The notes under the pieces: model-generated | Databases searched by the model: none | What the model saw: the letters and a program-made list of their open reading frames with translations, nothing else | Told to the model about the DNA's origin: nothing | Shown: one piece after another, positions 1 through 64,000 of the stretch | Numbering within the stretch: the stretch's first letter is position 1 | How the letters are laid out: each line of letters opens with the position of its first letter | Translations under genes and position numbers: made by a program | Assembly (NCBI GenBank): GCA_021848145.1 | Contig: JAJZMX010000001.1 | Location: forward strand, 1-64,000 | Source: a bacterium | Lineage (GTDB): Bacteria > Patescibacteriota > Saccharimonadia > Saccharimonadales > UBA4665 | Direction: 5' to 3' | DNA length: 64,000 nucleotides

Positions 1-1862
1 ACAGACTTAAAAGTAAACTTAGAGAGATTTAATTCAGATAGGTTTTTATATTCCCTTTGAATCCTTGGTGTTAAAACTGGTATCTCAATATCTAAATCAT
101 CAATGTCTTTAGTTTTGTTTTCTTTATCTACTTCTACAACTAAGGGCATTTTGGGCTTGCTACCACCACCCATTTGCACCATCTCAAGCTCAACACCCTG
201 GTCTCTAATTTCTTCAACGAACTTAATAAACGCCTCAGTACCGATAACACTTACATATTCACTTTCAACTTCCTCTCTGCGGTACATTCTTCGTAAACCA
301 CGCCCAAGTGTTTGTTCTGGTAAAATCTTGGCTTTAGAACTAAAAGAACGAAGTCCAACTACAGTCGTTACATTACGAACATCCCAACCTTCTTTAAGCA
401 TCAAGACTGAAACGATAGCAACGTATTTATTGTCTGGGTTATCTATTTCATTAGATTCTTTTCTTAAGATATCTAGCTGGTCTTTACTTTTACCGCTACT
501 ACTTTCAGAAATATCGCCACTACGATTGGTGTGAATTGTCAGAACTCTGTCCTTGAATTCAGGATATGTTGATTCTAGATAACTGGCTACATCATCACAG
601 TTAGTTGTGTCATCAGTCATCACAAACAAGACTGCTTTTTTGCCATTCTTTATCTGCTCATCGTAGACTTTTTTCCATTCTTTATAGCCCAAGTCTATAT
701 AGTCGGCATACTTTTCGGTGAACTTAGAACTTTGACGTTCTTGCAGCTTTGAACGAGATGCTTCATCTGGTAATACTGGGTGCTTAACCACATTCTGGTA
801 AATGGCTTCAACGAGTGGATAATCACAGATGGTTTGCACAAATATGTTTCCATTTCTGTCTTTTGGAGTTGCAGTAACATCTACTTGTAGGGATAGTTCA
901 CCGCCTTTTTGTTTAAGTCTGTTGTGCAAGTCTTCAATTGACTTAAACCATGCTAATTTATCGTCATGTATGTGATGAGCTTCATCATTAAGCACGACTA
1001 ACTCGTCTACTTCTCTAACAATTTCACCCAAATCCACAACTGAATCGTTTGTTTTTCCAACAGGCTTGTTGCCTAAGAAATAGCTAGAGGTATCTTCGTC
1101 ATCAAAACTTGCAACATGGTTATTGCCTTCGTAGACCCTGTGAATGTTTGTTAGAAATATGTTGCCTAGAGGATTAACCACATTAACGTTGTCTTGTATA
1201 TGTAAATCGAGCTGAAAATCTTCTTGCCAATCGTGGTCTTGGTATCCATTATCTGGAATCATGGGGTCTTCATGGAAGACTTTAAGTCCTTCAAAATCTT
1301 TTTTAATTCTATCTAAAACTATGATGTTAGGAGCAATAACTAAGAAATTGCGAGCTAGACCAGAATCAGGCTCATATATTTTATGAAAGTAACTCCAAAC
1401 TAGTGTCAGGGCAAGTATCTTGGTCTTACCGCTACCAGTAGCCATCTTAACGACAAATCTTCGCCAGTTTTCGTAGAACATACCAGCCGAAACAGCTCCT
1501 GATGAATCAAAGCGGATTAAATCATATTTATCTTTTACACGAATAACATCATATAGATAAATGATGGTTTCAATGGCTTCACGCTGGGCAAAATAGAACT
1601 GAAACTCATCAACGCTTCCATCGCTTTTTGGTATTAAGTGTTCTGTTTGAAACCAAAACTTTAGCAATGCGATACTGGTTTCTGTTGCCCCTTTGTATCC
1701 CTCATCTCGCCATGCTTTAACTTGTTTTCTTAATTCATCTACTAAAGGAGGCAATAATTTATTGGCAGCTGTTTCTCTCAAAGCCTCATCTGCTGGTATC
1801 CATCTAATAGAAGGGTCAAGTATTGAGAATGGTGAAGATGGAAAGTCTTTATGAAGTGCCAT
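1..1862 (-). CDS. res: Type III restriction enzyme, Res (helicase/nuclease) subunit, 3' end outside window
   Basis: This is the motor and nuclease subunit of a type III restriction system, which translocates on or loops DNA and cuts near unmethylated Mod sites. I translated the minus strand from the ATG at 1862; the frame stays open to the left edge, giving about 620 residues without a stop. A Walker A motif MATGSGKT lies near residue 140 and a DEAD/DEAH-like motif DEAHHIHDD near residue 290. A later segment, LGRGLRRMYRR, fits helicase motif VI. The C-terminal endonuclease domain is not visible because the gene runs off the window. The start lies 2 nt after the stop of the small gene at 1865-2197, so mod, the small gene and res form one operon. 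The family call is firm; whether the nuclease domain is intact cannot be judged. Confidence 0.9.
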   Translation of the reverse strand, partial: MALHKDFPSSPFSILDPSIRWIPADEALRETAANKLLPPLVDELRKQVKAWRDEGYKGATETSIALLKFWFQTEHLIPKSDGSVDEFQFYFAQREAIETIIYLYDVIRVKDKYDLIRFDSSGAVSAGMFYENWRRFVVKMATGSGKTKILALTLVWSYFHKIYEPDSGLARNFLVIAPNIIVLDRIKKDFEGLKVFHEDPMIPDNGYQDHDWQEDFQLDLHIQDNVNVVNPLGNIFLTNIHRVYEGNNHVASFDDEDTSSYFLGNKPVGKTNDSVVDLGEIVREVDELVVLNDEAHHIHDDKLAWFKSIEDLHNRLKQKGGELSLQVDVTATPKDRNGNIFVQTICDYPLVEAIYQNVVKHPVLPDEASRSKLQERQSSKFTEKYADYIDLGYKEWKKVYDEQIKNGKKAVLFVMTDDTTNCDDVASYLESTYPEFKDRVLTIHTNRSGDISESSSGKSKDQLDILRKESNEIDNPDNKYVAIVSVLMLKEGWDVRNVTTVVGLRSFSSKAKILPEQTLGRGLRRMYRREEVESEYVSVIGTEAFIKFVEEIRDQGVELEMVQMGGGSKPKMPLVVEVDKENKTKDIDDLDIEIPVLTPRIQREYKNLSELNLSKFTFKS

Positions 1863-1864
1863 AA

Positions 1865-2197
1865 CTATTTAACCAACTGAATAATCAGCCCTACTAGCAT
1901 TAGTATGGTTAATCCTACGATTGCCCATGTTAGTTTTATTAATTTATCTGTCTGTTTGCCAGTTTGTTCGGTTAGGCTTATCAGTTCTTTTGTTTGTCTA
2001 CTAGCTTCTTTACTAAAATCTTTAAGTTTGTCAGTTAAGGAATCTATAGCGGAAGTATTTTTTGCATTTGACATAATCAGCTTTGAGTTAGAGCTAATAA
2101 TATAGGATTCTCCAAGTCTACGATTTGCTTTAGCTAATTGAGCAAGTTCGTCAACATCTTTTATAAGCTGTTCGTAAGTTATATCGTCTGGGTTCAT
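1865..2197 (-). CDS. Small coiled-coil protein with C-terminal membrane anchor, inside the type III R-M operon
   Basis: This is a 110-residue protein of unknown function. The first 85 residues are charged, helical and coiled-coil-like (for example [20 protein letters not shown]). The last 22 or so residues are a single hydrophobic segment ([19 protein letters not shown]), which suggests a tail-anchored or C-terminally anchored membrane protein facing the cytoplasm. Its ATG overlaps the TGA of mod by 4 nt and its stop is 2 nt before res, so it is almost certainly co-translated with the R-M subunits. Classical type III systems have only mod and res, so this third gene is unusual. It resembles the N-terminally coiled, C-terminally anchored small proteins common in CPR genomes. 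I cannot assign a function; a role in tethering or regulating the R-M complex is only inference. Confidence 0.75.
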
Positions 2198-4308
2198 ATA
2201 GATACCTCAATAACCTTGGTCGTATCATTCCCAAAAATATCTATAACTTTAACAGCGACTTTATAGCTACCTTTGGCCATATATTCCCTGAAGACTGATT
2301 GTAGCTCTAGCTTACGTTCCTTCTTAGTTCTAAAACTTTGCCATTCGTTTTCAAATATGTAATCCCCAGTCCATCGTTCTTCGTAATCATCGGAGTCTTC
2401 TTTTTTTATTCGCACCATTTCCTTACGATTTTCATAATCAAAGTCAACACTCCAGTAATCTATCCAGTCAGTCCAGTGTTTTGTTAATTGTTCTTTCTCA
2501 ATAATGTCAGTGTCTTTGTCTTTAGAAATCTTCCATATTTGACCATTAACAACTTCTACTTTAGTTCCACCTGGTTTTAATTCGGCAGATATATTATCAA
2601 TGGTGTTTTGAGAGTAGAAAACAGAGAAGTCTGTAATCTCAATGCTTAAAGTTTTGCCTTTTATGTGTGGCTTAACTTCAATGAAGCTAACATCATGGAA
2701 AACTACTTGGTCTTTTTCAATAGCACGTTTATCAAACACTTCTCTCGGAATATATTTAAGGGCAACATCAACGCCTTTATTTTTAGCATCATCTTGAGCA
2801 GCAGGGCTTAAGCCCATTTCAAACTCAAAGGCTAGAATATCTACTTTAGTAACGCCTTTTTCTATGGCTTCTTCAACTACTTTGTCTACATAAAGCCTAG
2901 ATACTGGCAAGTTTATTGGTCCTATGGATACTAACCTAGAAGCTCTTTGGGCTTGGAATGTTCTAAACCCTTGAATCGGTTCCGCTTTATACGCTTTTGT
3001 TAGAAGAGTGACGAAGTCAGTTTCTTTTTTAGCCAATTGGCGTTCTTGTTCTTCTTCTCTGAGGTTCGCATTTACCCCAACATAGTGCTGTCTTTCATAT
3101 CTACCCAGGTTAAGGATTTCAAATGCTCTATAGTCTTTCCCATCTTTTTTTAATTGCCGCTGTACAGCAATCATGCGTTTTCTAGCTGTATGTATTGAAA
3201 ACTTTCCAAGGTCTGAGCCAACCCACTTACGTCCCAATTTTTCTGCGGTAGCTAGAGTAGTGCCAGAACCAGCAAAGAAATCTGCGATAATGTCTCCTTC
3301 ATTTGACGAAGCACTAATAATGCGTTCAATAAGCCTTTCTGGTTTCTGTGTTGGGTAGTCTACTCTTTCTTGCCCAGCTGGGTTTACAGGCGCTATATCT
3401 GACCAGACCGAATCAACAATATCTCCTTTGACTTGGTCTAGATAAATTATTCTTTTGCCACCACCTGTTGGGTTTACATCATCTCTAAAGAGCCTGCCAT
3501 CTACGTCTTTTTTCCACCTCTTTAGATATTCAGGACTATGGGGTTTATATTGCGTGTTCCAAATATAAGATTCTTTATTTTTTACATAAGAGATTATAGA
3601 GTCATGTTTTTGAGGAAACTTTTTTGTTGTTGAGCGTTTAAATGCAAAATATGACCAAACCACTTCATTTAAGAAGTTTTCAGTCCCAAATATTTCATCT
3701 AGTATAAGCCTAATATAGCCATTTACTCGCCAGTCACAATGAACATAGATGCTACCATCTTCCGCTAATAAGTCTTTCATAATACGAAGGCGTTCATAAA
3801 TCATAGCAATAAAGCTGTCCGCACCTTTACCCCAAGTATCCCTGTAAGCTAATTCCTCTAACACTGAGGGCTGCTTAGTTAGTTGCTCATCGCCAATATG
3901 GATATCCATACTAAAATCTGCACCAACATCAAATGGCGGGTCTATATAAATTAGCTTGATTCCACCTTGGTCTTCAATTTCTTGTCGTAGTGGACCATTC
4001 TTAAGGCTTGAGAGTATTAACTTGTTATCTCCCCAGATTAACTTGTTCGTCCAACCACTTATTTGTCTTCCCGAAAAATCAAATAAACCTTGTTGTAACG
4101 ATGCTTGTTCTTCGCTTCTAGGCTCATCAATAACCTCTATAGTTTGAAAAGGTAGAACTGTATTAGTTATTTCGTTTGTTTTTCCATTCCAGACAAGTTC
4201 AACTTCACGTTTATCATCAAAGAGCATAAATCGGTATTTATCTGGAAGCGGCTTACCTTCTTCTAGGTATTTGTTGATATCTCTGATTTCATTGTCTGTT
4301 AACTTCAT
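2194..4308 (-). CDS. mod: Type III restriction-modification DNA methyltransferase (Mod), N6-adenine, beta class
   Basis: This 704-residue methyltransferase and specificity subunit methylates adenine in the recognition site and directs Res. The catalytic motif DPPF lies near residue 125 and the SAM-binding motif DFFAGSGTT near residue 346. Catalytic motif before SAM motif is the beta-class order typical of type III Mod proteins. The central region between them would contain the target recognition domain. The C-terminal third ([20 protein letters not shown] and beyond) matches the extended tail of Mod proteins that pair with this Res subfamily. The ATG at 4308 follows a promoter at 4335-4363. 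The recognition sequence cannot be read from the sequence. Confidence 0.92.
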
Positions 4309-4799
4309 TATTTAAGTCTCTAAATTTTAACAACATTATATCTGGTTAAAAGATAAAGAACAAAATAATTGACCATGAAATGCGAATTTAGACAAACGTA
4401 CGATAAGCTTACGTCTGTTTTACATACAAACCACTATATTTATATATAACTTCAAAACAAATGGATTGTAGAGGCAAATAATGGCCTCTGTTAAAGTAGA
4501 CAACTTCTAGACAACCTTTATATCTTTTTCTGGCATTAATGTTGTAAAAACTGTATTTTTTAACTGCCTTTAGTCTTACCCCTGTAAAAGTGGGGTACTT
4601 CCATGGAACTTAAGCAACTATTTTCCAGTATTACTCCCAGTTAGTCCTATAAGAAGTAATGATAGGGAAACTTTAGGGAATCTATGCAACTGTTTTGCTA
4701 TAAACAGACTGATTTTATGCAAAGACTAATTTGGGAGCCTAAACAAACTACTAAGTAATATAAGTTGAGAATTAGCAAGGTGGAATAAATAATATATGT
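4309..4799. other. Intergenic region of about 490 bp with weak hairpins only
   Basis: I see no coding frame here. Apart from the mod promoter there are two small inverted repeats: AGAGGC/GCCTCT at 4470-4475 and 4484-4489, and TACCCC/GGGGTA at 4577-4582 and 4592-4597. Neither is followed by a T-run, so neither is a convincing terminator. The stretch is AT-rich and looks like non-coding accessory DNA. Confidence 0.4.
4335..4363 (-). promoter_or_regulatory. Promoter of the type III R-M operon
   Basis: Read on the minus strand, TTGTTC (4363-4358) and a perfect TATAAT (4340-4335) are separated by 17 nt. The expected start of transcription is near 4328, about 20 nt before the mod ATG. There is no good Shine-Dalgarno sequence in the short leader. 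Confidence 0.6.
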
Positions 4800-5003
4800 A
4801 TGCCAGATATAGAAGAAGCTGTAAGGAATAGAACAGAAATAGCAGACATTAAAAGACGTTATTCCCTAGGCATAATATCCAGAGAGCAAGCTAAGTTAGA
4901 AGCGGAACCTATAATAAAGAGAATCAATAATACTGGTCAGCAAATAGCCAAGAAGCATAAAGTTAAATATTATCCTGTGGATTTTATAAATCTAATGAGA
5001 TAG
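4800..5003 (+). CDS. Small conserved-looking hypothetical protein, 67 aa
   Basis: This is a short charged, mainly helical protein with no signal peptide or membrane segment. The pattern in IISREQAKLEAEPIIKRINN followed by AKKHKVKYYP resembles small proteins I know from CPR genomes and mobile elements, but I cannot name a domain. The ATG is preceded by GGTGG about 16 nt upstream, too far for a normal ribosome site, so the start may be leaderless or slightly different. The gene is convergent with the XRE regulator, with the stop codons adjacent. Its function is unknown. Confidence 0.55.
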   Translation: MPDIEEAVRNRTEIADIKRRYSLGIISREQAKLEAEPIIKRINNTGQQIAKKHKVKYYPVDFINLMR

Positions 5004-5240
5004 TTAAAGACTAAACTCTAGTTTTAATAGTTCGCTTATATCTACATCAAGAGCATTAGCTATCTTATCTAGGGTACTTAATCTAACCCAGCGTTTGCCA
5101 GTTTCTATATAGGCTATAGCTACTACGCTCATATTTACTTTTTCAGCTAATTGCTGCTGTGTGAGTTCTTTTTCTTTCCTAAGCTTGGCAATACGTTTAC
5201 CAAAACGTTTTAGAAGTACAGATTCAGCAGCAGATTCCAT
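5004..5240 (-). CDS. XRE-family helix-turn-helix transcriptional regulator, 78 aa
   Basis: This is a compact one-domain Cro/CI-type DNA-binding protein. The HTH spans roughly residues 15-70, with the pattern LRKEKELTQQQLAEKVNMSV as helices 2-3 and IETGKRWVRLSTLDKIANAL completing the fold. There is no extra effector domain. Small XRE proteins of this size act as R-M controller (C) proteins, as antitoxins or as autorepressors of small accessory operons. Its neighbour 0.7 kb away is a type III R-M operon, but it is not adjacent to mod and no C-box was evident at the mod promoter, so a link is only possible. An inverted repeat upstream (5275-5291) is a candidate operator. Confidence 0.88.
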   Translation of the reverse strand: MESAAESVLLKRFGKRIAKLRKEKELTQQQLAEKVNMSVVAIAYIETGKRWVRLSTLDKIANALDVDISELLKLEFSL

Positions 5241-5274
5241 ACTCTAAGCCTAAAAGGAGATAAACTGTCAGTAC

Positions 5275-5291
5275 ATAAACCAATAGTTTAT
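5275..5291. promoter_or_regulatory. Candidate operator upstream of the XRE gene
   Basis: ATAAAC and GTTTAT form a perfect 6-bp inverted repeat separated by CAATA. A further ATAAAC lies just upstream in direct orientation. It sits between the divergently read XRE gene and the surface protein gene, where an autorepressor would bind. Binding is inferred. Confidence 0.35.
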
Positions 5292-5434
5292 TTTTACAAT
5301 GTTTTAATTTATTATTTAGCTATAAGAATAAACCAGGAGTCTATAGGAGTTGAGCATTGCCTGCCACTCAAAAACTTTGATTTTCCTGAGAATATTAATA
5401 TATTATTAGCAATAAATTACAGGGAGAAGAATAA

Positions 5435-6583
5435 ATGAGCTATTCGACAGCCAGAAAACCTTGGTATAAGAAATGGTGGGGTGCTATTTTGGCTATACTG
5501 ATATGGCCATTCTTTTTAATATGGCTAATTTGGGTCAAGTCCAATAAAAGCAAAGCTATAAAACTAGCCTCAACTACAGGAGTAGTTGTTTTAGCAATAA
5601 TTGTCTTTGCTGCGGTTCTAAGAACATTGCCTTCTACCGCAAATAATAATGAACAGCCAGTATCCTTAAATAGCCTAACCGCCAAAGCAGCTTCCATACT
5701 CGCTGCGGCTACGAATCGTACTGAACAGCAAATGACTACTGGGCAAACAGATGCTGCTCAAGGCAATCCTCTTAATTCAGGAAGTGCTTTTGAGAAGTGG
5801 CGACCCAGTGTTCAGAAAGACAATGATAGCAATACAACCAATGCCTATAACCAAGCTGTTGCAGTATACACCAGCGCCAAAGAGCCTGTGCCTTCAGAAC
5901 TGGCAAGCTGGAAAAAAGATAACTTTGCTGCCTACGCCGATATTGGCGTATGGCAATTAGCTGAAGTCACCAATCTAATTAGCCCAAGCGCTAGCGACCA
6001 ATCGGTAACCACTTCTGATTACAACGCATTTAAGAGTGACCTAGCTAAGGCAGTAGCTGATATCAAAAAACTTTCACCTAGTACTACAGTAGCCCAATTA
6101 ACACAGACAAATGCTGCGCCAACACAAACACCTACAGCTTCAATAGCTAGCCTTGATGCTCAAGCTGTACCGATACTAAATCCAGTTCTAACTAATTACG
6201 AGCAGCTTATGGCTCAAGGACAGTCTTATGCCAAACTAGCAAATGCCAGTAGTGCTAGTAGTTCATTTCATAATTGGTACAACCAAGTTACTATTTCCCA
6301 AAATGTATCAGACAGCAAAGAAGTGATTACTGCCTTCAATAAAGCTGATAACTTGTATTACGATGCTCATCAGACAGCACCAGCAGCACTAAATAATTGG
6401 GGCAATAGCGATGCAGGAAATGTATTTAATGATATAGATAATTGGGCAAATGACGAATGGAGTGTTTTAGTAGACCAAGCCACTAATAGTCCTACTACTG
6501 CAGACCAACAGAAAGTAAATACAGATTTGCAAAGCTACCAAAGTGACTTAGCAAAAGCTAAGGCGGATATTAGCCAATTATAA
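5435..6583 (+). CDS. Membrane-anchored extracellular protein with two internal repeat domains
   Basis: This 382-residue protein is of unknown function. The N-terminus has two hydrophobic segments, around residues 14-33 (WGAILAILIWPFFLIWLIWV) and 43-62. It is followed by a Ser/Thr/Asn/Gln-rich, lysine-poor region typical of exported CPR surface proteins. The exported part consists of two related units of about 135-150 residues, near 78-215 and 228-382. Each begins with a helix, has an F-x-x-W motif (FEKWRPSV and FHNWYNQV), a middle NxxDNW/ADIGVW-like segment, and ends with an almost identical tail (DLAKAVADIKKL and DLAKAKADISQL). GGGAGAAG lies before the ATG. The repeat unit is not one I recognise. 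Confidence 0.8.
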   Translation: MSYSTARKPWYKKWWGAILAILIWPFFLIWLIWVKSNKSKAIKLASTTGVVVLAIIVFAAVLRTLPSTANNNEQPVSLNSLTAKAASILAAATNRTEQQMTTGQTDAAQGNPLNSGSAFEKWRPSVQKDNDSNTTNAYNQAVAVYTSAKEPVPSELASWKKDNFAAYADIGVWQLAEVTNLISPSASDQSVTTSDYNAFKSDLAKAVADIKKLSPSTTVAQLTQTNAAPTQTPTASIASLDAQAVPILNPVLTNYEQLMAQGQSYAKLANASSASSSFHNWYNQVTISQNVSDSKEVITAFNKADNLYYDAHQTAPAALNNWGNSDAGNVFNDIDNWANDEWSVLVDQATNSPTTADQQKVNTDLQSYQSDLAKAKADISQL

Positions 6584-6610
6584 AAAGTTAATAATTAAGG
6601 AGTATAAGAA

Positions 6611-6829
6611 ATGTTTGGTAATAAAGAAACCGCTCCCCAGGCCGATAACTACGCTCATTTAACCAGCGGTACGCAGTATGCAATTGCTTTTAGGCATATA
6701 GGAAGTTACGCAAGTGACATGGCTAAGGATATAAATAACTGGTTAAAGAAATACCCTAATCACAAAGTTATTCAGATGGTATTTGGTAAGGACATGGGCG
6801 GTGCGGTTGTAGTTTTCGAGGTTAAGTAA
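6611..6829 (+). CDS. Small hypothetical protein, 72 aa
   Basis: This small soluble protein has no recognised domain. It has an AAGGAG ribosome site 9 nt before the ATG and lies 27 nt after the duplicated surface protein gene, so the two are probably co-transcribed. The C-terminal part (VIQMVFGKDMGGAVVVFEV) reads like two beta strands and a turn after a central helix (DMAKDINNWLKKY), suggesting a small alpha/beta fold. The function is unknown. Confidence 0.65.
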   Translation: MFGNKETAPQADNYAHLTSGTQYAIAFRHIGSYASDMAKDINNWLKKYPNHKVIQMVFGKDMGGAVVVFEVK

Positions 6830-7020
6830 TCCAGACACCCTACTAAGTTCTTATTCTTGCAAGCTGTTTCATTATTAGCGAACTACTGATATTACAGCCA
6901 CAACCAGTGGTATTTCCAAAGCCTAGAGCCAGTAGATATCAGCAGATAATATTTAAAAAAGTTAATCATAACCAAAAAGCAAAAACGTAATCAGTTAAGC
7001 TTAGATTGACACTAAGCTGT

Positions 7021-7251
7021 TTATTGCCTTTGTAGGTAGTCCTTATCTGGATAGCCCTCTTTCATTAATTCATATACTTCATTCCATTTAGTGTCAGCCG
7101 CCTTAAGAATTTTAATATCCTCGTCACTAACAAACTGAGCTGTGCCATCAATAGGCGTAAATTTTGCCCTAACTATGTCAGCCTTTTTATTTAGCTCTGT
7201 AAATTCGTCTAGAGCGCCCCAAAGCTTTTTTCTTAATTCTGGATTTATCAT
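7021..7251 (-). CDS. Small helical hypothetical protein, 76 aa
   Basis: This is a soluble, charged protein predicted mainly helical, with no membrane segment and no recognised motif. It contains a possible helical hairpin (ELRKKLWGALDEFTELNKKA and later DIKILKAADTKWNEVYELMK). A TATAAT box on the minus strand at 7264-7259 puts the transcription start at or 1 nt before the ATG, which supports this start and a leaderless message. It stands alone between two plus-strand genes. Confidence 0.6.
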   Translation of the reverse strand: MINPELRKKLWGALDEFTELNKKADIVRAKFTPIDGTAQFVSDEDIKILKAADTKWNEVYELMKEGYPDKDYLQRQ

Positions 7252-7258
7252 TCAATTA

Positions 7259-7264
7259 ATTATA
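7259..7264 (-). promoter_or_regulatory. -10 box for a leaderless small gene
   Basis: TATAAT on the minus strand, 7 nt before the ATG at 7251. No clear -35 is seen. Confidence 0.5.
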
Positions 7265-7465
7265 ATACCTTCTGTTTAACATACCTAAATGCACGTTTGG
7301 CAAAATTAGAAAGCGTCTAATGGTTAATATATGCTCAAATTTTAAGAACCAATAACTTTCTATGTTTATTAAGTTTTCTTGTGTTTTGAATATCATGATT
7401 AAATTTATTACAAACCTAATTCCTGTAAATTTTACTAATTTGATGCGTTAATCGCTGAATCCTTT

Positions 7466-7471
7466 TATAAT
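7466..7471 (+). promoter_or_regulatory. -10 box for the leaderless 273-aa gene
   Basis: TATAAT ends 7 nt before the ATG at 7478, so the start of transcription and the start codon coincide. No convincing -35 is present. Confidence 0.55.
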
Positions 7472-7477
7472 TTATCT

Positions 7478-8299
7478 ATGACTGAGAAAAGGGCTGCCCT
7501 TAAAATAGAAAAGATTGATAAAAGCAAAATAACTAAAAACGAGCTTGCCAAGAGAAAAAAGAAACAGCTCAAATTTATTTCTGGCTCGGATACAGACAAA
7601 TATACCTTGCATGTGTATCAAGTGTTTAAAGACTTAGATTTTCAAAAAGACGTCAAAGCCTTAAGAAAATCTCTGGAGCAGCTATATTACAAAGATATTT
7701 CGTTAATAACATCTTATAATGACGACCATTTACTTATGGACGACAAGCGACTGATAAAAAATTTAGCTGATAAATACTGCATTGATTTGATGGACCTCGG
7801 AATATACGCGGATGGTCTTTTTGATAATGGAATGCTTTTTGGTAATCACGAAAGTATGTATGGTGGATTAAGTTATGAATATGTAGATAGCACACACTAT
7901 TTTTGCTATAAGATAGGTCCTAAAACTACGTTAGAACAAATCGTGAAAGATTGGCCCCTCATAAGAGAGATGCGACAACTTGTTTATGAATTATATGTAG
8001 GCAAGCCTATAAAAATTAAGACTAAAAGCAAATCCCCACAAAATCCAGAGCTGATTTATGCAATTTTTAAAGCACGTTCCAAAAATATAAAGTTTAGCGA
8101 AATATTTAAAACTTATCAGAATGGAAAATTATACGAAGGACAGCAAAATTCCAATCAGTTTAATAGTGAAGATAGCCTAGAAAGATACTACAGGAAGTAT
8201 AAGCCACACAAACTACCAAATAATTTGATAGATGAACGTCTAGATATTGATAAGAGAGTCTACGAGTCTTACTCTCGTAACTTAAAAGCGGACACTTAA
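7478..8299 (+). CDS. Hypothetical protein, 273 aa, lysine-rich N-terminus
   Basis: I do not recognise this protein. The first 35 residues are strongly basic (KSKITKNELAKRKKKQLKF), suggesting nucleic-acid contact. The rest is a mixed alpha/beta soluble protein with many Tyr and Asp residues and no membrane segment. A C-terminal stretch (ELIYAIFKARSKNIKFSEIF, then ERYYRKYKPHKLP) has the look of a helix-turn-helix-like or resolvase-tail-like unit, but no family can be named. The start is supported by TATAAT exactly 7 nt upstream (leaderless). A rho-independent terminator follows at 8371-8409. It lies in the accessory region near a decayed recombinase gene, so it may belong to a mobile element. 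Confidence 0.7.
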   Translation: MTEKRAALKIEKIDKSKITKNELAKRKKKQLKFISGSDTDKYTLHVYQVFKDLDFQKDVKALRKSLEQLYYKDISLITSYNDDHLLMDDKRLIKNLADKYCIDLMDLGIYADGLFDNGMLFGNHESMYGGLSYEYVDSTHYFCYKIGPKTTLEQIVKDWPLIREMRQLVYELYVGKPIKIKTKSKSPQNPELIYAIFKARSKNIKFSEIFKTYQNGKLYEGQQNSNQFNSEDSLERYYRKYKPHKLPNNLIDERLDIDKRVYESYSRNLKADT

Positions 8300-8370
8300 A
8301 CGCACTGTTCTAATAGGGTCTGCTATTCCTTTCCAAAAGAAATAACCTGTAAATTGGAAAGGTTTAAATA

Positions 8371-8409
8371 AGCCACCTGATTAAAAACCTTTTCATCGGG
8401 TGGCTTTTC
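8371..8409 (+). terminator. Rho-independent terminator
   Basis: AGCCACC (8371-8377) pairs with GGTGGCT (8399-8405), extended by G-C, A-T and T-A pairs and one T-G wobble towards a 13-nt loop. TTTT follows the stem directly. It ends the 273-aa gene at 7478-8299. Confidence 0.8.
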
Positions 8410-8470
8410 AATTAAGACGCTAAGGCTCATGGTCTTGGCAACAATTAATGTTCAAATTAAGGAGAAAGAC

Positions 8471-8887
8471 ATGAACTCAATAAATAAAGATGCGATAGCT
8501 TTTCTTAAGGCTGTTGATAGATGGGATTTCGACCAGTATCTGTCGTTCGATAGGCAATATAAGAAAATAGAAAAATACGCTAATAAAAATAATATGAAGA
8601 TTTGTATGGTCTTTGACAATTTTGGACCATCTGGTTTTGTAGCAAAGGAACTAGATGAAATGTTGTCTTATTGCTCTACAAACCCAAATATAAAGTACCT
8701 ATTAGTAGACAGTTACGAACGAATCACTAGGAGACCAGAAGATTTCTGTGATTGGCAAAATAAGTTCAATGCAATAGGTGTCACTATTAAATCAACTAGC
8801 CAAAACTACACGATTGTTCGTCCTTTGGAGTGGGGAGAATCTAGTAAGTTCCAGTCGGGGCTGAGAGGAGAGTGTTTGGTGGTTTAG
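8471..8887 (+). CDS. Serine-recombinase-like catalytic domain lacking the catalytic serine
   Basis: The 138-residue product aligns by eye with the N-terminal resolvase domain of large serine recombinases. AIAFLKAVDR sits where AIGYVRVS-type motifs lie. RQYKKIEKYANKNNMKI matches the Q-x-x-x-I-x-x-Y helix, and the FDNFGPSGFVAKELDEML segment matches the SG...RPELQRML region. LLVDSYERITRRPEDF matches the D-R-x-S-R active-site segment, followed by GVTIKSTSQ. The catalytic Ser (RVS) reads KAV here, so strand cleavage is not expected. There is no DNA-binding C-terminal part. I chose the ATG at 8471 because AAGGAG lies 6 nt upstream; an earlier in-frame ATG at 8429 has none. It could be a decayed integrase or a repurposed regulatory domain. 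Confidence 0.7.
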   Translation: MNSINKDAIAFLKAVDRWDFDQYLSFDRQYKKIEKYANKNNMKICMVFDNFGPSGFVAKELDEMLSYCSTNPNIKYLLVDSYERITRRPEDFCDWQNKFNAIGVTIKSTSQNYTIVRPLEWGESSKFQSGLRGECLVV

Positions 8888-8972
8888 GATTATCCTTCCC
8901 AGTCATACGAAATTGCTAATTAAAATAGCAACCAGAAAAAGGCTGGGGAGGCTCTACCTAAGAGGATTCATT

Positions 8973-9623
8973 ATGAACAGAAATAATAACAAGAATCGGT
9001 TTGAGGACAAGTGGTCTATAGATGTAGTAAATCGTGGCTATGTTCAGCTACAGAAGTGCCTCTATACCTGCATGTCTAAACAAGAGCTTAATATCACGCC
9101 TAACGAGCTGGCGATACTGATTAATATTATTGATAGGTGCTGGAACGCAGGAGATAAGGCATTTCCAAGTGTTAAAACTCTAGCCAGAAATATCGGCAAA
9201 AGTGAGAGTACTGTTAAGACTTTGACTAAAAGCTTGAAGAAAAAGGGCTTTATTAGTAAAGAGCCTAGGTACAACAACAGTACTTTATATGGCTTGGAGC
9301 CACTTGCTGAAAAATTAGATGACCACCTTGTATTTCATTGCAAGTATTTCAAGAATAAGATTGACCATGAGTATGGTGGGGAAACTTGCCTAGATAATCC
9401 AACTGGAAGAAGACATGAGTGGGAGCATTTTGATAAAGATGAGTCTTGGGACGAAGAGGGCAATCATTCATATACTCGCTATTGGAATTGCGTTAATTGC
9501 GGAAGAATGTATCACAAAAAGATTCAACACAAGACTAAACCTACAATAATCGACATAACCCCCTTCCAAAATCCTAACCCAGTACCTACAGAAAGTTACC
9601 TATCACCCCCGCCTAGAAACTAG
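8973..9623 (+). CDS. Helix-turn-helix replication-initiator-like protein with a C-terminal Cys pair
   Basis: This 216-residue protein is counted from the ATG at 8973, which has AGAGGA upstream; a longer frame from 8913 lacks a ribosome site. Residues about 25-110 form a winged HTH of the HTH_36 type seen in plasmid and phage replication proteins: ELNITPNELAILINIIDRC, then FPSVKTLARNIGKSESTVKT, then LKKKGFISKEPRYNNSTLY as the wing. The second half has a C-V-N-C motif (NCVNCGRMYHKK) that could bind zinc with partners further upstream. The gene follows the degenerate recombinase domain by 85 nt, and together they look like remnants of a plasmid or integrative element. DNA binding is likely; an actual origin was not found. 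Confidence 0.7.
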   Translation: MNRNNNKNRFEDKWSIDVVNRGYVQLQKCLYTCMSKQELNITPNELAILINIIDRCWNAGDKAFPSVKTLARNIGKSESTVKTLTKSLKKKGFISKEPRYNNSTLYGLEPLAEKLDDHLVFHCKYFKNKIDHEYGGETCLDNPTGRRHEWEHFDKDESWDEEGNHSYTRYWNCVNCGRMYHKKIQHKTKPTIIDITPFQNPNPVPTESYLSPPPRN

Positions 9624-9678
9624 CTACTAATAGACACATATCTAAATAAACACATTTATATAAACTCAACTTTAAGTA

Positions 9679-9718
9679 GTCAGCCTTGCATTTCTGAAGG
9701 CTGACCAGACAGATTTTT
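9679..9718. terminator. Terminator hairpin between convergent genes
   Basis: GTCAGCCTT (9679-9687) and AAGGCTGAC (9697-9705) form a perfect 9-bp stem with a 9-nt loop. A short T-run (9714-9718) follows after a gap of about 8 nt. It would terminate the plus-strand HTH gene and possibly act on the convergent minus-strand gene. Confidence 0.6.
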
Positions 9719-9750
9719 GGGATATTTAAGATTTATTTAATATTTACTTA

Positions 9751-9999
9751 TTAAACAGCTGGTTGCTCATTAGGCTTAAACTCATAAACGCCACGCATTA
9801 TCTCGTTCCACCTAATAATTTCGGCTACTAATTGTTTATAGTTGGATTGTATGTGGTTCACCATAGGAGAGTTTTCTATCTTAAAAGTATTGCTTAAGTG
9901 TTCTTCAGCCATTTCAACTTCATTAGCAAAACTAACAATAGCTTGGCAGTGTTTGTTTTTAAATATTTCAGATACTGATAATTGGCAAACCTTTTGCAA
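9751..9999 (-). CDS. Small hypothetical protein whose 3' end is repeated downstream twice
   Basis: This 82-residue frame starts with TTG; an ATG at residue 30 (9912) is an alternative start, and no ribosome site clearly decides. The product is soluble and helical. Its C-terminal half (QSNYKQLVAEIIRWNEIMRG then VYEFKP) recurs in two truncated copies at 12002-12106 and 12883-12987 with mostly silent or conservative changes, which argues that this reading frame is really translated. The three copies differ after KP: here NEQPAV, in both other copies TLA. I do not recognise the family. It lies convergent to the HTH gene and divergent from the peptide/ATP-grasp pair. Confidence 0.6.
   Translation of the reverse strand: MQKVCQLSVSEIFKNKHCQAIVSFANEVEMAEEHLSNTFKIENSPMVNHIQSNYKQLVAEIIRWNEIMRGVYEFKPNEQPAV
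9773..9864. repeat. Dispersed repeat copy R1 (92 bp)
   Basis: This is the first of three copies of a 91-92 bp sequence starting GGCTTAAACTC and ending GGTTCACCAT. It contains the last 30 or so codons of the minus-strand gene at 9751-9999. Compared with R3 it has three substitutions, two silent and one Ser-to-Thr. Confidence 0.9.
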
Positions 10000-10111
10000 C
10001 TTTATATTAAGGATGTACTTAACAGGATTAAAGCCCTACCCCATAGCAGGTTTGTAATTATTAAAATATTATTAAATGGAATTAGTCTTTACTTGCACGA
10101 AAAAACCCATT

Positions 10112-10138
10112 TGTTAAAATTAGTATTGTAATAAGGAG
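10112..10138 (+). promoter_or_regulatory. Promoter and ribosome site of the peptide/ATP-grasp pair
   Basis: An extended -10 element, TGT followed by TAAAAT (10115-10120), predicts a start near 10127. AAGGAG (10133-10138) lies 7 nt before the ATG at 10146. The -35 is poor (TTGCAC at 10093), as usual for extended -10 promoters. Confidence 0.5.
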
Positions 10139-10145
10139 TAAGAAA

Positions 10146-10352
10146 ATGAGCTTAGAAACACTTTCAAGAGAACAAATTGGTAACGATAGTATTAGCGAGG
10201 AAACAGTACAAACTATTGGCATGACTGTTTTTGAAAAATTAGCGCAGGATACAGAGAATGAAGTCGCAAACGTTGAAGCTATAGTCCCTATTGAGATTAG
10301 AAATTCAGTAACCCGACTTCAGGATGGTCAGACAGTACCTGACGAACGCTAG
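10146..10352 (+). CDS. Candidate graspetide precursor peptide, 68 aa
   Basis: This short acidic peptide gene with a strong AAGGAG ribosome site lies 38 nt before an MvdC/MvdD-like ATP-grasp ligase. In graspetide (microviridin-type) loci the precursor is a peptide of this size encoded beside the ligase. A helical leader (about residues 1-50) would bind the enzyme, and a C-terminal core would carry Ser/Thr/Lys donors and Asp/Glu acceptors for side-chain ester or amide bonds. Here the C-terminus IRNSVTRLQDGQTVPDER offers Ser54, Thr56 and Thr63 with Asp60, Asp66 and Glu67. There is no membrane segment or double-Gly cleavage site. No known core motif (for example TxKYPSD) is present, so it would be a new class. 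The assignment rests on size, position and residue content. Confidence 0.6.
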   Translation: MSLETLSREQIGNDSISEETVQTIGMTVFEKLAQDTENEVANVEAIVPIEIRNSVTRLQDGQTVPDER

Positions 10353-10390
10353 AATTTAATCAGTATCATATTTTAACTTCTAATTGATAA

Positions 10391-11353
10391 ATGTCTGAAG
10401 TTGGAATTTTCTCTACGAGTATTGACGTTCCCACGTATGGGCCTGTGGCGGAAACCTTAATCTCTCGTGGATATAATGTGTGGATATACAATGCCGATAA
10501 GGTTGCACAAGGCTTAGATGCAATCGAGATTCGTGTTAATAATGTAGAAGACTTTGAGATTTATCAAAATGGAGCTAGTCATAATCTAAAAGAACTAAAA
10601 TCTGCTTGGTATAGGCATCCATACATATTCAGCCTTCAGATTGCCGATAAAGCTAGAAGTTTAAGTCTGGAAAAAGAAATTGATGCACTGCAAGAGTCGA
10701 TTTGGCGACAAATTCCAGATAATGCTTGGTTGAATCACCCCGAAACTATGGACAGGGCTAGAGCTAAACTAGCTCAACTGTCATTAGCCAAATTATTAGG
10801 ATTTAATATACCAAATACGTTAGTTACTAATAGGTGGTCATCTATAAATAAAGTTTTTGAAGATGAGCCCATAATAATCAAAATGTCCAAAGGTGTAGTT
10901 TATGATAACACTAAAGCTAATGTTCTATATACGACAGTACTAAGTAAAGAACAAAGAGATGGCCTATATGGCCATAATCCTTTCCCTGGCATTTATCAAG
11001 AATATTTAGATAAAAAAAGAGAATGGCGAATTACTGTTGTTGGCGAAGATGTCTTTGAGGCGGCAGTTTATACCGATAGTAATGCTAAAGATGATTGGAG
11101 AAAACACCAATTTACTGAAGGCGTTACTTTCAAAAAAGAGTCGATGGCATCAAGTGAAATAGAAAAATGTTTGGCTTATTTGGGGCATTTGGGACTAATT
11201 TATGGTGCATTTGATTTTGTCGAAGACAGTAATGGTAAGATAACATTCCTGGAATGCAATACTAATGGACAGTTTCGGTGGCTAGAAGATAGTTTAGGGT
11301 TTCCTATTTCTAATGCGATAGCCGACCGATTGGTTGATAAAATTAATCAATAA
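10391..11353 (+). CDS. MvdC/MvdD-type ATP-grasp ligase (candidate graspetide macrocyclase)
   Basis: This 320-residue ATP-grasp enzyme has the MvdD-like pre-ATP-grasp domain. The family uses ATP to activate Asp/Glu side chains of a ribosomal peptide and join them to Thr/Ser or Lys side chains. The marker segments are SAWYRHPYIFS (about 75-85), AWLNHPETMDRARAKLAQL (about 117-135), and GFNIPNTLVTNRW, all typical of this family. ATP-grasp features follow: a phosphate-binding strand IIIKMSKG (about 158-165), the IYQEYLDKKREWRITVVGED segment, and the metal-binding end FLECNTNGQFRWLE. No transporter or protease gene adjoins it. The ABC exporter at 14.7 kb is 3.3 kb away and is only a possible partner. 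A plain RimK-like ligase is less likely given the N-terminal domain. Confidence 0.85.
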   Translation: MSEVGIFSTSIDVPTYGPVAETLISRGYNVWIYNADKVAQGLDAIEIRVNNVEDFEIYQNGASHNLKELKSAWYRHPYIFSLQIADKARSLSLEKEIDALQESIWRQIPDNAWLNHPETMDRARAKLAQLSLAKLLGFNIPNTLVTNRWSSINKVFEDEPIIIKMSKGVVYDNTKANVLYTTVLSKEQRDGLYGHNPFPGIYQEYLDKKREWRITVVGEDVFEAAVYTDSNAKDDWRKHQFTEGVTFKKESMASSEIEKCLAYLGHLGLIYGAFDFVEDSNGKITFLECNTNGQFRWLEDSLGFPISNAIADRLVDKINQ

Positions 11354-11830
11354 TCATAACGAATATCTTTTTAAATGTTTCACAATATTATCTTGTTGCG
11401 GATTAGCTATAAGATTACTAAAAACAGCATCATCAACAAAATAAATACTAACTCCCTCTATGTTTAGAGCATTCAATACGTTCGTATAATCGATTTCATC
11501 TAATGGAGAAACAGAATCCCTACTGACCATTTCGTATTCATTTAATTCTTTTTGAGGTGTTTTATGAAAAGTTTCAGAAGGTAATATATATAAAGCTCCT
11601 CCATTATCTTTTTGAATTACATCCTCAGCCTCACCGCATATAACCACATAAGGACTTGAAGATTTTGAGTTCATTAATATGGGAAAACCCTTTGGCAACA
11701 TATACATAAGGCTTAATCTCTTGTCTTTGGTAGCAAAAACAAAGTCACCTATATATTTATTGTTACTTAAAGTACGTTGAGGTTTAATTGTTTTTAGATT
11801 CTTTATTGGTGAAGAATGGTATAGATTCAT
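11354..11830 (-). CDS. Hypothetical protein, possibly of the ADP-ribosyltransferase-like fold
   Basis: This frame runs about 158 residues from the ATG at 11830. I prefer this start over the longer frame from 11908 because TATACT (minus strand 11842-11837) lies exactly 7 nt upstream, as in other leaderless genes here. The N-terminus MNLYHSSPIKNLKTIKP, followed by DFVFATKDKRLSLMYML, resembles small bacterial proteins with an H-S/G-S ... F-A-T ... A pattern found in ART-like or RES-like folds. The resemblance is weak and the catalytic triad cannot be confirmed. It is convergent with the ATP-grasp gene with no gap. It could be a toxin-like or immunity-like gene; no function is claimed. Confidence 0.55.
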   Translation of the reverse strand: MNLYHSSPIKNLKTIKPQRTLSNNKYIGDFVFATKDKRLSLMYMLPKGFPILMNSKSSSPYVVICGEAEDVIQKDNGGALYILPSETFHKTPQKELNEYEMVSRDSVSPLDEIDYTNVLNALNIEGVSIYFVDDAVFSNLIANPQQDNIVKHLKRYSL

Positions 11831-11946
11831 ATCAATAGTATAGTTTGATATGACTAAAAAAATCAGGGTATTTAATTTTTGTCTATGGTTTATCAAGATA
11901 TTAAGCAAAAGGCTGACAGGAAATCACTAAAGCTATTTTCAACATA

Positions 11947-12106
11947 GACGCTGCGACAGTAAAGACAGTAAAATTGAGAGGAATGTATGGAGTATCTTAT
12001 TCTAGGCTAATGTTGGCTTAAACTCATAAACACCACGCATTATCTCGTTCCACCTAATAATTTCTGCTACAATTTCTTTATAGTTGGATTGTATGTGGTT
12101 CACCAT
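11947..12106. repeat. Dispersed repeat copy R2 (160 bp)
   Basis: This copy contains the 92-bp core (12015-12106, ending GGTTCACCAT) plus about 68 bp to its left that is shared only with R3 (GACGCTGCGACAGTAAAGAC and onward). The left part includes short CGACAGTAA-like tandem units. It lies immediately before the MazEF promoter. Confidence 0.9.
12002..12106 (-). pseudogene. Fragment of the 82-aa gene (3' end copy in R2)
   Basis: The minus strand reads a 34-codon frame from ATG at 12106 to TAG at 12004-12002. It matches the C-terminal half of the gene at 9751-9999, with Gln-Leu to Glu-Ile changes and otherwise silent differences, and ends KPTLA. The N-terminal half of the gene is missing: the copy stops at GGTTCACCAT. 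It is either a relic or a very short translated peptide. Confidence 0.6.
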
Positions 12107-12123
12107 TCTATAACATGCCGGTA

Positions 12124-12164
12124 TTGACATATGTGGAGAGTGTGATTACAATAGTAATTACTAT
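12124..12164 (+). promoter_or_regulatory. MazEF promoter with palindromic operator
   Basis: TTGACA (12124-12129) and TACAAT (12147-12152) are spaced by 17 nt, a near-consensus promoter. The perfect palindrome ATAGTAATTACTAT (12151-12164) covers the end of the -10, the expected start of transcription (about 12159) and the first bases of the antitoxin ATG at 12163. This placement fits autorepression by an AbrB/MazE-type antitoxin. The message would be almost leaderless. Confidence 0.75.
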
Positions 12165-12399
12165 GCAGTCGACAATTATACAAATCGGAAATTCTAGGGG
12201 GGTGCGTCTTCCTAAAGATGTTCTTATTCTCAGTGGTATTAAAAAAAATATCGAGATAAAGGTTAAGAAAGGTGAAATAAAGATTGTGCCAGCAAAAGAA
12301 AATAAAGTTACAGATGACTTTGCTATTGCCTCAGAAGAATCTTTTGCTAAGGACTGGTTACGCCCGGAGGAGGAAGAGGCGTGGAAAGCTTATCAATAG
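12163..12399 (+). CDS. mazE: MazE-like antitoxin (AbrB/SpoVT fold), 78 aa
   Basis: The antitoxin binds DNA as a swapped-hairpin dimer and neutralises the MazF-type toxin. Residues 1-45 have the family signature: STIIQIGNSRGVRLPKDVL followed by GIKKNIEIKVKKGEIKIVP. The acidic C-terminal tail (SFAKDWLRPEEEEAWKAYQ) is the usual toxin-binding, intrinsically flexible part. I chose the ATG at 12163 rather than an earlier in-frame ATG at 12115. The promoter and palindrome lie between them, and the first residue of the conserved domain follows directly. The toxin gene overlaps its 3' end by 19 nt. Confidence 0.9.
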   Translation: MQSTIIQIGNSRGVRLPKDVLILSGIKKNIEIKVKKGEIKIVPAKENKVTDDFAIASEESFAKDWLRPEEEEAWKAYQ

Positions 12400-12716
12400 G
12401 CCAAGTTGTTTTAGCGACTTTCCCCTTTTCTGATTTATCTAGTAATAAACTTAGACCGTGCCTGGTGATAGGCCTGGCTGATTTTAACGATATCTTGCTT
12501 TGCCAGATAACAAGTAAAGACTATGGTAGCAGGAAAGCTGTGAAGCTATCAAAAACCGATTTTTCTAAAGGCTCGCTTGTAGTTAACAGTTTTATCCGTC
12601 CAGACAAGATAGCAACACTGGATAAAGTTCGGATAAAGCGAGAGCTTGGAACAATTACGGAGACAAAACTAAGTGAAGTCAAGGAAAGACTTAAAGTTAT
12701 ACTCGAAATAAGCTAA
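12381..12716 (+). CDS. mazF: MazF/PemK-family toxin (endoribonuclease)
   Basis: This is a 111-residue PemK/MazF-type toxin, a family of sequence-specific mRNA interferases. The N-terminal strand GQVVLATFPFSD, the RPCLVIGLADFNDILLCQIT segment (RP-x-LVI motif) and the strand around GSLVVNSFIRPDKIATLDK all fit the family. Arg in the RP motif and the Ser/Thr in QITS are the positions usually needed for RNA cleavage. The start is GTG at 12381 inside the antitoxin gene, with GGAGG upstream, giving translational coupling. The cut site cannot be predicted. Confidence 0.9.
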   Translation: MESLSIGQVVLATFPFSDLSSNKLRPCLVIGLADFNDILLCQITSKDYGSRKAVKLSKTDFSKGSLVVNSFIRPDKIATLDKVRIKRELGTITETKLSEVKERLKVILEIS

Positions 12717-12827
12717 ATTTAAACATAAAATTGTTTTCTTACTAGCTTAGTCATAGTCAATAATCTAGCCTAACCTAATCCACTGTCAATACTGACGCAT
12801 AAGGAGTTAAAAAACGTATCTGTAAAC

Positions 12828-12986
12828 GACGCTACGACAGTAACGACAGTAAAATGAGTGAAAATATTTGGAGTATCTTCTTCTAGGCTAATGTTGGCTT
12901 AAACTCATAAACGCCACGCATTATCTCGTTCCACCTAATAATTTCAGCCACTAATTGTTTATAGTTGGTTTGTATGTGGTTCACCA
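12828..12986. repeat. Dispersed repeat copy R3 (159 bp)
   Basis: This copy matches R2 over its whole length. The core 12896-12986 also matches R1. It starts GACGCTACGACAGTAACGAC and ends GGTTCACCA, followed by GAA instead of T. It separates the MazEF pair from the frameshifted coiled-coil gene. The rest of 12717-13023 holds no gene that I can see. Confidence 0.9.
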
Positions 12987-12987
12987 G
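12883..12987 (-). pseudogene. Fragment of the 82-aa gene (3' end copy in R3)
   Basis: The minus strand keeps an open frame of 34 codons matching the C-terminal half of the gene at 9751-9999. The first position is CTG instead of ATG, so it is probably not translated. Its stop and TLA ending are identical to the R2 copy. Confidence 0.6.
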
Positions 12988-13005
12988 AACTGTTCTTAGT
13001 AAGTT

Positions 13006-13014
13006 TGATATAAT
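13006..13014 (+). promoter_or_regulatory. Extended -10 promoter of the frameshifted coiled-coil gene
   Basis: TGA followed by TATAAT (13009-13014) predicts a start near 13021, 3 nt before the ATG at 13024. Confidence 0.5.
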
Positions 13015-13023
13015 AAAACTTCA

Positions 13024-13310
13024 ATGTCTGACTATGTTACAAGCTCGGATCTTAAATCAGTTCTAGATCAAGGGTTTGATGATATCTATAAAAAGCTAAC
13101 AAAACATATTGATACGCGCTTTGATGATTTAAAAAAAGACATAGCTGGGCTTAACGAGAAGTATGATCATTTAGTACCACTCTTAATGCTTTCCTAAAGA
13201 GACTAGACGATATTGAAGCAGATAATGCCGCTAGAGATGCTCAACTCGCCAGACTTGAACGTTGGATCGAACAAGTTGCATCAAAAAATGGAGTTAAACT
13301 TGAATACTAA
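13024..13310 (+). pseudogene. Frameshifted coiled-coil protein gene
   Basis: Frame 1 from ATG 13024 reads MSDYVTSSDLKSVLDQGF... and stops at 13197 after 57 residues. If one base is gained or lost near 13171-13181, the reading continues as a charged coiled coil (LNAFLKRLDDIEADNAARDA, then QLARLERWIEQVASKNGVKL) to TAA at 13310. The joined product would be about 95 residues. Small proteins of this kind, with repeated D-x-R/K-F-D-D-L-K patterns, are common in CPR genomes; their role is unknown. Either the gene is decayed or there is a sequencing error. It is flanked by 12-bp direct repeats (GGTTCACCAGAA at 12978-12989 and 13359-13370). Confidence 0.7.
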
Positions 13311-13358
13311 GAAGAATTAAGTAGATCAACCAAAACCTGTCCCCATACGTTTTGGCTT

Positions 13359-13370
13359 GGTTCACCAGAA
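13359..13370. repeat. 12-bp direct repeat downstream of the coiled-coil pseudogene
   Basis: GGTTCACCAGAA is identical to the end of R3 plus 3 nt (12978-12989). The two copies flank the coiled-coil pseudogene with its promoter. It may be a recombination junction; chance is possible at this length. Confidence 0.5.
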
Positions 13371-13458
13371 TAGATGTTGAGTCTTGTTTAATTGGCACGT
13401 TATTTTCTGACATATTTATTACCACCTTAGAGAACCTGTATAGCGGATTAATATCTGA

Positions 13459-13638
13459 ACTTATAAAGTTGTGAGAAAACAGGTTTACCCTTCTGGCAAT
13501 GTTGATATGCCAGCAACAATGACAACAGTAGTAGCTGGTCATCCTGGCCTTAACTTAATTACTTGTACCGGTGACGTAATACCTGGCACAAGTAAATTTA
13601 ATGAGAGAATAATAGTTTTTGCTAACCTAGTAAGCTAA
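13459..13638 (+). pseudogene. C-terminal remnant of a sortase
   Basis: From 13459 the plus strand reads TYKVVRKQVYPSGNVDMP, then HPGLNLITCTGDVIPGTSKF and NERIIVFANLVS, then TAA at 13636-13638. This is the C-terminal part of a class E/F-type sortase with the catalytic Cys in LITCTG (codon at 13564) and the catalytic Arg in ERIIV. The catalytic His region and the N-terminal membrane anchor are missing, and an in-frame TGA lies just upstream (13456-13458). A minus-strand frame across the same bases is a shadow of this remnant. Confidence 0.75.
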
Positions 13639-13814
13639 TACATTTTAAAGATAAAATCACTAAACGCAATGCAAAAAGTTAGACCGTCGGAGTTTTAAAA
13701 ATTCTTTGATTTGCTGCTTTGTTTTATTAACAGCTTAGAGTTTTTGTTTTTCACGGAATTGTATTAATTATGGATATTGTATAACAACAGTATTGCAGGG
13801 TTATAATTTAAGCA

Positions 13815-14297
13815 ATGGATGAGCAAAAGCAGCAAGATCCTGGTTCTAGTAAACAGGTAAACGCACAACCAGCAGAGCTTCCTAATGGGAATATTCCTGT
13901 TGCCGCTCAACCTATCTCTAAGCAACCAGTTATTAACGTTTCTTCAACCCCGAACGAGAATGGGCAGTTCCAGCATGGATATAAAGCAAAGCTAAACGTA
14001 TCTGACGCTGAAGCAGATGCAATTCTACAACTTAACGGCCCTACTATTAATAGTATGCCTAAATCTAGTCCACCGATTAAGTTGCTTATAGCTGCTTTGG
14101 TTCTCATAACACTTGCAGTTGTCGCAAGTTATTTAATAGGTGCATATAGTCCAAGCAAGAGTTCGGCCAAAACATCAAGTGGAGGAATAGGCTTGCCAAC
14201 ACAAGGCAACCCTTCAAGTACACATGGAGTTACTAATCAAATTAATAAAGATGTAAAGACATGCTCTAATCCATTGAATGCTACATTGGTGTGTTAG
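13815..14297 (+). CDS. Single-pass membrane protein with disordered flanks, 160 aa
   Basis: This hypothetical protein has about 90 Gln/Pro/Ser/Asn-rich N-terminal residues that would be cytoplasmic. A short ordered piece (GYKAKLNVSDAEADAILQLN) follows, then one membrane segment at about residues 92-113 (LLIAALVLITLAVVASYLIG), and a Ser/Gly-rich external tail ending with a Cys pair (CSNPLNATLVC). No domain is recognised. The gene lies in a block of envelope genes and may be exported-tail bait or a surface anchor; that is a guess. Confidence 0.65.
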   Translation: MDEQKQQDPGSSKQVNAQPAELPNGNIPVAAQPISKQPVINVSSTPNENGQFQHGYKAKLNVSDAEADAILQLNGPTINSMPKSSPPIKLLIAALVLITLAVVASYLIGAYSPSKSSAKTSSGGIGLPTQGNPSSTHGVTNQINKDVKTCSNPLNATLVC

Positions 14298-14313
14298 CAA
14301 GGAACGGGAATTT

Positions 14314-14322
14314 TGTTAAACT
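14314..14322 (+). promoter_or_regulatory. Extended -10 for leaderless DUF427 gene
   Basis: TGT plus TAAACT (14317-14322) ends exactly 7 nt before the ATG at 14329, so transcription would start on the start codon. Confidence 0.5.
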
Positions 14323-14328
14323 AAGATT

Positions 14329-14631
14329 ATGAAAGCAGTCTGGAACGATCATGTAATAGCCGAAGCGGATAAAGACAAGTTAATTTACATCGAAGGAAAC
14401 TGGTATTTTCCACCAGATTCAGTTAAACAGGAGTACCTAACTAAAAGCCCTACTCCTTACACTTGTCCGTGGAAAGGCGTTTGTCAATACTTTAATGTAG
14501 AAAAAGACGGAAGCGTCAGTAAAGATAATGCCTGGACATATCCCGAACCTAAACCAACGGCTATAGATATAGTTAAGAAAAACTTTGCCAACTATGTTGC
14601 TTTTTGGCGAGATGTCAAAGTCACCGAATAA
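14329..14631 (+). CDS. DUF427 family protein
   Basis: The 100-residue protein has the DUF427 signature. It begins KAVWNDHVIAEADKDKLIYI, has WYFPPDSVKQEYL, then the strongly conserved PYTCPWKGVCQYFNVE (Cys-Pro-x-K-G), and ends AWTYPEPKPTAIDIVKKNFA with a terminal aromatic-rich helix. Family members are small beta-barrel proteins of unknown biochemical role in many bacteria and fungi. The length is normal. The start is leaderless by the -10 position. It stands alone between a surface protein gene and the ABC exporter. Confidence 0.9.
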   Translation: MKAVWNDHVIAEADKDKLIYIEGNWYFPPDSVKQEYLTKSPTPYTCPWKGVCQYFNVEKDGSVSKDNAWTYPEPKPTAIDIVKKNFANYVAFWRDVKVTE

Positions 14632-14673
14632 CAGCTATTTTTGTAAGCCTTAATCACTAAACTATTCTTCTTT

Positions 14674-14682
14674 TGATATAAT
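14674..14682 (+). promoter_or_regulatory. Extended -10 promoter of the ABC exporter gene
   Basis: TGA plus TATAAT (14677-14682) predicts a start near 14689, 7 nt before the ATG at 14696. Confidence 0.5.
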
Positions 14683-14695
14683 TCAATCTGTTTTT

Positions 14696-16468
14696 ATGAG
14701 ACAGTTAGGAAAGATATTATTATCTGCAAAAGAGCTATGGCGCTATTACGTTGCCATAGGTATTTTTACTATATTGGTTAGTGCTTCGGCGCTAATGCAG
14801 CCTTTGCTTTCTGGTTGGGCTATTGGAGATATTTCAAAGGGAAAGTCTGCTAGCCTTGGATTTGCAGTATTTCTGGCTATAGGCATATTTTTGCTCGACT
14901 TTTTACAGAACATCTTCAATAACATCGGAGGTTATCTGGGCGACCAGATGTCCACTAAACTAAATTTTATTCTCAGTCGCCGTTATTTTGAGCACTTGCT
15001 AAATTTACCCCAGAGTTTCTTTGATCGAGAACTATCTGGAAAACTCATAAATCGTCTTAATCGTTCGATAAATCAGATTACTAATTTTATTCAGATGATG
15101 AGCAACAACTTCTTACAGTTCTTGTTTACTACCATCTTTGCTCTGGCGATAGTTGCATATTACAGCTGGCAGGTTGCACTGATGTTATTTGCCCTCTACC
15201 CAATCTACATTTTCATGACGGTACGGACTTCCGGAAAATGGAGTAGCTATCAAGAGCAGAAGAACCATAACTACGATATAGCTTCAGGTAGGTTTGCCGA
15301 GGCTATTGGCCAAATAAAGGTGGTAAAAAGCTATATTCAACAAGGCCGAGAACTTTCAATATTTAAGCATCACTATGGCAAAGTTAATGAACTTAATGCT
15401 CCACAGAGCAAGTTCTGGCACAAACAAGATGTAATGCGCAGGGTAGTTTTGAACGTTATTTTCTTTGCAGTATATTTGTATATTTTCGTTGAGGGGGTTA
15501 GGGGGGTAATGAGCCCTGGTGAAGCTGTCGCTCTAATTCTATATGGCATGCAGATACGAACACCAATATTCACAATCAGTATGATAGTCCAAAACACCCA
15601 AAGGGCAATAAGTGATAGTCGTGACTACTACCAAATCATGAACACCGAACCAGATGTCGTTGATGTTCCATCGGCAAAGACACTTGTCATAAATAACGGA
15701 GAAATAATATTTGATAGTGTTAACTTTGGATACAGTAAAGATAGTACAGTACTAAAAAACATAAGTTTTACTATTGATCCCAACTGTAAAGTTGCACTTG
15801 TTGGAGAATCGGGTGAGGGAAAGTCGACCTTAACGAATTTACTACTAAGACTCTACGACGTAACTTCTGGCAAAATTTTAATTGATGGACAGAATATATC
15901 TCAAGTAACACAAGATAGTCTTAGGAGTAATATTGGTGTGGTTTTTCAGGAACCCGCTTTGTTCAGTGGAACTATTAGAGAGAATATATCCTATGCAAAT
16001 AACAATGCTTCTTATGAGGATATTGTTAGAGCCGCTAAGGCAGCAAATGCTGACGAATTTATCTCTAAGTTTGAAAAAGGGTACGATACAGAGATTGGTG
16101 AGCGAGGCCTTAAACTGAGCGGTGGACAGAAGCAGCGTATTGCCATTGCGAGAGCACTACTTAAAAACCCCCCAATATTAATACTTGACGAAGCGACTTC
16201 TAGCTTGGACAGCAAAAGTGAACATATGGTTCAGCAAGCACTGGAACATTTGATGAAAGATAGGACAACCCTAATAATAGCCCATAGGCTGAGCACTATT
16301 AGTCAGGTAGATAAAATTATAACTCTAAAGAACGGAACAGTTGATGAGATAGGTGCTCCACGGGACTTAGCTAAAAGTGGTGGAATATATTCACAACTAC
16401 TTAATTTACAGCATCAAGCCACCGAAGCTGGAGATAAGAAACTTAAAGAATTTGAGATTGCCATCTGA
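14696..16468 (+). CDS. ABC transporter, fused permease and ATPase (ABCB/MsbA-like exporter)
   Basis: This 590-residue half-transporter works as a homodimer or with a partner. About six membrane segments lie within residues 15-300, beginning YYVAIGIFTILVSASALMQ. The nucleotide-binding domain has Walker A GESGEGKST near 370, the Q-loop GVVFQEPALFS, the ABC signature LSGGQKQRIAIARAL near 475, Walker B ILILDEATSSLD near 497, and the H-loop IAHRLST. The length is normal for the family. It is a single gene rather than a pair, so a homodimer is likely. The substrate is unknown: lipid, drug or peptide export are all possible. It is 3.3 kb from the candidate graspetide locus with unrelated genes between, so a link is speculative. 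Confidence 0.92.
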   Translation: MRQLGKILLSAKELWRYYVAIGIFTILVSASALMQPLLSGWAIGDISKGKSASLGFAVFLAIGIFLLDFLQNIFNNIGGYLGDQMSTKLNFILSRRYFEHLLNLPQSFFDRELSGKLINRLNRSINQITNFIQMMSNNFLQFLFTTIFALAIVAYYSWQVALMLFALYPIYIFMTVRTSGKWSSYQEQKNHNYDIASGRFAEAIGQIKVVKSYIQQGRELSIFKHHYGKVNELNAPQSKFWHKQDVMRRVVLNVIFFAVYLYIFVEGVRGVMSPGEAVALILYGMQIRTPIFTISMIVQNTQRAISDSRDYYQIMNTEPDVVDVPSAKTLVINNGEIIFDSVNFGYSKDSTVLKNISFTIDPNCKVALVGESGEGKSTLTNLLLRLYDVTSGKILIDGQNISQVTQDSLRSNIGVVFQEPALFSGTIRENISYANNNASYEDIVRAAKAANADEFISKFEKGYDTEIGERGLKLSGGQKQRIAIARALLKNPPILILDEATSSLDSKSEHMVQQALEHLMKDRTTLIIAHRLSTISQVDKIITLKNGTVDEIGAPRDLAKSGGIYSQLLNLQHQATEAGDKKLKEFEIAI

Positions 16469-16526
16469 GCAAGTTAGTAAAGTACTTTTTCTAGACAATC
16501 CTGTTATTAAATGGATTAATTAAAGT

Positions 16527-17096
16527 ATGCAGAAGTCGCAAATGAATGCACAGATATTTTACTTCATGTTCATGATAGCAGTTTTACTGTTCGTGTTTGC
16601 CGATATGGCTTCAAAACATGACAGCATAGGTTCCTATATTTCGGTTTTGATAGGATTAGCTATAATACCCTTACTAATTTTGGTCTTACTAATGATTGAT
16701 CGTATTAAGAGGAGGCGACATTATTTGCTGACCGGCGACAAAAGTTATATTGCAGGATCTACCGTTCAACGGCTTTTTGATTTCCAGGGGATGACCCTCC
16801 TTAACTCCAGGGTGGCTAATGTTACTCTACGTGGTAATCTGCTTGTTAGTAAAGATAAGCTTGTTTTTGATTTAACAAAGCGTTTTCAATGTAAACAGCC
16901 TGGTCCTCTTGTTATTCTAAATAAGGACATAAAAGGATATAAAATTGTAAGTAAAAGAGGACATTTATTAACCACTCTATTTCTGGACGTGGTTACAAAG
17001 AGTGGCCGCTCTTTGCTATTTAGAGTTACTGACTACAGAGATCTTCTTCAGGAAATGGAAAAACATTATGGAAAGCCCTTAAGTCAACCCAAATAA
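16527..17096 (+). CDS. Hypothetical membrane protein, 189 aa
   Basis: Two adjacent membrane segments lie near residues 7-26 and 33-58 (SVLIGLAIIPLLILVLLMID). A basic boundary (RIKRRRHYL) follows, and then a cytoplasmic beta-rich domain of about 120 residues with strands such as TLRGNLLVSKDKLVFDL and GPLVILNKDIKGYKIV. The domain has the flavour of a GRAM/PH-like lipid-binding barrel, but I cannot support that firmly. It has a short gap after the ABC exporter and is convergent with the deaminase-like gene, overlapping it by 18 nt. Confidence 0.65.
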   Translation: MQKSQMNAQIFYFMFMIAVLLFVFADMASKHDSIGSYISVLIGLAIIPLLILVLLMIDRIKRRRHYLLTGDKSYIAGSTVQRLFDFQGMTLLNSRVANVTLRGNLLVSKDKLVFDLTKRFQCKQPGPLVILNKDIKGYKIVSKRGHLLTTLFLDVVTKSGRSLLFRVTDYRDLLQEMEKHYGKPLSQPK

Positions 17097-17792
17097 TCTA
17101 AAGATTTTTGACATAGCTATTGGCTGAATTTCTTTATCGTAAATTTCTAAATCGCTATCATTTTTAAGGCTAAATGCTGGTAACTTAAAAAATGCACTTT
17201 CCTTGCCAGTAAGTGATCCAAATGTATAAAGCTCACACAAACTTAAGTCTTGATTAGTTCCTAGTATTAAGGTTCTGTCATCAACCTCGGGGGCAGAAGT
17301 CATCATATTAATACATCTGTCGCAAGGGGGCAGAGTATTAAGCCTATTAGGATTAGAATCTTCATCGTTAGGATCAGCGTAAATTGCGATCCCAACAAGT
17401 CTGTTAAGAGAGTTACTTCTGCCTTTAGATAATGCAATTTGCTCAGCATGAAGGTTTAAGCCACCTTCCTTAGAGGGCTTAACGTTATATCCATCAAGAT
17501 AGCCAAATCTTCCAGTTGAGTAGTTGTACATCGCTGCAGTGGCTCCGACATTAAAATTTCTCCATGATTGAGCTAAGGTGGCAGCATTTCTAGCTCGTTC
17601 GGCAGCAAACACTAGTCCTGTTAGGGCTGCTATAGCAACTCTTGCTTTTAGCGTGTCCTTAGAGCCAGTATCTATATCCGCACCAATAGATGGGCTGTAC
17701 CCAATTCGGTCATGAATCGTTAACTCCCGGAAAGAATTCGAAACATCATTAATAAGGTCTTTAAATTGTGGTCTAGATTTTAATTCAGTCAA
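17079..17792 (-). CDS. Cytidine-deaminase-like zinc enzyme
   Basis: This 237-residue protein has the cytidine deaminase fold and its two zinc motifs: H-A-E in NLHAEQIALSKGRSN (about residue 123) and P-C-x-x-C in LPPCDRCINMM (about residue 159). His and the two Cys would hold zinc, and Glu would shuttle protons. It is larger than standard free cytidine deaminases (about 130 residues), with an N-terminal helical extension and a C-terminal tail. The substrate could be a nucleoside, a modified nucleotide or RNA/DNA. The start is TTG with AGGATAGGG upstream. A palindrome lies just upstream (17800-17815). Confidence 0.8.
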   Translation of the reverse strand: MTELKSRPQFKDLINDVSNSFRELTIHDRIGYSPSIGADIDTGSKDTLKARVAIAALTGLVFAAERARNAATLAQSWRNFNVGATAAMYNYSTGRFGYLDGYNVKPSKEGGLNLHAEQIALSKGRSNSLNRLVGIAIYADPNDEDSNPNRLNTLPPCDRCINMMTSAPEVDDRTLILGTNQDLSLCELYTFGSLTGKESAFFKLPAFSLKNDSDLEIYDKEIQPIAMSKIFRLFGLT

Positions 17793-17799
17793 TTTTCCC

Positions 17800-17815
17800 T
17801 ATCCTTTTAAGGATA
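17800..17815. promoter_or_regulatory. Inverted repeat before the deaminase-like gene
   Basis: TATCCTT and AAGGATA form a perfect 7-bp inverted repeat with a 2-nt centre, ending 8 nt before the TTG start on the minus strand. Its AGGATA arm is also the likely ribosome site, so pairing could mask translation. It could also be an operator; neither is proven. Confidence 0.35.
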
Positions 17816-17851
17816 TATTAGACTAAATTACGAATTGGACTAAATAGATTG

Positions 17852-18550
17852 TTAGATAGGATTAAGTTTGAAAATTATTTCTTTCTCAATATTTTTTCGT
17901 CTACTTAGTGACCCAAAGGAAGTTAGGTTTGTCATTTTATATTGGGTTTTGTATTGTTTCATGGCCTTTACTTTAGCTTTTTGATCTTTAGAGGTTAGTT
18001 GGATAATTTTGGTTGATACAATTCTATCCAATAAGGCGCTTGCCCTTTTGTCCATTTCTTTTATATAGCTTTCATAGGTTCTTGAAGGCATCTGCATATA
18101 TGGTATATCTGCGTAAAAGTAGACACTTTCGCCTTTCTTTAACAATTCTTTACCAACTTCTCTTAGGGCTATGTGATCGGGGTGACGCCATAGCTTACTT
18201 CCAGCTAAGGGCGCATAATATACAATGTCTTCTTCTGAAGTCTTTTTTAGTATTGAATTAACTATTTTTGAAACATCAAGCTTATCTTGCCGGTATTGTC
18301 TATCTAGAAAATTAAAGTTATAAGATTTAACCTCATTGGCTTTGAGCACGGTTTTATTTTCTTCTATTCGCTTTAAGACCATAACTTTACTGTCTGCTTC
18401 TCCACAAACACGATCCCACAAAGTTCTAGTCCCCCTAGGCGGAATGCCGGCAAATACTGTTATTACAGAGACATTCTTATCATGAAGTAAATTCCAACAG
18501 CTAAATACGGCGTCATCAAAATGAGGCGACAAGATAACTGTTTTCTGCAT
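17852..18550 (-). CDS. PIG-L/LmbE family deacetylase
   Basis: This 232-residue zinc-dependent hydrolase belongs to the family that removes N-acetyl groups from sugars (GlcNAc-PI, mycothiol precursors, chitobiose-like substrates). The N-terminal motif SPHFDDAVFS corresponds to the family's AHPDDE zinc motif, with His and Asp kept. KLWRHPDHIAL supplies the second histidine motif. I start it at the ATG at 18550 because the conserved domain begins there and an extended -10 (TGG-TACTAT) lies 7 nt upstream. The longer frame to 18649 would overlap the divergent glycosyltransferase. The neighbouring GT2 gene suggests a cell-surface glycan role. Confidence 0.88.
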   Translation of the reverse strand: MQKTVILSPHFDDAVFSCWNLLHDKNVSVITVFAGIPPRGTRTLWDRVCGEADSKVMVLKRIEENKTVLKANEVKSYNFNFLDRQYRQDKLDVSKIVNSILKKTSEEDIVYYAPLAGSKLWRHPDHIALREVGKELLKKGESVYFYADIPYMQMPSRTYESYIKEMDKRASALLDRIVSTKIIQLTSKDQKAKVKAMKQYKTQYKMTNLTSFGSLSRRKNIEKEIIFKLNPI

Positions 18551-18557
18551 AATTACT

Positions 18558-18610
18558 ATAGTACCAAGCAAGTGTGAATTTATCGCTTTTTTAGCGTTTT
18601 GTGCGATAAT
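18558..18610. promoter_or_regulatory. Divergent -10 boxes for the PIG-L and GT2 genes
   Basis: On the minus strand, TGG-TACTAT (18566-18558) predicts a start at 18551, next to the PIG-L ATG. On the plus strand, TGC-GATAAT (18602-18610) predicts a start near 18617, 4 nt before the GT2 ATG at 18621. Both are extended -10 elements without clear -35 boxes. Confidence 0.5.
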
Positions 18611-18620
18611 TATATAACAA

Positions 18621-19499
18621 ATGGAACGAAAAGAGCTCCGCTTCAGCATAGTTATTCCTTGCTACAACGAAGCCCGATACATAGGCGCAACGCTTGAATC
18701 TTTGCTCCAGCAAAAATATTCAGGTGACTTTGAGATAATTGTTGTAGACAATAACTGTACAGATGATACAGTTTCCATTGCTCAGTCCTACGGAGTTAGG
18801 GTAGTTAGTGAAGAGAGGCCTGGCGTTTGCTGGGCTCGCCAAGCCGGAACTGAAGTTGCTAATGGTGAAATAGTCATATCCACGGACGCCGACACTATTC
18901 AGCCAGAAAACTGGCTTGAAAATATTGACCAGTCTTTTAAAAAGAGCAGTGATTGTGTCGCTGTTGCAGGCTCGTGTAGATTTGGGGATGGCCCATGGTG
19001 GGGTAAACAATACCCAAAACTTCTATTCGGACTAATTAGTCTAATCTATAAAATTATTGGCAGGCCAATTTATATAACTGCTACTAATACTGCATTTAAG
19101 AAGTCTGCTTGGACTAAGTATCATACAAATATTGCTCAGGGTGGCGACGAGCTTGCATTACTCCATGATTTAAAGAAAGAGGGCAAAATAGTTTTTGACA
19201 ATACTAATCCCGTATATACGTCAGCTCGTCGTCTCTCTAGGGGTTTAGTCTACAATATATTTGTAACTTTTATTTTTTACTACCTTATCTGCTATTACTT
19301 AGACAGGATTTTCGGCAGAACGCTTATTGGTAATGCGCCAGCATACAGAGACAGTGTGCCTAGGAGAAATACTCTTTCATTTGCTTATCTAGCCGTTTTT
19401 CTGGTGTTATTAGTTTCAGTAGTGCATTTGCCTGGACATGATACTGTTGTTCAGCAATCCTATGAGACTTTTACATATATAAAAGACAAGATATTTTAA
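18621..19499 (+). CDS. Family 2 glycosyltransferase, membrane-associated
   Basis: This 292-residue GT-A enzyme transfers a sugar from a nucleotide donor, probably to a lipid or cell-wall glycan. The N-terminus FSIVIPCYNEARYIGATLES is the classic GT2 opening. DNNCTDDT and the DADT metal-binding DxD-type motif (about residue 91) follow. Near the C-terminus are two hydrophobic stretches (about 205-225 and 250-265), so the protein is likely bound to the inner face of the membrane. The acceptor is unknown. It is divergently placed next to the PIG-L deacetylase, and the two could act on the same glycan. Confidence 0.9.
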   Translation: MERKELRFSIVIPCYNEARYIGATLESLLQQKYSGDFEIIVVDNNCTDDTVSIAQSYGVRVVSEERPGVCWARQAGTEVANGEIVISTDADTIQPENWLENIDQSFKKSSDCVAVAGSCRFGDGPWWGKQYPKLLFGLISLIYKIIGRPIYITATNTAFKKSAWTKYHTNIAQGGDELALLHDLKKEGKIVFDNTNPVYTSARRLSRGLVYNIFVTFIFYYLICYYLDRIFGRTLIGNAPAYRDSVPRRNTLSFAYLAVFLVLLVSVVHLPGHDTVVQQSYETFTYIKDKIF

Positions 19500-19505
19500 A
19501 TTTAC

Positions 19506-19976
19506 CTATGGGCGGACGACTTTAAAACCCGCTACGCCGTTCCCAGTTACTTGGCCGGGTTTATCTGAAGCAAAAGTGTAAAGAGGCATACCTTTATACG
19601 TATATTGGATTTCGCCATTATCTTTACGTTTTATGGTGGAAATGTTGGCGGGCAGCCCTGTTGTTTTGCCGGTATCCTGGTAAGCGGGCCATAAAGCTAG
19701 ACACGAGCCTGTGCAATTACTTATTCCTGGCTTGTCTGAGTTATATGTGTAAACGGCGTAACCGCTTGGATTTGCTAGGTAAGCGCCTATATTAGGTGCA
19801 TTTTTTGTAATGAGCACATAGTTATTAACGTTTGGAATGCGCTTAGTTTGTGAGTTGACCACCAATGTACTAGCCTTCCCTTTATTATTACCGGAACCGA
19901 CCGATAGAACTATGCCAACTACAACTATAATCGCCACTATTCCTGCTATTAATATTAAAGCTGTCTTTTTGCTCAT
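19506..19976 (-). CDS. COG4315-type secreted repeat protein with N-terminal anchor
   Basis: This 156-residue protein has an N-terminal membrane segment (LILIAGIVAIIVVVGIVLSV) and an exported domain with two copies of the family's motif: G-YAVYTYNSDKPGISNCTGSCLA and G-MPLYTFASDKPGQ. The C-T-G-S-C-L-A-L-W-P element is typical of the COG4315 'secreted repeat' family, whose function is not established. The Cys pair may form a disulfide. AGGAG precedes the ATG. It heads a minus-strand group with the DUF1634/TauE pair upstream, but 57 nt separate them. Confidence 0.88.
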   Translation of the reverse strand: MSKKTALILIAGIVAIIVVVGIVLSVGSGNNKGKASTLVVNSQTKRIPNVNNYVLITKNAPNIGAYLANPSGYAVYTYNSDKPGISNCTGSCLALWPAYQDTGKTTGLPANISTIKRKDNGEIQYTYKGMPLYTFASDKPGQVTGNGVAGFKVVRP

Positions 19977-20033
19977 AAGCAGACTCCTGATTTATATTCT
20001 TGATTATATAGCTAAAACGAAAATAAGCGTAGA

Positions 20034-20426
20034 TTATTTGACAGCAATACCAACAAAGAATGAACTAATTAGTACAATTAGGACAAATAATGTAACCAGG
20101 CTCATTGGTTTATCTTTCTGATAAATAAAAAGAAGTATTGATGTAGCTACCCTTGATATGGGTGTAAGTATTAGCAATAATGAGCCTAGAACAATAAAGC
20201 CAATTCCTTGACTGCTCTTTAAGGATTTTACTAGTGCCGAAAAGCTGTGTGGAAATAAATAGCCGGGATTAACAAATATATGGTAAGAAGTGGTTTGTTT
20301 ATGGTTGATTAAAAAGAGAATTACGCCGGTTATTATAAAGACAGCACTAAGTGTTACGCCTACTTGAAGAGCTGTACTTGTATAAAGCTCAATGCGCCTT
20401 AGTTTTTTGTCATTGTTGTCTATCAC
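20034..20426 (-). CDS. DUF1634 family membrane protein
   Basis: The 130-residue protein has three membrane segments (near 15-38, 70-90 and 105-127). It matches DUF1634, a family that commonly accompanies TauE/SafE-type exporters. The opening RRIELYTSTALQVGVTLSAV and the central PISRVATSILLFIYQKDK are characteristic. Its ATG overlaps the stop of the exporter gene by 4 nt, so the two are translationally coupled and probably act together. The specific contribution of DUF1634 is unknown. Confidence 0.85.
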   Translation of the reverse strand: MIDNNDKKLRRIELYTSTALQVGVTLSAVFIITGVILFLINHKQTTSYHIFVNPGYLFPHSFSALVKSLKSSQGIGFIVLGSLLLILTPISRVATSILLFIYQKDKPMSLVTLFVLIVLISSFFVGIAVK

Positions 20427-21259
20427 GATAACCCTCTTTGCAGCATTTCAATAGCCACAACTACTAAGACAAGCATAAATAGCGCCTGAACAAACTTAGG
20501 GGTAATTTTGTTGAGTAACCTTGATCCAATAACCGCACCTACTAGAATTCCAATTACTACTGGACCAGCGATAAAAGGGTTTATTTGCCCTCTGGCAAAA
20601 TAAGCACCCGCACTAGCTGCGGCAGTTACACCAATCATGAAATCGCTCGTGGCTGCCGATGCCTTTATTGGCATATGCATAGCTATATCCATAGCTGGAA
20701 CCTTTAAGGCGCCAGAACCGACACCAAGTAAGGCAGATATCATGCCCGCAACATACATTAATGTGAGTCCCAATTTAGTATTCGCGACCTTATATGTAAT
20801 TTCTTTATGTTCACTTTTATCAAAATAGGAACCATGCAGCTTAAAGTAGTTAGCTAGACGGTCTTTTGATGAAGTCAAAACCTTGGTTTGGTGACGCTTC
20901 AAAAACATAGCTAGCGCAGAATACGTAAGTACAGCTGCAAAAAGTATGAATAGTATATTGGAAGAGAATAATGTAGTGATGTATGCCCCAACGACTGCCC
21001 CAACGGTGGTAGCCATTTCCAGGAACATACCAGTCCTAATATTGGTTAACCTCTCGCGAACGTAAGTTACGGCTGCCCCAGACGAAGTAGCAATAACAGA
21101 TAATATGGAGGCGCCTATGGCAAGCCTAATATCTACGTGATAAATAAGGGTTAAGGCAGGTACAATTACTATTCCTCCGCCAATACCAACGAGTGACCCA
21201 AGAAGCCCTGCAGCAACAGACACAAGACTTAAAGATATTACGAAATCTAAAGGACTCAT
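20423..21259 (-). CDS. TauE/SafE (TSUP) family sulfite/organosulfonate exporter-like permease
   Basis: This 278-residue membrane protein has about eight hydrophobic segments and the duplicated TSUP motif. The first half opens with LGSLVGIGGGIVIVPALTL and the second half has SALLGVGSGALKVPAMDI. The family moves sulfite, sulfonates or other small anions across the membrane; the substrate here is unknown. The length is normal. DUF1634 follows with an ATGA overlap, the usual partnership. A TACATC box lies 7 nt before the ATG region, so the message may be leaderless. Confidence 0.9.
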   Translation of the reverse strand: MSPLDFVISLSLVSVAAGLLGSLVGIGGGIVIVPALTLIYHVDIRLAIGASILSVIATSSGAAVTYVRERLTNIRTGMFLEMATTVGAVVGAYITTLFSSNILFILFAAVLTYSALAMFLKRHQTKVLTSSKDRLANYFKLHGSYFDKSEHKEITYKVANTKLGLTLMYVAGMISALLGVGSGALKVPAMDIAMHMPIKASAATSDFMIGVTAAASAGAYFARGQINPFIAGPVVIGILVGAVIGSRLLNKITPKFVQALFMLVLVVVAIEMLQRGLS

Positions 21260-21467
21260 TTATGATGTAGTTTTTGCTTTTTATAAACCATTGAGATAAT
21301 TATGACATAATCTGATTAACTTTCTTCGCTAGATCCATGTATTCTCTCTATGATTACTTAGGTCAAAGATATAGCTTATGCAAATAGCTAACGTCTACTA
21401 TGTGAGTGAAATCATAGCTAACCCTAGTCTGTGGGTATAGACTTTGCTTGTAAGGAGGCATATGTAT

Positions 21468-21722
21468 ATGTATTTTTATGGACCTATGAATGGATATGAT
21501 TGGGGCTGGGGGATATTTACAGGAGTGTTATGGTTAATCTTTTTGGTATTTATAGCTTATGCTTTCATACGTTGGATACGTCATTTTGAGGGGAACGGCA
21601 ACAATAATAACCAAATAAATGCAGCAGATCCTATTAATATTATTAAAGAGCGTTATGCTAAGGGCGAGATTACAAAAGAGCAATTCGATCAACTAAAGAA
21701 AGATCTAAAGAATAAAGACTAG
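21468..21722 (+). CDS. Small SHOCT-domain membrane protein
   Basis: The product is about 84 residues, with one membrane segment near the N-terminus (WGIFTGVLWLIFLVFIAYAF). The C-terminal SHOCT motif is a short helical module seen at the ends of many bacterial proteins (PINIIKERYAKGEITKEQFD then QLKKDLK). AAGGAGG lies 9 nt before the ATG at 21468 and only 3 nt before the ATG at 21462, so I prefer 21468. The gene is convergent with the ExoD-like gene and overlaps it by 4 nt. SHOCT proteins are thought to mediate oligomerisation; no specific role is known. Confidence 0.8.
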   Translation: MYFYGPMNGYDWGWGIFTGVLWLIFLVFIAYAFIRWIRHFEGNGNNNNQINAADPINIIKERYAKGEITKEQFDQLKKDLKNKD

Positions 21723-22303
21723 AGCAACTGGAATGCTAGGCTACCCAGTAAAAATACGAGGCTGATGCCAATAGCACCAACTATAGTTGCTATTACAAGT
21801 ATAAGTAAATCCTCAAATATTATACCCAGAGAGAGCAAAACAACACCTAATGAGGGTAGTGTATCCAAACCTGAAAAGGGTGGTGCTAAAAATGCAAATA
21901 GTGAAAACATAAAGACGAATACTCCAACTATTCTTATAAACCAAGAGTTAATTACCAAACCACTCATCCTAGGCCTTGTTATTTTTTCCAATTTATTAAT
22001 GAGCCTTATTAGGGTAGGTATAGTCCGTGTCCAAAATTTATTGGGGAGCTTTAAAACTAGCCATTTTTTGGGTAGCCAGATACTTTTTCTGCCAATAATT
22101 ATTTCAATTGATAGCAACATCACAATTATTTCAAATATATGAGTAACACCCCCAGTTGGCAGGGGTAGGGCTGGGATTGCCATTAAAAATAAGAACAATA
22201 TGGCAAAACTCTTGTCAGCAAAAGCGTTTATTAGCACTTTAAGTGTTTTGTCTTTTGAATCCTTTGAAATACTTGCCAATTGAGCGCTTAACTTCTTGTC
22301 CAT
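21719..22303 (-). CDS. ExoD-like membrane protein
   Basis: This 194-residue protein has four or five membrane segments and the ExoD pattern: an N-terminal cytoplasmic helix, the conserved PALPLPTGGVTHIFEIIVML, a basic middle loop with IGRKSIWLPKKW, and a glycine-rich hydrophobic C-terminus. ExoD was first linked to exopolysaccharide production in rhizobia, but the molecular function is unknown. TATAGT (minus strand 22315-22310) sits 7 nt before the ATG, supporting a leaderless message. Confidence 0.85.
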   Translation of the reverse strand: MDKKLSAQLASISKDSKDKTLKVLINAFADKSFAILFLFLMAIPALPLPTGGVTHIFEIIVMLLSIEIIIGRKSIWLPKKWLVLKLPNKFWTRTIPTLIRLINKLEKITRPRMSGLVINSWFIRIVGVFVFMFSLFAFLAPPFSGLDTLPSLGVVLLSLGIIFEDLLILVIATIVGAIGISLVFLLGSLAFQLL

Positions 22304-22309
22304 ATCTAA

Positions 22310-22315
22310 ACTATA
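22310..22315 (-). promoter_or_regulatory. -10 box for leaderless exoD-like gene
   Basis: TATAGT on the minus strand puts the transcription start at 22303, the A of the start codon. Confidence 0.45.
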
Positions 22316-22384
22316 TTCCCCCTTAGCAACTGGTCTGTGATTTTTGCCATAGATAAAAATACCAAGTGAAAATACGATTTAATT

Positions 22385-22966
22385 ATGAATAGTAAAGACA
22401 ATGGCTATAGCAAGCTAAGCGTATTGTTTGTGACGCTAATTGTACTGGTTGTTGCGGCCGCAGCTTCCTTTTCGGTGTATGAATGGCAGCATGGTAAGGT
22501 AAGTAATCTTAACAACGAATTAAGTCAGCAGAATTCCAAGATAAGCGATTTAAACCAACAAGTTTCTAGTCTTTCTTCACAGATCAACAAGGCATGTCAG
22601 TCTTCACCTAGTCCTACCTGTGCGGGCTACAGTTACGCCTCACTTAAAGGTGTAAGTATTATGGTTTTTAGTCCTGCTAAGAACTCTACTGTATCAAGCC
22701 CAGTAGTGGTTATTGGTGAGGTTCCTGGGAATTGGTCATTTGAAGCTGAATTCCCAATCAAGCTTATAGATAGTAGTGGCGCTATAGTATCTCAAACACC
22801 AGCCCATCTAATAGGAAATTGGCAAACCAGCGCGCTCGTGCCATTCTCGGCGCAATTAACTTATACCGGTAATACATCGGGCACGGGTAGTTTAGTATTG
22901 CAAAAAGACAACCCTTCCGGTCTTACTAAAAATGAAGACTCACTGACTATCCCAATAAAATTTTAG
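22385..22966 (+). CDS. Membrane-anchored Gmad2-type immunoglobulin-like domain protein
   Basis: The 193-residue protein has an N-terminal membrane anchor (about 14-33: VLFVTLIVLVVAAAASFSVY), a short coiled coil (NLNNELSQQNSKISDLNQQV), and an extracellular beta-sandwich. The domain starts GVSIMVFSPAKNSTVSSPVV and continues GEVPGNWSFEAEFPIKLIDS, the pattern of Gmad2, found in spore-germination and surface proteins. It is probably displayed on the cell surface. Its stop lies 8 nt from the stop of the convergent alanine racemase gene. Confidence 0.8.
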   Translation: MNSKDNGYSKLSVLFVTLIVLVVAAAASFSVYEWQHGKVSNLNNELSQQNSKISDLNQQVSSLSSQINKACQSSPSPTCAGYSYASLKGVSIMVFSPAKNSTVSSPVVVIGEVPGNWSFEAEFPIKLIDSSGAIVSQTPAHLIGNWQTSALVPFSAQLTYTGNTSGTGSLVLQKDNPSGLTKNEDSLTIPIKF

Positions 22967-22973
22967 TATTACC

Positions 22974-24125
22974 CTAAACTATTGTTCTTCTAATGCTTTC
23001 ATTAGTTCGAGTCAGTAAGTGGTAGGCAAATAACCCATATTTATCAGAGTAGTTTTGTATAGAATTTAGTTTGTTGTCCTTACTGACAACACAGACTTTA
23101 TCTCCAACACTTAATTTGGTTCCTGAGATGTCTATCATTGTGTGGTTCATGCAAACTCTGCCTCTTATTGGTAGCTTAGTTTGATTGAAGGTGAAGAAGC
23201 CTTTGTCGCTCAACTCCCTTGGCACCCATTCGTAGTACCCGAGTGGTAATGCTGCTATCTTACGCTCTGAGTCTGCTTTATATATTCCGTTATAGCTTAC
23301 TCTTTCGCCAGGCTTTAAATCCAATACTTTTATTATTGTACTTTGTATTTCCATGGCCGGCCTTAAATCAGTAAGTTTTGAATAGTTGTTATCGGTTTTT
23401 TCTAAAGGGTTTATTCCATATAAGCCAATACCAACTCTTAAAACGTTCGCATATTTGCTCTTGGTTTTAGCACTTCCTGCACTTTGGGCAATATGAATAT
23501 ATTTAGGATTGAATCCAATTTTATGAATTTGAGCTACTGCCTTATCGAAAACCTTAATCTGCATATCTGTATAGGAATCGTCCGGATTATCGGCATCTGC
23601 TAAATGGGACATCACGCCTTCTAGCTCAAGGTTTTTGTATTTACTCAAGGTTTCTAAATAGCTTTTTATTTCATTTGGGTTTATGCCCAGGCGGTTCATG
23701 CCCGTATTTATTTCAACGTGTACCTTAAAGTTTCTACCATCTTCACCGAGTGCCTTAAGGCTGTCCTGATCCTGTATGACATATGAGCACTTTTTGTTAT
23801 CAAGGAGCTTTATGTTGCCTGGGAGTATATACCCCATAACGAGAATCTTGTGTTTAGTGAGGTTCATTATTTTATGTGCTTCGAAATAGCCATCAATGTC
23901 AATAAATTCACATTGGGAATCGTTTAGTATTTCTGCAATTTGCCTTAATCCATGCCCATAAGCGTTGGATTTTAGCACTGCTGAGATATAACAATCTGGG
24001 TTGAGGGATTTAAAGACATTTAGATTATGAATAATATTTTCTTTATAAATACGAACTTCATTAAGCACTTGGTACTTTCTGGTATGCATCTTAACGCTGG
24101 TCTGGTCAAAAATCTTTCTAAGCAT
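22974..24125 (-). CDS. alr: Alanine racemase
   Basis: This PLP enzyme interconverts L- and D-alanine for peptidoglycan. The PLP-binding lysine lies in AVLKSNAYGHGL near residue 48. The glycine-rich binding strand and RVGIGLYGINP, which carries the PLP-side residues, follow. The catalytic tyrosine from the other subunit is expected in the C-terminal barrel (SYNGIYKADSERKIAALPLG region). About 383 residues from the ATG at 24125 is a normal length. The frame could start 39 nt further upstream, but the added residues do not look conserved. It is a single-gene unit. D-Ala synthesis implies the cell makes or remodels its own wall. Confidence 0.93.
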   Translation of the reverse strand: MLRKIFDQTSVKMHTRKYQVLNEVRIYKENIIHNLNVFKSLNPDCYISAVLKSNAYGHGLRQIAEILNDSQCEFIDIDGYFEAHKIMNLTKHKILVMGYILPGNIKLLDNKKCSYVIQDQDSLKALGEDGRNFKVHVEINTGMNRLGINPNEIKSYLETLSKYKNLELEGVMSHLADADNPDDSYTDMQIKVFDKAVAQIHKIGFNPKYIHIAQSAGSAKTKSKYANVLRVGIGLYGINPLEKTDNNYSKLTDLRPAMEIQSTIIKVLDLKPGERVSYNGIYKADSERKIAALPLGYYEWVPRELSDKGFFTFNQTKLPIRGRVCMNHTMIDISGTKLSVGDKVCVVSKDNKLNSIQNYSDKYGLFAYHLLTRTNESIRRTIV

Positions 24126-24200
24126 AAATAAATCATAGCGTATTTTTAAGAATACAAGATTCAAAGGCTATATATTGCTATAAGCAAAAAATGTTTAATT

Positions 24201-24209
24201 TGGTAAACT
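24201..24209 (+). promoter_or_regulatory. Extended -10 for leaderless VIT1/CCC1 gene
   Basis: TGG plus TAAACT (24204-24209) ends 7 nt before the GTG start at 24216, so the transcript would begin with the start codon. Confidence 0.5.
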
Positions 24210-24215
24210 ACTGCT

Positions 24216-24923
24216 GTGGCAAAGAAGGAAGAAACAGATCTCAAGAAGCATGAGCCCCATAATAGGGGAACTCGTCTTTCTGAAGTTATTTTAGGCGGCC
24301 AGGATGGTTTAGTTAGTATTCTGGGGCTGCTACTTGGGTTAACGGCCGCAACTAATAGCACAAGAGTCATTATTGCCGGTGGATTAGCGACAATTATCGC
24401 AGAAACACTTTCAATGGGTGCAGTTGCCTATACATCTATGATGGCCGACAGAGATCATTATGATGCTGAACGTGCCCGTGAATTTAGAGAGATAAAAGAA
24501 GCACCAGAACAGGAACGGCAAGAGATTGAAGATATATATGCATCTAAGGGTTTTAGTGGAGGCTTATTAAACGAGATAGTGGATCATATTACTAAAAATG
24601 AAGATTTATGGGTGGACACCATGATGCGGGAAGAGCTTGAGTTGCGGCCAATCAATAAAAATGACGTATATAAATATGCCTTTATTGTTGGAGTTTCGAC
24701 TTTAGCAGGAGCCTTTCTACCGTTAATTCCATACTTCTTCCTAAGGCCATCACTAGCAATTATTATCTCAGCTGTATTATCAGCATTGGTTCTAGCCGGC
24801 ATTGGTAGCTACAAAGCTAAAATAAATCTAAGTAGTCAGATCAAGAATATATTGGAAATGGTTTTAATTGGCATGGGTGCGGCTATTGCTGGATATGCCA
24901 TTGGTCTTCTCTTTAAACAATAA
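24216..24923 (+). CDS. VIT1/CCC1 family iron or manganese transporter
   Basis: The 235-residue membrane protein has the VIT1/CCC1 pattern. RLSEVILGGQDGLVSILGLL is the conserved first segment with the metal-path Asp. It is followed by GLATIIAETLSMGAVAYTSM, then a cytoplasmic acidic helical insert (AEREF-type, many Glu) that in this family binds metal, then three more membrane segments. Members move Fe2+ or Mn2+ out of the cytoplasm using the proton gradient. The start is GTG at 24216, directly after an extended -10 box. There is no ferritin gene nearby. Confidence 0.9.
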   Translation: MAKKEETDLKKHEPHNRGTRLSEVILGGQDGLVSILGLLLGLTAATNSTRVIIAGGLATIIAETLSMGAVAYTSMMADRDHYDAERAREFREIKEAPEQERQEIEDIYASKGFSGGLLNEIVDHITKNEDLWVDTMMREELELRPINKNDVYKYAFIVGVSTLAGAFLPLIPYFFLRPSLAIIISAVLSALVLAGIGSYKAKINLSSQIKNILEMVLIGMGAAIAGYAIGLLFKQ

Positions 24924-24976
24924 AGGGTAGTAATTTTTACTGCTGTATTCTTAACTAAATTGATAGTTTTGTATAC

Positions 24977-25303
24977 ATGAGCAATACGAATCACGACTCT
25001 GGTGGACAAATCTTTGCGGCTTTTATTACTGGTGCAGCGGTTGGTATGGTTACGGCACTCTTGGTTGCTCCAAAAAGTGGTGACGAGGCTAGGGAAGATA
25101 TTAAAGATACTCTGAATAGGATAAAAGAAACTATTTCAAATAAAGTGGAGGATACTAAAAGTAGTACTAAGTCTAAGATCAATGAGGCTATTGAAACAAC
25201 TAAAGTTGCAGCCAAGGAAAGTAAGCGAGCAGCCGAAGTAGCTAAAGAACGGGTAAAAAATAAGCAGAAAGTTAACAAAGACTACAACGGAGAAGAAAAA
25301 TAG
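24977..25303 (+). CDS. YtxH-like small membrane protein
   Basis: The 108-residue protein has one glycine-rich membrane segment (IFAAFITGAAVGMVTALLVA) followed directly by APKSGDEAREDIKDTL, the classic YtxH/DUF948-type junction. A long basic helical tail ends in AKERVKNKQK. Members are stress- or envelope-associated with unknown mechanism. It overlaps the next small membrane gene by 1 nt (TAGTG), so they form an operon with the YihY-like gene. Confidence 0.85.
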   Translation: MSNTNHDSGGQIFAAFITGAAVGMVTALLVAPKSGDEAREDIKDTLNRIKETISNKVEDTKSSTKSKINEAIETTKVAAKESKRAAEVAKERVKNKQKVNKDYNGEEK

Positions 25304-25512
25304 TGAGTACTCTTGAAACGGCTACCGCCTATTCGGTTCTAATTTACACCTCTCTAATGATTATTTTTTTAATATTTGGAATTATTCTGGTATTAGCCGT
25401 AAAGAGCAAAGTTAATAAGGCAAAAAAGAATGTTAAGGAGAAGTTGAATATTGCCACCAATATCCCATATATTGTGCAAGAGGTAATAAAAGCGATTAAA
25501 AGCTCAAAGTGA
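25303..25512 (+). CDS. Small single-pass membrane protein, 69 aa
   Basis: A GTG start overlaps the YtxH-like stop by 1 nt. One hydrophobic segment (SLMIIFLIFGIILVLAVKSK) is followed by a lysine-rich amphipathic tail. It is reminiscent of DUF948-like partners of YtxH, but too short to assign. It is co-translated with its neighbours, and the next gene starts 1 nt after its stop. Confidence 0.7.
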   Translation: MSTLETATAYSVLIYTSLMIIFLIFGIILVLAVKSKVNKAKKNVKEKLNIATNIPYIVQEVIKAIKSSK

Positions 25513-25513
25513 C

Positions 25514-26548
25514 ATGACTCAATTTGTCGGCAAGGTTAGCTTAGAGTATATCGATTCGAAGCAGGCCAAGAATATTCTTGGAAAAATTCAGATAAAAATA
25601 GATGACTTCCAGTTAAAAAGAAGATATCTTAGTTTTATTTATTCTGTGTACAAAAAGTACGGTCAGGACAAAGGCGGCTACCAGTCGGCTTTAATTGCGT
25701 ACTATGGATTTTTGTCCTTCTTTCCTTTGCTAGTGGCAATATTGTCCGTCGCTCAATTATCCATTCTAAGAAGCCAGCATTTAAGGTCTGATGTATTGAA
25801 GGCTTTAAATACTTATTTACCTATAGCGGGTAAGCAGCTTCAAAACCAAGTACACACCAAACAGGGCGCCAGCTTGGCTCTAGGTATAAGCTTATTATTA
25901 ACAATCTATGGTTCTAGAGGAGTTGCCAATTCTATTCAAAGCGCAATGAATCATATATGGCAAGTACCAATGGCGTTGCGTGCTGGGTTTCCAAAGGACG
26001 CCATCCGATCTATTGAAATCATATTTATTGGTGGTTTTGGTTTTATTGTTAGTGGCATTCTATCTTCCTATGCAGCTGGCTTGCATGATCCTACTTACAT
26101 GCGTTTATTGACGTTCCTCGGAAGCTTAATAGTTATCTTTGTGTCACTAATGATTGTATTTAAGCTTAGTGTTTCAACTATGCATAGCTACAAGGATTTT
26201 CTTTATGGCTCTATAGTTGCTGCAATTGGCTTACAGATAGTACAGCTACTAGCCGGGTTTTTAATCACTCATGAATTAAGGCACTTCAACTCTCTATACG
26301 GGAGCCTGGGTTTAGTGTTCGTAGTGCTCTTCTGGATATATTTACAGGCTAGAATTTTGTTGTACGCGTCTGAATTTGACACTGTAAGGGTCTTAAAACT
26401 ATGGCCACGGAGTTTTACTGGGTTTAGGCTTACTGAAGCAGACAAGCTCGCCTTAACTCAATATGTGCGGCGTGAAATATATATTGACCCAAAGAAAGAG
26501 GATGTTGGCATCCGTATAAGCACAGAAAAAAACAATAGGCGAAGTTAA
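25514..26548 (+). CDS. YihY/BrkB family inner-membrane protein
   Basis: This 344-residue integral membrane protein has about six hydrophobic segments. The hallmark is YQSALIAYYGFLSFFPLLVA near residue 55 and the later YGSLGLVFVVLFWIYLQARI. The family was once called RNase BN by mistake; its actual role is an unresolved membrane function. An amphipathic N-terminal extension (about 40 residues) and a charged C-terminal tail (RREIYIDPKKEDVGIR) are cytoplasmic. The gene ends a three-gene operon. Confidence 0.9.
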   Translation: MTQFVGKVSLEYIDSKQAKNILGKIQIKIDDFQLKRRYLSFIYSVYKKYGQDKGGYQSALIAYYGFLSFFPLLVAILSVAQLSILRSQHLRSDVLKALNTYLPIAGKQLQNQVHTKQGASLALGISLLLTIYGSRGVANSIQSAMNHIWQVPMALRAGFPKDAIRSIEIIFIGGFGFIVSGILSSYAAGLHDPTYMRLLTFLGSLIVIFVSLMIVFKLSVSTMHSYKDFLYGSIVAAIGLQIVQLLAGFLITHELRHFNSLYGSLGLVFVVLFWIYLQARILLYASEFDTVRVLKLWPRSFTGFRLTEADKLALTQYVRREIYIDPKKEDVGIRISTEKNNRRS

Positions 26549-26705
26549 GTCTTTTTTAATATTTGAAAATTAAAGAACCTTAATAAGTATTATGGTAATG
26601 CTATTGTCACTATTCTACCCTTTAATTAAGGAAATATAGTGGCAGCTAACACTATGCCCTGTGGGTTAATAAATCCAGTCTTTTAATATTTATTTTTTAA
26701 ATCGA

Positions 26706-26735
26706 TTGCTGGAAATTTTTCTTGTTGCCTATAAT
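26706..26735 (+). promoter_or_regulatory. Promoter of the type IV secretion-like operon
   Basis: TTGCTG (26706-26711) and TATAAT (26730-26735) are spaced by 18 nt. GAGG lies about 7 nt before the ATG at 26762. The preceding 150 bp from 26549 contains no other gene. Confidence 0.65.
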
Positions 26736-26761
26736 CCGCCTAAATTAAAGCGAGGTAGGGG

Positions 26762-27118
26762 ATGTTGAAGTTCAAGCACAAGTTATTAAAAGTAGCCAAT
26801 TTTTTTGTTATAGGACTTTTGCCACTCTTAATACCCAATACGGTTTTTGCGGCAACCGGGAACTTGGGGCAAATAGATAATTTTATAAAAAGCGTAATTA
26901 CTGCTTTAACTGGAATAGCTGGATTAATCGCTACCGCTTTTTTTGTTATAGGCGGCTTTAAATACATTACTAGTTCAGGCAATCCGCATAATTTAGAGCA
27001 TGCTAAACGGACAATTATATTTTCGGCACTTGGACTAGCTATAGCAATAGCGGCATTTGTATTGAGCAATATAGTTACTAGTCTAGCTAGCTCAGCTTTT
27101 GGGGTGGTAAGGCTTTGA
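26762..27118 (+). CDS. VirB2/TrbC-like pilin subunit
   Basis: The 118-residue protein has a cleavable-looking signal (KVANFFVIGLLPLLIPNTVF, then AATG) and two membrane segments. The second is separated from the first by a short basic loop (SGNPHNLEHAKRT), the topology of VirB2/TrbC pilins. The phrase FVIGGFKYITSSGNP is a very common VirB2-like motif in CPR T4SS clusters. It is the first gene of the operon and its stop overlaps the next start (TGATG). It would form the extracellular pilus or channel subunit. Confidence 0.85.
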   Translation: MLKFKHKLLKVANFFVIGLLPLLIPNTVFAATGNLGQIDNFIKSVITALTGIAGLIATAFFVIGGFKYITSSGNPHNLEHAKRTIIFSALGLAIAIAAFVLSNIVTSLASSAFGVVRL

Positions 27119-28404
27119 TGGGACATTCTCCTGTTATAAACAATTTTGTTGCACCTATTGTTAGTTCCATGGCAGTCCTGGCAAGCTTGTTGTGTGCCTT
27201 TTTCATAGTATGGGGCGGGCTGTCATACATAACTAGTTCTGGTGACCCCAAAAAACTACAGCGAGCCAAGAGAATGTTAATAAGGTCTCTAATTGGACTT
27301 GTGATCGTATTGTCTGCTTCTGCGGTAAGCCTGATTTTAAGTCACACCTATAATGCGGCTTTGAGTGGCAGTACAAACCATCTGCCCGTATTGAGTTCTA
27401 TTAAGACAGCTCCAAGTGGTGGCGGATTGGTTGGAGTATTAATTAAAGCTATAACTGGAGTATTAGTAGATGTAATAAAGGCTGCTGCCAAACCGTTTAT
27501 TTTAGCTTTAAATTATTTTACCAAATCTACACCACTACTAACTCACAACTCAAGCGTTACCCATTTATGGCTAATTAGTACAGGCATAGCTGACGGGCTT
27601 CTAGCTCTAGTAATATGTCTACTTGGTTTTCATGTGATGGGCGGTCAACACCTAGGTATTGGTGAGGTTAGTCTATCTACTATTTTGCCACAATTACTTT
27701 TTGCCTTCATTTTAATCAACACGTCCATATATGTGCTTGATGGAGCAATCGAACTTTCTAATGTCATGATTGGTGCGGTCAGGTCTTCAATTGGTCAGAC
27801 TACGCCATGGCATGAATTACTAAAAGTAATTTCAGGGGCTTCAGGTTATAGTCTTGCCGCATTAATAATATTTGTAATTTTTATAGTTTTTGCAGCAATT
27901 CTGCTTATTTACTACATTGGTCGTATTGTGGTGCTTTATTTGGGAGCGATATTAGCTCCCATTGTTGTGTTGTTATGGCTGATACCGGGTTTCAGGGATT
28001 TTGCGGAAAATGCACTTAAGGCATATTTGTCCACCGTCTTTGTACTGTTCGTTCATGTAATAATTTTAAGTCTCGCCGGATCATTGTTTGCGGGAGTCGT
28101 TTCCAGGGGCAACAATCCGGATCCGGTTATGTCTCTATTGTTGGGCTTGGCGACGCTTATTGCGCTAATAAAGACGCAGGGAGTGTTAATGCAATTAAAT
28201 TACGCAAGTATTGGTCCACGAACCGCCCGGCGTTTAGGGGGAAGCTTTATTAATGGCGTCAGTTATCTTGCCTTAAGCACTCGATACGTTTATGCCGGTG
28301 CGGTTAATCAAATCGCTAATAGCACCAACAATAAAATGCCCGAGGTAAAGTCGAAAACATTCCAGCAGCCAGGGAAAGCGAAAGAAATAAGGGAGCAAAA
28401 ATGA
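27118..28404 (+). CDS. VirB2-like plus VirB6/TrbL-like fusion protein
   Basis: The 428-residue polytopic membrane protein has a front part (residues 1-80) that repeats the VirB2-like pattern: FIVWGGLSYITSSGDPKKLQ, then a basic loop and a second hydrophobic segment. After a linker (about 90-140) come five or six membrane segments with SAASSG-type loops and the LYLGAILAPIVVLLWLIPGF element typical of VirB6/TrbL channel proteins. The fusion of a pilin-like domain to a VirB6-like one is unusual. ATG 27118 shares its first base with the previous stop; the TTG at 27115 is an alternative. The next gene overlaps by 4 nt. Confidence 0.75.
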   Translation: MGHSPVINNFVAPIVSSMAVLASLLCAFFIVWGGLSYITSSGDPKKLQRAKRMLIRSLIGLVIVLSASAVSLILSHTYNAALSGSTNHLPVLSSIKTAPSGGGLVGVLIKAITGVLVDVIKAAAKPFILALNYFTKSTPLLTHNSSVTHLWLISTGIADGLLALVICLLGFHVMGGQHLGIGEVSLSTILPQLLFAFILINTSIYVLDGAIELSNVMIGAVRSSIGQTTPWHELLKVISGASGYSLAALIIFVIFIVFAAILLIYYIGRIVVLYLGAILAPIVVLLWLIPGFRDFAENALKAYLSTVFVLFVHVIILSLAGSLFAGVVSRGNNPDPVMSLLLGLATLIALIKTQGVLMQLNYASIGPRTARRLGGSFINGVSYLALSTRYVYAGAVNQIANSTNNKMPEVKSKTFQQPGKAKEIREQK

Positions 28405-28895
28405 AAACAACCATTATTCCTGCGCAGATTACATCCATTGAAGATACGATTGCCGCCAACCTCACTCTAACCCAAATCATTTTACTTATATTACCCGTCT
28501 TTTTATCGGCAATAATTTTTTCTTTGCTACCACCGTTTATTCATATACGGCTATATAAATTAGTATTGATAGCGATAATGTCCATACCGTTAGCCCTGCT
28601 GGCCTTAAGGATAAATGGTCAAGTATTGCTAAAACTAATCATAGTTATTGTTAATTACTGTGCAAGGCCGAAGCTTTACTTATTAACCAATCAGGTTAAA
28701 TCTGAGATTGAACAAATAGAACCGGAAGTTGTTAATGCACCTAAACTCCATATTACTACGCTTCAAAGTAATAATAGACCAAGTCATGTAACGCCAGCCC
28801 AAATGGTACTGCTAGCTGATGTTTTAGAGAATAAAAAAGTACTGTTTTTCACTAATAGCGAAGGACGATTAAATGCAATTATTCAAAACAAGTGA
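28401..28895 (+). CDS. PrgI/VirB3-like membrane protein
   Basis: This 164-residue protein has the PrgI layout: a short N-terminal strand region (IIPAQITSIEDTIAANLTLT), two close membrane segments (QIILLILPVFLSAIIFSLLP and LYKLVLIAIMSIPLALLALR), a third weak hydrophobic stretch, and a cytoplasmic tail. PrgI proteins are the VirB3 equivalents in Gram-positive and CPR T4SS and connect to VirB4. It overlaps the VirB6-like gene by 4 nt and the next gene by 23 nt. Confidence 0.75.
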   Translation: MKTTIIPAQITSIEDTIAANLTLTQIILLILPVFLSAIIFSLLPPFIHIRLYKLVLIAIMSIPLALLALRINGQVLLKLIIVIVNYCARPKLYLLTNQVKSEIEQIEPEVVNAPKLHITTLQSNNRPSHVTPAQMVLLADVLENKKVLFFTNSEGRLNAIIQNK

Positions 28896-29490
28896 TGGCG
28901 CTAAGAAGCAAATAGACATCAAGTTTGTGCAGGAAGGAATACTTGCTATATCTAATTTCCGGTATCGTAGCGTGATCGAAACTTCATCCATAAATTTTGA
29001 ACTTAAAAGTGAAGCCGAACAGGATGCACTTACTGAAAATTACCAGAATTTTCTTAATGGATTAGGGAGTTGTTTGCAAATTATTGTTAGAACCAGGGAA
29101 ATTGATCTAGATAATTACTTGCACGATATATCTTACAAATCCAAACTAGAAGAATCCGACGTTTGGCGCAACCAGTTACAGAGTTACGGAGCTTACGTTA
29201 GAGGTCTCGTCGACGTAAATAAAATACTTAGTCGAAGTTTCTATGTAGTTATTCCTTATGACTCTGATCAAAAACATGATTTCGAAAATGTAAAAGAGCA
29301 ACTAAACCTGAGAACAGACATTATCTCCAAGGGGCTTCAGCGCTTAGGAATGCACACTAAGCAACTCAGCAGCATTGAAATTTTGACTCTTTTTTATAGC
29401 TTCTATAATCCTAAGCAAGCAAAATGCCAGCCTATGACAAATGCCATCTTAAACCATATGCACGACTTATTCGTGGAGGCAAAAAAATGA
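28873..29490 (+). CDS. TraC/VirB4 N-terminal-like protein
   Basis: The 205-residue soluble protein resembles the N-terminal (non-ATPase) domain of TraC/VirB4 proteins: DIKFVQEGILAISNFRYRSV, then SFYVVIPYDSDQK and LNLRTDIISKGLQRLGMHTK, with the typical end in LSSIEILTLFYSFYNPKQAK. The ATPase portion is supplied by the next gene, so VirB4 appears split in two. The start overlaps the PrgI gene, with GAAGGACG as ribosome site. It would sit between the membrane channel and the ATPase. Confidence 0.75.
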   Translation: MQLFKTSDGAKKQIDIKFVQEGILAISNFRYRSVIETSSINFELKSEAEQDALTENYQNFLNGLGSCLQIIVRTREIDLDNYLHDISYKSKLEESDVWRNQLQSYGAYVRGLVDVNKILSRSFYVVIPYDSDQKHDFENVKEQLNLRTDIISKGLQRLGMHTKQLSSIEILTLFYSFYNPKQAKCQPMTNAILNHMHDLFVEAKK

Positions 29491-31190
29491 AGTTACCATA
29501 TGTAAATAACAACTCCAGCACATGTATAAGTTTGGGCGAACAAGATCCCCTCAACTTAATTAGCTATTCGGGACTAGAAGAACAAAAAGACCATTTAGTT
29601 ATTGACGGACAATACGTCAGGGTAATGTATATATCTGGATATCCATATAATGCCCACTCGGGTTGGTTGGACGGCCTAGTAAAATTTAACCACAACATAG
29701 ACATATCCTTCCATATCGAAGAGATAAATTCAGCACTCGCGCTTCCTAAGCTTCAAAGGAAAATTACTGAACTTGAATCAACTAAACGAGCCATGATTAA
29801 ATCTGGCCGTATTGTTGGCACTGACATTACCGATCCCCTAGATTCAGCACAGGAATTGAAGAGCAAAATACAGCGTGGGCAGGAAAAATTATTTCAACTT
29901 TCTATATATATTGCTCTATTCGCCGATTCTCTTGAAGGCCTGAATAAGCTAAGCCAGATACTAGAAACATCGCTTGCCACAAAGTTGTTTTTCACAAAAA
30001 TTGCACGATACCAGCAGCTTGACTCAATGCAATCTGTATTGCCTAGAGCAGAAGACAAACTTAGTCAGAAACGTAACTTAGATAGCAGTTCAGCCGCACT
30101 TAGTTTTCCGTTTATGTCATCAGAATTAGTACAAGAAAATGGCATTCTCTACGGCATTAATAAGTCAAACAATTCTTTAGTGATGTTGGATCGTTTCAGT
30201 CTCAATAATGCTAACAGTATAACTTTTGCTCAATCAGGAAGCGGTAAAAGTTATGCCACCAAGGTAGAGATCCTAAGACAGTTAATGCTCGAAACGGACG
30301 TTATTGTTATTGATCCAGAAAGAGAATACCTAAAACTTGCAGAGTCTGTAGGAGGTACTTCGATAAAACTATCGGCTAATACTAACCAACATATTAATCC
30401 CTTCGACTTAGGTATTAATATAAGCGACAAAGCTGTCTTAAATGAGCATATTCAGGACTTGATCCAAATAGTATCGTTAATGGCTGGAGGCTTGAGTGCT
30501 CAAGAAATTAGCATAGTTGACAGTGCCATTATGTCTACTTATGAGCAGGCAGACGGTAAGGAAGCTACGATTAAGGACTTTTATGATCAATTGCTAAAAC
30601 AAGGTGAGTTAAGATTAGCGCAAAGAATTGAAAGATACACCAGCGGATCTCTCGCGAATGTCTTTAATCACGTTACCGACATAAACCTTAACAACAGACT
30701 GGTAGTATTTGATATTAAAGATCTCCAGGACTCTATTAGGCAACTTATGATGGTAATAATTGCGAATTACGTCCAGCACAGGGTCAAACAACAGCCTAAA
30801 AAAAGACTTCTAGTTATTGATGAAGGTTGGTTATTACTAGAACACGAACAAAGTGGTCATTTTGTTGCTGGGCTTGTTAGAAGAGCGCGTAAGTACTGGC
30901 TTGGTGTGGCAATCATATCTCAACAGGCGAATGACTTCCTAACAAGTGAATATGGCAGGGCAATAGCCTCACAGAGTGCATTACGTATCTTAATGAGACA
31001 AGATTCTACCACCATTGAAAACGTAGCGAAGGAATTTCAATTGAGTGAATATGAGCAAGGTTTTTTATTAACCTGTGACCGTGGTGATGCATTAATTATT
31101 GCCGATTTAAACCACGTTGCTTTAAGCGTGGTTGCTTCTGAAAACGAACACCCTCTAATAACCACTGATCCAAGTGAGGTTTATGGTTAA
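29487..31190 (+). CDS. VirB4-like conjugation/secretion ATPase
   Basis: The 567-residue motor ATPase drives pilus assembly or substrate transfer. The N-terminal 200 residues are a VirB4-like domain. Walker A AQSGSGKSYA lies near residue 250 and Walker B LLVIDEGWLLL near 442. Later come the RRARKYWLGVAIISQQANDF arm and QSALRILMRQD, all hallmarks of VirB4/TraC. I use the ATG at 29487 (GGAGG upstream, ATGA overlap with the previous stop) rather than the longer frame from 29424. No VirD4 coupling protein, VirB11 or relaxase is in the window, so export of pilin or DNA uptake is as likely as classical conjugation. Confidence 0.93.
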   Translation: MKLPYVNNNSSTCISLGEQDPLNLISYSGLEEQKDHLVIDGQYVRVMYISGYPYNAHSGWLDGLVKFNHNIDISFHIEEINSALALPKLQRKITELESTKRAMIKSGRIVGTDITDPLDSAQELKSKIQRGQEKLFQLSIYIALFADSLEGLNKLSQILETSLATKLFFTKIARYQQLDSMQSVLPRAEDKLSQKRNLDSSSAALSFPFMSSELVQENGILYGINKSNNSLVMLDRFSLNNANSITFAQSGSGKSYATKVEILRQLMLETDVIVIDPEREYLKLAESVGGTSIKLSANTNQHINPFDLGINISDKAVLNEHIQDLIQIVSLMAGGLSAQEISIVDSAIMSTYEQADGKEATIKDFYDQLLKQGELRLAQRIERYTSGSLANVFNHVTDINLNNRLVVFDIKDLQDSIRQLMMVIIANYVQHRVKQQPKKRLLVIDEGWLLLEHEQSGHFVAGLVRRARKYWLGVAIISQQANDFLTSEYGRAIASQSALRILMRQDSTTIENVAKEFQLSEYEQGFLLTCDRGDALIIADLNHVALSVVASENEHPLITTDPSEVYG

Positions 31191-31669
31191 TGAGAAGAAT
31201 TACTTTTTTGGCATTAGGAATAGTTTTATTCGTAATGTTTTTGCCCGTTATAGCAATAATAAGCGTTACTAATATTAGTGCTCTTACTACAGTTGCTATT
31301 AGTATTTTTTCTGGTCCAAAAAATCCAAGCGATAATTACGATTACGGAGAATGCACTTATTGGGTTGCATTAAAACGTATACAAATCGGTGAGCCAGTAC
31401 CAAATACTTGGGGAAATGCAATTACCTGGGCAATTAGGGCGGCTGCTGACGGCTATATTGTTAATCATATACCGAGCTTTGGGGCGATAATGCAAGACCC
31501 AAATGCACCCGGAGGACTTGGCCATGTAGCATTTGTTGAAAGTGTAAATAAGTCCACAGGACAGTGGACTATATCGGAAATGAATAGGGTTGGGTGGGAT
31601 GAGGTAGATAAAAGAACGTTAACTGCCAGCGATGCTTCGAAGTACTATTTTATCCATCAAAAGCTATGA
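31190..31669 (+). CDS. CHAP-domain peptidoglycan amidase, exported
   Basis: The 159-residue protein has an N-terminal membrane segment (residues about 5-28) and a CHAP domain. The catalytic Cys is Cys55 in DYGECTYWVA and the His is His112 in GHVAFVES; the polar partner is likely in SEMNRVGWDE near 135. CHAP enzymes cut peptide bonds in peptidoglycan. At the end of a T4SS operon it probably opens the wall for the channel, a job done by VirB1-type transglycosylases elsewhere. Its ATG overlaps the VirB4 stop by 1 nt. Confidence 0.88.
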   Translation: MRRITFLALGIVLFVMFLPVIAIISVTNISALTTVAISIFSGPKNPSDNYDYGECTYWVALKRIQIGEPVPNTWGNAITWAIRAAADGYIVNHIPSFGAIMQDPNAPGGLGHVAFVESVNKSTGQWTISEMNRVGWDEVDKRTLTASDASKYYFIHQKL

Positions 31670-31681
31670 AAAAGTAGTATT

Positions 31682-32079
31682 ATGGAAGTCCAAATGAGCG
31701 ATCAATTTAGAGAGATTAAACAGCTAATAGTTAAACTAGATAAAAAATAGATCTATTTGACTCAAACTTTAAAAAAGTTGATACGAAAGTTGATGTTGGG
31801 CTTGCAACATTAACAAATGGCCTTAAAGACGTAGACACCAAGGTAGCTGTTCTAGCCTCTGGCCTTAAAGACGTAGACAATAAGTTTGATTATTTGGACG
31901 ATAAATTTGATCATAAATTTGAAGCTGTAGAGAATCGGATATACACCTTAAAGGTTAACCTGAACCAAAAAATCGAAGATCTCTTCTCGGTTATTAATAC
32001 AATGACTGATGCCATATACGAAAACTTACATGGCCATGAAAAAAGAATAACCAAGATAGAAAAGAAATTAGCTACATAG
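31682..32079 (+). pseudogene. Frameshifted coiled-coil protein gene
   Basis: From ATG 31682 (or 31694) the frame reads ...MSDQFREIKQLIVKLDKK and stops at TAG 31748-31750, directly after an A6 run. One frame back, the reading continues as K-I-D-L-F-D-S-N-F-K-K-V-D and a long charged coiled coil with repeated GLKDVDxK units, ending at 32079 (HEKRITKIEKKLAT). The intact protein would be about 130 residues. It is the same general type as the frameshifted gene at 13024-13310. A homopolymer slip, a sequencing error or gene decay are all possible. Confidence 0.7.
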
Positions 32080-32108
32080 AGCCTCTTTAATTTTTATCTT
32101 AGAGACCA

Positions 32109-32114
32109 TATACT
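32109..32114 (+). promoter_or_regulatory. -10 box of the glycolytic operon
   Basis: TATACT predicts a start near 32121, 4 nt before the pyk ATG at 32125. Confidence 0.45.
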
Positions 32115-32124
32115 TATTTCAGAC

Positions 32125-33564
32125 ATGGTGGGACAAAAAACAAAACTTGAAACTTATAAACAGCCTCATGATTGGCGACGTACAAAGATAATTGCAACTA
32201 TTGGTCCGTCAAGTGATAGTTATGAACTTGTTAAAGAGTTAATTTCTTCTGGAGCTAATGGTATCAGGCTTAACTTTTCCCATGGTACTTACGAAGAACG
32301 GGAACGCCAAATTAAATGGATCCGCAAGGCTGAAGATGAGCTTGGCAGGCATGTTGCCATTATTCAGGATTTGCAGGGTCCAAAAATTAGACTTGGTGAT
32401 TTTGAGGGAGTTATTGAGGTAACTAAGGGTCAGAGCTTGCCCCTGGAGCACAAAGCCAACTTTAGTCAAACGGGCCATATTCCAACACAGTACGACCTGA
32501 GCGCTAAAGTAAAGAGGGGGGAAAGAGTACTCTTGTTTGATGGCCGTGTTCATACAGTAGTAACGGCAATTAGGGAAGGGATTGTATATGTCGAAGCGCT
32601 AAACAACGGAATACTTATAAAACGTAAGGGCATAAATGTTCCCGATACTGACTTTAAGGGTGATGTCATTACCGCAAAAGATAGATCCGACTTGATATGG
32701 GGGGCGAACCAAGGCATAGACTATGTAGCATTAAGTTTTGTACAGTCTTCTGAAGACGTAAATAGCCTTAAGAAACTTCTTTCAGGAATGAACTATAGGG
32801 CAAAGGTTATAGCCAAAGTAGAGACTAAATCTGCAATAGACAACTTGGAAGATATAGTTTCAGAATCTGACATGGTCATGATAGCAAGAGGAGACCTGGC
32901 AGTAGAAACTCCCGCAGAGAGCATCCCAGTAGTTCAGAGAAAGATCATAGGGCTAGGCCAACTTCATTCTACCCCAACAATAGTTGCCACGCAGATGCTT
33001 ATAAGTATGACCGAAGAACTTGAGCCTTCAAGAGCGGAAGTGTCTGATGTTGCCACAGCCGTGCTGGTGGGTGCGGATTGTTTAATGCTTAGTGATGAGA
33101 CTGCAAGCGGAAACTATCCAATCGAGGCTGTGAAAACCATGCAGAGGATAATACGCTATACCGAAACCCACTCGCCTTTATCCGTAAGTTTTAAAAGCGA
33201 GAAGGATCCATCTATGCAAAGTGCAATATCAGAGGCGATTATTAAGCTTGCGGAAACCATAAAAGCCAAAGCTATAGTTGCTGAAACTAAGTCCGGTGCC
33301 ACAGCCTTTAACATTTCGTCTAGAAGAATAGATGTTCCGTTGATTGCAGTTACTGACGATGAACGTACGGCTCATCAGTTGAGTATAGTTTACGGAGTAG
33401 TTCCATTTATTAGGCCCATAGACAAAAAAGCGGCCACTAAATTAACAGAATTTTTACGTGATAAAAAAGTCTTCGCTAAGGGGGATATCGTTGTAACAGT
33501 TTCTGGAAAATATCCTGGTGTAGTTGGAACAACAGATACTATAAAGGTAAGGATGCTTGATTAA
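32125..33564 (+). CDS. pyk: Pyruvate kinase
   Basis: The 479-residue enzyme makes pyruvate and ATP from phosphoenolpyruvate and ADP. Visible family motifs are the N-terminal TKIIATIGPSSDSYELVKEL, GANGIRLNFSHGTYEER, the ADP/metal region IQDLQGPKIRLG, and the catalytic segment MVMIARGDLAVETP (family pattern with Lys-Val-Glu in IAKVETKSAIDN). TIVATQMLISM and DVATAVLVGADCLMLSDETA follow. The C-terminal regulatory domain is present (about residues 350-479). It heads the operon pyk-pgk-tpiA, with pgk starting on the next base after the stop. Confidence 0.95.
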   Translation: MVGQKTKLETYKQPHDWRRTKIIATIGPSSDSYELVKELISSGANGIRLNFSHGTYEERERQIKWIRKAEDELGRHVAIIQDLQGPKIRLGDFEGVIEVTKGQSLPLEHKANFSQTGHIPTQYDLSAKVKRGERVLLFDGRVHTVVTAIREGIVYVEALNNGILIKRKGINVPDTDFKGDVITAKDRSDLIWGANQGIDYVALSFVQSSEDVNSLKKLLSGMNYRAKVIAKVETKSAIDNLEDIVSESDMVMIARGDLAVETPAESIPVVQRKIIGLGQLHSTPTIVATQMLISMTEELEPSRAEVSDVATAVLVGADCLMLSDETASGNYPIEAVKTMQRIIRYTETHSPLSVSFKSEKDPSMQSAISEAIIKLAETIKAKAIVAETKSGATAFNISSRRIDVPLIAVTDDERTAHQLSIVYGVVPFIRPIDKKAATKLTEFLRDKKVFAKGDIVVTVSGKYPGVVGTTDTIKVRMLD

Positions 33565-34848
33565 ATGTTTACGAAGAAAACGATCGAAGACATAGACTGC
33601 GAAGGAAAGACTGTACTGGTTAGGGTAGACTATAACGTACCCATTTCTGACGGCAAAGTTATGGACGCCTATAGGGTTAAGCAATCAATACCTACCCTAA
33701 AATATTTACTTGAACATAATGCAAAGCCAGTCCTCATATCCCATTTAGGCAGACCTGATGGCAAACCTGACACTAAGTATTCACTAAGGCCTATAGTACC
33801 TGTGTTGTCAAAACTAGTAGGGGCAAAAGTTGTTTTTGCAGAAGACTGCATTGGTAAACCGGTCCAAAAGAAGTTAGAAAAGCTAGAGCAAGGCGAAATA
33901 TTACTTTGTGAAAATTTACGTTTTCATCCTGAGGAGACGGAAAATTCAGAAGGTTTCGCTAAGTTAATAGCTAAACCTGCACAGCTTTTTGTACAGGATG
34001 GGTTTGGTGTAGTTCATAGGGCTCATGCTTCCACGTCTGCAGTTACTAAATTTCTTCCCAGCGTCTCAGGCTTTTTACTCAAGAAAGAAGTAGATACTAT
34101 TACTAATGTCATGTCTGAACCAAAACGCCCATTAATGGCGATCATCGGGGGTGCTAAAATTGCAGACAAGCTAGATTTAATTAAGAAATTTATTTCCCTG
34201 GCGGACATAGTTGCTATAGGTGGGGCTATGGCCAATACTTTTTTGTTAGCTCAAGGGGTCAAAATTGGGGATAGTTTGGCTGATCGAGAAGAACTCCCTC
34301 TAGCCAAAGACATTATCACCATAGCCAATAAGGAAGGAAAAGAACGCGAGTTTATTTTTGCCCTACCTCGTGATGTCGTTGTTGCAACCAGCGTTGATTC
34401 AAATGCCAATACTAGAATAGTTGATTGGGGAACTCACATGGTTGCAGATATTGAGAACTATCCTAAAAGAGTACCACGGGACGCTACGATAGTTGCTGAA
34501 CATGAAAAGATACTAGACATAGGGCCATTTAGTGGTTCCTTTATAGCTGGATGCATGCAGCTAACTAATACTGTAGTCTGGAATGGCACTATGGGCGTAA
34601 CGGAAACACAATCCTTATTAGGGTCAATTGGGCCATTTGCTCATGGCACCGAAATTGTTATCGATGGACTATTAGGCCAATTTGGTCACCGTCCCTTCAG
34701 CTTAATTGGGGGTGGTGATACCGTCGGATATATTGAGAACCGTGGCTTAGTAGATCAGTTTGGCCATGTGTCAACAGGCGGTGGCGCTAGCTTAGAGTTA
34801 ATGGCAGGCCGTAAACTTCCAGGAGTGGAAGCGCTAGAGGATGAGTAG
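33565..34848 (+). CDS. pgk: Phosphoglycerate kinase
   Basis: The 427-residue enzyme transfers phosphate between 1,3-bisphosphoglycerate and ADP. Motifs include VLVRVDYNVPISDGKV at the N-terminus, LISHLGRPDGKPD (substrate Arg/His), ILLCENLRFHPEE, and the hinge and nucleotide side MAIIGGAKIADKLDLIKKFI, VWNGTMGVTE, and SLIGGGDTVGYIEN, ending in STGGGASLELMAGRKLPGVE. The length is slightly above the usual 390-415. There is no gap after pyk, so translation is coupled. Confidence 0.95.
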   Translation: MFTKKTIEDIDCEGKTVLVRVDYNVPISDGKVMDAYRVKQSIPTLKYLLEHNAKPVLISHLGRPDGKPDTKYSLRPIVPVLSKLVGAKVVFAEDCIGKPVQKKLEKLEQGEILLCENLRFHPEETENSEGFAKLIAKPAQLFVQDGFGVVHRAHASTSAVTKFLPSVSGFLLKKEVDTITNVMSEPKRPLMAIIGGAKIADKLDLIKKFISLADIVAIGGAMANTFLLAQGVKIGDSLADREELPLAKDIITIANKEGKEREFIFALPRDVVVATSVDSNANTRIVDWGTHMVADIENYPKRVPRDATIVAEHEKILDIGPFSGSFIAGCMQLTNTVVWNGTMGVTETQSLLGSIGPFAHGTEIVIDGLLGQFGHRPFSLIGGGDTVGYIENRGLVDQFGHVSTGGGASLELMAGRKLPGVEALEDE

Positions 34849-34850
34849 GG

Positions 34851-34856
34851 TACAAT
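34851..34856 (+). promoter_or_regulatory. Possible internal -10 box before tpiA
   Basis: TACAAT ends 14 nt before the tpiA ATG, predicting a start about 7 nt before the codon. It would allow tpiA to be transcribed apart from pyk-pgk. Confidence 0.35.
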
Positions 34857-34869
34857 ATGGATAAGCATT

Positions 34870-35661
34870 ATGAATCGACGTAAGCTTATTGTTGCAAACT
34901 GGAAAATGTACTTAAGCCTCCATGAGGCCAGCTTGCTTACTAATAGATTAGATAAACATGTGGAGTTGCATCATGACGTTGAGGTGGTTCTGTCGCCTAA
35001 TTACCTATGCCTACAGCCATTAAGTCAGGAAATTGACCACCGTAAATTTAAACTTGCAGCCCAAGACGGCTATTTTGTTGATGAAGGCGCCTATACTGGT
35101 GCAATATCTTTCAACCAGATGCGTGATTTAGTCAGTTATGCCATTATTGGCCATTCAGAGAGGCGGAGATACTTTAACGATAGCCTAGAAGTTGTTCGAG
35201 ACAAGGTAGCGGCTGCTGTTCGCAACAGGATTACTCCAATACTATGTGTTGGAGAAACAAAGGAAGAAAGAGCCCAGAAGGAAACTAAACAAGTTCTTCA
35301 TGACCAAATTGTTACCGCTCTGAGTAATCTTACAAGCGATGATGCGGAGAACCTTGTACTAGGCTATGAGCCTGTTTGGGCAATTGGCGCCGATGAACCA
35401 GCTAAGCCAGACCAGATTGAGTCGGCTATTAGTTGGATTAGATACCAAGTTAGAGAGCTATACGGCGAGAAAACAGAGTCTTCCATGAGGTTGCTTTATG
35501 GGGGTAGTGATGAGCCTGAATTTGTTAAGTCGATCATGTCTATAGATGGGGTTGACGGCCTTCTGGTTGGACGGGCAAGTCTCAACTATGAACGTTTTAA
35601 AGATATTATTAACAATGCTCATTTAGTTGCTTTAGAAGAGGATAAAGGAAAAGAGGCTTAA
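34870..35661 (+). CDS. tpiA: Triosephosphate isomerase
   Basis: The 263-residue TIM-barrel enzyme interconverts dihydroxyacetone phosphate and glyceraldehyde 3-phosphate. Active-site residues are visible: Asn and Lys in VANWKMYLSL, His in IIGHSERRRYF, the catalytic Glu in LGYEPVWAIGADEPAKPDQ with the flexible loop that follows, and the phosphate-gripping LLYGGSDEPEF and DGLLVGRASL. It is the third gene of the glycolytic operon. The neighbour 35666 starts 4 nt after its stop. Confidence 0.95.
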   Translation: MNRRKLIVANWKMYLSLHEASLLTNRLDKHVELHHDVEVVLSPNYLCLQPLSQEIDHRKFKLAAQDGYFVDEGAYTGAISFNQMRDLVSYAIIGHSERRRYFNDSLEVVRDKVAAAVRNRITPILCVGETKEERAQKETKQVLHDQIVTALSNLTSDDAENLVLGYEPVWAIGADEPAKPDQIESAISWIRYQVRELYGEKTESSMRLLYGGSDEPEFVKSIMSIDGVDGLLVGRASLNYERFKDIINNAHLVALEEDKGKEA

Positions 35662-35665
35662 GGCC

Positions 35666-36748
35666 GTGGCAGACAATACCAAAAAGTCTAGCAACAAGGT
35701 TTTCGACATTTCCACTAAAACCAGTGCTGCTCCTAACTCACGTCCGGTCATTGTTGGCCATGGACCTTTAATGCAGGATCCAACTATAGTTACTGAAGAC
35801 AACAAGGAATCGCCCGAAGAGCAGTCAATAAACACTAAACATAAGATCAATATTCAGCCCTTAAACCCGGGCATAAAGCCCGAGGAGGATGATTCCTCGA
35901 GCCCAAAGGTATCAGAAAATACACCAGATGAAGAGCAAAAAGAACCAACTAAAATTAGCGAAACTAAACCTGAACCTAGCGTTCCAAAATTAGACATAAC
36001 TCAAGCTAAGGAAGATTCCAATAAACAAAACTCAGATCTAAATGCTTCTTCGCCATCAGAGGATAAGAAACTACCAAACAATACGAAAAATGAACCTAAA
36101 AAATCAGACAATATAGCTCAAACAGAAAATGAACAAAAGAAAGCCGAAGAAGAAGCTGCCGCTAAGTCACTAGAGCATGCTCAGCACATTAATGACCTTG
36201 TCAGTTCAGAAAAGTACTTTCTTCCCATTAACCAGGTAGAGAAGAAACGTAACAAGCGCATGGTTTTTCTGGGCACAATTATTTGCGTAATCTTAGCAAT
36301 AGCATGGGTAGATGTAGCTCTAGATGCCGGGATAATATCTAACTCATATAAACTGCCACATACACACTTTTTTAGTTTAAAGCCCATATCCTCTTTAGCC
36401 ACTGCGACGAAGCCAACTGCCCCTATTAAAGCTAATAACTTGACGCAAACTAATAAAACTATAGCCCAATCAGCTATATCTGAAATAGGCCAACTTCTAA
36501 GCGTTTATTTTACAAATAATAATTCCTATCCAGAAGCATTGTCAGCATCCCAGCTGACTAGCCAGAGCGGGCTATCCAGTTCCAGTGTTAAGATCGAACA
36601 AAATATCTTTACGCCACCCAGTGGCGTAGCCTATGTCTATAACCCTAGCCCAAAAGGGTGCACTACTAAGGCTAAAACTTGCGTTTCATACAATCTTAAA
36701 GCAGTTGATCTAGCTAACAACACTACGATAGCCTCAACTAGCCAATAA
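35666..36748 (+). CDS. Single-pass membrane protein with acidic N-terminus and pilin-like C-terminal domain
   Basis: The 360-residue protein starts at GTG. Residues 1-195 are Ser/Pro/Glu/Lys-rich and probably disordered in the cytoplasm. A membrane segment follows near 198-222 (MVFLGTIICVILAIAWVDVA). The exported part (about 250-360) has the features of a type IV pilin or pseudopilin globular head: a helix (SAISEIGQLLSVYFTNNNS), YPEALSASQL, then FTPPSGVAYVYNPSPKGCTT and YNLKAVDLANNT, with a Cys pair that could form a disulfide. The very long cytoplasmic part is not typical for pilins. It is co-transcribed after tpiA by position only. Confidence 0.65.
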   Translation: MADNTKKSSNKVFDISTKTSAAPNSRPVIVGHGPLMQDPTIVTEDNKESPEEQSINTKHKINIQPLNPGIKPEEDDSSSPKVSENTPDEEQKEPTKISETKPEPSVPKLDITQAKEDSNKQNSDLNASSPSEDKKLPNNTKNEPKKSDNIAQTENEQKKAEEEAAAKSLEHAQHINDLVSSEKYFLPINQVEKKRNKRMVFLGTIICVILAIAWVDVALDAGIISNSYKLPHTHFFSLKPISSLATATKPTAPIKANNLTQTNKTIAQSAISEIGQLLSVYFTNNNSYPEALSASQLTSQSGLSSSSVKIEQNIFTPPSGVAYVYNPSPKGCTTKAKTCVSYNLKAVDLANNTTIASTSQ

Positions 36749-36813
36749 GAACCCTTGTAAATTAAACACTATTACGAGAAATATACTCGTCTATACCTTA
36801 CAATTATATAAGC

Positions 36814-38976
36814 ATGAATTTAGAGCTGGACTCGTACCCTGGTGACCATAGGGTTCTTGAAGGTCTTAATGATGAACAGGTAAGGGCAGTTTTAACTACC
36901 GAAGGGCCACTGCTTATTCAGGCTGGTGCGGGTAGTGGAAAAACAAAAACCTTAACTCATCGTATAGCTTATTTATTGGCTACAAGTAAAGTAACTCCGT
37001 CTGAAATTCTAGCCGTAACCTTTACTAATAAAGCCGCCCAGGAGATGCGTAGCCGTATCGCTGCTCTAATTGGTGTAGATTCTAATAGCCGTTCTTTTAT
37101 GCCGTACATGGGCACCTTTCATTCCATTTGCGTAAGGCTACTAAGGAGCTATGGAGACTTTATTGGCATACCTAAGACTTTTGTTATATTTGATGAATCA
37201 GATCGCCTAGCTGCAGTTAAGCGAGCAAGCCGTCAACTTATGGTTGACGAAAAGGCCTTCCCTCCTAGAGTGATCTCGCATTTAATCTCTTCGGCCAAAA
37301 ATGAACTCATTGGGCCAAATGAGTATCTGACCCATGCCAATAACCCTACGGCTCAGACAGCAGCTAAGATTTATCCGTTATACCAAACGGAACTTAAGAA
37401 TGCTGGTGGGTTGGACTTTGACGACCTTATCAATGAGACTGTCAGGATGCTAAAGAACAGTAAGGAAGTTCGCGAACAACTACTCTTGCAATTTAAGTAT
37501 GTAATGGTTGACGAGTACCAGGATACAAATGCTGCACAGTACAACCTAATAAAACTTTTAGTAAATAAACAGCATAATATTGCAGTAATTGGTGATGACT
37601 GGCAGACAGTATATGGTTTTCGTGGCGCAGATTTTAGAAATATATTGAACTTTGAAAGGGATTATCCCGAATGCACGGTTATTAAGCTTGAGCAAAACTA
37701 CCGTTCAACCCGCAATATTCTTGAAGCTGGTCAGGCAATTATTCATAAAGTTAATGAACGTAGTGAGAAGAAATTATGGACTGATGCTGGAGATGGTTTA
37801 CCGGTGCAAGTTATTCAAGTTAGAGATGAGAGAGCAGAAGCTGAAGCTGTTTGTATGCGTGTAGGCTCTATGGTTAATAGTGGAAAGCGTAAGTATAGTG
37901 AATTTGCCGTGTTATATCGAACAAATGCCCAGAGCCGAGCCATTGAAGAAGCTTTTATCCGTTTTGGTTTACCATATAAAGTTATTGGCGGAGTGAGATT
38001 TTATGACCGAAAAGAGATTAAGGATCTAGTAGCTTACTTAAGGCTAATTTTTCAACCCGAGGATAGAATCAGCTTTGAACGTATTGTAAACATACCTACA
38101 AGAGGTATCGGCACTAAAAGTCTAAGTCGTTTTCTAATCTGGCAGAATGAACAAAATTTATCTCTAATTGAAGCCTTATCTAAGAGCAATGAATGCAACG
38201 GCTTAACCACTAAAGCCGTTAATGGATTTAGGGAGCTAGCAGATATATTACTAAGTTTTCAGCGCCTTAGTACTAAAAACAGTCCTTTTGAGCTTATTGA
38301 TAGCCTAATCCGTCGCTTAGATTATTTACAGTACTTGGATGACGGTACGCCGCAAGGTGAAGCGAGACAGGAAAACGTTAAAGAGCTGCTTAGTGTTGCT
38401 CGCGAATACCAAGATTTTGTATTGGCAGATTTCTTAGAGGAAGTTGCTCTTGTCAGCGATATTGATTCATTGGATCTAAATAGTGATGCCGTAACACTGA
38501 TGACACTGCATTCTGCCAAAGGTTTAGAATTCCCGGTAGTATTTATAACGGGCATGGAAGAGACGCTATTCCCTCATTCCCAGGCTCTTTACGACCAAAA
38601 ACAACTAGAGGAGGAACGGCGATTAGCCTATGTTGGAGTTACCAGGGCTCGCCAGGAACTGTATCTAATTGCTGCAAGTTCAAGACTGCTTTTTGGTGGT
38701 GTCCAGCACAACCCGCCAAGTCGTTTCCTTAATGAGGTTGATGCTGTAGTCAGTAACGATTGGGGGGGTACACCGCCCATAGCTGAACCTATAAGATCCA
38801 AAGTAAGTGACGAGCCGCGTGTGGTGCCAGACTTAAACGAGGGAGATGGTGTGCGCCATAAACTTTTTGGTGTTGGTACGGTACTTGAAATGGACGGAGA
38901 CGTAGCGACCATTTACTTTAAAGGAAAGGGAACAAGAAAACTAGACATTGGTTTCGCTCCTATAGAGAAGCTCTAA
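36814..38976 (+). CDS. pcrA: UvrD/PcrA-type DNA helicase
   Basis: The 720-residue superfamily 1A helicase acts in repair and clearing of replication blocks. Motifs occur in order: LNDEQVRAVLTTEGPLLIQA (Q motif), Walker A AGAGSGKTKTL near residue 36, AVTFTNKAAQEMRSRI (Ia), VDEYQDTN (II, near 235), IGDDWQTVYGFRGADF (III), LEQNYRSTRNIL (IV), TLMTLHSAKGLEFPVVFITG (V), and ERRLAYVGVTRARQELYL (VI). The C-terminus GDGVRHKLFGVGTVLEMDGD is the PcrA RNA-polymerase-binding domain, which supports the PcrA rather than Rep assignment. Confidence 0.93.
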   Translation: MNLELDSYPGDHRVLEGLNDEQVRAVLTTEGPLLIQAGAGSGKTKTLTHRIAYLLATSKVTPSEILAVTFTNKAAQEMRSRIAALIGVDSNSRSFMPYMGTFHSICVRLLRSYGDFIGIPKTFVIFDESDRLAAVKRASRQLMVDEKAFPPRVISHLISSAKNELIGPNEYLTHANNPTAQTAAKIYPLYQTELKNAGGLDFDDLINETVRMLKNSKEVREQLLLQFKYVMVDEYQDTNAAQYNLIKLLVNKQHNIAVIGDDWQTVYGFRGADFRNILNFERDYPECTVIKLEQNYRSTRNILEAGQAIIHKVNERSEKKLWTDAGDGLPVQVIQVRDERAEAEAVCMRVGSMVNSGKRKYSEFAVLYRTNAQSRAIEEAFIRFGLPYKVIGGVRFYDRKEIKDLVAYLRLIFQPEDRISFERIVNIPTRGIGTKSLSRFLIWQNEQNLSLIEALSKSNECNGLTTKAVNGFRELADILLSFQRLSTKNSPFELIDSLIRRLDYLQYLDDGTPQGEARQENVKELLSVAREYQDFVLADFLEEVALVSDIDSLDLNSDAVTLMTLHSAKGLEFPVVFITGMEETLFPHSQALYDQKQLEEERRLAYVGVTRARQELYLIAASSRLLFGGVQHNPPSRFLNEVDAVVSNDWGGTPPIAEPIRSKVSDEPRVVPDLNEGDGVRHKLFGVGTVLEMDGDVATIYFKGKGTRKLDIGFAPIEKL

Positions 38977-39046
38977 AGGCTAGTGATACAATTACAAGCA
39001 GCGCTGGCTTGCCTAAAGATACACCTGCTAAGCCATAAATTAGATT

Positions 39047-40339
39047 ATGCATAAGAGGTTTAAGATATATCATAGGCGGTTTATCCGAGCCAAAAACCGC
39101 CATGTCAAAGCGGCTAGGAAAGCTTCAAGGCACCCGTTTGCGATCCCTATATTTGCGTTCTCAGGGCTTCTAGTACTAACAGTTATTGGACTGCTATTAT
39201 TTTTGCCATCCAAAGCTAGCCAACAACCTGGCCCTCTTCTGGTAATTATTAACCATGACCACGTACAGCAAGTAGTGCCATCGATTGAGCCAACGGTGGG
39301 TAAATTGCTTTCTAAGCTAAATATTCGACTTAACCAAGGTGATGTTGTTGAGCCAAGCTTAAGTACTCGAATAAACCAAGATGATTTTCGTATAAATATT
39401 TACAGGGCGGTACCAGTTGAAATAGTGGACAATGGTCAAAACAGCTTCACCTTTAGCGCGGCGGCAACACCAAGGGCCATAGCCGCACAGGCAGGTATTA
39501 AAGTTAATCCTGCGGACTATGTTAGTACAGTGCCTTCAACCAATTTCTTGAAGCAAGGTTCAATAGGTGAGCAGGTAATAATCGATCCAGCAACTCCAAT
39601 AAATTTTAATCTCTATGGAACGCCTGTAGTTGTAGAGACTCACGCAAAAACTGTCGGAGAGTTGCTAAAAGAAGAGAACATTAAACTAGCCTCAAATGAC
39701 CAGATCTACCCATCCTTAGATACGCCTATAGAAGCGAATATGCAGATTTCTCTTGTGCGGCATGGGGTAAAGATAACTTCTACCACGCAAGCAATACCAA
39801 TGCCTGTTGATACGGTATATGACAACTCCCTAGCTTATGGTACTAGCGCCATTCAGCAGCAAGGTTCACCAGGCGAAGAGGTAATAACCTATCAGCTTAA
39901 TTTAAGCAACGGTACGGTAGTGTCTCAAACTCCCATACAAACCGTTGTTACGGTTCCTGCCGTTACCCAGATTGTGCTTGAAGGAACAAACCTTTCGGGT
40001 ATTAAAGGCGATATGGCACTAGCAGGTATTCCGCCCAGCGACTACACTTATGCCGATTACATCATTAGTCACGAGTCAGGATGGTGCCCGACTAAATGGC
40101 AGGGAGAGTATGGATATTGTCCTCCATCATACGCACAAATTCATGACCCATATGGTGGTTATGGATATGGATTATGCCAATCTACTCCTGCCATAAAGAT
40201 GTCAACGTTTGGTGTAGATTGGGCAACCAATCCGATCACTCAGCTTAAGTGGTGTAATTGGTATGCGAACTATGGCAGTAGTAATTTTCATGGGTGGGCA
40301 CAAGCTTACTTATTCTGGAAACATAATAGATTTTGGTAA
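39047..40339 (+). CDS. Rpf-like muralytic protein (DUF348, G5 and lysozyme-like domains)
   Basis: The 430-residue exported protein has an N-terminal basic stretch and a membrane segment (residues about 30-53). Two or three DUF348 ubiquitin-like repeats follow (VGKLLSKLNIRLNQGDVVEP; VGELLKEENIKLASNDQIYP). A G5 domain (about 240-315) then gives PMPVDTVYDNSLAYGTSAIQ, then GSPGEEVITYQ. The C-terminal domain contains YADYIISHESGWCPTKWQGE, with the catalytic Glu in HESGW, then GYGLCQSTPAIKM, and resembles a transglycosylase/Rpf fold. This is the architecture of RpfB-like resuscitation factors, which cut peptidoglycan glycan strands. rsmA follows 9 nt later, a pairing also known in Actinobacteria. 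It may help the cell remodel its own wall or that of a host. Confidence 0.88.
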   Translation: MHKRFKIYHRRFIRAKNRHVKAARKASRHPFAIPIFAFSGLLVLTVIGLLLFLPSKASQQPGPLLVIINHDHVQQVVPSIEPTVGKLLSKLNIRLNQGDVVEPSLSTRINQDDFRINIYRAVPVEIVDNGQNSFTFSAAATPRAIAAQAGIKVNPADYVSTVPSTNFLKQGSIGEQVIIDPATPINFNLYGTPVVVETHAKTVGELLKEENIKLASNDQIYPSLDTPIEANMQISLVRHGVKITSTTQAIPMPVDTVYDNSLAYGTSAIQQQGSPGEEVITYQLNLSNGTVVSQTPIQTVVTVPAVTQIVLEGTNLSGIKGDMALAGIPPSDYTYADYIISHESGWCPTKWQGEYGYCPPSYAQIHDPYGGYGYGLCQSTPAIKMSTFGVDWATNPITQLKWCNWYANYGSSNFHGWAQAYLFWKHNRFW

Positions 40340-40348
40340 GGCAGATTA

Positions 40349-41149
40349 ATGAATGATAAACGCACTCCGGTTAGAAAAGAACTTGGCCAGCATTGGCTAA
40401 GTGATGCAGCTATCCTTGAAAATATAGCTGAATTAGCAAATATTAAGTCTAGTGATACTATCCTTGAAATAGGGCCAGGTCTTGGAAGTTTAACTGAACT
40501 ATTGCTAGAAGGGTCAAAGAAAGTTATAGCGGTAGAGCTGGACCGGGACTTAATAAGTCAACTAGAGCAACGCTTTAGTGACAATGACAAACTGGAGATT
40601 ATAAACCAAGATATCAGAAACTTTGATTTTAGGACATTGCCAAATAAATATAAGGTCGTCGCTAATATTCCTTATTACTTGACTAGCTATTTAATAAGGA
40701 TGTTAAGTATGTCGGTAAATCCACCACGATTATGTGTTCTCTTAGTCCAAAAAGAGGTGGCAGAAAGAATAGCAGCTAAACCAGGCGAATTGTCTATCCT
40801 TGGGATTACAACTCAGGTGTATTGGGAAATTACCTTAGGTCCAATAGTACCAGCAGAGCTTTTTACACCTCCTCCTAAAATTGACTCTCAGGTGATATGT
40901 TTAGAAAGAAGACGAATTCCTTTAATACCCGAAGATATGGAAAATAGCTTCTTTCGGCTAGTTAGAATTGGCTTTAGTCAGAAGCGTAAGACACTTCTTA
41001 ATTGTTTAAGTGGGGGCTTACATTTAGAAAAAGAAAAAGTAAAAGAATATCTTGATCAAGTCGGAATTGATTACAATACACGACCACAAGAACTATCGCT
41101 GAACGAATGGCAAGATCTTACAATAGCGATCTTTAATTTATCTGTTTAA
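40349..41149 (+). CDS. rsmA: 16S rRNA (adenine1518/1519-N6)-dimethyltransferase
   Basis: The 266-residue methyltransferase dimethylates two adjacent adenines in the 3' helix of 16S rRNA. Motifs: RKELGQHWLSDAAILENI at the N-terminus (typical QHFL/W), the SAM motif ILEIGPGLGSLTELLL, the acidic VIAVELDRDLISQLEQRF, and the catalytic NIPYYLTSYLI. The C-terminal domain is complete, including the SQKRKTLLNCL segment. It sits directly behind the Rpf-like gene and before the tmRNA promoter. Confidence 0.95.
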   Translation: MNDKRTPVRKELGQHWLSDAAILENIAELANIKSSDTILEIGPGLGSLTELLLEGSKKVIAVELDRDLISQLEQRFSDNDKLEIINQDIRNFDFRTLPNKYKVVANIPYYLTSYLIRMLSMSVNPPRLCVLLVQKEVAERIAAKPGELSILGITTQVYWEITLGPIVPAELFTPPPKIDSQVICLERRRIPLIPEDMENSFFRLVRIGFSQKRKTLLNCLSGGLHLEKEKVKEYLDQVGIDYNTRPQELSLNEWQDLTIAIFNLSV

Positions 41150-41151
41150 AA

Positions 41152-41160
41152 TGCTATACT
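41152..41160 (+). promoter_or_regulatory. Promoter of the tmRNA gene
   Basis: An extended -10 element TGC-TATACT (41155-41160) predicts a start near 41167, about 40 nt before the mature 5' end, so the precursor would have a 5' leader removed by RNase P. The leader contains a bulged hairpin (GTGACAGA with TCTGTTCAC, 41171-41192). Confidence 0.5.
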
Positions 41161-41206
41161 TTAAATAGTGTGACAGAGGTGATCTGTTCACATGTGATAA
41201 CGAATG

Positions 41207-41594
41207 GGGCTGAATTTAGCTCGACGTTGGATTTACAGATTAGATCAGCAGGCCGCTTGTCAGCGTTATAGGCAAACTACAAGTAAATGCAAACGCATTT
41301 CATCGCGTAGCTGATGCAGCAAAGAACTTGTTCCGCGCTCCAGCTTTCGCACCAGCTTTAGTTTAAATCTAAAGCAACGCCAAGTTTGATTCCAGGTAGA
41401 ACAAAGGCGTTTCATATCTTCTGGATGCGGTAAGTTAATGTTCAGGTAATTTATCTAAGTCTTACTGAATTGCAGCGACGGAATGTTGGTTCGTTTAAAT
41501 AGTCGTCGTTAAGATTTTTAAAGCGAACTATACCTGTAGAAGACTAATCAAAGTAAACCTTCGGACCCGGTTGCAATTACCGGCAGCTCCACCA
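41207..41594 (+). ncRNA. ssrA: Transfer-messenger RNA (tmRNA)
   Basis: The 388-nt one-piece tmRNA rescues stalled ribosomes by alanine charging and trans-translation of a degradation tag. The 5' end GGGGCTGAATTTAGCTCGAC pairs its GGGGCTG with CAGCTCC before the discriminator A and encoded CCA at 41592-41594. The T arm is CCGGT-loop-ACCGG. A pseudoknot-like pairing CTTGT/ACAAG (around 41258 and 41280) marks PK1. The tag frame ends at TAA 41364-41366 with the peptide end FRAPAFAPALV. The resume codon is GCA at 41295 (11 nt after PK1) or GCA at 41289, giving a tag of 23 or 25 residues, longer than the usual 10-15 or so. A terminator follows at 41605-41629. Confidence 0.93.
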
Positions 41595-41604
41595 TAAGCA
41601 TCAT

Positions 41605-41629
41605 GACCTTTGTGATAAGAGGTCTTTTT
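41605..41629 (+). terminator. Rho-independent terminator of tmRNA
   Basis: GACCT (41605-41609) pairs with AGGTC (41620-41624), followed at once by TTTTT (41625-41629). It lies 10 nt after the CCA of the tmRNA. Confidence 0.75.
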
Positions 41630-41689
41630 AATTCGGTATCATTATGCTATTGCTTGCTCAATCATTATATAAGTAGTAAACATATACTA

Positions 41690-42310
41690 ATGTTTGAAAT
41701 AGAACGTACTGAATTAGTACAGGGTCCGGTAATGCCATGGACTCCTTCGGAAGGGATGATAGCCTTTACTGATTGTCTTTTATCGAGCGGTGATGACCTA
41801 GATAAGGCTTTGGGTGAGGCTCTTAGGGAAAGATGTTTTGTTAAGGAGTTTCCTGCTCTTCCGAATGGAAAAGCGAGAGCTGTGGTTGGGGAAAGGGATG
41901 TTCTAATAGAAGCAGAGTTTAGGTTTGGTATTAAAATAAATCCGGCTAAGTTAAGTCTTAGCGGCCTAAAGATGCTTTTGTCTCATACTGGAGAAGGAGA
42001 TACTTCAGCGGAAGCTATAAGAAATGCTCTAAATAAGGTGTTAGAATCAAGACAAAAAGGCACAGAAAACGGAGTTCTTGAATTTCATGGGATTAGGATG
42101 GATCCGGATACTGGTTTAAGTATTGCTATATACAGGCCGAGTAGCTTTAGACAACCAAGACAATGGACTTTGGAGTTTTTCAGGGAAGGTGAAGAGGAGT
42201 CTTGCAGAACAGAAACAATTCCTATGCTTTATGATTCGCTATTTGGTATTGAAGCATCAGACATTCAAAACCTCCACTCAGCAATCGACCGTCTAATTAG
42301 TAAAAATTAA
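41690..42310 (+). CDS. Hypothetical soluble protein, 206 aa
   Basis: The soluble alpha/beta-looking protein is not recognised. I begin it at the ATG at 41690 (MFEIERTELVQGPVMPWTPS) because the 29 residues before it read as non-coding and cover the tmRNA terminator. No membrane segment, no metal motif. The segment SGLKMLLSHTGEGDTSAEAI and the strand-rich part NGVLEFHGIRMDPDTGLSIA suggest a two-layer fold. It precedes the pyrB-like gene by 30 nt and may share its transcript. Confidence 0.6.
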   Translation: MFEIERTELVQGPVMPWTPSEGMIAFTDCLLSSGDDLDKALGEALRERCFVKEFPALPNGKARAVVGERDVLIEAEFRFGIKINPAKLSLSGLKMLLSHTGEGDTSAEAIRNALNKVLESRQKGTENGVLEFHGIRMDPDTGLSIAIYRPSSFRQPRQWTLEFFREGEEESCRTETIPMLYDSLFGIEASDIQNLHSAIDRLISKN

Positions 42311-42340
42311 ACTAAGTCAAAAGGTGCAAGGAATAGGGTC

Positions 42341-43279
42341 ATGTATCACATCTTAGCTTCAGAACAATTTTCTCCTCAACAACTTGAAGGACTTTTTGTT
42401 AAAGCTGATGCTTTTCGTGAAACGGATAAAAATATTGGCGATAGACGTGAAGTTATGGTCAGGCATTTCGGTAGGCTTGTTGTTTCTATGTTCTATGAAG
42501 CTTCAACGCGGACTAAATTTAGTTTCGGTATAGCTGCAAAAAAGTTAGGGATCAGCGTAGAAGGAACGGAAAACGCGTCAGAATTTTCTTCTGCGGCTAA
42601 AGGTGAATCTATCGAAGATACAGTCAAAGTTTTAAACGAGTATGGCATAGACGGCATAATCTTGCGCACCAAAGAGGAAGGGCATGCTAATTTAGCGGCT
42701 AGTGTCAGCAAGGTCATGGTTATTAACGGAGGAGACGGAAAGGGTGAACATCCAACCCAGGCTGCACTAGATATGTATACAATTCGTAATGAATTTGGTC
42801 GTTTAGATAGTCATAATGTTGTAATTGGTGGGGACTTAGCCCATGGAAGGACGGCCCGCTCTCTAGCATTATTACTGTCCAAATACCCTAATAATAAAAT
42901 TACATTTGTATCCACTCCAGAACTTCAAATCAGTGAGGATATCAAAGCAAAACTTAGAGAACATAACACACAATACAAAGAGACGAGTGAAATGTTTGAT
43001 GCGCTAAGGGATGCTAATGTTGTTTACTGGACAAGGCTACAACTAGAAAGACTAAATAAAGAAGAGCAACTAAGTCTAGGCCAAGAAAGTTTTGTTTTAG
43101 GTGCAGCTGCCTTGGAGGTTTTGCCTAAAGAAGCTATTATTATGCACCCATTGCCTAGACAGGGTGAATTACCGGTTACGACCGACGATGACCCTAGGGC
43201 AAGGTATTTTAGGCAAGCCGGAAATGGACTTTATGTCCGAATGGCGATGCTAGACGACAATATGCAGGATTTAGCCTAA
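42341..43279 (+). CDS. pyrB: Aspartate carbamoyltransferase-like (ATCase) catalytic chain
   Basis: The 312-residue transcarbamoylase has the carbamoyl-phosphate site SMFYEASTRTKFSF (family pattern F-x-x-x-S-T-R-T), the HPTQ motif in GKGEHPTQAALDMYTI, and IMHPLPRQGELPVTTDDDPR with YFRQAGNGLYVRMAML. These match aspartate rather than ornithine carbamoyltransferases: HPLPR and the VD-P-YF-Q-NG-RMALL end are ATCase features. No pyrI regulatory chain and no other pyrimidine gene is in the window. A partial or salvage-linked pathway is possible in a reduced genome. Confidence 0.9.
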   Translation: MYHILASEQFSPQQLEGLFVKADAFRETDKNIGDRREVMVRHFGRLVVSMFYEASTRTKFSFGIAAKKLGISVEGTENASEFSSAAKGESIEDTVKVLNEYGIDGIILRTKEEGHANLAASVSKVMVINGGDGKGEHPTQAALDMYTIRNEFGRLDSHNVVIGGDLAHGRTARSLALLLSKYPNNKITFVSTPELQISEDIKAKLREHNTQYKETSEMFDALRDANVVYWTRLQLERLNKEEQLSLGQESFVLGAAALEVLPKEAIIMHPLPRQGELPVTTDDDPRARYFRQAGNGLYVRMAMLDDNMQDLA

Positions 43280-43362
43280 CCATTATCACGTAAAAACTTC
43301 AATATTCGCGGGTCCACAAAATAGAGAGCGATCCTTAGGAACACGCATAAAACTCAGGAACA

Positions 43363-43391
43363 TTGCAGAAAAATGGTACATATGTTATAAT
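43363..43391 (+). promoter_or_regulatory. Promoter of the leaderless GGDEF gene
   Basis: TTGCAG (43363-43368) and a perfect TATAAT (43386-43391) are spaced by 17 nt. The predicted start of transcription is 43398, the second of two close ATGs, which decides the likely start codon. Confidence 0.65.
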
Positions 43392-43397
43392 ATGCAC

Positions 43398-44075
43398 ATG
43401 GGCGAGTTCCCTTTGAATAATCCTTATTACGATGCGGCAATAGCTGAGAACGCTGTGCTTAGAGAGAGGTTACGTAGACTTCTAGAAGATAATGCCAGGC
43501 AAGAACGAAGAATTGCCGAACTGGGTCATATGGCCACTGTTGATGCTGTTACTGGAGTTTTAAATAGCAACACTATTCGTGGTCTTTTAAGAGACAAGAT
43601 TGAAAGATACAATGGTACTCCTTTTGCTTTGTTTGTTGGTGACGTGGATAGATTTAAAGACGTTAATGATACTTTAGGCCATGATCGTGGGGATGAATTA
43701 TTAAATCTGATTGGATCATACCTAGATGATCACTTACGCCAATCTGATGTTAGCGGTGTTGTCGGTAGGCCTGGAGGAGATGAGTTCTGGATTATAGCCG
43801 ACCTTATTCCTAGAGCCGATAGGTTCGAAGGCGATCGAATGACTCCTGAAGAGAGATGCAAAAAACTTCATATGAAGCTAGATTCGGGACTTAAAGCTGT
43901 AATCGCAGAGTTTAGAAAGAGCCAAAACCCAGGTGAATTGGTTCTGCCAGAAGGAGTTGGGACTCTTTCAATTGGATATGCTATTTACGTGCCAGGTGAA
44001 TCTGTTAAAGATTTCACTAGTCGTGTAGATAAAAACATGTATACGGAAAAACGTTCTAGAGTGGATGAAAAATAA
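43398..44075 (+). CDS. Diguanylate cyclase-like GGDEF protein
   Basis: The 225-residue soluble protein has a short N-terminal coiled coil (ENAVLRERLRRLLEDNARQE) followed by a GGDEF domain. DAVTGVLNSNTIRGLLRDKI opens the domain, FVGDVDRFKDVNDTLGHDRG carries the metal-binding Asp, and the active-site loop reads PGGDEF near residue 125. With the loop intact, synthesis of c-di-GMP from two GTP is plausible. No EAL, HD-GYP or PilZ protein is in the window. The start at 43398 is set by the promoter (leaderless). Confidence 0.9.
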   Translation: MGEFPLNNPYYDAAIAENAVLRERLRRLLEDNARQERRIAELGHMATVDAVTGVLNSNTIRGLLRDKIERYNGTPFALFVGDVDRFKDVNDTLGHDRGDELLNLIGSYLDDHLRQSDVSGVVGRPGGDEFWIIADLIPRADRFEGDRMTPEERCKKLHMKLDSGLKAVIAEFRKSQNPGELVLPEGVGTLSIGYAIYVPGESVKDFTSRVDKNMYTEKRSRVDEK

Positions 44076-44155
44076 TTCCTTTTCAACACATAGATGGTGT
44101 AATTAGCCAAATTTCTTGACCGCAGCCTAAAGCGGGACTACGCTTAAAAATAGCG

Positions 44156-45418
44156 ATGCTAACATTTGAAAAAGCAAAAAATTACGTTGGTTCTCTCGCA
44201 AGAAAAGAGCATGTGCTTACCCCTGAAGAGGTCGCTCCAGCAAGGGAGTATATCCGTAATTATTGGCAGCACTTAATCCGTTACCACCCAAAGGATGAGG
44301 GAAGCCTAATAGGCTTGCCGCACCCATACCTTGTACCTTCCCGAGCGGAAGGGCATGAATTTGACTTTGACGAGTTGTTTTACTGGGATAGTTTCTTTAT
44401 GGTCCAGGCACTTTGGGATGATGACCACAAGGAACTAGTCTTGGGTATCCTTGATGATTTAGTCTACTTATTTAAGAACTTCGGTATAATTCCTAATTCA
44501 TCACAGCACTATATGACTGGAAGGTCACAGCCACCCTTCCTTACCTCTTTTATTATTGATGCGGAAAAACACTACCAGATGGACATTGGTTGGCTAAACG
44601 ACCATATGAATGCCGCAAAGGATGAATACCGGAGTGTTTGGATGGGGGAGCATAAGCCGCACGCACGCCAGGTATATCGGGGCTTGAGCCGGTACTATGA
44701 CACTAATTACCTAAACGACATTGCTGAAACAGAAAGCGGATGGGATATGACGCCTCGCTTTTATCGTAGAGCACTTAACTTTTTGCCAGTAGATCTAAAC
44801 GCCCTTCTTTATAAATATGAAACGGATTTTGCAAAACTAGCTCGAGTAAATAACGATTGGGAAGAAGCTGGTAAATGGGAGTCGGCAGCAGAAACTAGGC
44901 AGGAAACCATGAACGAACTAATGTGGGATAAATCCAAAGGTCTTTATTATGATTATGATTATACCAGGCGCAAGCGGGGTGGAATTCCCTCTCTGGCGTC
45001 ATACTTTCCAATGTGGGCTGGTATGGTGAGCGATGAGCAGGCAGTAGTAATGGTAGATGCTCTCAAACGTTTTGAAAACAAAGGTGGTTTAGCTACAACC
45101 GACTTTACGCCATCAGCGCAGTTTACTTCTCTGCCCACTCAGTGGGCATATCCTAATGGCTGGGCGCCCTTACACTACATAGTAGTACAAGGGCTGGAAC
45201 GCTACGGCTATCATCATGATGCCAGGAGGATAGCTACCAAATGGCTTATCTGTAATTTAGAATGGTTTAATCGACACGGTGTTTTCTTGGAGAAATACAA
45301 TGTAGTTAATCCAGATAAACCGCCCCAGAAAGGCCTTTATCCATCTCAGGTTGGCTTTGGCTGGACTAATGCGATTTTTGAGCGGTTTTGCCATGACTAT
45401 GTCGACCGCCCCGTATAA
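44156..45418 (+). CDS. Trehalase-like glycoside hydrolase (GH37)
   Basis: The 420-residue (alpha/alpha)6-barrel enzyme splits trehalose into two glucoses. Family marks: FYWDSFFMVQALWD near residue 75, IPNSSQHYMTGRSQPPFLTS, ETESGWDMTPRF with the catalytic Asp, QWAYPNGWAPLHYIVVQGL (trehalase signature) and FLEKYNV with the second catalytic acid near the C-terminus, then GFGWTNAIF. There is no signal peptide, so it acts in the cytoplasm. No trehalose transporter or synthase is nearby. The family is firm; the exact substrate is likely but not certain. Confidence 0.88.
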   Translation: MLTFEKAKNYVGSLARKEHVLTPEEVAPAREYIRNYWQHLIRYHPKDEGSLIGLPHPYLVPSRAEGHEFDFDELFYWDSFFMVQALWDDDHKELVLGILDDLVYLFKNFGIIPNSSQHYMTGRSQPPFLTSFIIDAEKHYQMDIGWLNDHMNAAKDEYRSVWMGEHKPHARQVYRGLSRYYDTNYLNDIAETESGWDMTPRFYRRALNFLPVDLNALLYKYETDFAKLARVNNDWEEAGKWESAAETRQETMNELMWDKSKGLYYDYDYTRRKRGGIPSLASYFPMWAGMVSDEQAVVMVDALKRFENKGGLATTDFTPSAQFTSLPTQWAYPNGWAPLHYIVVQGLERYGYHHDARRIATKWLICNLEWFNRHGVFLEKYNVVNPDKPPQKGLYPSQVGFGWTNAIFERFCHDYVDRPV

Positions 45419-45430
45419 TGTATCTAAAGC

Positions 45431-45507
45431 GGGGCTATAGCTCAGTTGGCTAGAGCGCAGCATTCACATTGCTGAGGCCCATGGTTCGAGTCCATGTAGC
45501 CCCACCA
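45431..45507 (+). tRNA. tRNA-Val(CAC)
   Basis: The 77-nt cloverleaf has an acceptor GGGGCTA/TAGCCCC, a D arm GCTC/GAGC, an anticodon stem CAGCA/TGCTG with loop TTCACAT (anticodon CAC, reading GUG), and a T arm CATGG/CCATG with loop TTCGAGT. The CCA end is encoded. It is the only tRNA in the window. Confidence 0.95.
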
Positions 45508-45523
45508 ATAGTTAGGAGAAACA

Positions 45524-45955
45524 ATGACAAAATCCACTAGTACTTGTCCATTTTGTAACTTAGGGGGAAGGGTACTTAAAGAAAACAATTATGCCCAGGC
45601 ATTTTTAAGCAATCCCCGTAAAGTACCCGGCCATTTTTTGGTTACGCCCAAAAGACATATTGAAAAACCCTGGGAATTAACAATAGAAGAGCTTAATGAC
45701 ATCTTCGAGCTGATATTTTTCATTGAAAAGAAGTTAGTTAGCAAATTGGGAGAAGGAGTAGATATCCGCCAGAATTACCGTCCTTTCATGGAGATGGGTC
45801 GCTTAAAACAGAATCATGTGCATTTCCACGTTTACCCCCGCTACAATGAAGACTACCTATACCAAGTATCTGAAAAGTACGAGACCGACTTATTCACAGA
45901 TCTTGATCCAGGCGAAAATGAAGAATTTGCAAAATTGCTAGAAGATAATGGTTAA
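45524..45955 (+). CDS. HIT family nucleotide hydrolase/transferase
   Basis: The 143-residue protein has the histidine triad in LKQNHVHFHVYPRY (H-V-H-F-H-V), which provides the nucleophilic His for cleaving AMP or other nucleotide conjugates. The N-terminal CPFCN pattern (residues 8-12) may bind a metal, as in some HIT subfamilies. HFLVTPKRHIEKPWELT is the typical strand before the helical hairpin. It overlaps the NUDIX gene by 8 nt, so both are co-expressed. Both act on nucleotides, probably as house-cleaning enzymes. Confidence 0.9.
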   Translation: MTKSTSTCPFCNLGGRVLKENNYAQAFLSNPRKVPGHFLVTPKRHIEKPWELTIEELNDIFELIFFIEKKLVSKLGEGVDIRQNYRPFMEMGRLKQNHVHFHVYPRYNEDYLYQVSEKYETDLFTDLDPGENEEFAKLLEDNG

Positions 45956-46409
45956 GATTAGTTACGGTATTTTGCTATTTAGAGAAGTGGGTAGTGAGAT
46001 TTTTGTCCTTTTAGCTCACCCTGGTGGACCCTTGTGGGGGAAAAAAGACTTCTGGACAATACCTAAAGGCGAAGCCAAGCCAAATGAAGACAAAATAAGT
46101 ACTGCTAAACGGGAATTTAGCGAAGAAACAGGTCTACTTGCACCTGACTCAGAGCTTATTGATCTTGGGGAAATTACCCAATCGAGCGATAAAATTAACC
46201 ATATTTGGGCAGCTCGCACCACTAGTTCAGATACAAGTGGCTTTAAGAGTAATTATTTCCCTATGGAATGGCCTCTACATTCAGGACAATTGATGCAAGT
46301 CCCCGAGATAGATAAAATACAATGGTTTGATCTAGCTAGTGCTGAGATAAAACTGTTTGATAAGCAGAAGCAGTTTATATCTCGTTTAAGGGAAGCACTA
46401 GAACTGTAA
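45948..46409 (+). CDS. NUDIX hydrolase
   Basis: The 153-residue protein has a perfect NUDIX box, GEAKPNEDKISTAKREFSEE then TGL, the Mg-binding helix that cleaves a nucleoside diphosphate linked to another group. The opening SYGILLFREVGSEIFVLLAH and the LWGKKDFWTIPKGEA segment resemble the Ap4A or dinucleotide-type NUDIX enzymes in bacteria. The substrate is not determined. It overlaps the upstream HIT gene. Confidence 0.93.
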   Translation: MVKISYGILLFREVGSEIFVLLAHPGGPLWGKKDFWTIPKGEAKPNEDKISTAKREFSEETGLLAPDSELIDLGEITQSSDKINHIWAARTTSSDTSGFKSNYFPMEWPLHSGQLMQVPEIDKIQWFDLASAEIKLFDKQKQFISRLREALEL

Positions 46410-46432
46410 AGTTGCTAAAATATCTAAAGCTT

Positions 46433-47872
46433 ATGGGAAAATATTACGTAACAACATCCATACCTTATGTTAATGCAGAACCGCATATAGGCTTTGCAAT
46501 GGAGCTGCTTTATGCTGATGTATTAGCACGTTATGCTCGGGCGAACGGAGATGAAGTTATGTTTTCTACCGGCACGGATGAACACGGTGGCAAGATCGCA
46601 GAAAGAGCTAAAGAACAAAACCAAAGCATTCAAGAATATACAGACGGTATCTCTGCAAGGTTCAGAGAACTGGCTAAGGATCTGGACATCAGCAATAACC
46701 GTTTTATTCGGACTACTGACCCAGGTCATGAACAAAGAGCTGTCGAAATTTGGAAGCGGCTTAAAAAAGATATATACAAAAGCCAATACGTTGGATGGTA
46801 TTGTACCGGTGATGAGGCCTTCTTTACTGAACAAGAAGTCAAGGAAAATAAAGGTGTCTGCCCGGCACATAACCGACCTTATGAGAAAATAGAGGAGGAG
46901 AATTACTTCTTTAAGCTAAGTGCCTACGCAGACAAAATTAAACATTCAATAACTGACAATAGTTTTGAGATAGTCCCGAAAAGCCGGCGAAATGAAATAT
47001 TGTCACTGATTGACAAAGGCCTTGAAGACATATCTATTAGTCGGCCGAAAGAGAAGATTGATTGGGGCATACAAGTACCTGGAGATCCCAAGCAAGTAAT
47101 GTACGTCTGGTTTGAGGCATTAATGAATTACATTACAGTTCTTGGATACCCCGAGCATGAAGATTTTAAGCTCTATTGGCCCGCAAATACACAAGTGATT
47201 GGCAAGGATATCCTGCGTTTCCATGCAGCTATCTGGCCAGCAATGCTATTAGCCCTGGAATTGCCACTGCCCAAGCAGCTATATGTACATGGATTTGTTA
47301 CTGCAGATGGAAAAAAGATGAGTAAAAGCCTCGGCAATGTTATTAACCCGTTCGATGTTATTAAAGTGCATGGCGTTGACGCTTTTCGCTATTACATGCT
47401 TAGGCATATCCCAAGCCATGAAGACGGCGATTTTAGTTGGGACAGGTTTAGTGAAGTCTATAACAGTGAACTCGCAAACGAATTAGGGAATTTAGTCCAG
47501 AGAAGTTTAGCTATGGCCATAAGCTATCTTGATGGTGATGTTGGCGAAATACCTTCACCTGAACACGACAGTACTGCGTACGTTGAGGCGATCAGGGAGT
47601 GTCATTTCGATCGAGCCCTTGACTCAGTTTGGGAACAAGTAAGGGGTCTAAACCAATATATTGACGAGGAAAAGCCGTGGGAAATTGCTAAATCTGGGGA
47701 TAAGGACCATTTGCGGGAAGTGTTGGCTTATCTTATGAGCAGTATTGCTGAAATAGCAACTTTACTTACTCCCTTTTTACCTCAAACTTCGGCAAAGATT
47801 ACCGAAGCACTCAATGGGGATAGAATAAAACGTATTGATGGCACTCTCTTTCCCAAAATTGAAACCAAATGA
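46433..47872 (+). CDS. metG: Methionyl-tRNA synthetase, short form
   Basis: The 479-residue class I synthetase charges tRNA-Met. It starts MGKYYVTTSIPYVNAEPHIG with the HIGH-type motif PHIG, has the connective peptide with YCTGDEAFFTEQEVKENKGV and a reduced zinc region (CPAH), and the KMSKS motif in DGKKMSKSLGNVINPFDVIK near residue 297. The helical anticodon domain follows. The C-terminal dimerisation/tRNA-binding (EMAP-like) domain found in many bacterial enzymes is absent. The ATG at 46433 fits the conserved N-terminus better than the TTG at 46412. Its stop overlaps tatD by 4 nt, a pairing also seen in Actinobacteria. Confidence 0.93.
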   Translation: MGKYYVTTSIPYVNAEPHIGFAMELLYADVLARYARANGDEVMFSTGTDEHGGKIAERAKEQNQSIQEYTDGISARFRELAKDLDISNNRFIRTTDPGHEQRAVEIWKRLKKDIYKSQYVGWYCTGDEAFFTEQEVKENKGVCPAHNRPYEKIEEENYFFKLSAYADKIKHSITDNSFEIVPKSRRNEILSLIDKGLEDISISRPKEKIDWGIQVPGDPKQVMYVWFEALMNYITVLGYPEHEDFKLYWPANTQVIGKDILRFHAAIWPAMLLALELPLPKQLYVHGFVTADGKKMSKSLGNVINPFDVIKVHGVDAFRYYMLRHIPSHEDGDFSWDRFSEVYNSELANELGNLVQRSLAMAISYLDGDVGEIPSPEHDSTAYVEAIRECHFDRALDSVWEQVRGLNQYIDEEKPWEIAKSGDKDHLREVLAYLMSSIAEIATLLTPFLPQTSAKITEALNGDRIKRIDGTLFPKIETK

Positions 47873-48678
47873 ATTTTGTTGATACTCATTGCCATATCCA
47901 ATCTATTGGCCAAGACATTTGGGAGGACCATACAACTAAACTATGGCAGAATTCCGGTTTATCCATTGAAGAAGTTATTAAAAAAGCCTATGAAGACAGA
48001 GTAGCTAAACTCATATGTGTCGGTTGTGATTTAGAAGACAGTAAGCTAGCAGTTAATTTAGCTATAAAGTATTCAAACTTATATTCCTCTATTGGCATTC
48101 ATCCTCATGAGGCGAAAAAATATGCGGGAAAGGCTTCACTTTTAAATGAATTCGCTGAACTTGGCAAAAAGGAGAGTGTTGTGGCTATAGGTGAATGTGG
48201 TTTAGACTATTTTTACAATCATTCTGATCCGAGTTTACAGGCCGAAATACTACACTTTCAACTTAATTTGGCCCAAGAGAAAAAATTACCAGTTATTTTT
48301 CACGTCAGGGAGGCCTTTGATGATTTCTGGCCTATCTTTGATAGCTATAAGGGCATTAGGGGCGTCCTGCACAGTTTTACTGACTCAATCAAAACTCTGG
48401 AGAGCGCTTTAGCAAGGGATCTATTCATTGGAGTTAACGGTATAGCGACATTTGCTAAAGAAACCGAAATGCAAGCAATGTTTAAAAATATCCCACTTGA
48501 CAAACTACTCCTTGAAACTGACTCACCGTACTTGACTCCAACCCCTTATCGTGGTACTATAAATGAGCCAAAACATGTAGTGACTGTGGCAAAATATTTG
48601 TCTGGAATTAAAGAAATCAGTTTAGAGGAGGTAGCGCGAAAAACTTCAGCAAATGCGGACTTGCTTTTTGCGTTATAA
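47869..48678 (+). CDS. tatD: TatD family metal-dependent DNase
   Basis: The 269-residue TIM-barrel hydrolase has the metal ligands His-x-His in FVDTHCHIQSIG and the Glu in AIGECGLDYFY. Further His residues are in IFHVREAF and GVLHSFT, and the Asp is in LLETDSPYLTP. TatD enzymes act as 3'-5' DNA exonucleases in DNA quality control. It is coupled to metG by an ATGA overlap. Confidence 0.93.
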   Translation: MNFVDTHCHIQSIGQDIWEDHTTKLWQNSGLSIEEVIKKAYEDRVAKLICVGCDLEDSKLAVNLAIKYSNLYSSIGIHPHEAKKYAGKASLLNEFAELGKKESVVAIGECGLDYFYNHSDPSLQAEILHFQLNLAQEKKLPVIFHVREAFDDFWPIFDSYKGIRGVLHSFTDSIKTLESALARDLFIGVNGIATFAKETEMQAMFKNIPLDKLLLETDSPYLTPTPYRGTINEPKHVVTVAKYLSGIKEISLEEVARKTSANADLLFAL

Positions 48679-48691
48679 TAGAACTTTGGTT

Positions 48692-49075
48692 ATGGGAATG
48701 TTTAACGATTCAGAGGAAAAATTTAAGGGAAGGGAAAACGAAGTCGAGCATAGGCTTCGTGTAGTTATTGAAGGCGTTGCTACAGCCGAAGGACAGGCAA
48801 GGGGTGAACTTATAGTTCGTGGACTTGGTGAACACATTAAAGAGCCTAAAGAAGCAGACGCTAGTATAACCCAAGAACCGTTACCTGTTGTGGTGGAAAG
48901 TGTAGCAATTGCTCCCAGCGAAAATAGTACTCAGGAAAGTGTAGCTAACCAGGGTAATGTATTCGATTTGAGCGTGGAACAAGCTCGAAGAGCTGCTTTA
49001 AGTGTTTATGACGAAGGTACTAACAATAGTGAGCAGGATGACAGATTGTTTCTAGATTATCCTGATGCTGCTTAA
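48692..49075 (+). CDS. Hypothetical acidic protein, about 127 aa
   Basis: The protein has a charged helical N-terminal half (EEKFKGRENEVEHRLRVVIE, then GVATAEGQARGELIVRG) and a Ser/Thr/Val-rich, acidic, flexible C-terminal half. No domain is recognised. I start at ATG 48692, after tatD, because the 13 residues before it overlap tatD in another frame. TATAAT lies at 48674-48679, which would start transcription a few nt before this ATG. Confidence 0.55.
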   Translation: MGMFNDSEEKFKGRENEVEHRLRVVIEGVATAEGQARGELIVRGLGEHIKEPKEADASITQEPLPVVVESVAIAPSENSTQESVANQGNVFDLSVEQARRAALSVYDEGTNNSEQDDRLFLDYPDAA

Positions 49076-49089
49076 TAGATTTAGTTACT

Positions 49090-49446
49090 ATGATTGATTC
49101 GATTAAAAAAGCCCTATCAGTACCGATCAAGGATATGAAAGATATTATCCATTATGAGGGTAGAATTGGTGGCCAGTTATTTGGTCCTATTCCCGAGAAG
49201 CAGAACAGGGAATTCTTTTGTTTGGATGAGCGAACATGGGTTTGGCACGAGGAATGGAGCGACAAATTTGGTCGCCGTCACAGTACTACTACTCGTTATG
49301 ATGTAAGACCAAACGGAATTTTCAAGACTCAAGGTAATTCCGTTTATAGACGGTTAAGTGATGACGAACTGCTTAATTTCTACGAAGCAGTTAAGCTATA
49401 TGGCGATAAAGTCATACCAGAATTAAAGAAATTAGCTAACCAGTAG
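49090..49446 (+). CDS. Conserved-looking hypothetical protein, 118 aa
   Basis: The soluble protein has a two-part layout: an N-terminal helix (DSIKKALSVPIKDMKDIIHY) and a beta-rich middle with many aromatics (EFFCLDERTWVWHEEWSD, then TTTRYDVRPNGIFKTQ), closed by a helix (DDELLNFYEAVKLYGDKVIP). The strand-turn-strand with R-Y-x-V-x-P-x-G-I-x-K reads like a well-conserved small family found in CPR genomes, but I cannot name it. It is located between tatD and the cysteine desulfurase, 10 nt before the latter. Confidence 0.65.
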   Translation: MIDSIKKALSVPIKDMKDIIHYEGRIGGQLFGPIPEKQNREFFCLDERTWVWHEEWSDKFGRRHSTTTRYDVRPNGIFKTQGNSVYRRLSDDELLNFYEAVKLYGDKVIPELKKLANQ

Positions 49447-49456
49447 GCCTTTAGTC

Positions 49457-50590
49457 GTGATTTACCTAGACTATGCGGCCGCAACGCCGCTTGACCATTT
49501 AGTATTAGACGAAATGCAACCCTACCTCAGGGATGTTTTTTTTAATCCTTCTGCCGATTACCAGGCAGCAAGAGGAGTAAGGCGAAGTTTGAATGAAGCC
49601 AGAGCTCAAGTTGCGCAAGTTCTAGGCGCTAAGCCTTCAGAAATTATTTTTACCGCTGGTGGCAGCGAAGCAAATAATCTTGCAATTAAAGGTGTTTTGA
49701 CTTCTTATCCTGGCAGCAAAGTACTGGTTTCCGCTATCGAACACGAATCAATACTTGCTCCTGCAGAAGAATTTTCTAATTTAATCATATCTGTCGAACC
49801 TGACGGTAGGATAAGTATGGAAAAGTTGATTAGCTTAGTTGACGATGAGACGGTTCTTGTAAGTGTTATGTACGCCAATAATGAAATTGGTACAATTGAG
49901 CCGATTAAGAAAATATCCGAAGCCTTAGATAGGATAAAAATAGAACGACTTAAAAACGGGCATAAACTTCCAATACTTCTTCATACGGATGCCTGCCAAG
50001 CTGCTAATTATCTGGACTTACATGTTAGCCGATTAGGGGTCGATTTAATGACATTAAATGGCGGCAAGATATATGGACCAAAACAAAGCGGTGCACTTTA
50101 TGTTAGGGCCGGGGTTTTACTTAAACCACAGATAAATGGTGGAGGTCAGGAGTTTGGTCTGCGCTCCGGTACAGAAAATGTTGCTAGTTCAATTGGTTTT
50201 AGTACTGCCTTAGTTAAAACACAGTCTATAAGGGCAGTTGAAAGCGAGCGTCTGTCTAAGCTTAGAGAGTATTTTATTAAAGAACTTGAATACAATATAA
50301 AAAATGTAGTTATTAATGGATCAAGAAAATATAGGTTACCAAACAATGTCCATGCCACGTTTCTTGGCCAAGATAATGAAAGGCTGCTTATAGGTTTAGA
50401 CCAAATAGGTATTATGGCGGCTTCAGGTTCTGCTTGCAGTGCATCCAAAGAAGAATCTTCTCATGTATTGATGGCGCTTGGACTATCCGACGAAGATGCC
50501 CGGTCGTCACTACGTTTTTCGCTAGGCCGGTCAACTAACAAAAAAGATGTAGATGCTACAGTATCGGCCCTAAAAACCTTGGTGTCCTAA
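49457..50590 (+). CDS. Cysteine desulfurase (NifS/IscS family)
   Basis: The 377-residue PLP enzyme removes sulfur from cysteine as a persulfide for tRNA thiolation or Fe-S assembly. Visible: GTG start, YLDYAAATPLDHLVLDEM, IIFTAGGSEANNLAIKG, HTDACQAANYL with the PLP-stacking region, and the PLP lysine in LNGGKIYGPKQSGALYV (SxHK-type position). The active Cys is in ASGSACSASKEESSHVL near residue 325. No IscU/SufU scaffold gene adjoins it. With MnmA at 58.1 kb, tRNA 2-thiouridine formation is a likely use. Confidence 0.9.
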   Translation: MIYLDYAAATPLDHLVLDEMQPYLRDVFFNPSADYQAARGVRRSLNEARAQVAQVLGAKPSEIIFTAGGSEANNLAIKGVLTSYPGSKVLVSAIEHESILAPAEEFSNLIISVEPDGRISMEKLISLVDDETVLVSVMYANNEIGTIEPIKKISEALDRIKIERLKNGHKLPILLHTDACQAANYLDLHVSRLGVDLMTLNGGKIYGPKQSGALYVRAGVLLKPQINGGGQEFGLRSGTENVASSIGFSTALVKTQSIRAVESERLSKLREYFIKELEYNIKNVVINGSRKYRLPNNVHATFLGQDNERLLIGLDQIGIMAASGSACSASKEESSHVLMALGLSDEDARSSLRFSLGRSTNKKDVDATVSALKTLVS

Positions 50591-50592
50591 TT

Positions 50593-50621
50593 TTGCTATT
50601 ACCCTGTTTGTAGGGTATATT
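50593..50621 (+). promoter_or_regulatory. Promoter of the F1-type ATPase operon with an inverted repeat in the spacer
   Basis: TTGCTA (50593-50598) and TATATT (50616-50621) are spaced by 17 nt. TACCCT (50600-50605) and AGGGTA (50612-50617) form a perfect 6-bp inverted repeat within the spacer and overlapping the -10. It could be an operator or, on the upstream transcript, a weak hairpin at the end of the desulfurase gene. Confidence 0.55.
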
Positions 50622-50667
50622 ATTGTTTAAGCAGTAGCGCAATTAATAAACACATGGTGGGATAAGA

Positions 50668-51291
50668 ATGACAATTTGGTGGCTAGCGGTAATTTTGGTT
50701 TCGTTGGCTGCTATAGGCATAGCTTTTATCTGGTTAATTTCCAAATTAAACCGTTTAGGAGACAAGAATTATAAAAATGGCGTTGACCAACTTCTTGATT
50801 CTGCTAACTCGGATGTTGAACACATATTCAACGAGGAATTTAGAGAGGAACTAAGAAACCGCGGGCGCTTACACTTTGAAAAAATAATAGGCGAAAATGC
50901 TATGTTCCTACAGCAGGACTTACGTCTTACTACAAGCCAGATCAACGAGTACATGAAGCAGGAGCTTACTGCTAAGCTTCGAGAGGAGTTTTCAAAATAC
51001 GAAGAATCTATAACTGATGCCAAACAGCTTGCCATTGATTCAATCGAGAAAACTAAACAGACTATAGAAGAACAAAGACAACTCTTAACCCAGCAAATGA
51101 CTTCTGAGGTGGCATCCGAAAAAGAGCGAATTTTAAACCGTTTTCAGGAAGATATGGCCGATATTGTTAACCACTATGTTTTGGCTGCAATTGGAAAACA
51201 AATAGATTTAAGTGACCAGCTTGAATATATTATTAGCGAGCTTGAAGCTAATAAGCAGGCTATCGCCGAGGACATAAAGTATGGCACCTGA
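50668..51291 (+). CDS. F-type ATPase b-subunit-like stalk protein
   Basis: The 207-residue protein has one N-terminal membrane segment (residues 2-25, WWLAVILVSLAAIGIAFIWL) followed by about 150 residues of charged, heptad-like helix (for example EESITDAKQLAIDSIEKTKQ), the shape of the peripheral stalk subunit b. The C-terminal 35 residues (IVNHYVLAAIGKQIDLSDQL) resemble the short region linking b to delta. Sequence identity to canonical b is low, so it is a b-like protein by layout and position. It is the first gene of the operon; GGTGGG precedes the ATG. The next gene overlaps by 11 nt. Confidence 0.7.
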   Translation: MTIWWLAVILVSLAAIGIAFIWLISKLNRLGDKNYKNGVDQLLDSANSDVEHIFNEEFREELRNRGRLHFEKIIGENAMFLQQDLRLTTSQINEYMKQELTAKLREEFSKYEESITDAKQLAIDSIEKTKQTIEEQRQLLTQQMTSEVASEKERILNRFQEDMADIVNHYVLAAIGKQIDLSDQLEYIISELEANKQAIAEDIKYGT

Positions 51292-51784
51292 AAACCTTAA
51301 ACTGCCCCTTTCGGTTGTTAGCAATGGCGACGTAATGCGCATTAGGCGTGAGATTAACCAGCTTGATGAATATATTTCCCAAATGGCCCTACGCAAACCC
51401 GGCACTCCTCCAAAACATTTACCACGGCTTTCTACATCTTTGAACGATTTTGCTGAAATAAATAAGCTTAACTTTTTAAACAATACCGACAGGTCTAGCG
51501 CTCTTAAATTTTTTCAAAATCTTCTGGATAAAGGTCCGATTGTGCATATTAGTTTTGCCAGCGAGCCATCAGAGTCCTTTATACGTAAAATTACGGCATG
51601 GTTTAGGGATAATACGACCCCATTGGTAATGATTAATATAGGGCTTGAACCATCTATTGCTGCCGGTTGTACATTAAGGACTGAAAACCATTTCCATGAT
51701 TTTAGTCTGCGCGAACATTTTAAGGAACAAAGATCCCTACTGTTAAACGGGATAAGGGAGCCCGCTGTCCCTAAACATGAGTGA
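51281..51784 (+). CDS. F-type ATPase delta-subunit-like protein
   Basis: The 167-residue protein is recognised mainly by its C-terminal half. [20 protein letters not shown] followed by a phenylalanine- and arginine-rich helix ([17 protein letters not shown]) matches the end of subunit delta (OSCP), where the pattern is D-P-S-L-I-G-G-x-x-x-R-x-G. The N-terminal part has helices ([18 protein letters not shown]) but is not clearly homologous. It would link the b stalk to alpha. It overlaps both neighbours (11 nt and 8 nt). Confidence 0.65.
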
Positions 51785-53200
51785 TAACCGCCATTTTGAC
51801 CATTTGGTAGAAAAGGGTAACCCTATAGGTGAGATAGTTGCTATTAACGGCTATTTAGTGAAGGTAAAAGGAATGCAGCCAGTTAATTCCAGGTCTTTAG
51901 TCATGTTTGAGGATGGAAGCAAGGGCTACGTCCAAGAGGTTCATGAGGATCTGGTGTCAGTGTTATACCTTGGGACAAATGAACTTAGCGTAGGCACAAG
52001 GGTTGTCGTACAACACGACGATCTAGTTGTTAAGGTCGGAAAAGACTTTATTGGCAGAGTAGTCGACGTCTTTGGTGAGCCACTGGACAATAAGGGACCA
52101 ATTGCTGCAGAAAGTACCTGGCCAGTATTTCATGACGCTCCTCCTTTATCAGAGCGAGAGGGGTTAACTGATCTATTGCCCACTGGTGTAGTTGTTCTTG
52201 ATAGCATGCTTCCGTTAATTAAAGGCCAGCGTTTGGCTATTATTGGTGACAGTAAATCCGGAAAGAGCAGTTTAGCTACCCAAATAGCCACCAACCAAAA
52301 GGTATCTGAAGAAGTTGTAATCTACGTTCTAATCGCCAAGAGAAGAACGGACATTAGTGGTCTAATCGCCAAGCTAGAGAAGTCTGATTCTATGAAAAAT
52401 ACCCTTGTCATAGTTTCCACCATTTTTGATTCTTTGATATCTAGCTATCTTGCTCCATATATTGGCTGTGCTATGGGTGAATACCTTTGGCAAAAGGCAG
52501 ACATGGACGTAACGGTAATTTACGACGACCTAACTAGTCATGCACAGATATATAGAGAGATTTCTCTTTTAGGTCGGTCTACCCCAGGACGGGATTCTTA
52601 CCCTGGCGACATGTTCTATGCTCATTCTAGTCTGTTGGAGCGTGCAGGTAAGCTAAAAAGAAACCATAAAACTCTCACTGCGTTGCCGGTTGTACTGGCT
52701 GATGGCGGAGATATTGCCGCCTACTTGCCAACGAACGTTATGTCCATTACTGATGGCCAGTGGGTACTGGATATGAAAGTTTTTAGGGATACAATGCGCC
52801 CTGCAGTTAATATTGGCTTAAGTGTCACCCGTGTAGGGGGCATTGGGCATGATGATAGGCAAAAAGTTCTTAACGCAGAAGCTATTAAGCTGTTAGCGGA
52901 TTATGACGAAGCCCAAGAATATGCACATTTTGGCTCTGAGCTTGCTCTTGAAACCCAAAGTGCCTTAAAACGTGGCCGATTGCTCTTCCAGATAATGAAC
53001 CAACCTAGCGATGAGCACTATTTGGTTACCGCTGAAACTATGATGATTGACATTGTGCTTCATGCGCCCGAAAACGTATCTTTAGACATTAAAACCCTTA
53101 AGAGTAGGGCTAATGAAATAGCCGGTAAAGTTAAGTCAAATGAAGACTACGACAAATATAAGGACGAACTACTTAAAAGTAGTCTGGTGGAGCTGAAGAA

Positions 53201-53204
<4 letters not shown>
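51777..53204 (+). CDS. atpA: F1 ATPase alpha-like subunit
   Basis: The 475-residue protein is a nucleotide-binding but non-catalytic subunit in the F1 head. It starts directly at the crown barrel ([20 protein letters not shown]) and lacks the usual N-terminal helix that contacts delta. Walker A is GDSKSGKSS near residue 157, where canonical alpha has GDRQTGKT. The conserved GSALPVV-like segment reads [20 protein letters not shown], followed by [25 protein letters not shown] (arginine region) and the C-terminal helices. Length is about 25-30 residues short of typical alpha. It overlaps delta and gamma genes. Confidence 0.88.
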
Positions 53205-55355
<2,151 letters not shown>

Positions 55356-55356
<1 letters not shown>

Positions 55357-55625
55357 TGAGTAAAGACAACAAAGAGGCTGTAAAGACATTAAAAGTAAAA
55401 GTAGCCTCGCCTTACCGAACATATTTTGATGAACCTGCGATAAGCATATCTGGGGTCAATAAGACAGGACCTTTTGATGTGCTTGAGGGTCATCATAACT
55501 TCATTACCCTACTTGAACCTTGCGAGTTAGTTATTCGTACGGGCTCGGAAGAGCGAAGAATTCGTATAAACGGTGGCTTAATGCATGTTAAGTCAGATAT
55601 GGCGGCTGTATTTTTAGACGTATAA
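55356..55625 (+). CDS. atpC: F1 ATPase epsilon-like subunit, short
   Basis: The 89-residue protein has the N-terminal beta-sandwich of epsilon: LKVKVASPYRTYFDEPAISI, FDVLEGHHNFITLLEPCELV and RRIRINGGLMHVKSDMAAVF. The C-terminal helical hairpin, which in normal epsilon (about 130-140 residues) inhibits the motor, is missing. Inhibition through that arm cannot occur. It is the last recognisable ATPase gene; its start overlaps the beta stop by 1 nt. Confidence 0.85.
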
Positions 55626-55672
55626 ACAGTCTTAAGTTGGTATTATGTCTTTAGGATAGAGTATTAAAGCCC

Positions 55673-56194
55673 ATGAATAAGCATTTTTCTCTTCATGACC
55701 TTGTGCAGAAGCAATTACGTATAGCCATCGAAGGGATACATACAACGCCTAATTTTGTGAAGCGTAACAGCATTATATCTGCCGCTATGCTAGTACCTTT
55801 TTTCTTAGCCTTAATTGCTAATTATGTTGACGGGTTAATAACAAATGGAAATTTGTACAGCTCAATTTTCTGGCACGGATTAGCACTAAAGTTATGGGTT
55901 TTGTATTTACCGCTTATGGCTCTTTTAATTGCGAGCTTAAGCTACGCTGTTTATTTATTTGGTAATGGAGCAAAAGGTGGTTTTATAACAAAACTTACTG
56001 ATGTAACGCATTCATGGCCTCTTCTAATTAGTGGTGTCCTTGCCTTTGCGATTCCCTTTGTCTTAATTTTTCACGACAGTGGCCGTTGTTGGCTGCGTTC
56101 CCCAGTCCCAATAAGCCCCTATTTCAGACAATCCTGGAAATGCACAGTTGGCAATAGCTTAAATTTTAATAGCCTGTTTAGGGGGGCTTTCTAA
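55673..56194 (+). CDS. Membrane protein, 173 aa, behind the ATPase operon
   Basis: The protein has an amphipathic N-terminal part, then about four hydrophobic segments (for example SIISAAMLVPFFLALIANYV; LWVLYLPLMALLIASLSYAV; PLLISGVLAFAIPFVLIF), and a polar Cys/Ser/Arg-rich tail. It shows neither the conserved Arg helix of subunit a nor the hairpin with an acidic residue of subunit c, so it is not a recognisable Fo subunit. It lies 47 nt after epsilon in the same orientation and could belong to the operon. It is unnamed. Confidence 0.6.
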   Translation: MNKHFSLHDLVQKQLRIAIEGIHTTPNFVKRNSIISAAMLVPFFLALIANYVDGLITNGNLYSSIFWHGLALKLWVLYLPLMALLIASLSYAVYLFGNGAKGGFITKLTDVTHSWPLLISGVLAFAIPFVLIFHDSGRCWLRSPVPISPYFRQSWKCTVGNSLNFNSLFRGAF

Positions 56195-57315
56195 AAATAC
56201 TCTGCGGACATATATTCTATTCTTCCAAGCACTAACTTAGAGCCATTACTCTGTTCGGCTAATAGGTAGCTGCCATTTTCTAGTTTGGGCTGGAAAGAGT
56301 TGTCTGAATCCTTAGAAATTAATCCATTCCAAGTATGTTGTCCGAGTTTTGAAAGTCTCTTCCATAATGGCATGAAATCTGTCTCTGAAGTTATCCCACC
56401 ATCTGTAACTTCATAACGTATTTCAGGCGGTTGGTTGTCCGGGGATCGTAGAGAGATACTTTCCCTTATAGACCTGGCTTCTTGTTCGTCTATACATCCT
56501 AATAGCTTTATGGGCTCTTCGTATTGTTGGTCAAGTGAGTAGTTGATTAGGGTTCGTGAATCATGGCTTTTTGATTTTGTTCCTCTTATCTCATACCAAG
56601 AATTTGGGTTTAGATGATGCTCAATGTCTTGTTCGGATACCCTACCGTCATTTCCAAAAATTATCAAGCCATCTTCTTTAACAAAAACCCCATGTCGTAC
56701 AATACCCTCAAACAGTTGTATGCTATCCAATGATTTTGGAAAGCCTTGTTCCGTACCGGTTATCTCAGTATATTTAGTTGGCATCATGCTAGTGCGACCA
56801 TCGTGGCAAATGATGGAGACATGTGAATTCTCGGTATGAAGACTTCCAGTATTATTTGCGACAAGTATCTTCGCTTCCCTTAGTCTTGATATTGCCTCAG
56901 CCGAATATAACTGTTCTATTTCTTGTCTAACTCTTAGTGACCTCTCATGACTGTTGGTTTCAGCTATTCTGGCACCTATTAAGGCTTTGGTTATTTCTGG
57001 GTCTTGCTTGCTCCGAGTTTTTTTATTGGCTAGGAAATTCCTTCTAGCTTTTTCTGGATCTGCAAGGATATTCTCTTGAGCTTCAGATATCTCCTGAAGC
57101 CTAGTAGTAGCATTAATTTTTCTTGATCGGTCTGGATGGTATGCCATCAGAAGAGCGCGAGTAACCCCTCTCACTGCTATGACCAAAGACTCTGAATCCA
57201 CCAGTTGCCTTACCAACTCCTGGCTAATATTCAAGGTATCGAAAGGGCTTTTTCTGTTCAAACTTTCAATTAGGCGTTGTGCCTGTCTCTTAGTTTCATC
57301 GCTTGGCCTTGGCAT
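56191..57315 (-). CDS. J-domain-containing protein
   Basis: The 374-residue protein has an N-terminal helical region with the HPD motif in LLMAYHPDRSRKIN near residue 78. A helix follows (TRLQEISEAQENILADPEKA), the layout of a DnaJ J domain, so it should stimulate an Hsp70. The remaining 250 residues are soluble, strand-rich and not recognised (for example GSYLLAEQSNGSKLVLGRIE). Glycine/phenylalanine and zinc regions of DnaJ are absent, so this is a specialised J-protein. It lies alone on the minus strand, followed by another unknown gene 18 nt upstream of it. Confidence 0.7.
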   Translation of the reverse strand: MPRPSDETKRQAQRLIESLNRKSPFDTLNISQELVRQLVDSESLVIAVRGVTRALLMAYHPDRSRKINATTRLQEISEAQENILADPEKARRNFLANKKTRSKQDPEITKALIGARIAETNSHERSLRVRQEIEQLYSAEAISRLREAKILVANNTGSLHTENSHVSIICHDGRTSMMPTKYTEITGTEQGFPKSLDSIQLFEGIVRHGVFVKEDGLIIFGNDGRVSEQDIEHHLNPNSWYEIRGTKSKSHDSRTLINYSLDQQYEEPIKLLGCIDEQEARSIRESISLRSPDNQPPEIRYEVTDGGITSETDFMPLWKRLSKLGQHTWNGLISKDSDNSFQPKLENGSYLLAEQSNGSKLVLGRIEYMSAEYF

Positions 57316-57333
57316 GCATCAACCTACTTTGAT

Positions 57334-57972
57334 TTAGAATATCCTGGTTCTTTTAGGCAAGTCTATAATGTCTTTAAGCGTCATTTCTTGAGCCAATGAA
57401 ATAAGTTTAGATACAGCAGTTTCCTTGAACCTTGGATCAATACCGTAGTGGGCTATAACAGAGTCAATAGCATCAGATAGCAGCCCACTGGCGTCTTCAT
57501 CGCCTAGGTCAAAGTTGAACATTGTATAAACTTCCAACACTTTTTCGAGCGATAAGCCTAGTTCTTCCCTTGTGTCATATGCAAGTGCAATTGTCTCAAT
57601 TGATAGACCCCTATCTAAAAGTTGCTGGACTTTTGCAAGACTAGGGCCATTGTCTATAACTAAGTCCATAGCAGTTGCAACTTCACTCATATTAGTGAGT
57701 TGGCCATTGTTTATGAAACTAAGTATGTAGGTTGTAGCTTTAACAATTTTATCTGCACGTTCTGAGTCTTTAGGCTCTCCAGAATCTCTAAATCCGTTTA
57801 CTTCATGGGCTATTAAAGCTCCAGCCATATCTATGGTGGCATCCCTTTTATATAAATCATCCCATGCAACAACTTCATTTCCGTTTACGAAAGTAGTTGG
57901 TAATATAGCTTCATCAGCTTGTACCGGTACAAGCGAAATTGGATATGCTTCAGTTTGTTGAGTTTGGTTCAT
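57334..57972 (-). CDS. Hypothetical helical protein, 212 aa
   Basis: The soluble, acidic, predominantly helical protein begins MNQTQQTEAYPISLVPVQAD. I use the ATG at 57972, which has AGGA about 10 nt upstream; the longer frame adds hydrophobic residues from the promoter region. No recognised domain. Segments such as VQQLLDRGLSIETIALAYDT followed by LGLSLEKVLEVYTMFNFDLG suggest repeated helix pairs like small ARM/TPR-type units. It precedes the J-domain gene on the same strand and may be co-transcribed with it. Confidence 0.65.
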   Translation of the reverse strand: MNQTQQTEAYPISLVPVQADEAILPTTFVNGNEVVAWDDLYKRDATIDMAGALIAHEVNGFRDSGEPKDSERADKIVKATTYILSFINNGQLTNMSEVATAMDLVIDNGPSLAKVQQLLDRGLSIETIALAYDTREELGLSLEKVLEVYTMFNFDLGDEDASGLLSDAIDSVIAHYGIDPRFKETAVSKLISLAQEMTLKDIIDLPKRTRIF

Positions 57973-58094
57973 AGTGTATTTCCTCGATATAATAAAAAAC
58001 ATAATATACCATTTTATATGATAAAATGTCAATAAACACATATAAAGGGTAGCTTCCTTTTACATTATTGAGCATGGAGTAATTAAATATATTT

Positions 58095-59147
58095 ATGGCT
58101 AAAAAAGTTTTTGTTGGCATGTCAGGAGGCGTGGATAGCTCCCTAAGTGCTGCTTTTCTTAAGGAGCAGGGTTTTGATGTCACTGGGGTCTATATGAAGA
58201 ACTGGACACGAAGTTTGCCTGGTTTTGTGTGCCCATGGAAAGAGGACTTTAAGGACGCTAAGACTATTGCGGTACAACTAGATATTCCGCTTGAGGTTTT
58301 TGACTTTGAAGAGCAGTACCGTCAGAAAGTAGTGGATTACATGCTTGATGCATACAAAAGCGGTCTCACTCCTAACCCAGATATTATGTGCAACCAGGAA
58401 ATTAAGTTTAAGTTATTTCTGAATGCCGCACTTGATATGGGCGCTGACTATATTGCCACCGGACATTACGCTCGAACTAAATCAGGGTTGCTTCTTAAGG
58501 GCAAGGATAAATTAAAGGACCAAAGCTATTTTCTTTATAGAGTTAGCCCAGAAGCTCTCAGACATACAATCTTCCCAATCGGTGAACTGGATAAAAAACA
58601 AGTGCGAGAGGAGGCTCTAAAAAGAGGTCTGGTTACTGCCAGTAAGCCAGATAGTCAAGGGATATGTTTCGTAGGAGAAGTCGGCATAAAGCAGTTTTTA
58701 CTAAGTGAGTTAGGTGATCAGCCAATGGGGCCAATTGTCGACCATAATGGCAAGTTAGTTGGCCACCATGATGGTGCAATATTCTATACAATTGGACAAA
58801 GGCACGGCCTAAATATTGGAGGAGGTCTACCCTACTATGTCACTCATAAAAACATGAAAACAAATACTGTCTACGTGACTACTGACCTAAACGATGCAAA
58901 GCTTTGGAGCTCGAGGGTGGATATTACTTCCCCCTGGTGGATCAACCAGGAGCCGCAGTCTGGGAGAGGCTATCAAGTCAAATGCCGTTACCGTAGTGAC
59001 AGTACCCCTTGTAGAGTCTATTTAACTAAGGTTGGGGTCAGGCTGGAGCTTGACGATGAAATTCGAGCCGTAAGCGCTGGCCAATCGGCAGTTATCTATG
59101 ACGGAAATATTGTTGTTGGTGGTGGAATTATCCAGGGCGGAAGTTAG
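58095..59147 (+). CDS. mnmA: tRNA 2-thiouridine(34) synthase MnmA
   Basis: The 350-residue ATP-dependent enzyme thiolates U34 of tRNA-Lys, Glu and Gln. The PP-loop is VGMSGGVDSSLSAAFLKEQG at the N-terminus. LTPNPDIMCNQEIKFKLFLN contains the first catalytic Cys, and PDSQGICFVGEVGIKQFL contains the second, persulfide-carrying Cys. YTIGQRHGLNIGGG and the C-terminal beta barrel complete it. It would take sulfur from the desulfurase at 49.5 kb or an intermediate carrier. Length is normal. Confidence 0.95.
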   Translation: MAKKVFVGMSGGVDSSLSAAFLKEQGFDVTGVYMKNWTRSLPGFVCPWKEDFKDAKTIAVQLDIPLEVFDFEEQYRQKVVDYMLDAYKSGLTPNPDIMCNQEIKFKLFLNAALDMGADYIATGHYARTKSGLLLKGKDKLKDQSYFLYRVSPEALRHTIFPIGELDKKQVREEALKRGLVTASKPDSQGICFVGEVGIKQFLLSELGDQPMGPIVDHNGKLVGHHDGAIFYTIGQRHGLNIGGGLPYYVTHKNMKTNTVYVTTDLNDAKLWSSRVDITSPWWINQEPQSGRGYQVKCRYRSDSTPCRVYLTKVGVRLELDDEIRAVSAGQSAVIYDGNIVVGGGIIQGGS

Positions 59148-59164
59148 CTGATAGAATATTTTAG

Positions 59165-61114
59165 ATGACAGCACAGGAAATACGTAAGGCATATTTAGAT
59201 TTTTTTAAGGAACGAGGCCATAAACTAATACCTCGTGCACTCTTAGTGCCCCAAGAAGACCCAACTACCCTATTTACTGGAAGCGGCATGCAGCCACTAA
59301 TACCTTATTTACTTGGGGAATCGCACCCGGACGGTACGCGTCTGGTAGACAGCCAGACTTGCTTGAGAGCCCAAGATATCGATGAGGTTGGCGACAATCG
59401 TCATACGACATTCTTTGAAATGCTGGGCAATTGGAGCCTAGGAGACTACTTTAAAAAGGACCAGATTAGCTGGCTCTTTGAATTTTTAACTAATGTAGTT
59501 GGCTTAGACCCTAAAAAACTTTATGTTACTTGTTACATTGGCAACTCAGAGTTCAAAATAGCCAAAGATAAAGAAGCGGCTAACCTATGGGTCGAACAAT
59601 TTAAAAAAGTCGGGATTGATGCACAACAAGTCGATATAGGATCAGAGGCTAATGGTTATGCAAAGGGTATGGGTGCTGGCCGCATATTCTTTTATGACGG
59701 TAAGAAAAACTGGTGGAGTAGAGCAGGAGATGAGGCTAGCACGCCAATAGGCGATCCCGGGGGACCCGACACTGAAGTTTTTTATGACTTTAGCACCAAC
59801 CATGACACAAAGTGGGGTAAATACTGTCATCCTAACTGTGATTGTGGGCGCTTCGTTGAGATTGCTAACAGTGTATTTATGGCTTACAGGCGTAACGAAT
59901 CCGGCTTTGAACCATTAGATAAGCCCAATGTAGATTTTGGGGGTGGGCTTGAACGTATAGCGGTCGCGTCTATTAATGACCCTGACGTTTTCAAGATTAG
60001 TTTGCTCAGGCCAATTATTGAAAAACTAGAGCAAATATCTGAAAAAAACTATGAAAGCCACACTGAAAGTATGCGTGTAATAGCAGATCACCTGAGAGCG
60101 GCTACCTTTTTAGCGGTTGATGGTGTCGTGCCCAGCAATAAAGAACAGGGTTATGTCATGCGGCGATTAGTCCGTCGAGCAATTCGCTATGCTTTTGAAT
60201 TAGGAATAGAACAGAACTTTATTGAGGAAGTCACTAATACTATTGCAGACCTTTACCATTTGGACTTTCCAGAGGTATCCCAGCGTCGGGATAATATAGT
60301 CTCCGTACTAGTTAAAGAGGAGAAAGTATTTAGGCAAACTTTACGTAAGGGCCTGCATGAGTTCGAGAAAATGTGGGCAGATGGTACTCATGGTGTTGTA
60401 ACTGCTTCTAGCCCTCCTGGCAAAATGATCGTGGATAATGACAATGCCAAAAAAATACTTTACGGACGTGATATTTTTACTCTTTACGATACTTACGGCT
60501 TCCCTGTTGAGTTAACAAAAGAAGAAGCGTTCAAGCAGGGTATTGAAATCGATAGCCATGCCGATGAAGAATTTGAGTATTTAATGCGGGAGCAAAGGGA
60601 GCGTAGTCGGACTGCGACTAAGGGCGAGTTTAAGGGTGGTTTGGCAGATCATAGTGAGATTACTACCAAGTACCACACCGCTACGCACCTAATGTATCGT
60701 GCTTTACGCAATGTTTTAGGTGACCATGTTATCCAAAGGGGTTCAAACATTACCACAGAAAGGCTTCGCTTTGATTTTACTCACCCTGAAAAAATGACTC
60801 CCGAGCAAATTAAAGCTGTAGAAGATATGGTAAATGAGCAAATAGACAAGGATTGGCCAATGACTTGGCGTGAAGAAAATACTAAAGAAGCCCTATCAAA
60901 AGGAGTTATGGGGGCTTTTGGTGATCGTTATGGGGAAAGTGTAAAGGTCTATACGGTGGGCGAACCGGATGGCATAAATTATTCACGAGAGATTTGTGGA
61001 GGTCCACATGTTGAACATACTGGCCAACTGGGCGAAGGCGGAAAGAAATTTAAGATTACCAAAGAGGAAAGCTCCTCCGCAGGTGTCAGGCGGATCAAGG
61101 CAATTTTAGCCTAA
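59165..61114 (+). CDS. alaS: Alanyl-tRNA synthetase, short form without C-Ala domain
   Basis: The 649-residue class II synthetase is preserved in the aminoacylation core (IRKAYLDFFKERGHKLIPRA, then FTGSGMQPLIPYLLGESHPD, TTFFEMLGNWSLGDYF). It also has the editing domain, with the metal ligands in KYHTATHLMYRAL and REICGGPHVEHTGQLGEGG. It stops directly after the editing domain (SSSAGVRRIKAILA), so the C-Ala dimerisation and tRNA-recruiting domain found in about 875-residue enzymes is missing. Short AlaRS of this kind are known from reduced genomes. Editing should still work in cis. Confidence 0.93.
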   Translation: MTAQEIRKAYLDFFKERGHKLIPRALLVPQEDPTTLFTGSGMQPLIPYLLGESHPDGTRLVDSQTCLRAQDIDEVGDNRHTTFFEMLGNWSLGDYFKKDQISWLFEFLTNVVGLDPKKLYVTCYIGNSEFKIAKDKEAANLWVEQFKKVGIDAQQVDIGSEANGYAKGMGAGRIFFYDGKKNWWSRAGDEASTPIGDPGGPDTEVFYDFSTNHDTKWGKYCHPNCDCGRFVEIANSVFMAYRRNESGFEPLDKPNVDFGGGLERIAVASINDPDVFKISLLRPIIEKLEQISEKNYESHTESMRVIADHLRAATFLAVDGVVPSNKEQGYVMRRLVRRAIRYAFELGIEQNFIEEVTNTIADLYHLDFPEVSQRRDNIVSVLVKEEKVFRQTLRKGLHEFEKMWADGTHGVVTASSPPGKMIVDNDNAKKILYGRDIFTLYDTYGFPVELTKEEAFKQGIEIDSHADEEFEYLMREQRERSRTATKGEFKGGLADHSEITTKYHTATHLMYRALRNVLGDHVIQRGSNITTERLRFDFTHPEKMTPEQIKAVEDMVNEQIDKDWPMTWREENTKEALSKGVMGAFGDRYGESVKVYTVGEPDGINYSREICGGPHVEHTGQLGEGGKKFKITKEESSSAGVRRIKAILA

Positions 61115-61141
61115 TTTTACCCCGTTTATTAAAGATTCGGG

Positions 61142-61150
61142 TGGTATACT
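61142..61150 (+). promoter_or_regulatory. Extended -10 promoter of the FtsA/PilM-like gene
   Basis: TGG plus TATACT (61145-61150) predicts a start near 61157, 6 nt before the ATG at 61163. Confidence 0.5.
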
Positions 61151-61162
61151 GTAGAAGTAATT

Positions 61163-62500
61163 ATGCTTAATAAACTTAAATCGGTCGGATTAAGTTCGGC
61201 CAACAAAGCTCTATCCACATCAAAAGATAAGCTGGCGTCACTTAGGAATGCTAGACCTAAAGGACCTTCTGGGAACAATTATTTGGTTGCTCTAGATATT
61301 GGGACTGAGTTTGTAAAAGCCTTGACAGGCAAGATAAATGAGGATGGAAGCATAGATATTATCGGCGTAGGCCGTCAACACCAAAACTTGAGTGATATGC
61401 AGGCAGGTGCAATAGCAGATATAGCAGGAGTGGTAGAGAATTGCGACAAAGCATTAAACGAAGCCGAACAACAAGCAGGAGTTAGTGTACGACCCGCCAT
61501 AATCGGCATTGCCGGCGAGCTTGTTAATGGAACCACTATGACCATCAAAGTACAGAGAAAAGAAGCAGATAAGACTATTGACCTCGAGGAGATGGAAAAG
61601 ATCATCCGTTTGGTTCAGCAACATGCTGAAGCCAAAGCCAAGCAACAATTAGCTTGGGAAATGGGAGGTAAAGAGGTTGCCATTAGGTTAGTCAACAGTG
61701 CACTTGTCAATATAGAGATAGATGGATATCCGGTTACTAACCCAATTGGTTTCCAGGGTAAAGATGTAGTTATTCAGCTTTATACTGCTTTTGCTCCTAT
61801 GATACACATTGGTGCTCTAGAAAAGACTGCAGAGGAATTAGACCTTGATTTACTTGCGGTAGCGGCAGAGCCTTTTGCTGTAGCGAGAGCTGTTATAGGA
61901 GATAAGCAGAACCAAAATTTGAGTGCCATATTGATGGATGTAGGTGGCGGCACTACAGATATAGCGGTAATTGACGATGGTGGTGTTCAGGGAACAAAAA
62001 TGTTCGGCATAGGTGGCCGTGCCTATACCCATGCTATAGAGAGGGATATGAACATATCCTTTGATCAGTCAGAAACTCTAAAGTTGGCTTACGGTACTAA
62101 CCAGTTACCATCCCAGAAACGACCGGTGGTTGAGAACGCATTATCTAAAACTGCTGATGTATGGGTCAGTGGCATTGAATTAGCTTTAGGAGAGTTTCCG
62201 AAGCTTGACCATTTACCTCATCGCATGTTTCTTTGTGGTGGTGGTGCAAGTTTAGATATGCTACTAAATAGACTAGAAGGCCAAGAATGGTATAAAACGC
62301 TTCCCTTCACTCGACGTCCTAGCGTTAATCTAATAAGGCCAGAGCAAGTCGTGGGAATCAAGGATACTACGGGCAAAGTTACAGATCATACGTACATAAC
62401 TGCTATGGGACTTTTGAGAGTAGGCTTAGACACGCTTCAACTTAGTGGTGGCGAAAGTGGTAGCATACGTGAGAAACTGGACAGGATGTTAAGTGTATAG
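61163..62500 (+). CDS. FtsA/PilM-family actin-like ATPase
   Basis: The 445-residue protein has the actin fold with an SHS2 insert. Phosphate 1 is VALDIGTEFVKALTGKINED near residue 40, and phosphate 2 plus adenosine regions are ILMDVGGGTTDIAVIDDGGV near 255 and FLCGGGASLDMLL near 355. The IIGVGRQHQNLSDMQAGAIA and GIAGELVNG stretches match FtsA better than PilM. FtsA anchors FtsZ at mid-cell, while PilM anchors the type IV pilus. The next gene is a membrane protein rather than ftsZ or pilN, so context does not decide. Confidence 0.8.
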   Translation: MLNKLKSVGLSSANKALSTSKDKLASLRNARPKGPSGNNYLVALDIGTEFVKALTGKINEDGSIDIIGVGRQHQNLSDMQAGAIADIAGVVENCDKALNEAEQQAGVSVRPAIIGIAGELVNGTTMTIKVQRKEADKTIDLEEMEKIIRLVQQHAEAKAKQQLAWEMGGKEVAIRLVNSALVNIEIDGYPVTNPIGFQGKDVVIQLYTAFAPMIHIGALEKTAEELDLDLLAVAAEPFAVARAVIGDKQNQNLSAILMDVGGGTTDIAVIDDGGVQGTKMFGIGGRAYTHAIERDMNISFDQSETLKLAYGTNQLPSQKRPVVENALSKTADVWVSGIELALGEFPKLDHLPHRMFLCGGGASLDMLLNRLEGQEWYKTLPFTRRPSVNLIRPEQVVGIKDTTGKVTDHTYITAMGLLRVGLDTLQLSGGESGSIREKLDRMLSV

Positions 62501-62502
62501 AC

Positions 62503-64000
62503 ATGACAGACACTAATAAAGATACAATATATGTCGACATTGATGACGAAATAACCGCCTTAATAGACAAGGTGAGGGCCAGCAATGCTAAATTAATTGC
62601 CCTTGTTCTTCCAAAACGAGCCACAGTTTTGCAGTCAATAGTCAACATGAAGTTGCTCAAACGGACTGCCGATAATGAAAAGAAAAACCTGGTATTAATA
62701 ACCAATGAGTCGGGCTTAATGCCGCTAGCTGGAGCCGTTGGGTTATATGTTGCCCAATCTCTAAGTTCCAAACCCGAGGTTCCACCTATGCCAAGTATGG
62801 GTGGCTCTGTTACCGAAACGGTCGACGAAGACTTAAGTATTCCGATTGGTGGAGATGAAGAGGAACTTCCAGATTTAACTAAAAGAACAGGCAAATCTGC
62901 TTCAATTGGTTCGCTGACAGATGCCGCAAAGCATGTAGATACTCAAACTAAGGCAGATCATGCTATGGATACAATCCAACTTGATGATGAAGAGCCCGAA
63001 ATTAATAGTACTGATTCCGAGGCTTTACCGCTTGAAGGGAAACCGATAGATTCGGCTCCCAAAAAAGCCGCTAAGAAAAACAAGATTAAGATACCTAACT
63101 TTGACCGTTTCAGGACATTAATTATCCTAGGAGCATTATTACTTATTGGTTTGATAGTGTTAGCAATTTTTGCATTTGTAGTCTGGCCTCATGCTTATGT
63201 TGACATTAAAACTAATGCCAGTAACGTTAACACCAATATTAACTTAACTCTAGATACCAATGCCCAATCAGTAAGCCATTCTAATGGCATTGTTCCGGCT
63301 CAAGTAGTTACCGAACAGAAAACATATTCCCAGACCGTTAATACTACTGGCCAGAAGAATGAAGGTACCGTAGCAACCGGTAGTGTTAATATGGTGGCGA
63401 CGGTATGCAATAGCACTAATCCTTTTCAGACTCCGAGTGATGTTCCCGCAGGAACCGGTATTTCAGCAAATAACCTTACTTATATAACTCAAGCTGATAC
63501 CTCTTTTAGCCTAGTAAATGCGTATTCCAAGGGTAGTTGCGATTACTACCCTGCTAGTTCAGCTACTGCTATATCTGCTCAAAGTGCTGGTTCAAACTAT
63601 AACGTTAATAACACTTCATTCACTGTTGCCGGAAGAAGCGATGTAACCGCAAATGGATCGGCAAGTGGAGGTACCGACAATGTAGTACAGGTTGTTACTC
63701 AGACAGATGTTAGCAATGCCACTTCCAAAATTAATGCAAATAATAGTGGTGCAGTGGAGCAAACATTAAGCAATGAGCTAAAAGGACAAGGCGAGTATCC
63801 AATTAACGCAACGTTTACTAGCGGCACTCCGCAAATTTCTTCCAGTCCTAGTATCGGCAGCCAGTCTAATACTGTTACCGTAACAGAGACAGTTACTTAT
63901 ACAATGTTTGGCGCTAAAATGTCTGACCTTAAATCTATCGTAAATGCAAATGTTCAAAGCCAAACCGGTAAGAGTCAGAACATAATTAGTGACGGCATTA
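62503..64000 (+). CDS. Large single-pass membrane protein, 3' end outside window
   Basis: The frame is open from ATG 62503 to the right edge (499 codons), translated by eye. The first 90 residues form an alpha/beta domain (YVDIDDEITALIDKVRASNA, then KLIALVLPKRATVLQSIVN). An acidic disordered region follows up to about residue 195. A membrane segment follows at about 205-228 (LIILGALLLIGLIVLAIFAF), and then a Thr/Ser/Asn-rich beta extracellular domain. The exported part looks like the beta-rich proteins often labelled baseplate J-like in Saccharibacteria, but I cannot verify that. It lies 2 nt after the FtsA/PilM-like gene, so it may work with it at the membrane. Confidence 0.7.
   Translation, partial: MTDTNKDTIYVDIDDEITALIDKVRASNAKLIALVLPKRATVLQSIVNMKLLKRTADNEKKNLVLITNESGLMPLAGAVGLYVAQSLSSKPEVPPMPSMGGSVTETVDEDLSIPIGGDEEELPDLTKRTGKSASIGSLTDAAKHVDTQTKADHAMDTIQLDDEEPEINSTDSEALPLEGKPIDSAPKKAAKKNKIKIPNFDRFRTLIILGALLLIGLIVLAIFAFVVWPHAYVDIKTNASNVNTNINLTLDTNAQSVSHSNGIVPAQVVTEQKTYSQTVNTTGQKNEGTVATGSVNMVATVCNSTNPFQTPSDVPAGTGISANNLTYITQADTSFSLVNAYSKGSCDYYPASSATAISAQSAGSNYNVNNTSFTVAGRSDVTANGSASGGTDNVVQVVTQTDVSNATSKINANNSGAVEQTLSNELKGQGEYPINATFTSGTPQISSSPSIGSQSNTVTVTETVTYTMFGAKMSDLKSIVNANVQSQTGKSQNIISDGI

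What the first reader, a model, noticed from the sequence alone, without database searches (positions are those of the whole stretch)
10112..11353. Candidate graspetide (ester/amide-linked RiPP) locus in a CPR bacterium
A 68-residue peptide gene with a strong ribosome site lies 38 nt before an ATP-grasp ligase with MvdC/MvdD-specific segments (WYRHP, WLNHP, IPNTLVTN). This is the minimal layout of a graspetide cluster. The peptide's C-terminus offers three Ser/Thr donors and three Asp/Glu acceptors but no known core motif, so it could be a new class. A reduced, probably episymbiotic organism making a cross-linked peptide would suggest signalling or warfare towards its host or rivals.
Basis: partly seen in the sequence, partly recalled or inferred. 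Interest (0 to 1): 0.82.

Follow-up and report, generated by a model that had tools for sequence, protein, structure and literature searches.

The report
Mobile graspetide gene cassette in Saccharibacteria
A tiny, probably host-dependent bacterium carries a two-gene kit that very likely makes a small cross-linked peptide of a known class (a graspetide), with a peptide sequence not described in the papers I could read, on a piece of DNA that looks mobile and always next to a third gene of unknown function.

Summary
A 68-aa ORF (10146-10352, Shine-Dalgarno AAGGAG) lies 38 nt before a 320-aa ATP-grasp ligase (10391-11353). The ligase is graspetide-type: TIGR04187, MvdC and MvdD at 1e-43 to 1e-49 against RimK at 2e-9. 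Conservation is RiPP-like: leader helix and core NSxTxxxDGQTxPDE are constrained (pN/pS 0.18 and 0.16), the rest is loose (0.68). All six proposed donors and acceptors are invariant.

Corrections: graspetides in CPR bacteria were already reported (Makarova 2022). The proline-less leader and this core match no motif in the texts I could read, so this is a new variant, not a new class.

Additions: a DUF6886-like gene lies convergent and flush with the ligase stop in all nine copies assembled that far. The unit behaves as a cassette in an island downstream of tRNA-Glu, among toxin-antitoxin genes and serine recombinases. No C39 peptidase was found in the genome, so leader removal and export are open. 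Ring formation and any role in warfare or signalling are untested.

The parts
10133..10138 (+). Shine-Dalgarno AAGGAG, 7 nt before the precursor start
   Evidence: conserved in L002 and L003
10146..10352 (+). graspetide precursor, 68 aa
10218..10244 (+). predicted leader helix, residues 25-33 GMTVFEKLA
   Evidence: pN/pS 0.18 over 11 columns; motif kept in distant relatives
10302..10349 (+). predicted core, residues 53-68 NSVTRLQDGQTVPDER; S54, T56, D60, T63, D66, E67 invariant in 8 orthologues
   Evidence: pN/pS 0.16
10391..11353 (+). graspetide-type ATP-grasp ligase, 320 aa; conserved DWR, GAFD and LECN segments
11354..11830 (-). DUF6886-like protein, 158 aa, convergent, stop codon abutting the ligase stop
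9855..9864 (.). left cassette boundary GGTTCACCAT; in G008:C61 and G012:C28 the same point is the 3' end of tRNA-Glu
11994..12106 (.). right-end direct repeat of the cassette; also at 9765-9864 and 12875-12987
12115..12716 (+). neighbouring interval between repeats: MazE-like antitoxin (12115-12399) and PemK/MazF toxin (12381-12716)
8429..8887 (+). fragment of a serine recombinase (resolvase N-terminal domain only), upstream of the cassette

Best explanation
A graspetide biosynthesis cassette. The ligase binds the helix at residues 25-33 of the precursor, uses ATP to phosphorylate core carboxylates (D60, D66, E67), and S54, T56 and T63 hydroxyls attack them, giving up to three side-chain ester rings (up to -54 Da). 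An unknown protease removes the leader. Precursor, ligase and a conserved DUF6886-like partner travel together as a cassette in an island downstream of tRNA-Glu that also collects toxin-antitoxin genes, so the product most likely serves conflict (protease inhibition or growth interference against competitors, phage or host) rather than housekeeping. Shown here: gene identity, linkage, conservation pattern, cassette context. Inferred from the family: ring chemistry. Guessed from context: biological role (about 0.35).
For: Graspetide profiles far above RimK; solved graspetide ligases are the nearest structures; catalytic segments conserved; peptide upstream in 9 of 9 testable copies; constrained leader and core around a loose remainder, all six donors and acceptors invariant; Saccharibacteria-only clade with 100/100 support; third gene in 9 of 9 testable copies; tRNA-Glu junctions, repeats and recombinases.
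Against: No product was measured. The ligase is below every curated NCBIfam cut-off. The leader lacks the usual proline, the core fits no motif I could find, there is no GG site, and no C39 peptidase is in the genome. Several copies are broken: stop in G085, frameshift in G009, frameshifted precursor in G008:C42, remnant in G012:C12. The cassette itself has no exporter.
Confidence: 0.82

Rival explanations
1. The ligase is a RimK-like enzyme that adds amino acids to a protein, and the small ORF is incidental.
For: Weak RimK-family matches over the shared ATP-grasp domain (PHROG ribosomal S6 transferase 7e-16).
Against: Graspetide profiles cover the whole protein and score far higher; MvdD pre-ATP-grasp domain detected; conserved precursor.
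Confidence: 0.03
2. The enzyme modifies this precursor but does not make side-chain rings, for example linking it to another molecule or amino acid.
For: Core order S,T,D,T,D,E differs from microviridin, and ring partners cannot be read from sequence.
Against: Three invariant donors and three invariant acceptors in a 14-residue stretch; the characterised relatives named in PMC13097080 make side-chain rings.
Confidence: 0.06
3. An intracellular control module: the modified peptide regulates the DUF6886-like protein (possibly an ADP-ribosyltransferase-fold enzyme), comparable to a toxin-antitoxin pair.
For: Third gene convergent and flush in 9 of 9 testable copies; no C39 peptidase and no exporter in the cassette; toxin-antitoxin neighbours; weak structural match to a rifampin ADP-ribosyltransferase.
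Against: DUF6886-like genes also occur without the ligase; no significant PDB fold match; opposite strands argue against one transcript.
Confidence: 0.15
4. A decaying locus without function in this genome.
For: Broken copies in relatives and fragmented recombinase upstream.
Against: In the window all three ORFs are intact and pN/pS is well below 1 at the functional segments.
Confidence: 0.06

Closest known systems
Microviridin ligases MvdC/MvdD and the AMdnB and CdnC ligases with their precursors
   Same: ATP-grasp ligase of the same family; small precursor just upstream with N-terminal helix and C-terminal core
   Different: Ligase at or below about 29% identity to the cyanobacterial relatives found, separate clade; leader TVFEKLA instead of PFFARFL; core order S,T,D,T,D,E rather than T,K,S,D,E,E (microviridin core order from own knowledge)
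TIGR04187 (GRASP_SAV_5884) ligases, including MirB of rosaritide
   Same: Best-scoring curated family
   Different: 168 bits against a cut-off of 350; no PpiC-type partner seen in the cassette, a DUF6886-like gene instead
CPR graspetide branches 1 and 2 (Makarova et al. 2022, PMC8939145)
   Same: Graspetide loci in CPR bacteria, T/S and D-rich cores, small operons
   Different: Those precursors share Phhx(1,2)h leaders and mostly TxxxTx(6-10)Dx(1-4)D cores, and their loci often carry cluster 23, TPR or peptidase genes; none of these is in this cassette. Most other Patescibacteria ligases sampled fall outside this clade.
Carter et al. 2026 groups 27 and 42 (PMC13097080)
   Same: Candidate-phylum graspetides; group 42 with DUF6624, which also occurs beside distant relatives of this ligase
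   Different: DUF6886 not mentioned in the main text; group core motifs not readable here

Membership tests
Graspetide (RiPP class) | ATP-grasp ligase of the MvdC/MvdD/TIGR04187 type, not RimK | tested here: met
   (2e-49 vs 1.8e-9); below curated cut-offs
Graspetide (RiPP class) | Conserved ligase catalytic segments | tested here: met
   DWR, GAFD and LExN segments conserved in 14 homologues
Graspetide (RiPP class) | Conserved precursor gene next to the ligase | tested here: met
   9 of 9 testable copies, one frameshifted
Graspetide (RiPP class) | Core with conserved Ser/Thr/Lys donors and Asp/Glu acceptors | tested here: met
   six invariant residues
Graspetide (RiPP class) | Ester or amide rings, -18 Da each | not testable with these tools
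   needs co-expression and mass spectrometry
Graspetide leader motif Phhx(1,2)h (about half of known precursors, PMC8939145) | Proline at the start of the helix motif | tested here: not met
   Thr or Ser in its place in the window clade
Microviridin | PFFARFL leader and TxKxPSD-type core | tested here: not met
   sequence of 10146-10352; ligase in another clade
CPR branch 1 graspetide (Makarova 2022) | Core TxxxTx(6-10)Dx(1-4)D | tested here: not met
   core NSVTRLQDGQTVPDER has no TxxxT
RimK-type glutamate ligase | RimK profile as best match, no dedicated precursor | tested here: not met
ADP-ribosyltransferase fold (third gene) | Significant fold match to a solved ART | tested here: inconclusive
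   PDB none significant; viral predicted structures match, one named rifampin ART at probability 0.98 but E 0.06

The most novel reading that the evidence does not exclude
A mobile weapon or addiction cassette of episymbiotic bacteria: a graspetide with a new ring topology and a dedicated DUF6886-like partner acting as immunity, activator or effector, shuttled among Saccharibacteria by serine recombinases at tRNA-Glu to govern competition on a shared host cell.
Probability: 0.2. Interest if true: 0.85.

Novelty: new variant of a known kind. Interest (0 to 1): 0.55.

Why it matters
Little is known about peptides that episymbiotic CPR bacteria make. This locus is compact, intact and testable in E. 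coli, and its residue-level predictions now rest on invariance across eight orthologues. Its place in a tRNA-Glu island with toxin-antitoxin genes gives a concrete reason to suspect a role in conflict, and the invariant DUF6886-like neighbour is a fresh lead on function.

Tried and rejected
Viral collection scan with the ligase: no relatives. First DUF6886-like model was poor (pLDDT 64.5) and its PDB search meaningless; a deeper alignment gave pLDDT 94 but still no significant PDB match, so the ART-fold idea rests on BFVD matches only. Promoter-like sites were no more frequent than in shuffles, so no promoter is claimed. PADLOC gave nothing for precursor, ligase or partner. The ABC transporter at 14696-16468 was considered as exporter: it lies outside the cassette and has no C39 domain, so it is left out. 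Transfer of the window's ligase from Actinobacteria was considered and rejected: only the second Saccharibacteria group nests with them. Searches failed on input errors.

Full report
Observation. The window holds a 68-codon ORF at 10146-10352 with AAGGAG seven bases upstream, then 38 nt, then a 320-codon ORF at 10391-11353.

Ligase identity. NCBIfam ranks the graspetide maturases TIGR04187 (2e-49), MvdC (2e-46) and MvdD (3e-43) far above RimK (2e-9). None reaches its curated cut-off, so it is a divergent member. The nearest solved proteins are two entries named ATP grasp ligase (5ig9, 5ig8), AMdnB (7m4s) and CdnC (7mgv), E 2e-27 to 5e-23. Catalytic segments are conserved across 14 homologues. 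Two maximum-likelihood trees put it in a Saccharibacteria-only clade (100/100), apart from cyanobacterial, actinobacterial and other Patescibacteria ligases. A second Saccharibacteria group (L015, L016, L023, L049, L050) falls with two Pseudonocardiaceae ligases (seven-row set 100/99), which suggests gene exchange with Actinobacteria, the phylum of cultured Saccharibacteria hosts (PMC10633639 abstract).

Precursor. Homologues lie directly upstream of the ligase in all nine copies whose upstream DNA is assembled (G000, G008 three times, G012, G013, G014, G009, G085), one of them frameshifted (G008:C42). Eight orthologues align end to end. pN/pS is 0.16 in the 16-residue core, 0.18 in the leader helix and 0.68 elsewhere. 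That pattern is what a RiPP precursor predicts and an accidental ORF does not. S54, T56, D60, T63, D66 and E67 are invariant; the last residue is not. More distant relatives keep a related leader motif, roughly [TS]-h-h-[EQ]-x-[LF], with mostly unrelated cores; some share GGQTVPD or GGGTVPD (L055, L007). A strict form of the motif is in 9 of 13 precursors against 0.0065 expected in shuffles, but it was chosen after seeing the data. It lacks the proline of the published Phhx(1,2)h leader.

Distribution. 23 of 393 genomes of the order and 15 of 380 of the phylum sample carry a relative. Named relatives are Candidatus Saccharibacteria metagenome bins. The window's own type was seen in several genomes of its genus and in G085 of another genus.

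Third gene. In all nine copies assembled past the ligase (the above without G008:C42, plus G006) a DUF6886-like gene runs convergently; in the window its stop codon touches the ligase stop (11354-11830). It also occurs without the ligase in other genomes. AlphaFold2 gives pLDDT 94. PDB search is negative. Viral predicted structures match at probability near 1; one annotated rifampin ADP-ribosyltransferase matches at 0.98 but E 0.06. Invariant Y4, H5, T34, E100 and S103 would suit an ART-type site. This is a lead only.

Mobility. DNA homology with relatives begins at window 9855, GGTTCACCAT. In G008:C61 and G012:C28 that point is the 3' end of tRNA-Glu. In G008:C42 a 90-codon gene and a GGGTCACCAT junction lie between tRNA-Glu and the cassette. 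In G013 and G009 the cassette is about 3.8 and 15 kb downstream of tRNA-Glu in the same orientation. The right end in four relatives is a direct repeat of about 110 bp that is present three times in the window (9765-9864, 11994-12106, 12875-12987), with a MazE/PemK pair in the next interval. Serine recombinase genes end inside the tRNA-Glu in G013, G015 and G009; short minus-strand ORFs with the same tail (VIPRGIEPLLPG) do so in G007 and on contig C2 of this genome. RelBE-, ParE- and VapBC-like pairs (my reading of the sequences, not scanned) share the island in relatives. In this genome tRNA-Glu sits near the end of contig C2 (91006-91080 of 91390), so the link to the window could not be closed. 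The repeats encode a conserved protein tail on the minus strand, so they may be recombined gene ends rather than classical attachment sites.

Mechanism. By homology the ligase docks on the leader helix, phosphorylates core carboxylates and joins them to core hydroxyls, up to three times. The chemistry is inferred from the family (PMC13097080). Leader removal is unexplained: no GG site in the precursor, no C39 peptidase found in the 97.8% complete genome, no protease or transporter in the cassette. A role in conflict is inferred from the company it keeps.

What is known. Makarova et al. 2022 (PMC8939145) reported graspetide loci in CPR bacteria and suggested outsourced offence, host interaction or superinfection exclusion. 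Carter et al. 2026 (PMC13097080) list two groups with many candidate-phylum members. The searches of these main texts found no Saccharibacteria and no DUF6886; a search of the Makarova text for TVPD and DGQTV found none. Their supplements and most subscription papers were out of reach. I therefore call it a new variant of a known kind.

Noticed in passing
window 9765-9864, 11994-12106, 12875-12987; L031-L034, L173: Direct repeats ending in GGTTCACCAT separate small gene cassettes in an array that starts at tRNA-Glu in several Saccharibacteria; the repeats carry a conserved protein tail on the minus strand. It may be a little-described cassette-collecting island.
   Followed up: partly
L015, L016, L023, L049, L050: A second group of Saccharibacteria graspetide ligases nests with Pseudonocardiaceae ligases (Labedaea, Actinophytocola), with PFG-type leaders: possible exchange with Actinobacteria.
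   Followed up: partly
L006, L034, L029 15509-15713, L025: Several copies are broken: in-frame stop (G085), frameshift (G009), frameshifted precursor (G008:C42), remnant with three stops (G012:C12). The breaks in G085 and G009 lie close together near the conserved KKREW segment.
   Followed up: partly
L009, L011, L020, L021, L014, L055: In more distant relatives a DUF6624-like gene lies beside the precursor (DUF6624 confirmed by Pfam for L011 only), as in published group 42 and others.
   Followed up: partly
L074 1489-2818: Another DUF6886 gene lies next to a different, RimK-like ATP-grasp gene, an unexplained second pairing of DUF6886 with an ATP-grasp enzyme.
   Followed up: no
window 7478-8299; L173 3394-4080: A 273-aa protein without Pfam match resembles, by eye in its C-terminal part, a gene beside an integrase in G009; probably part of the same family of integrative elements.
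   Followed up: no
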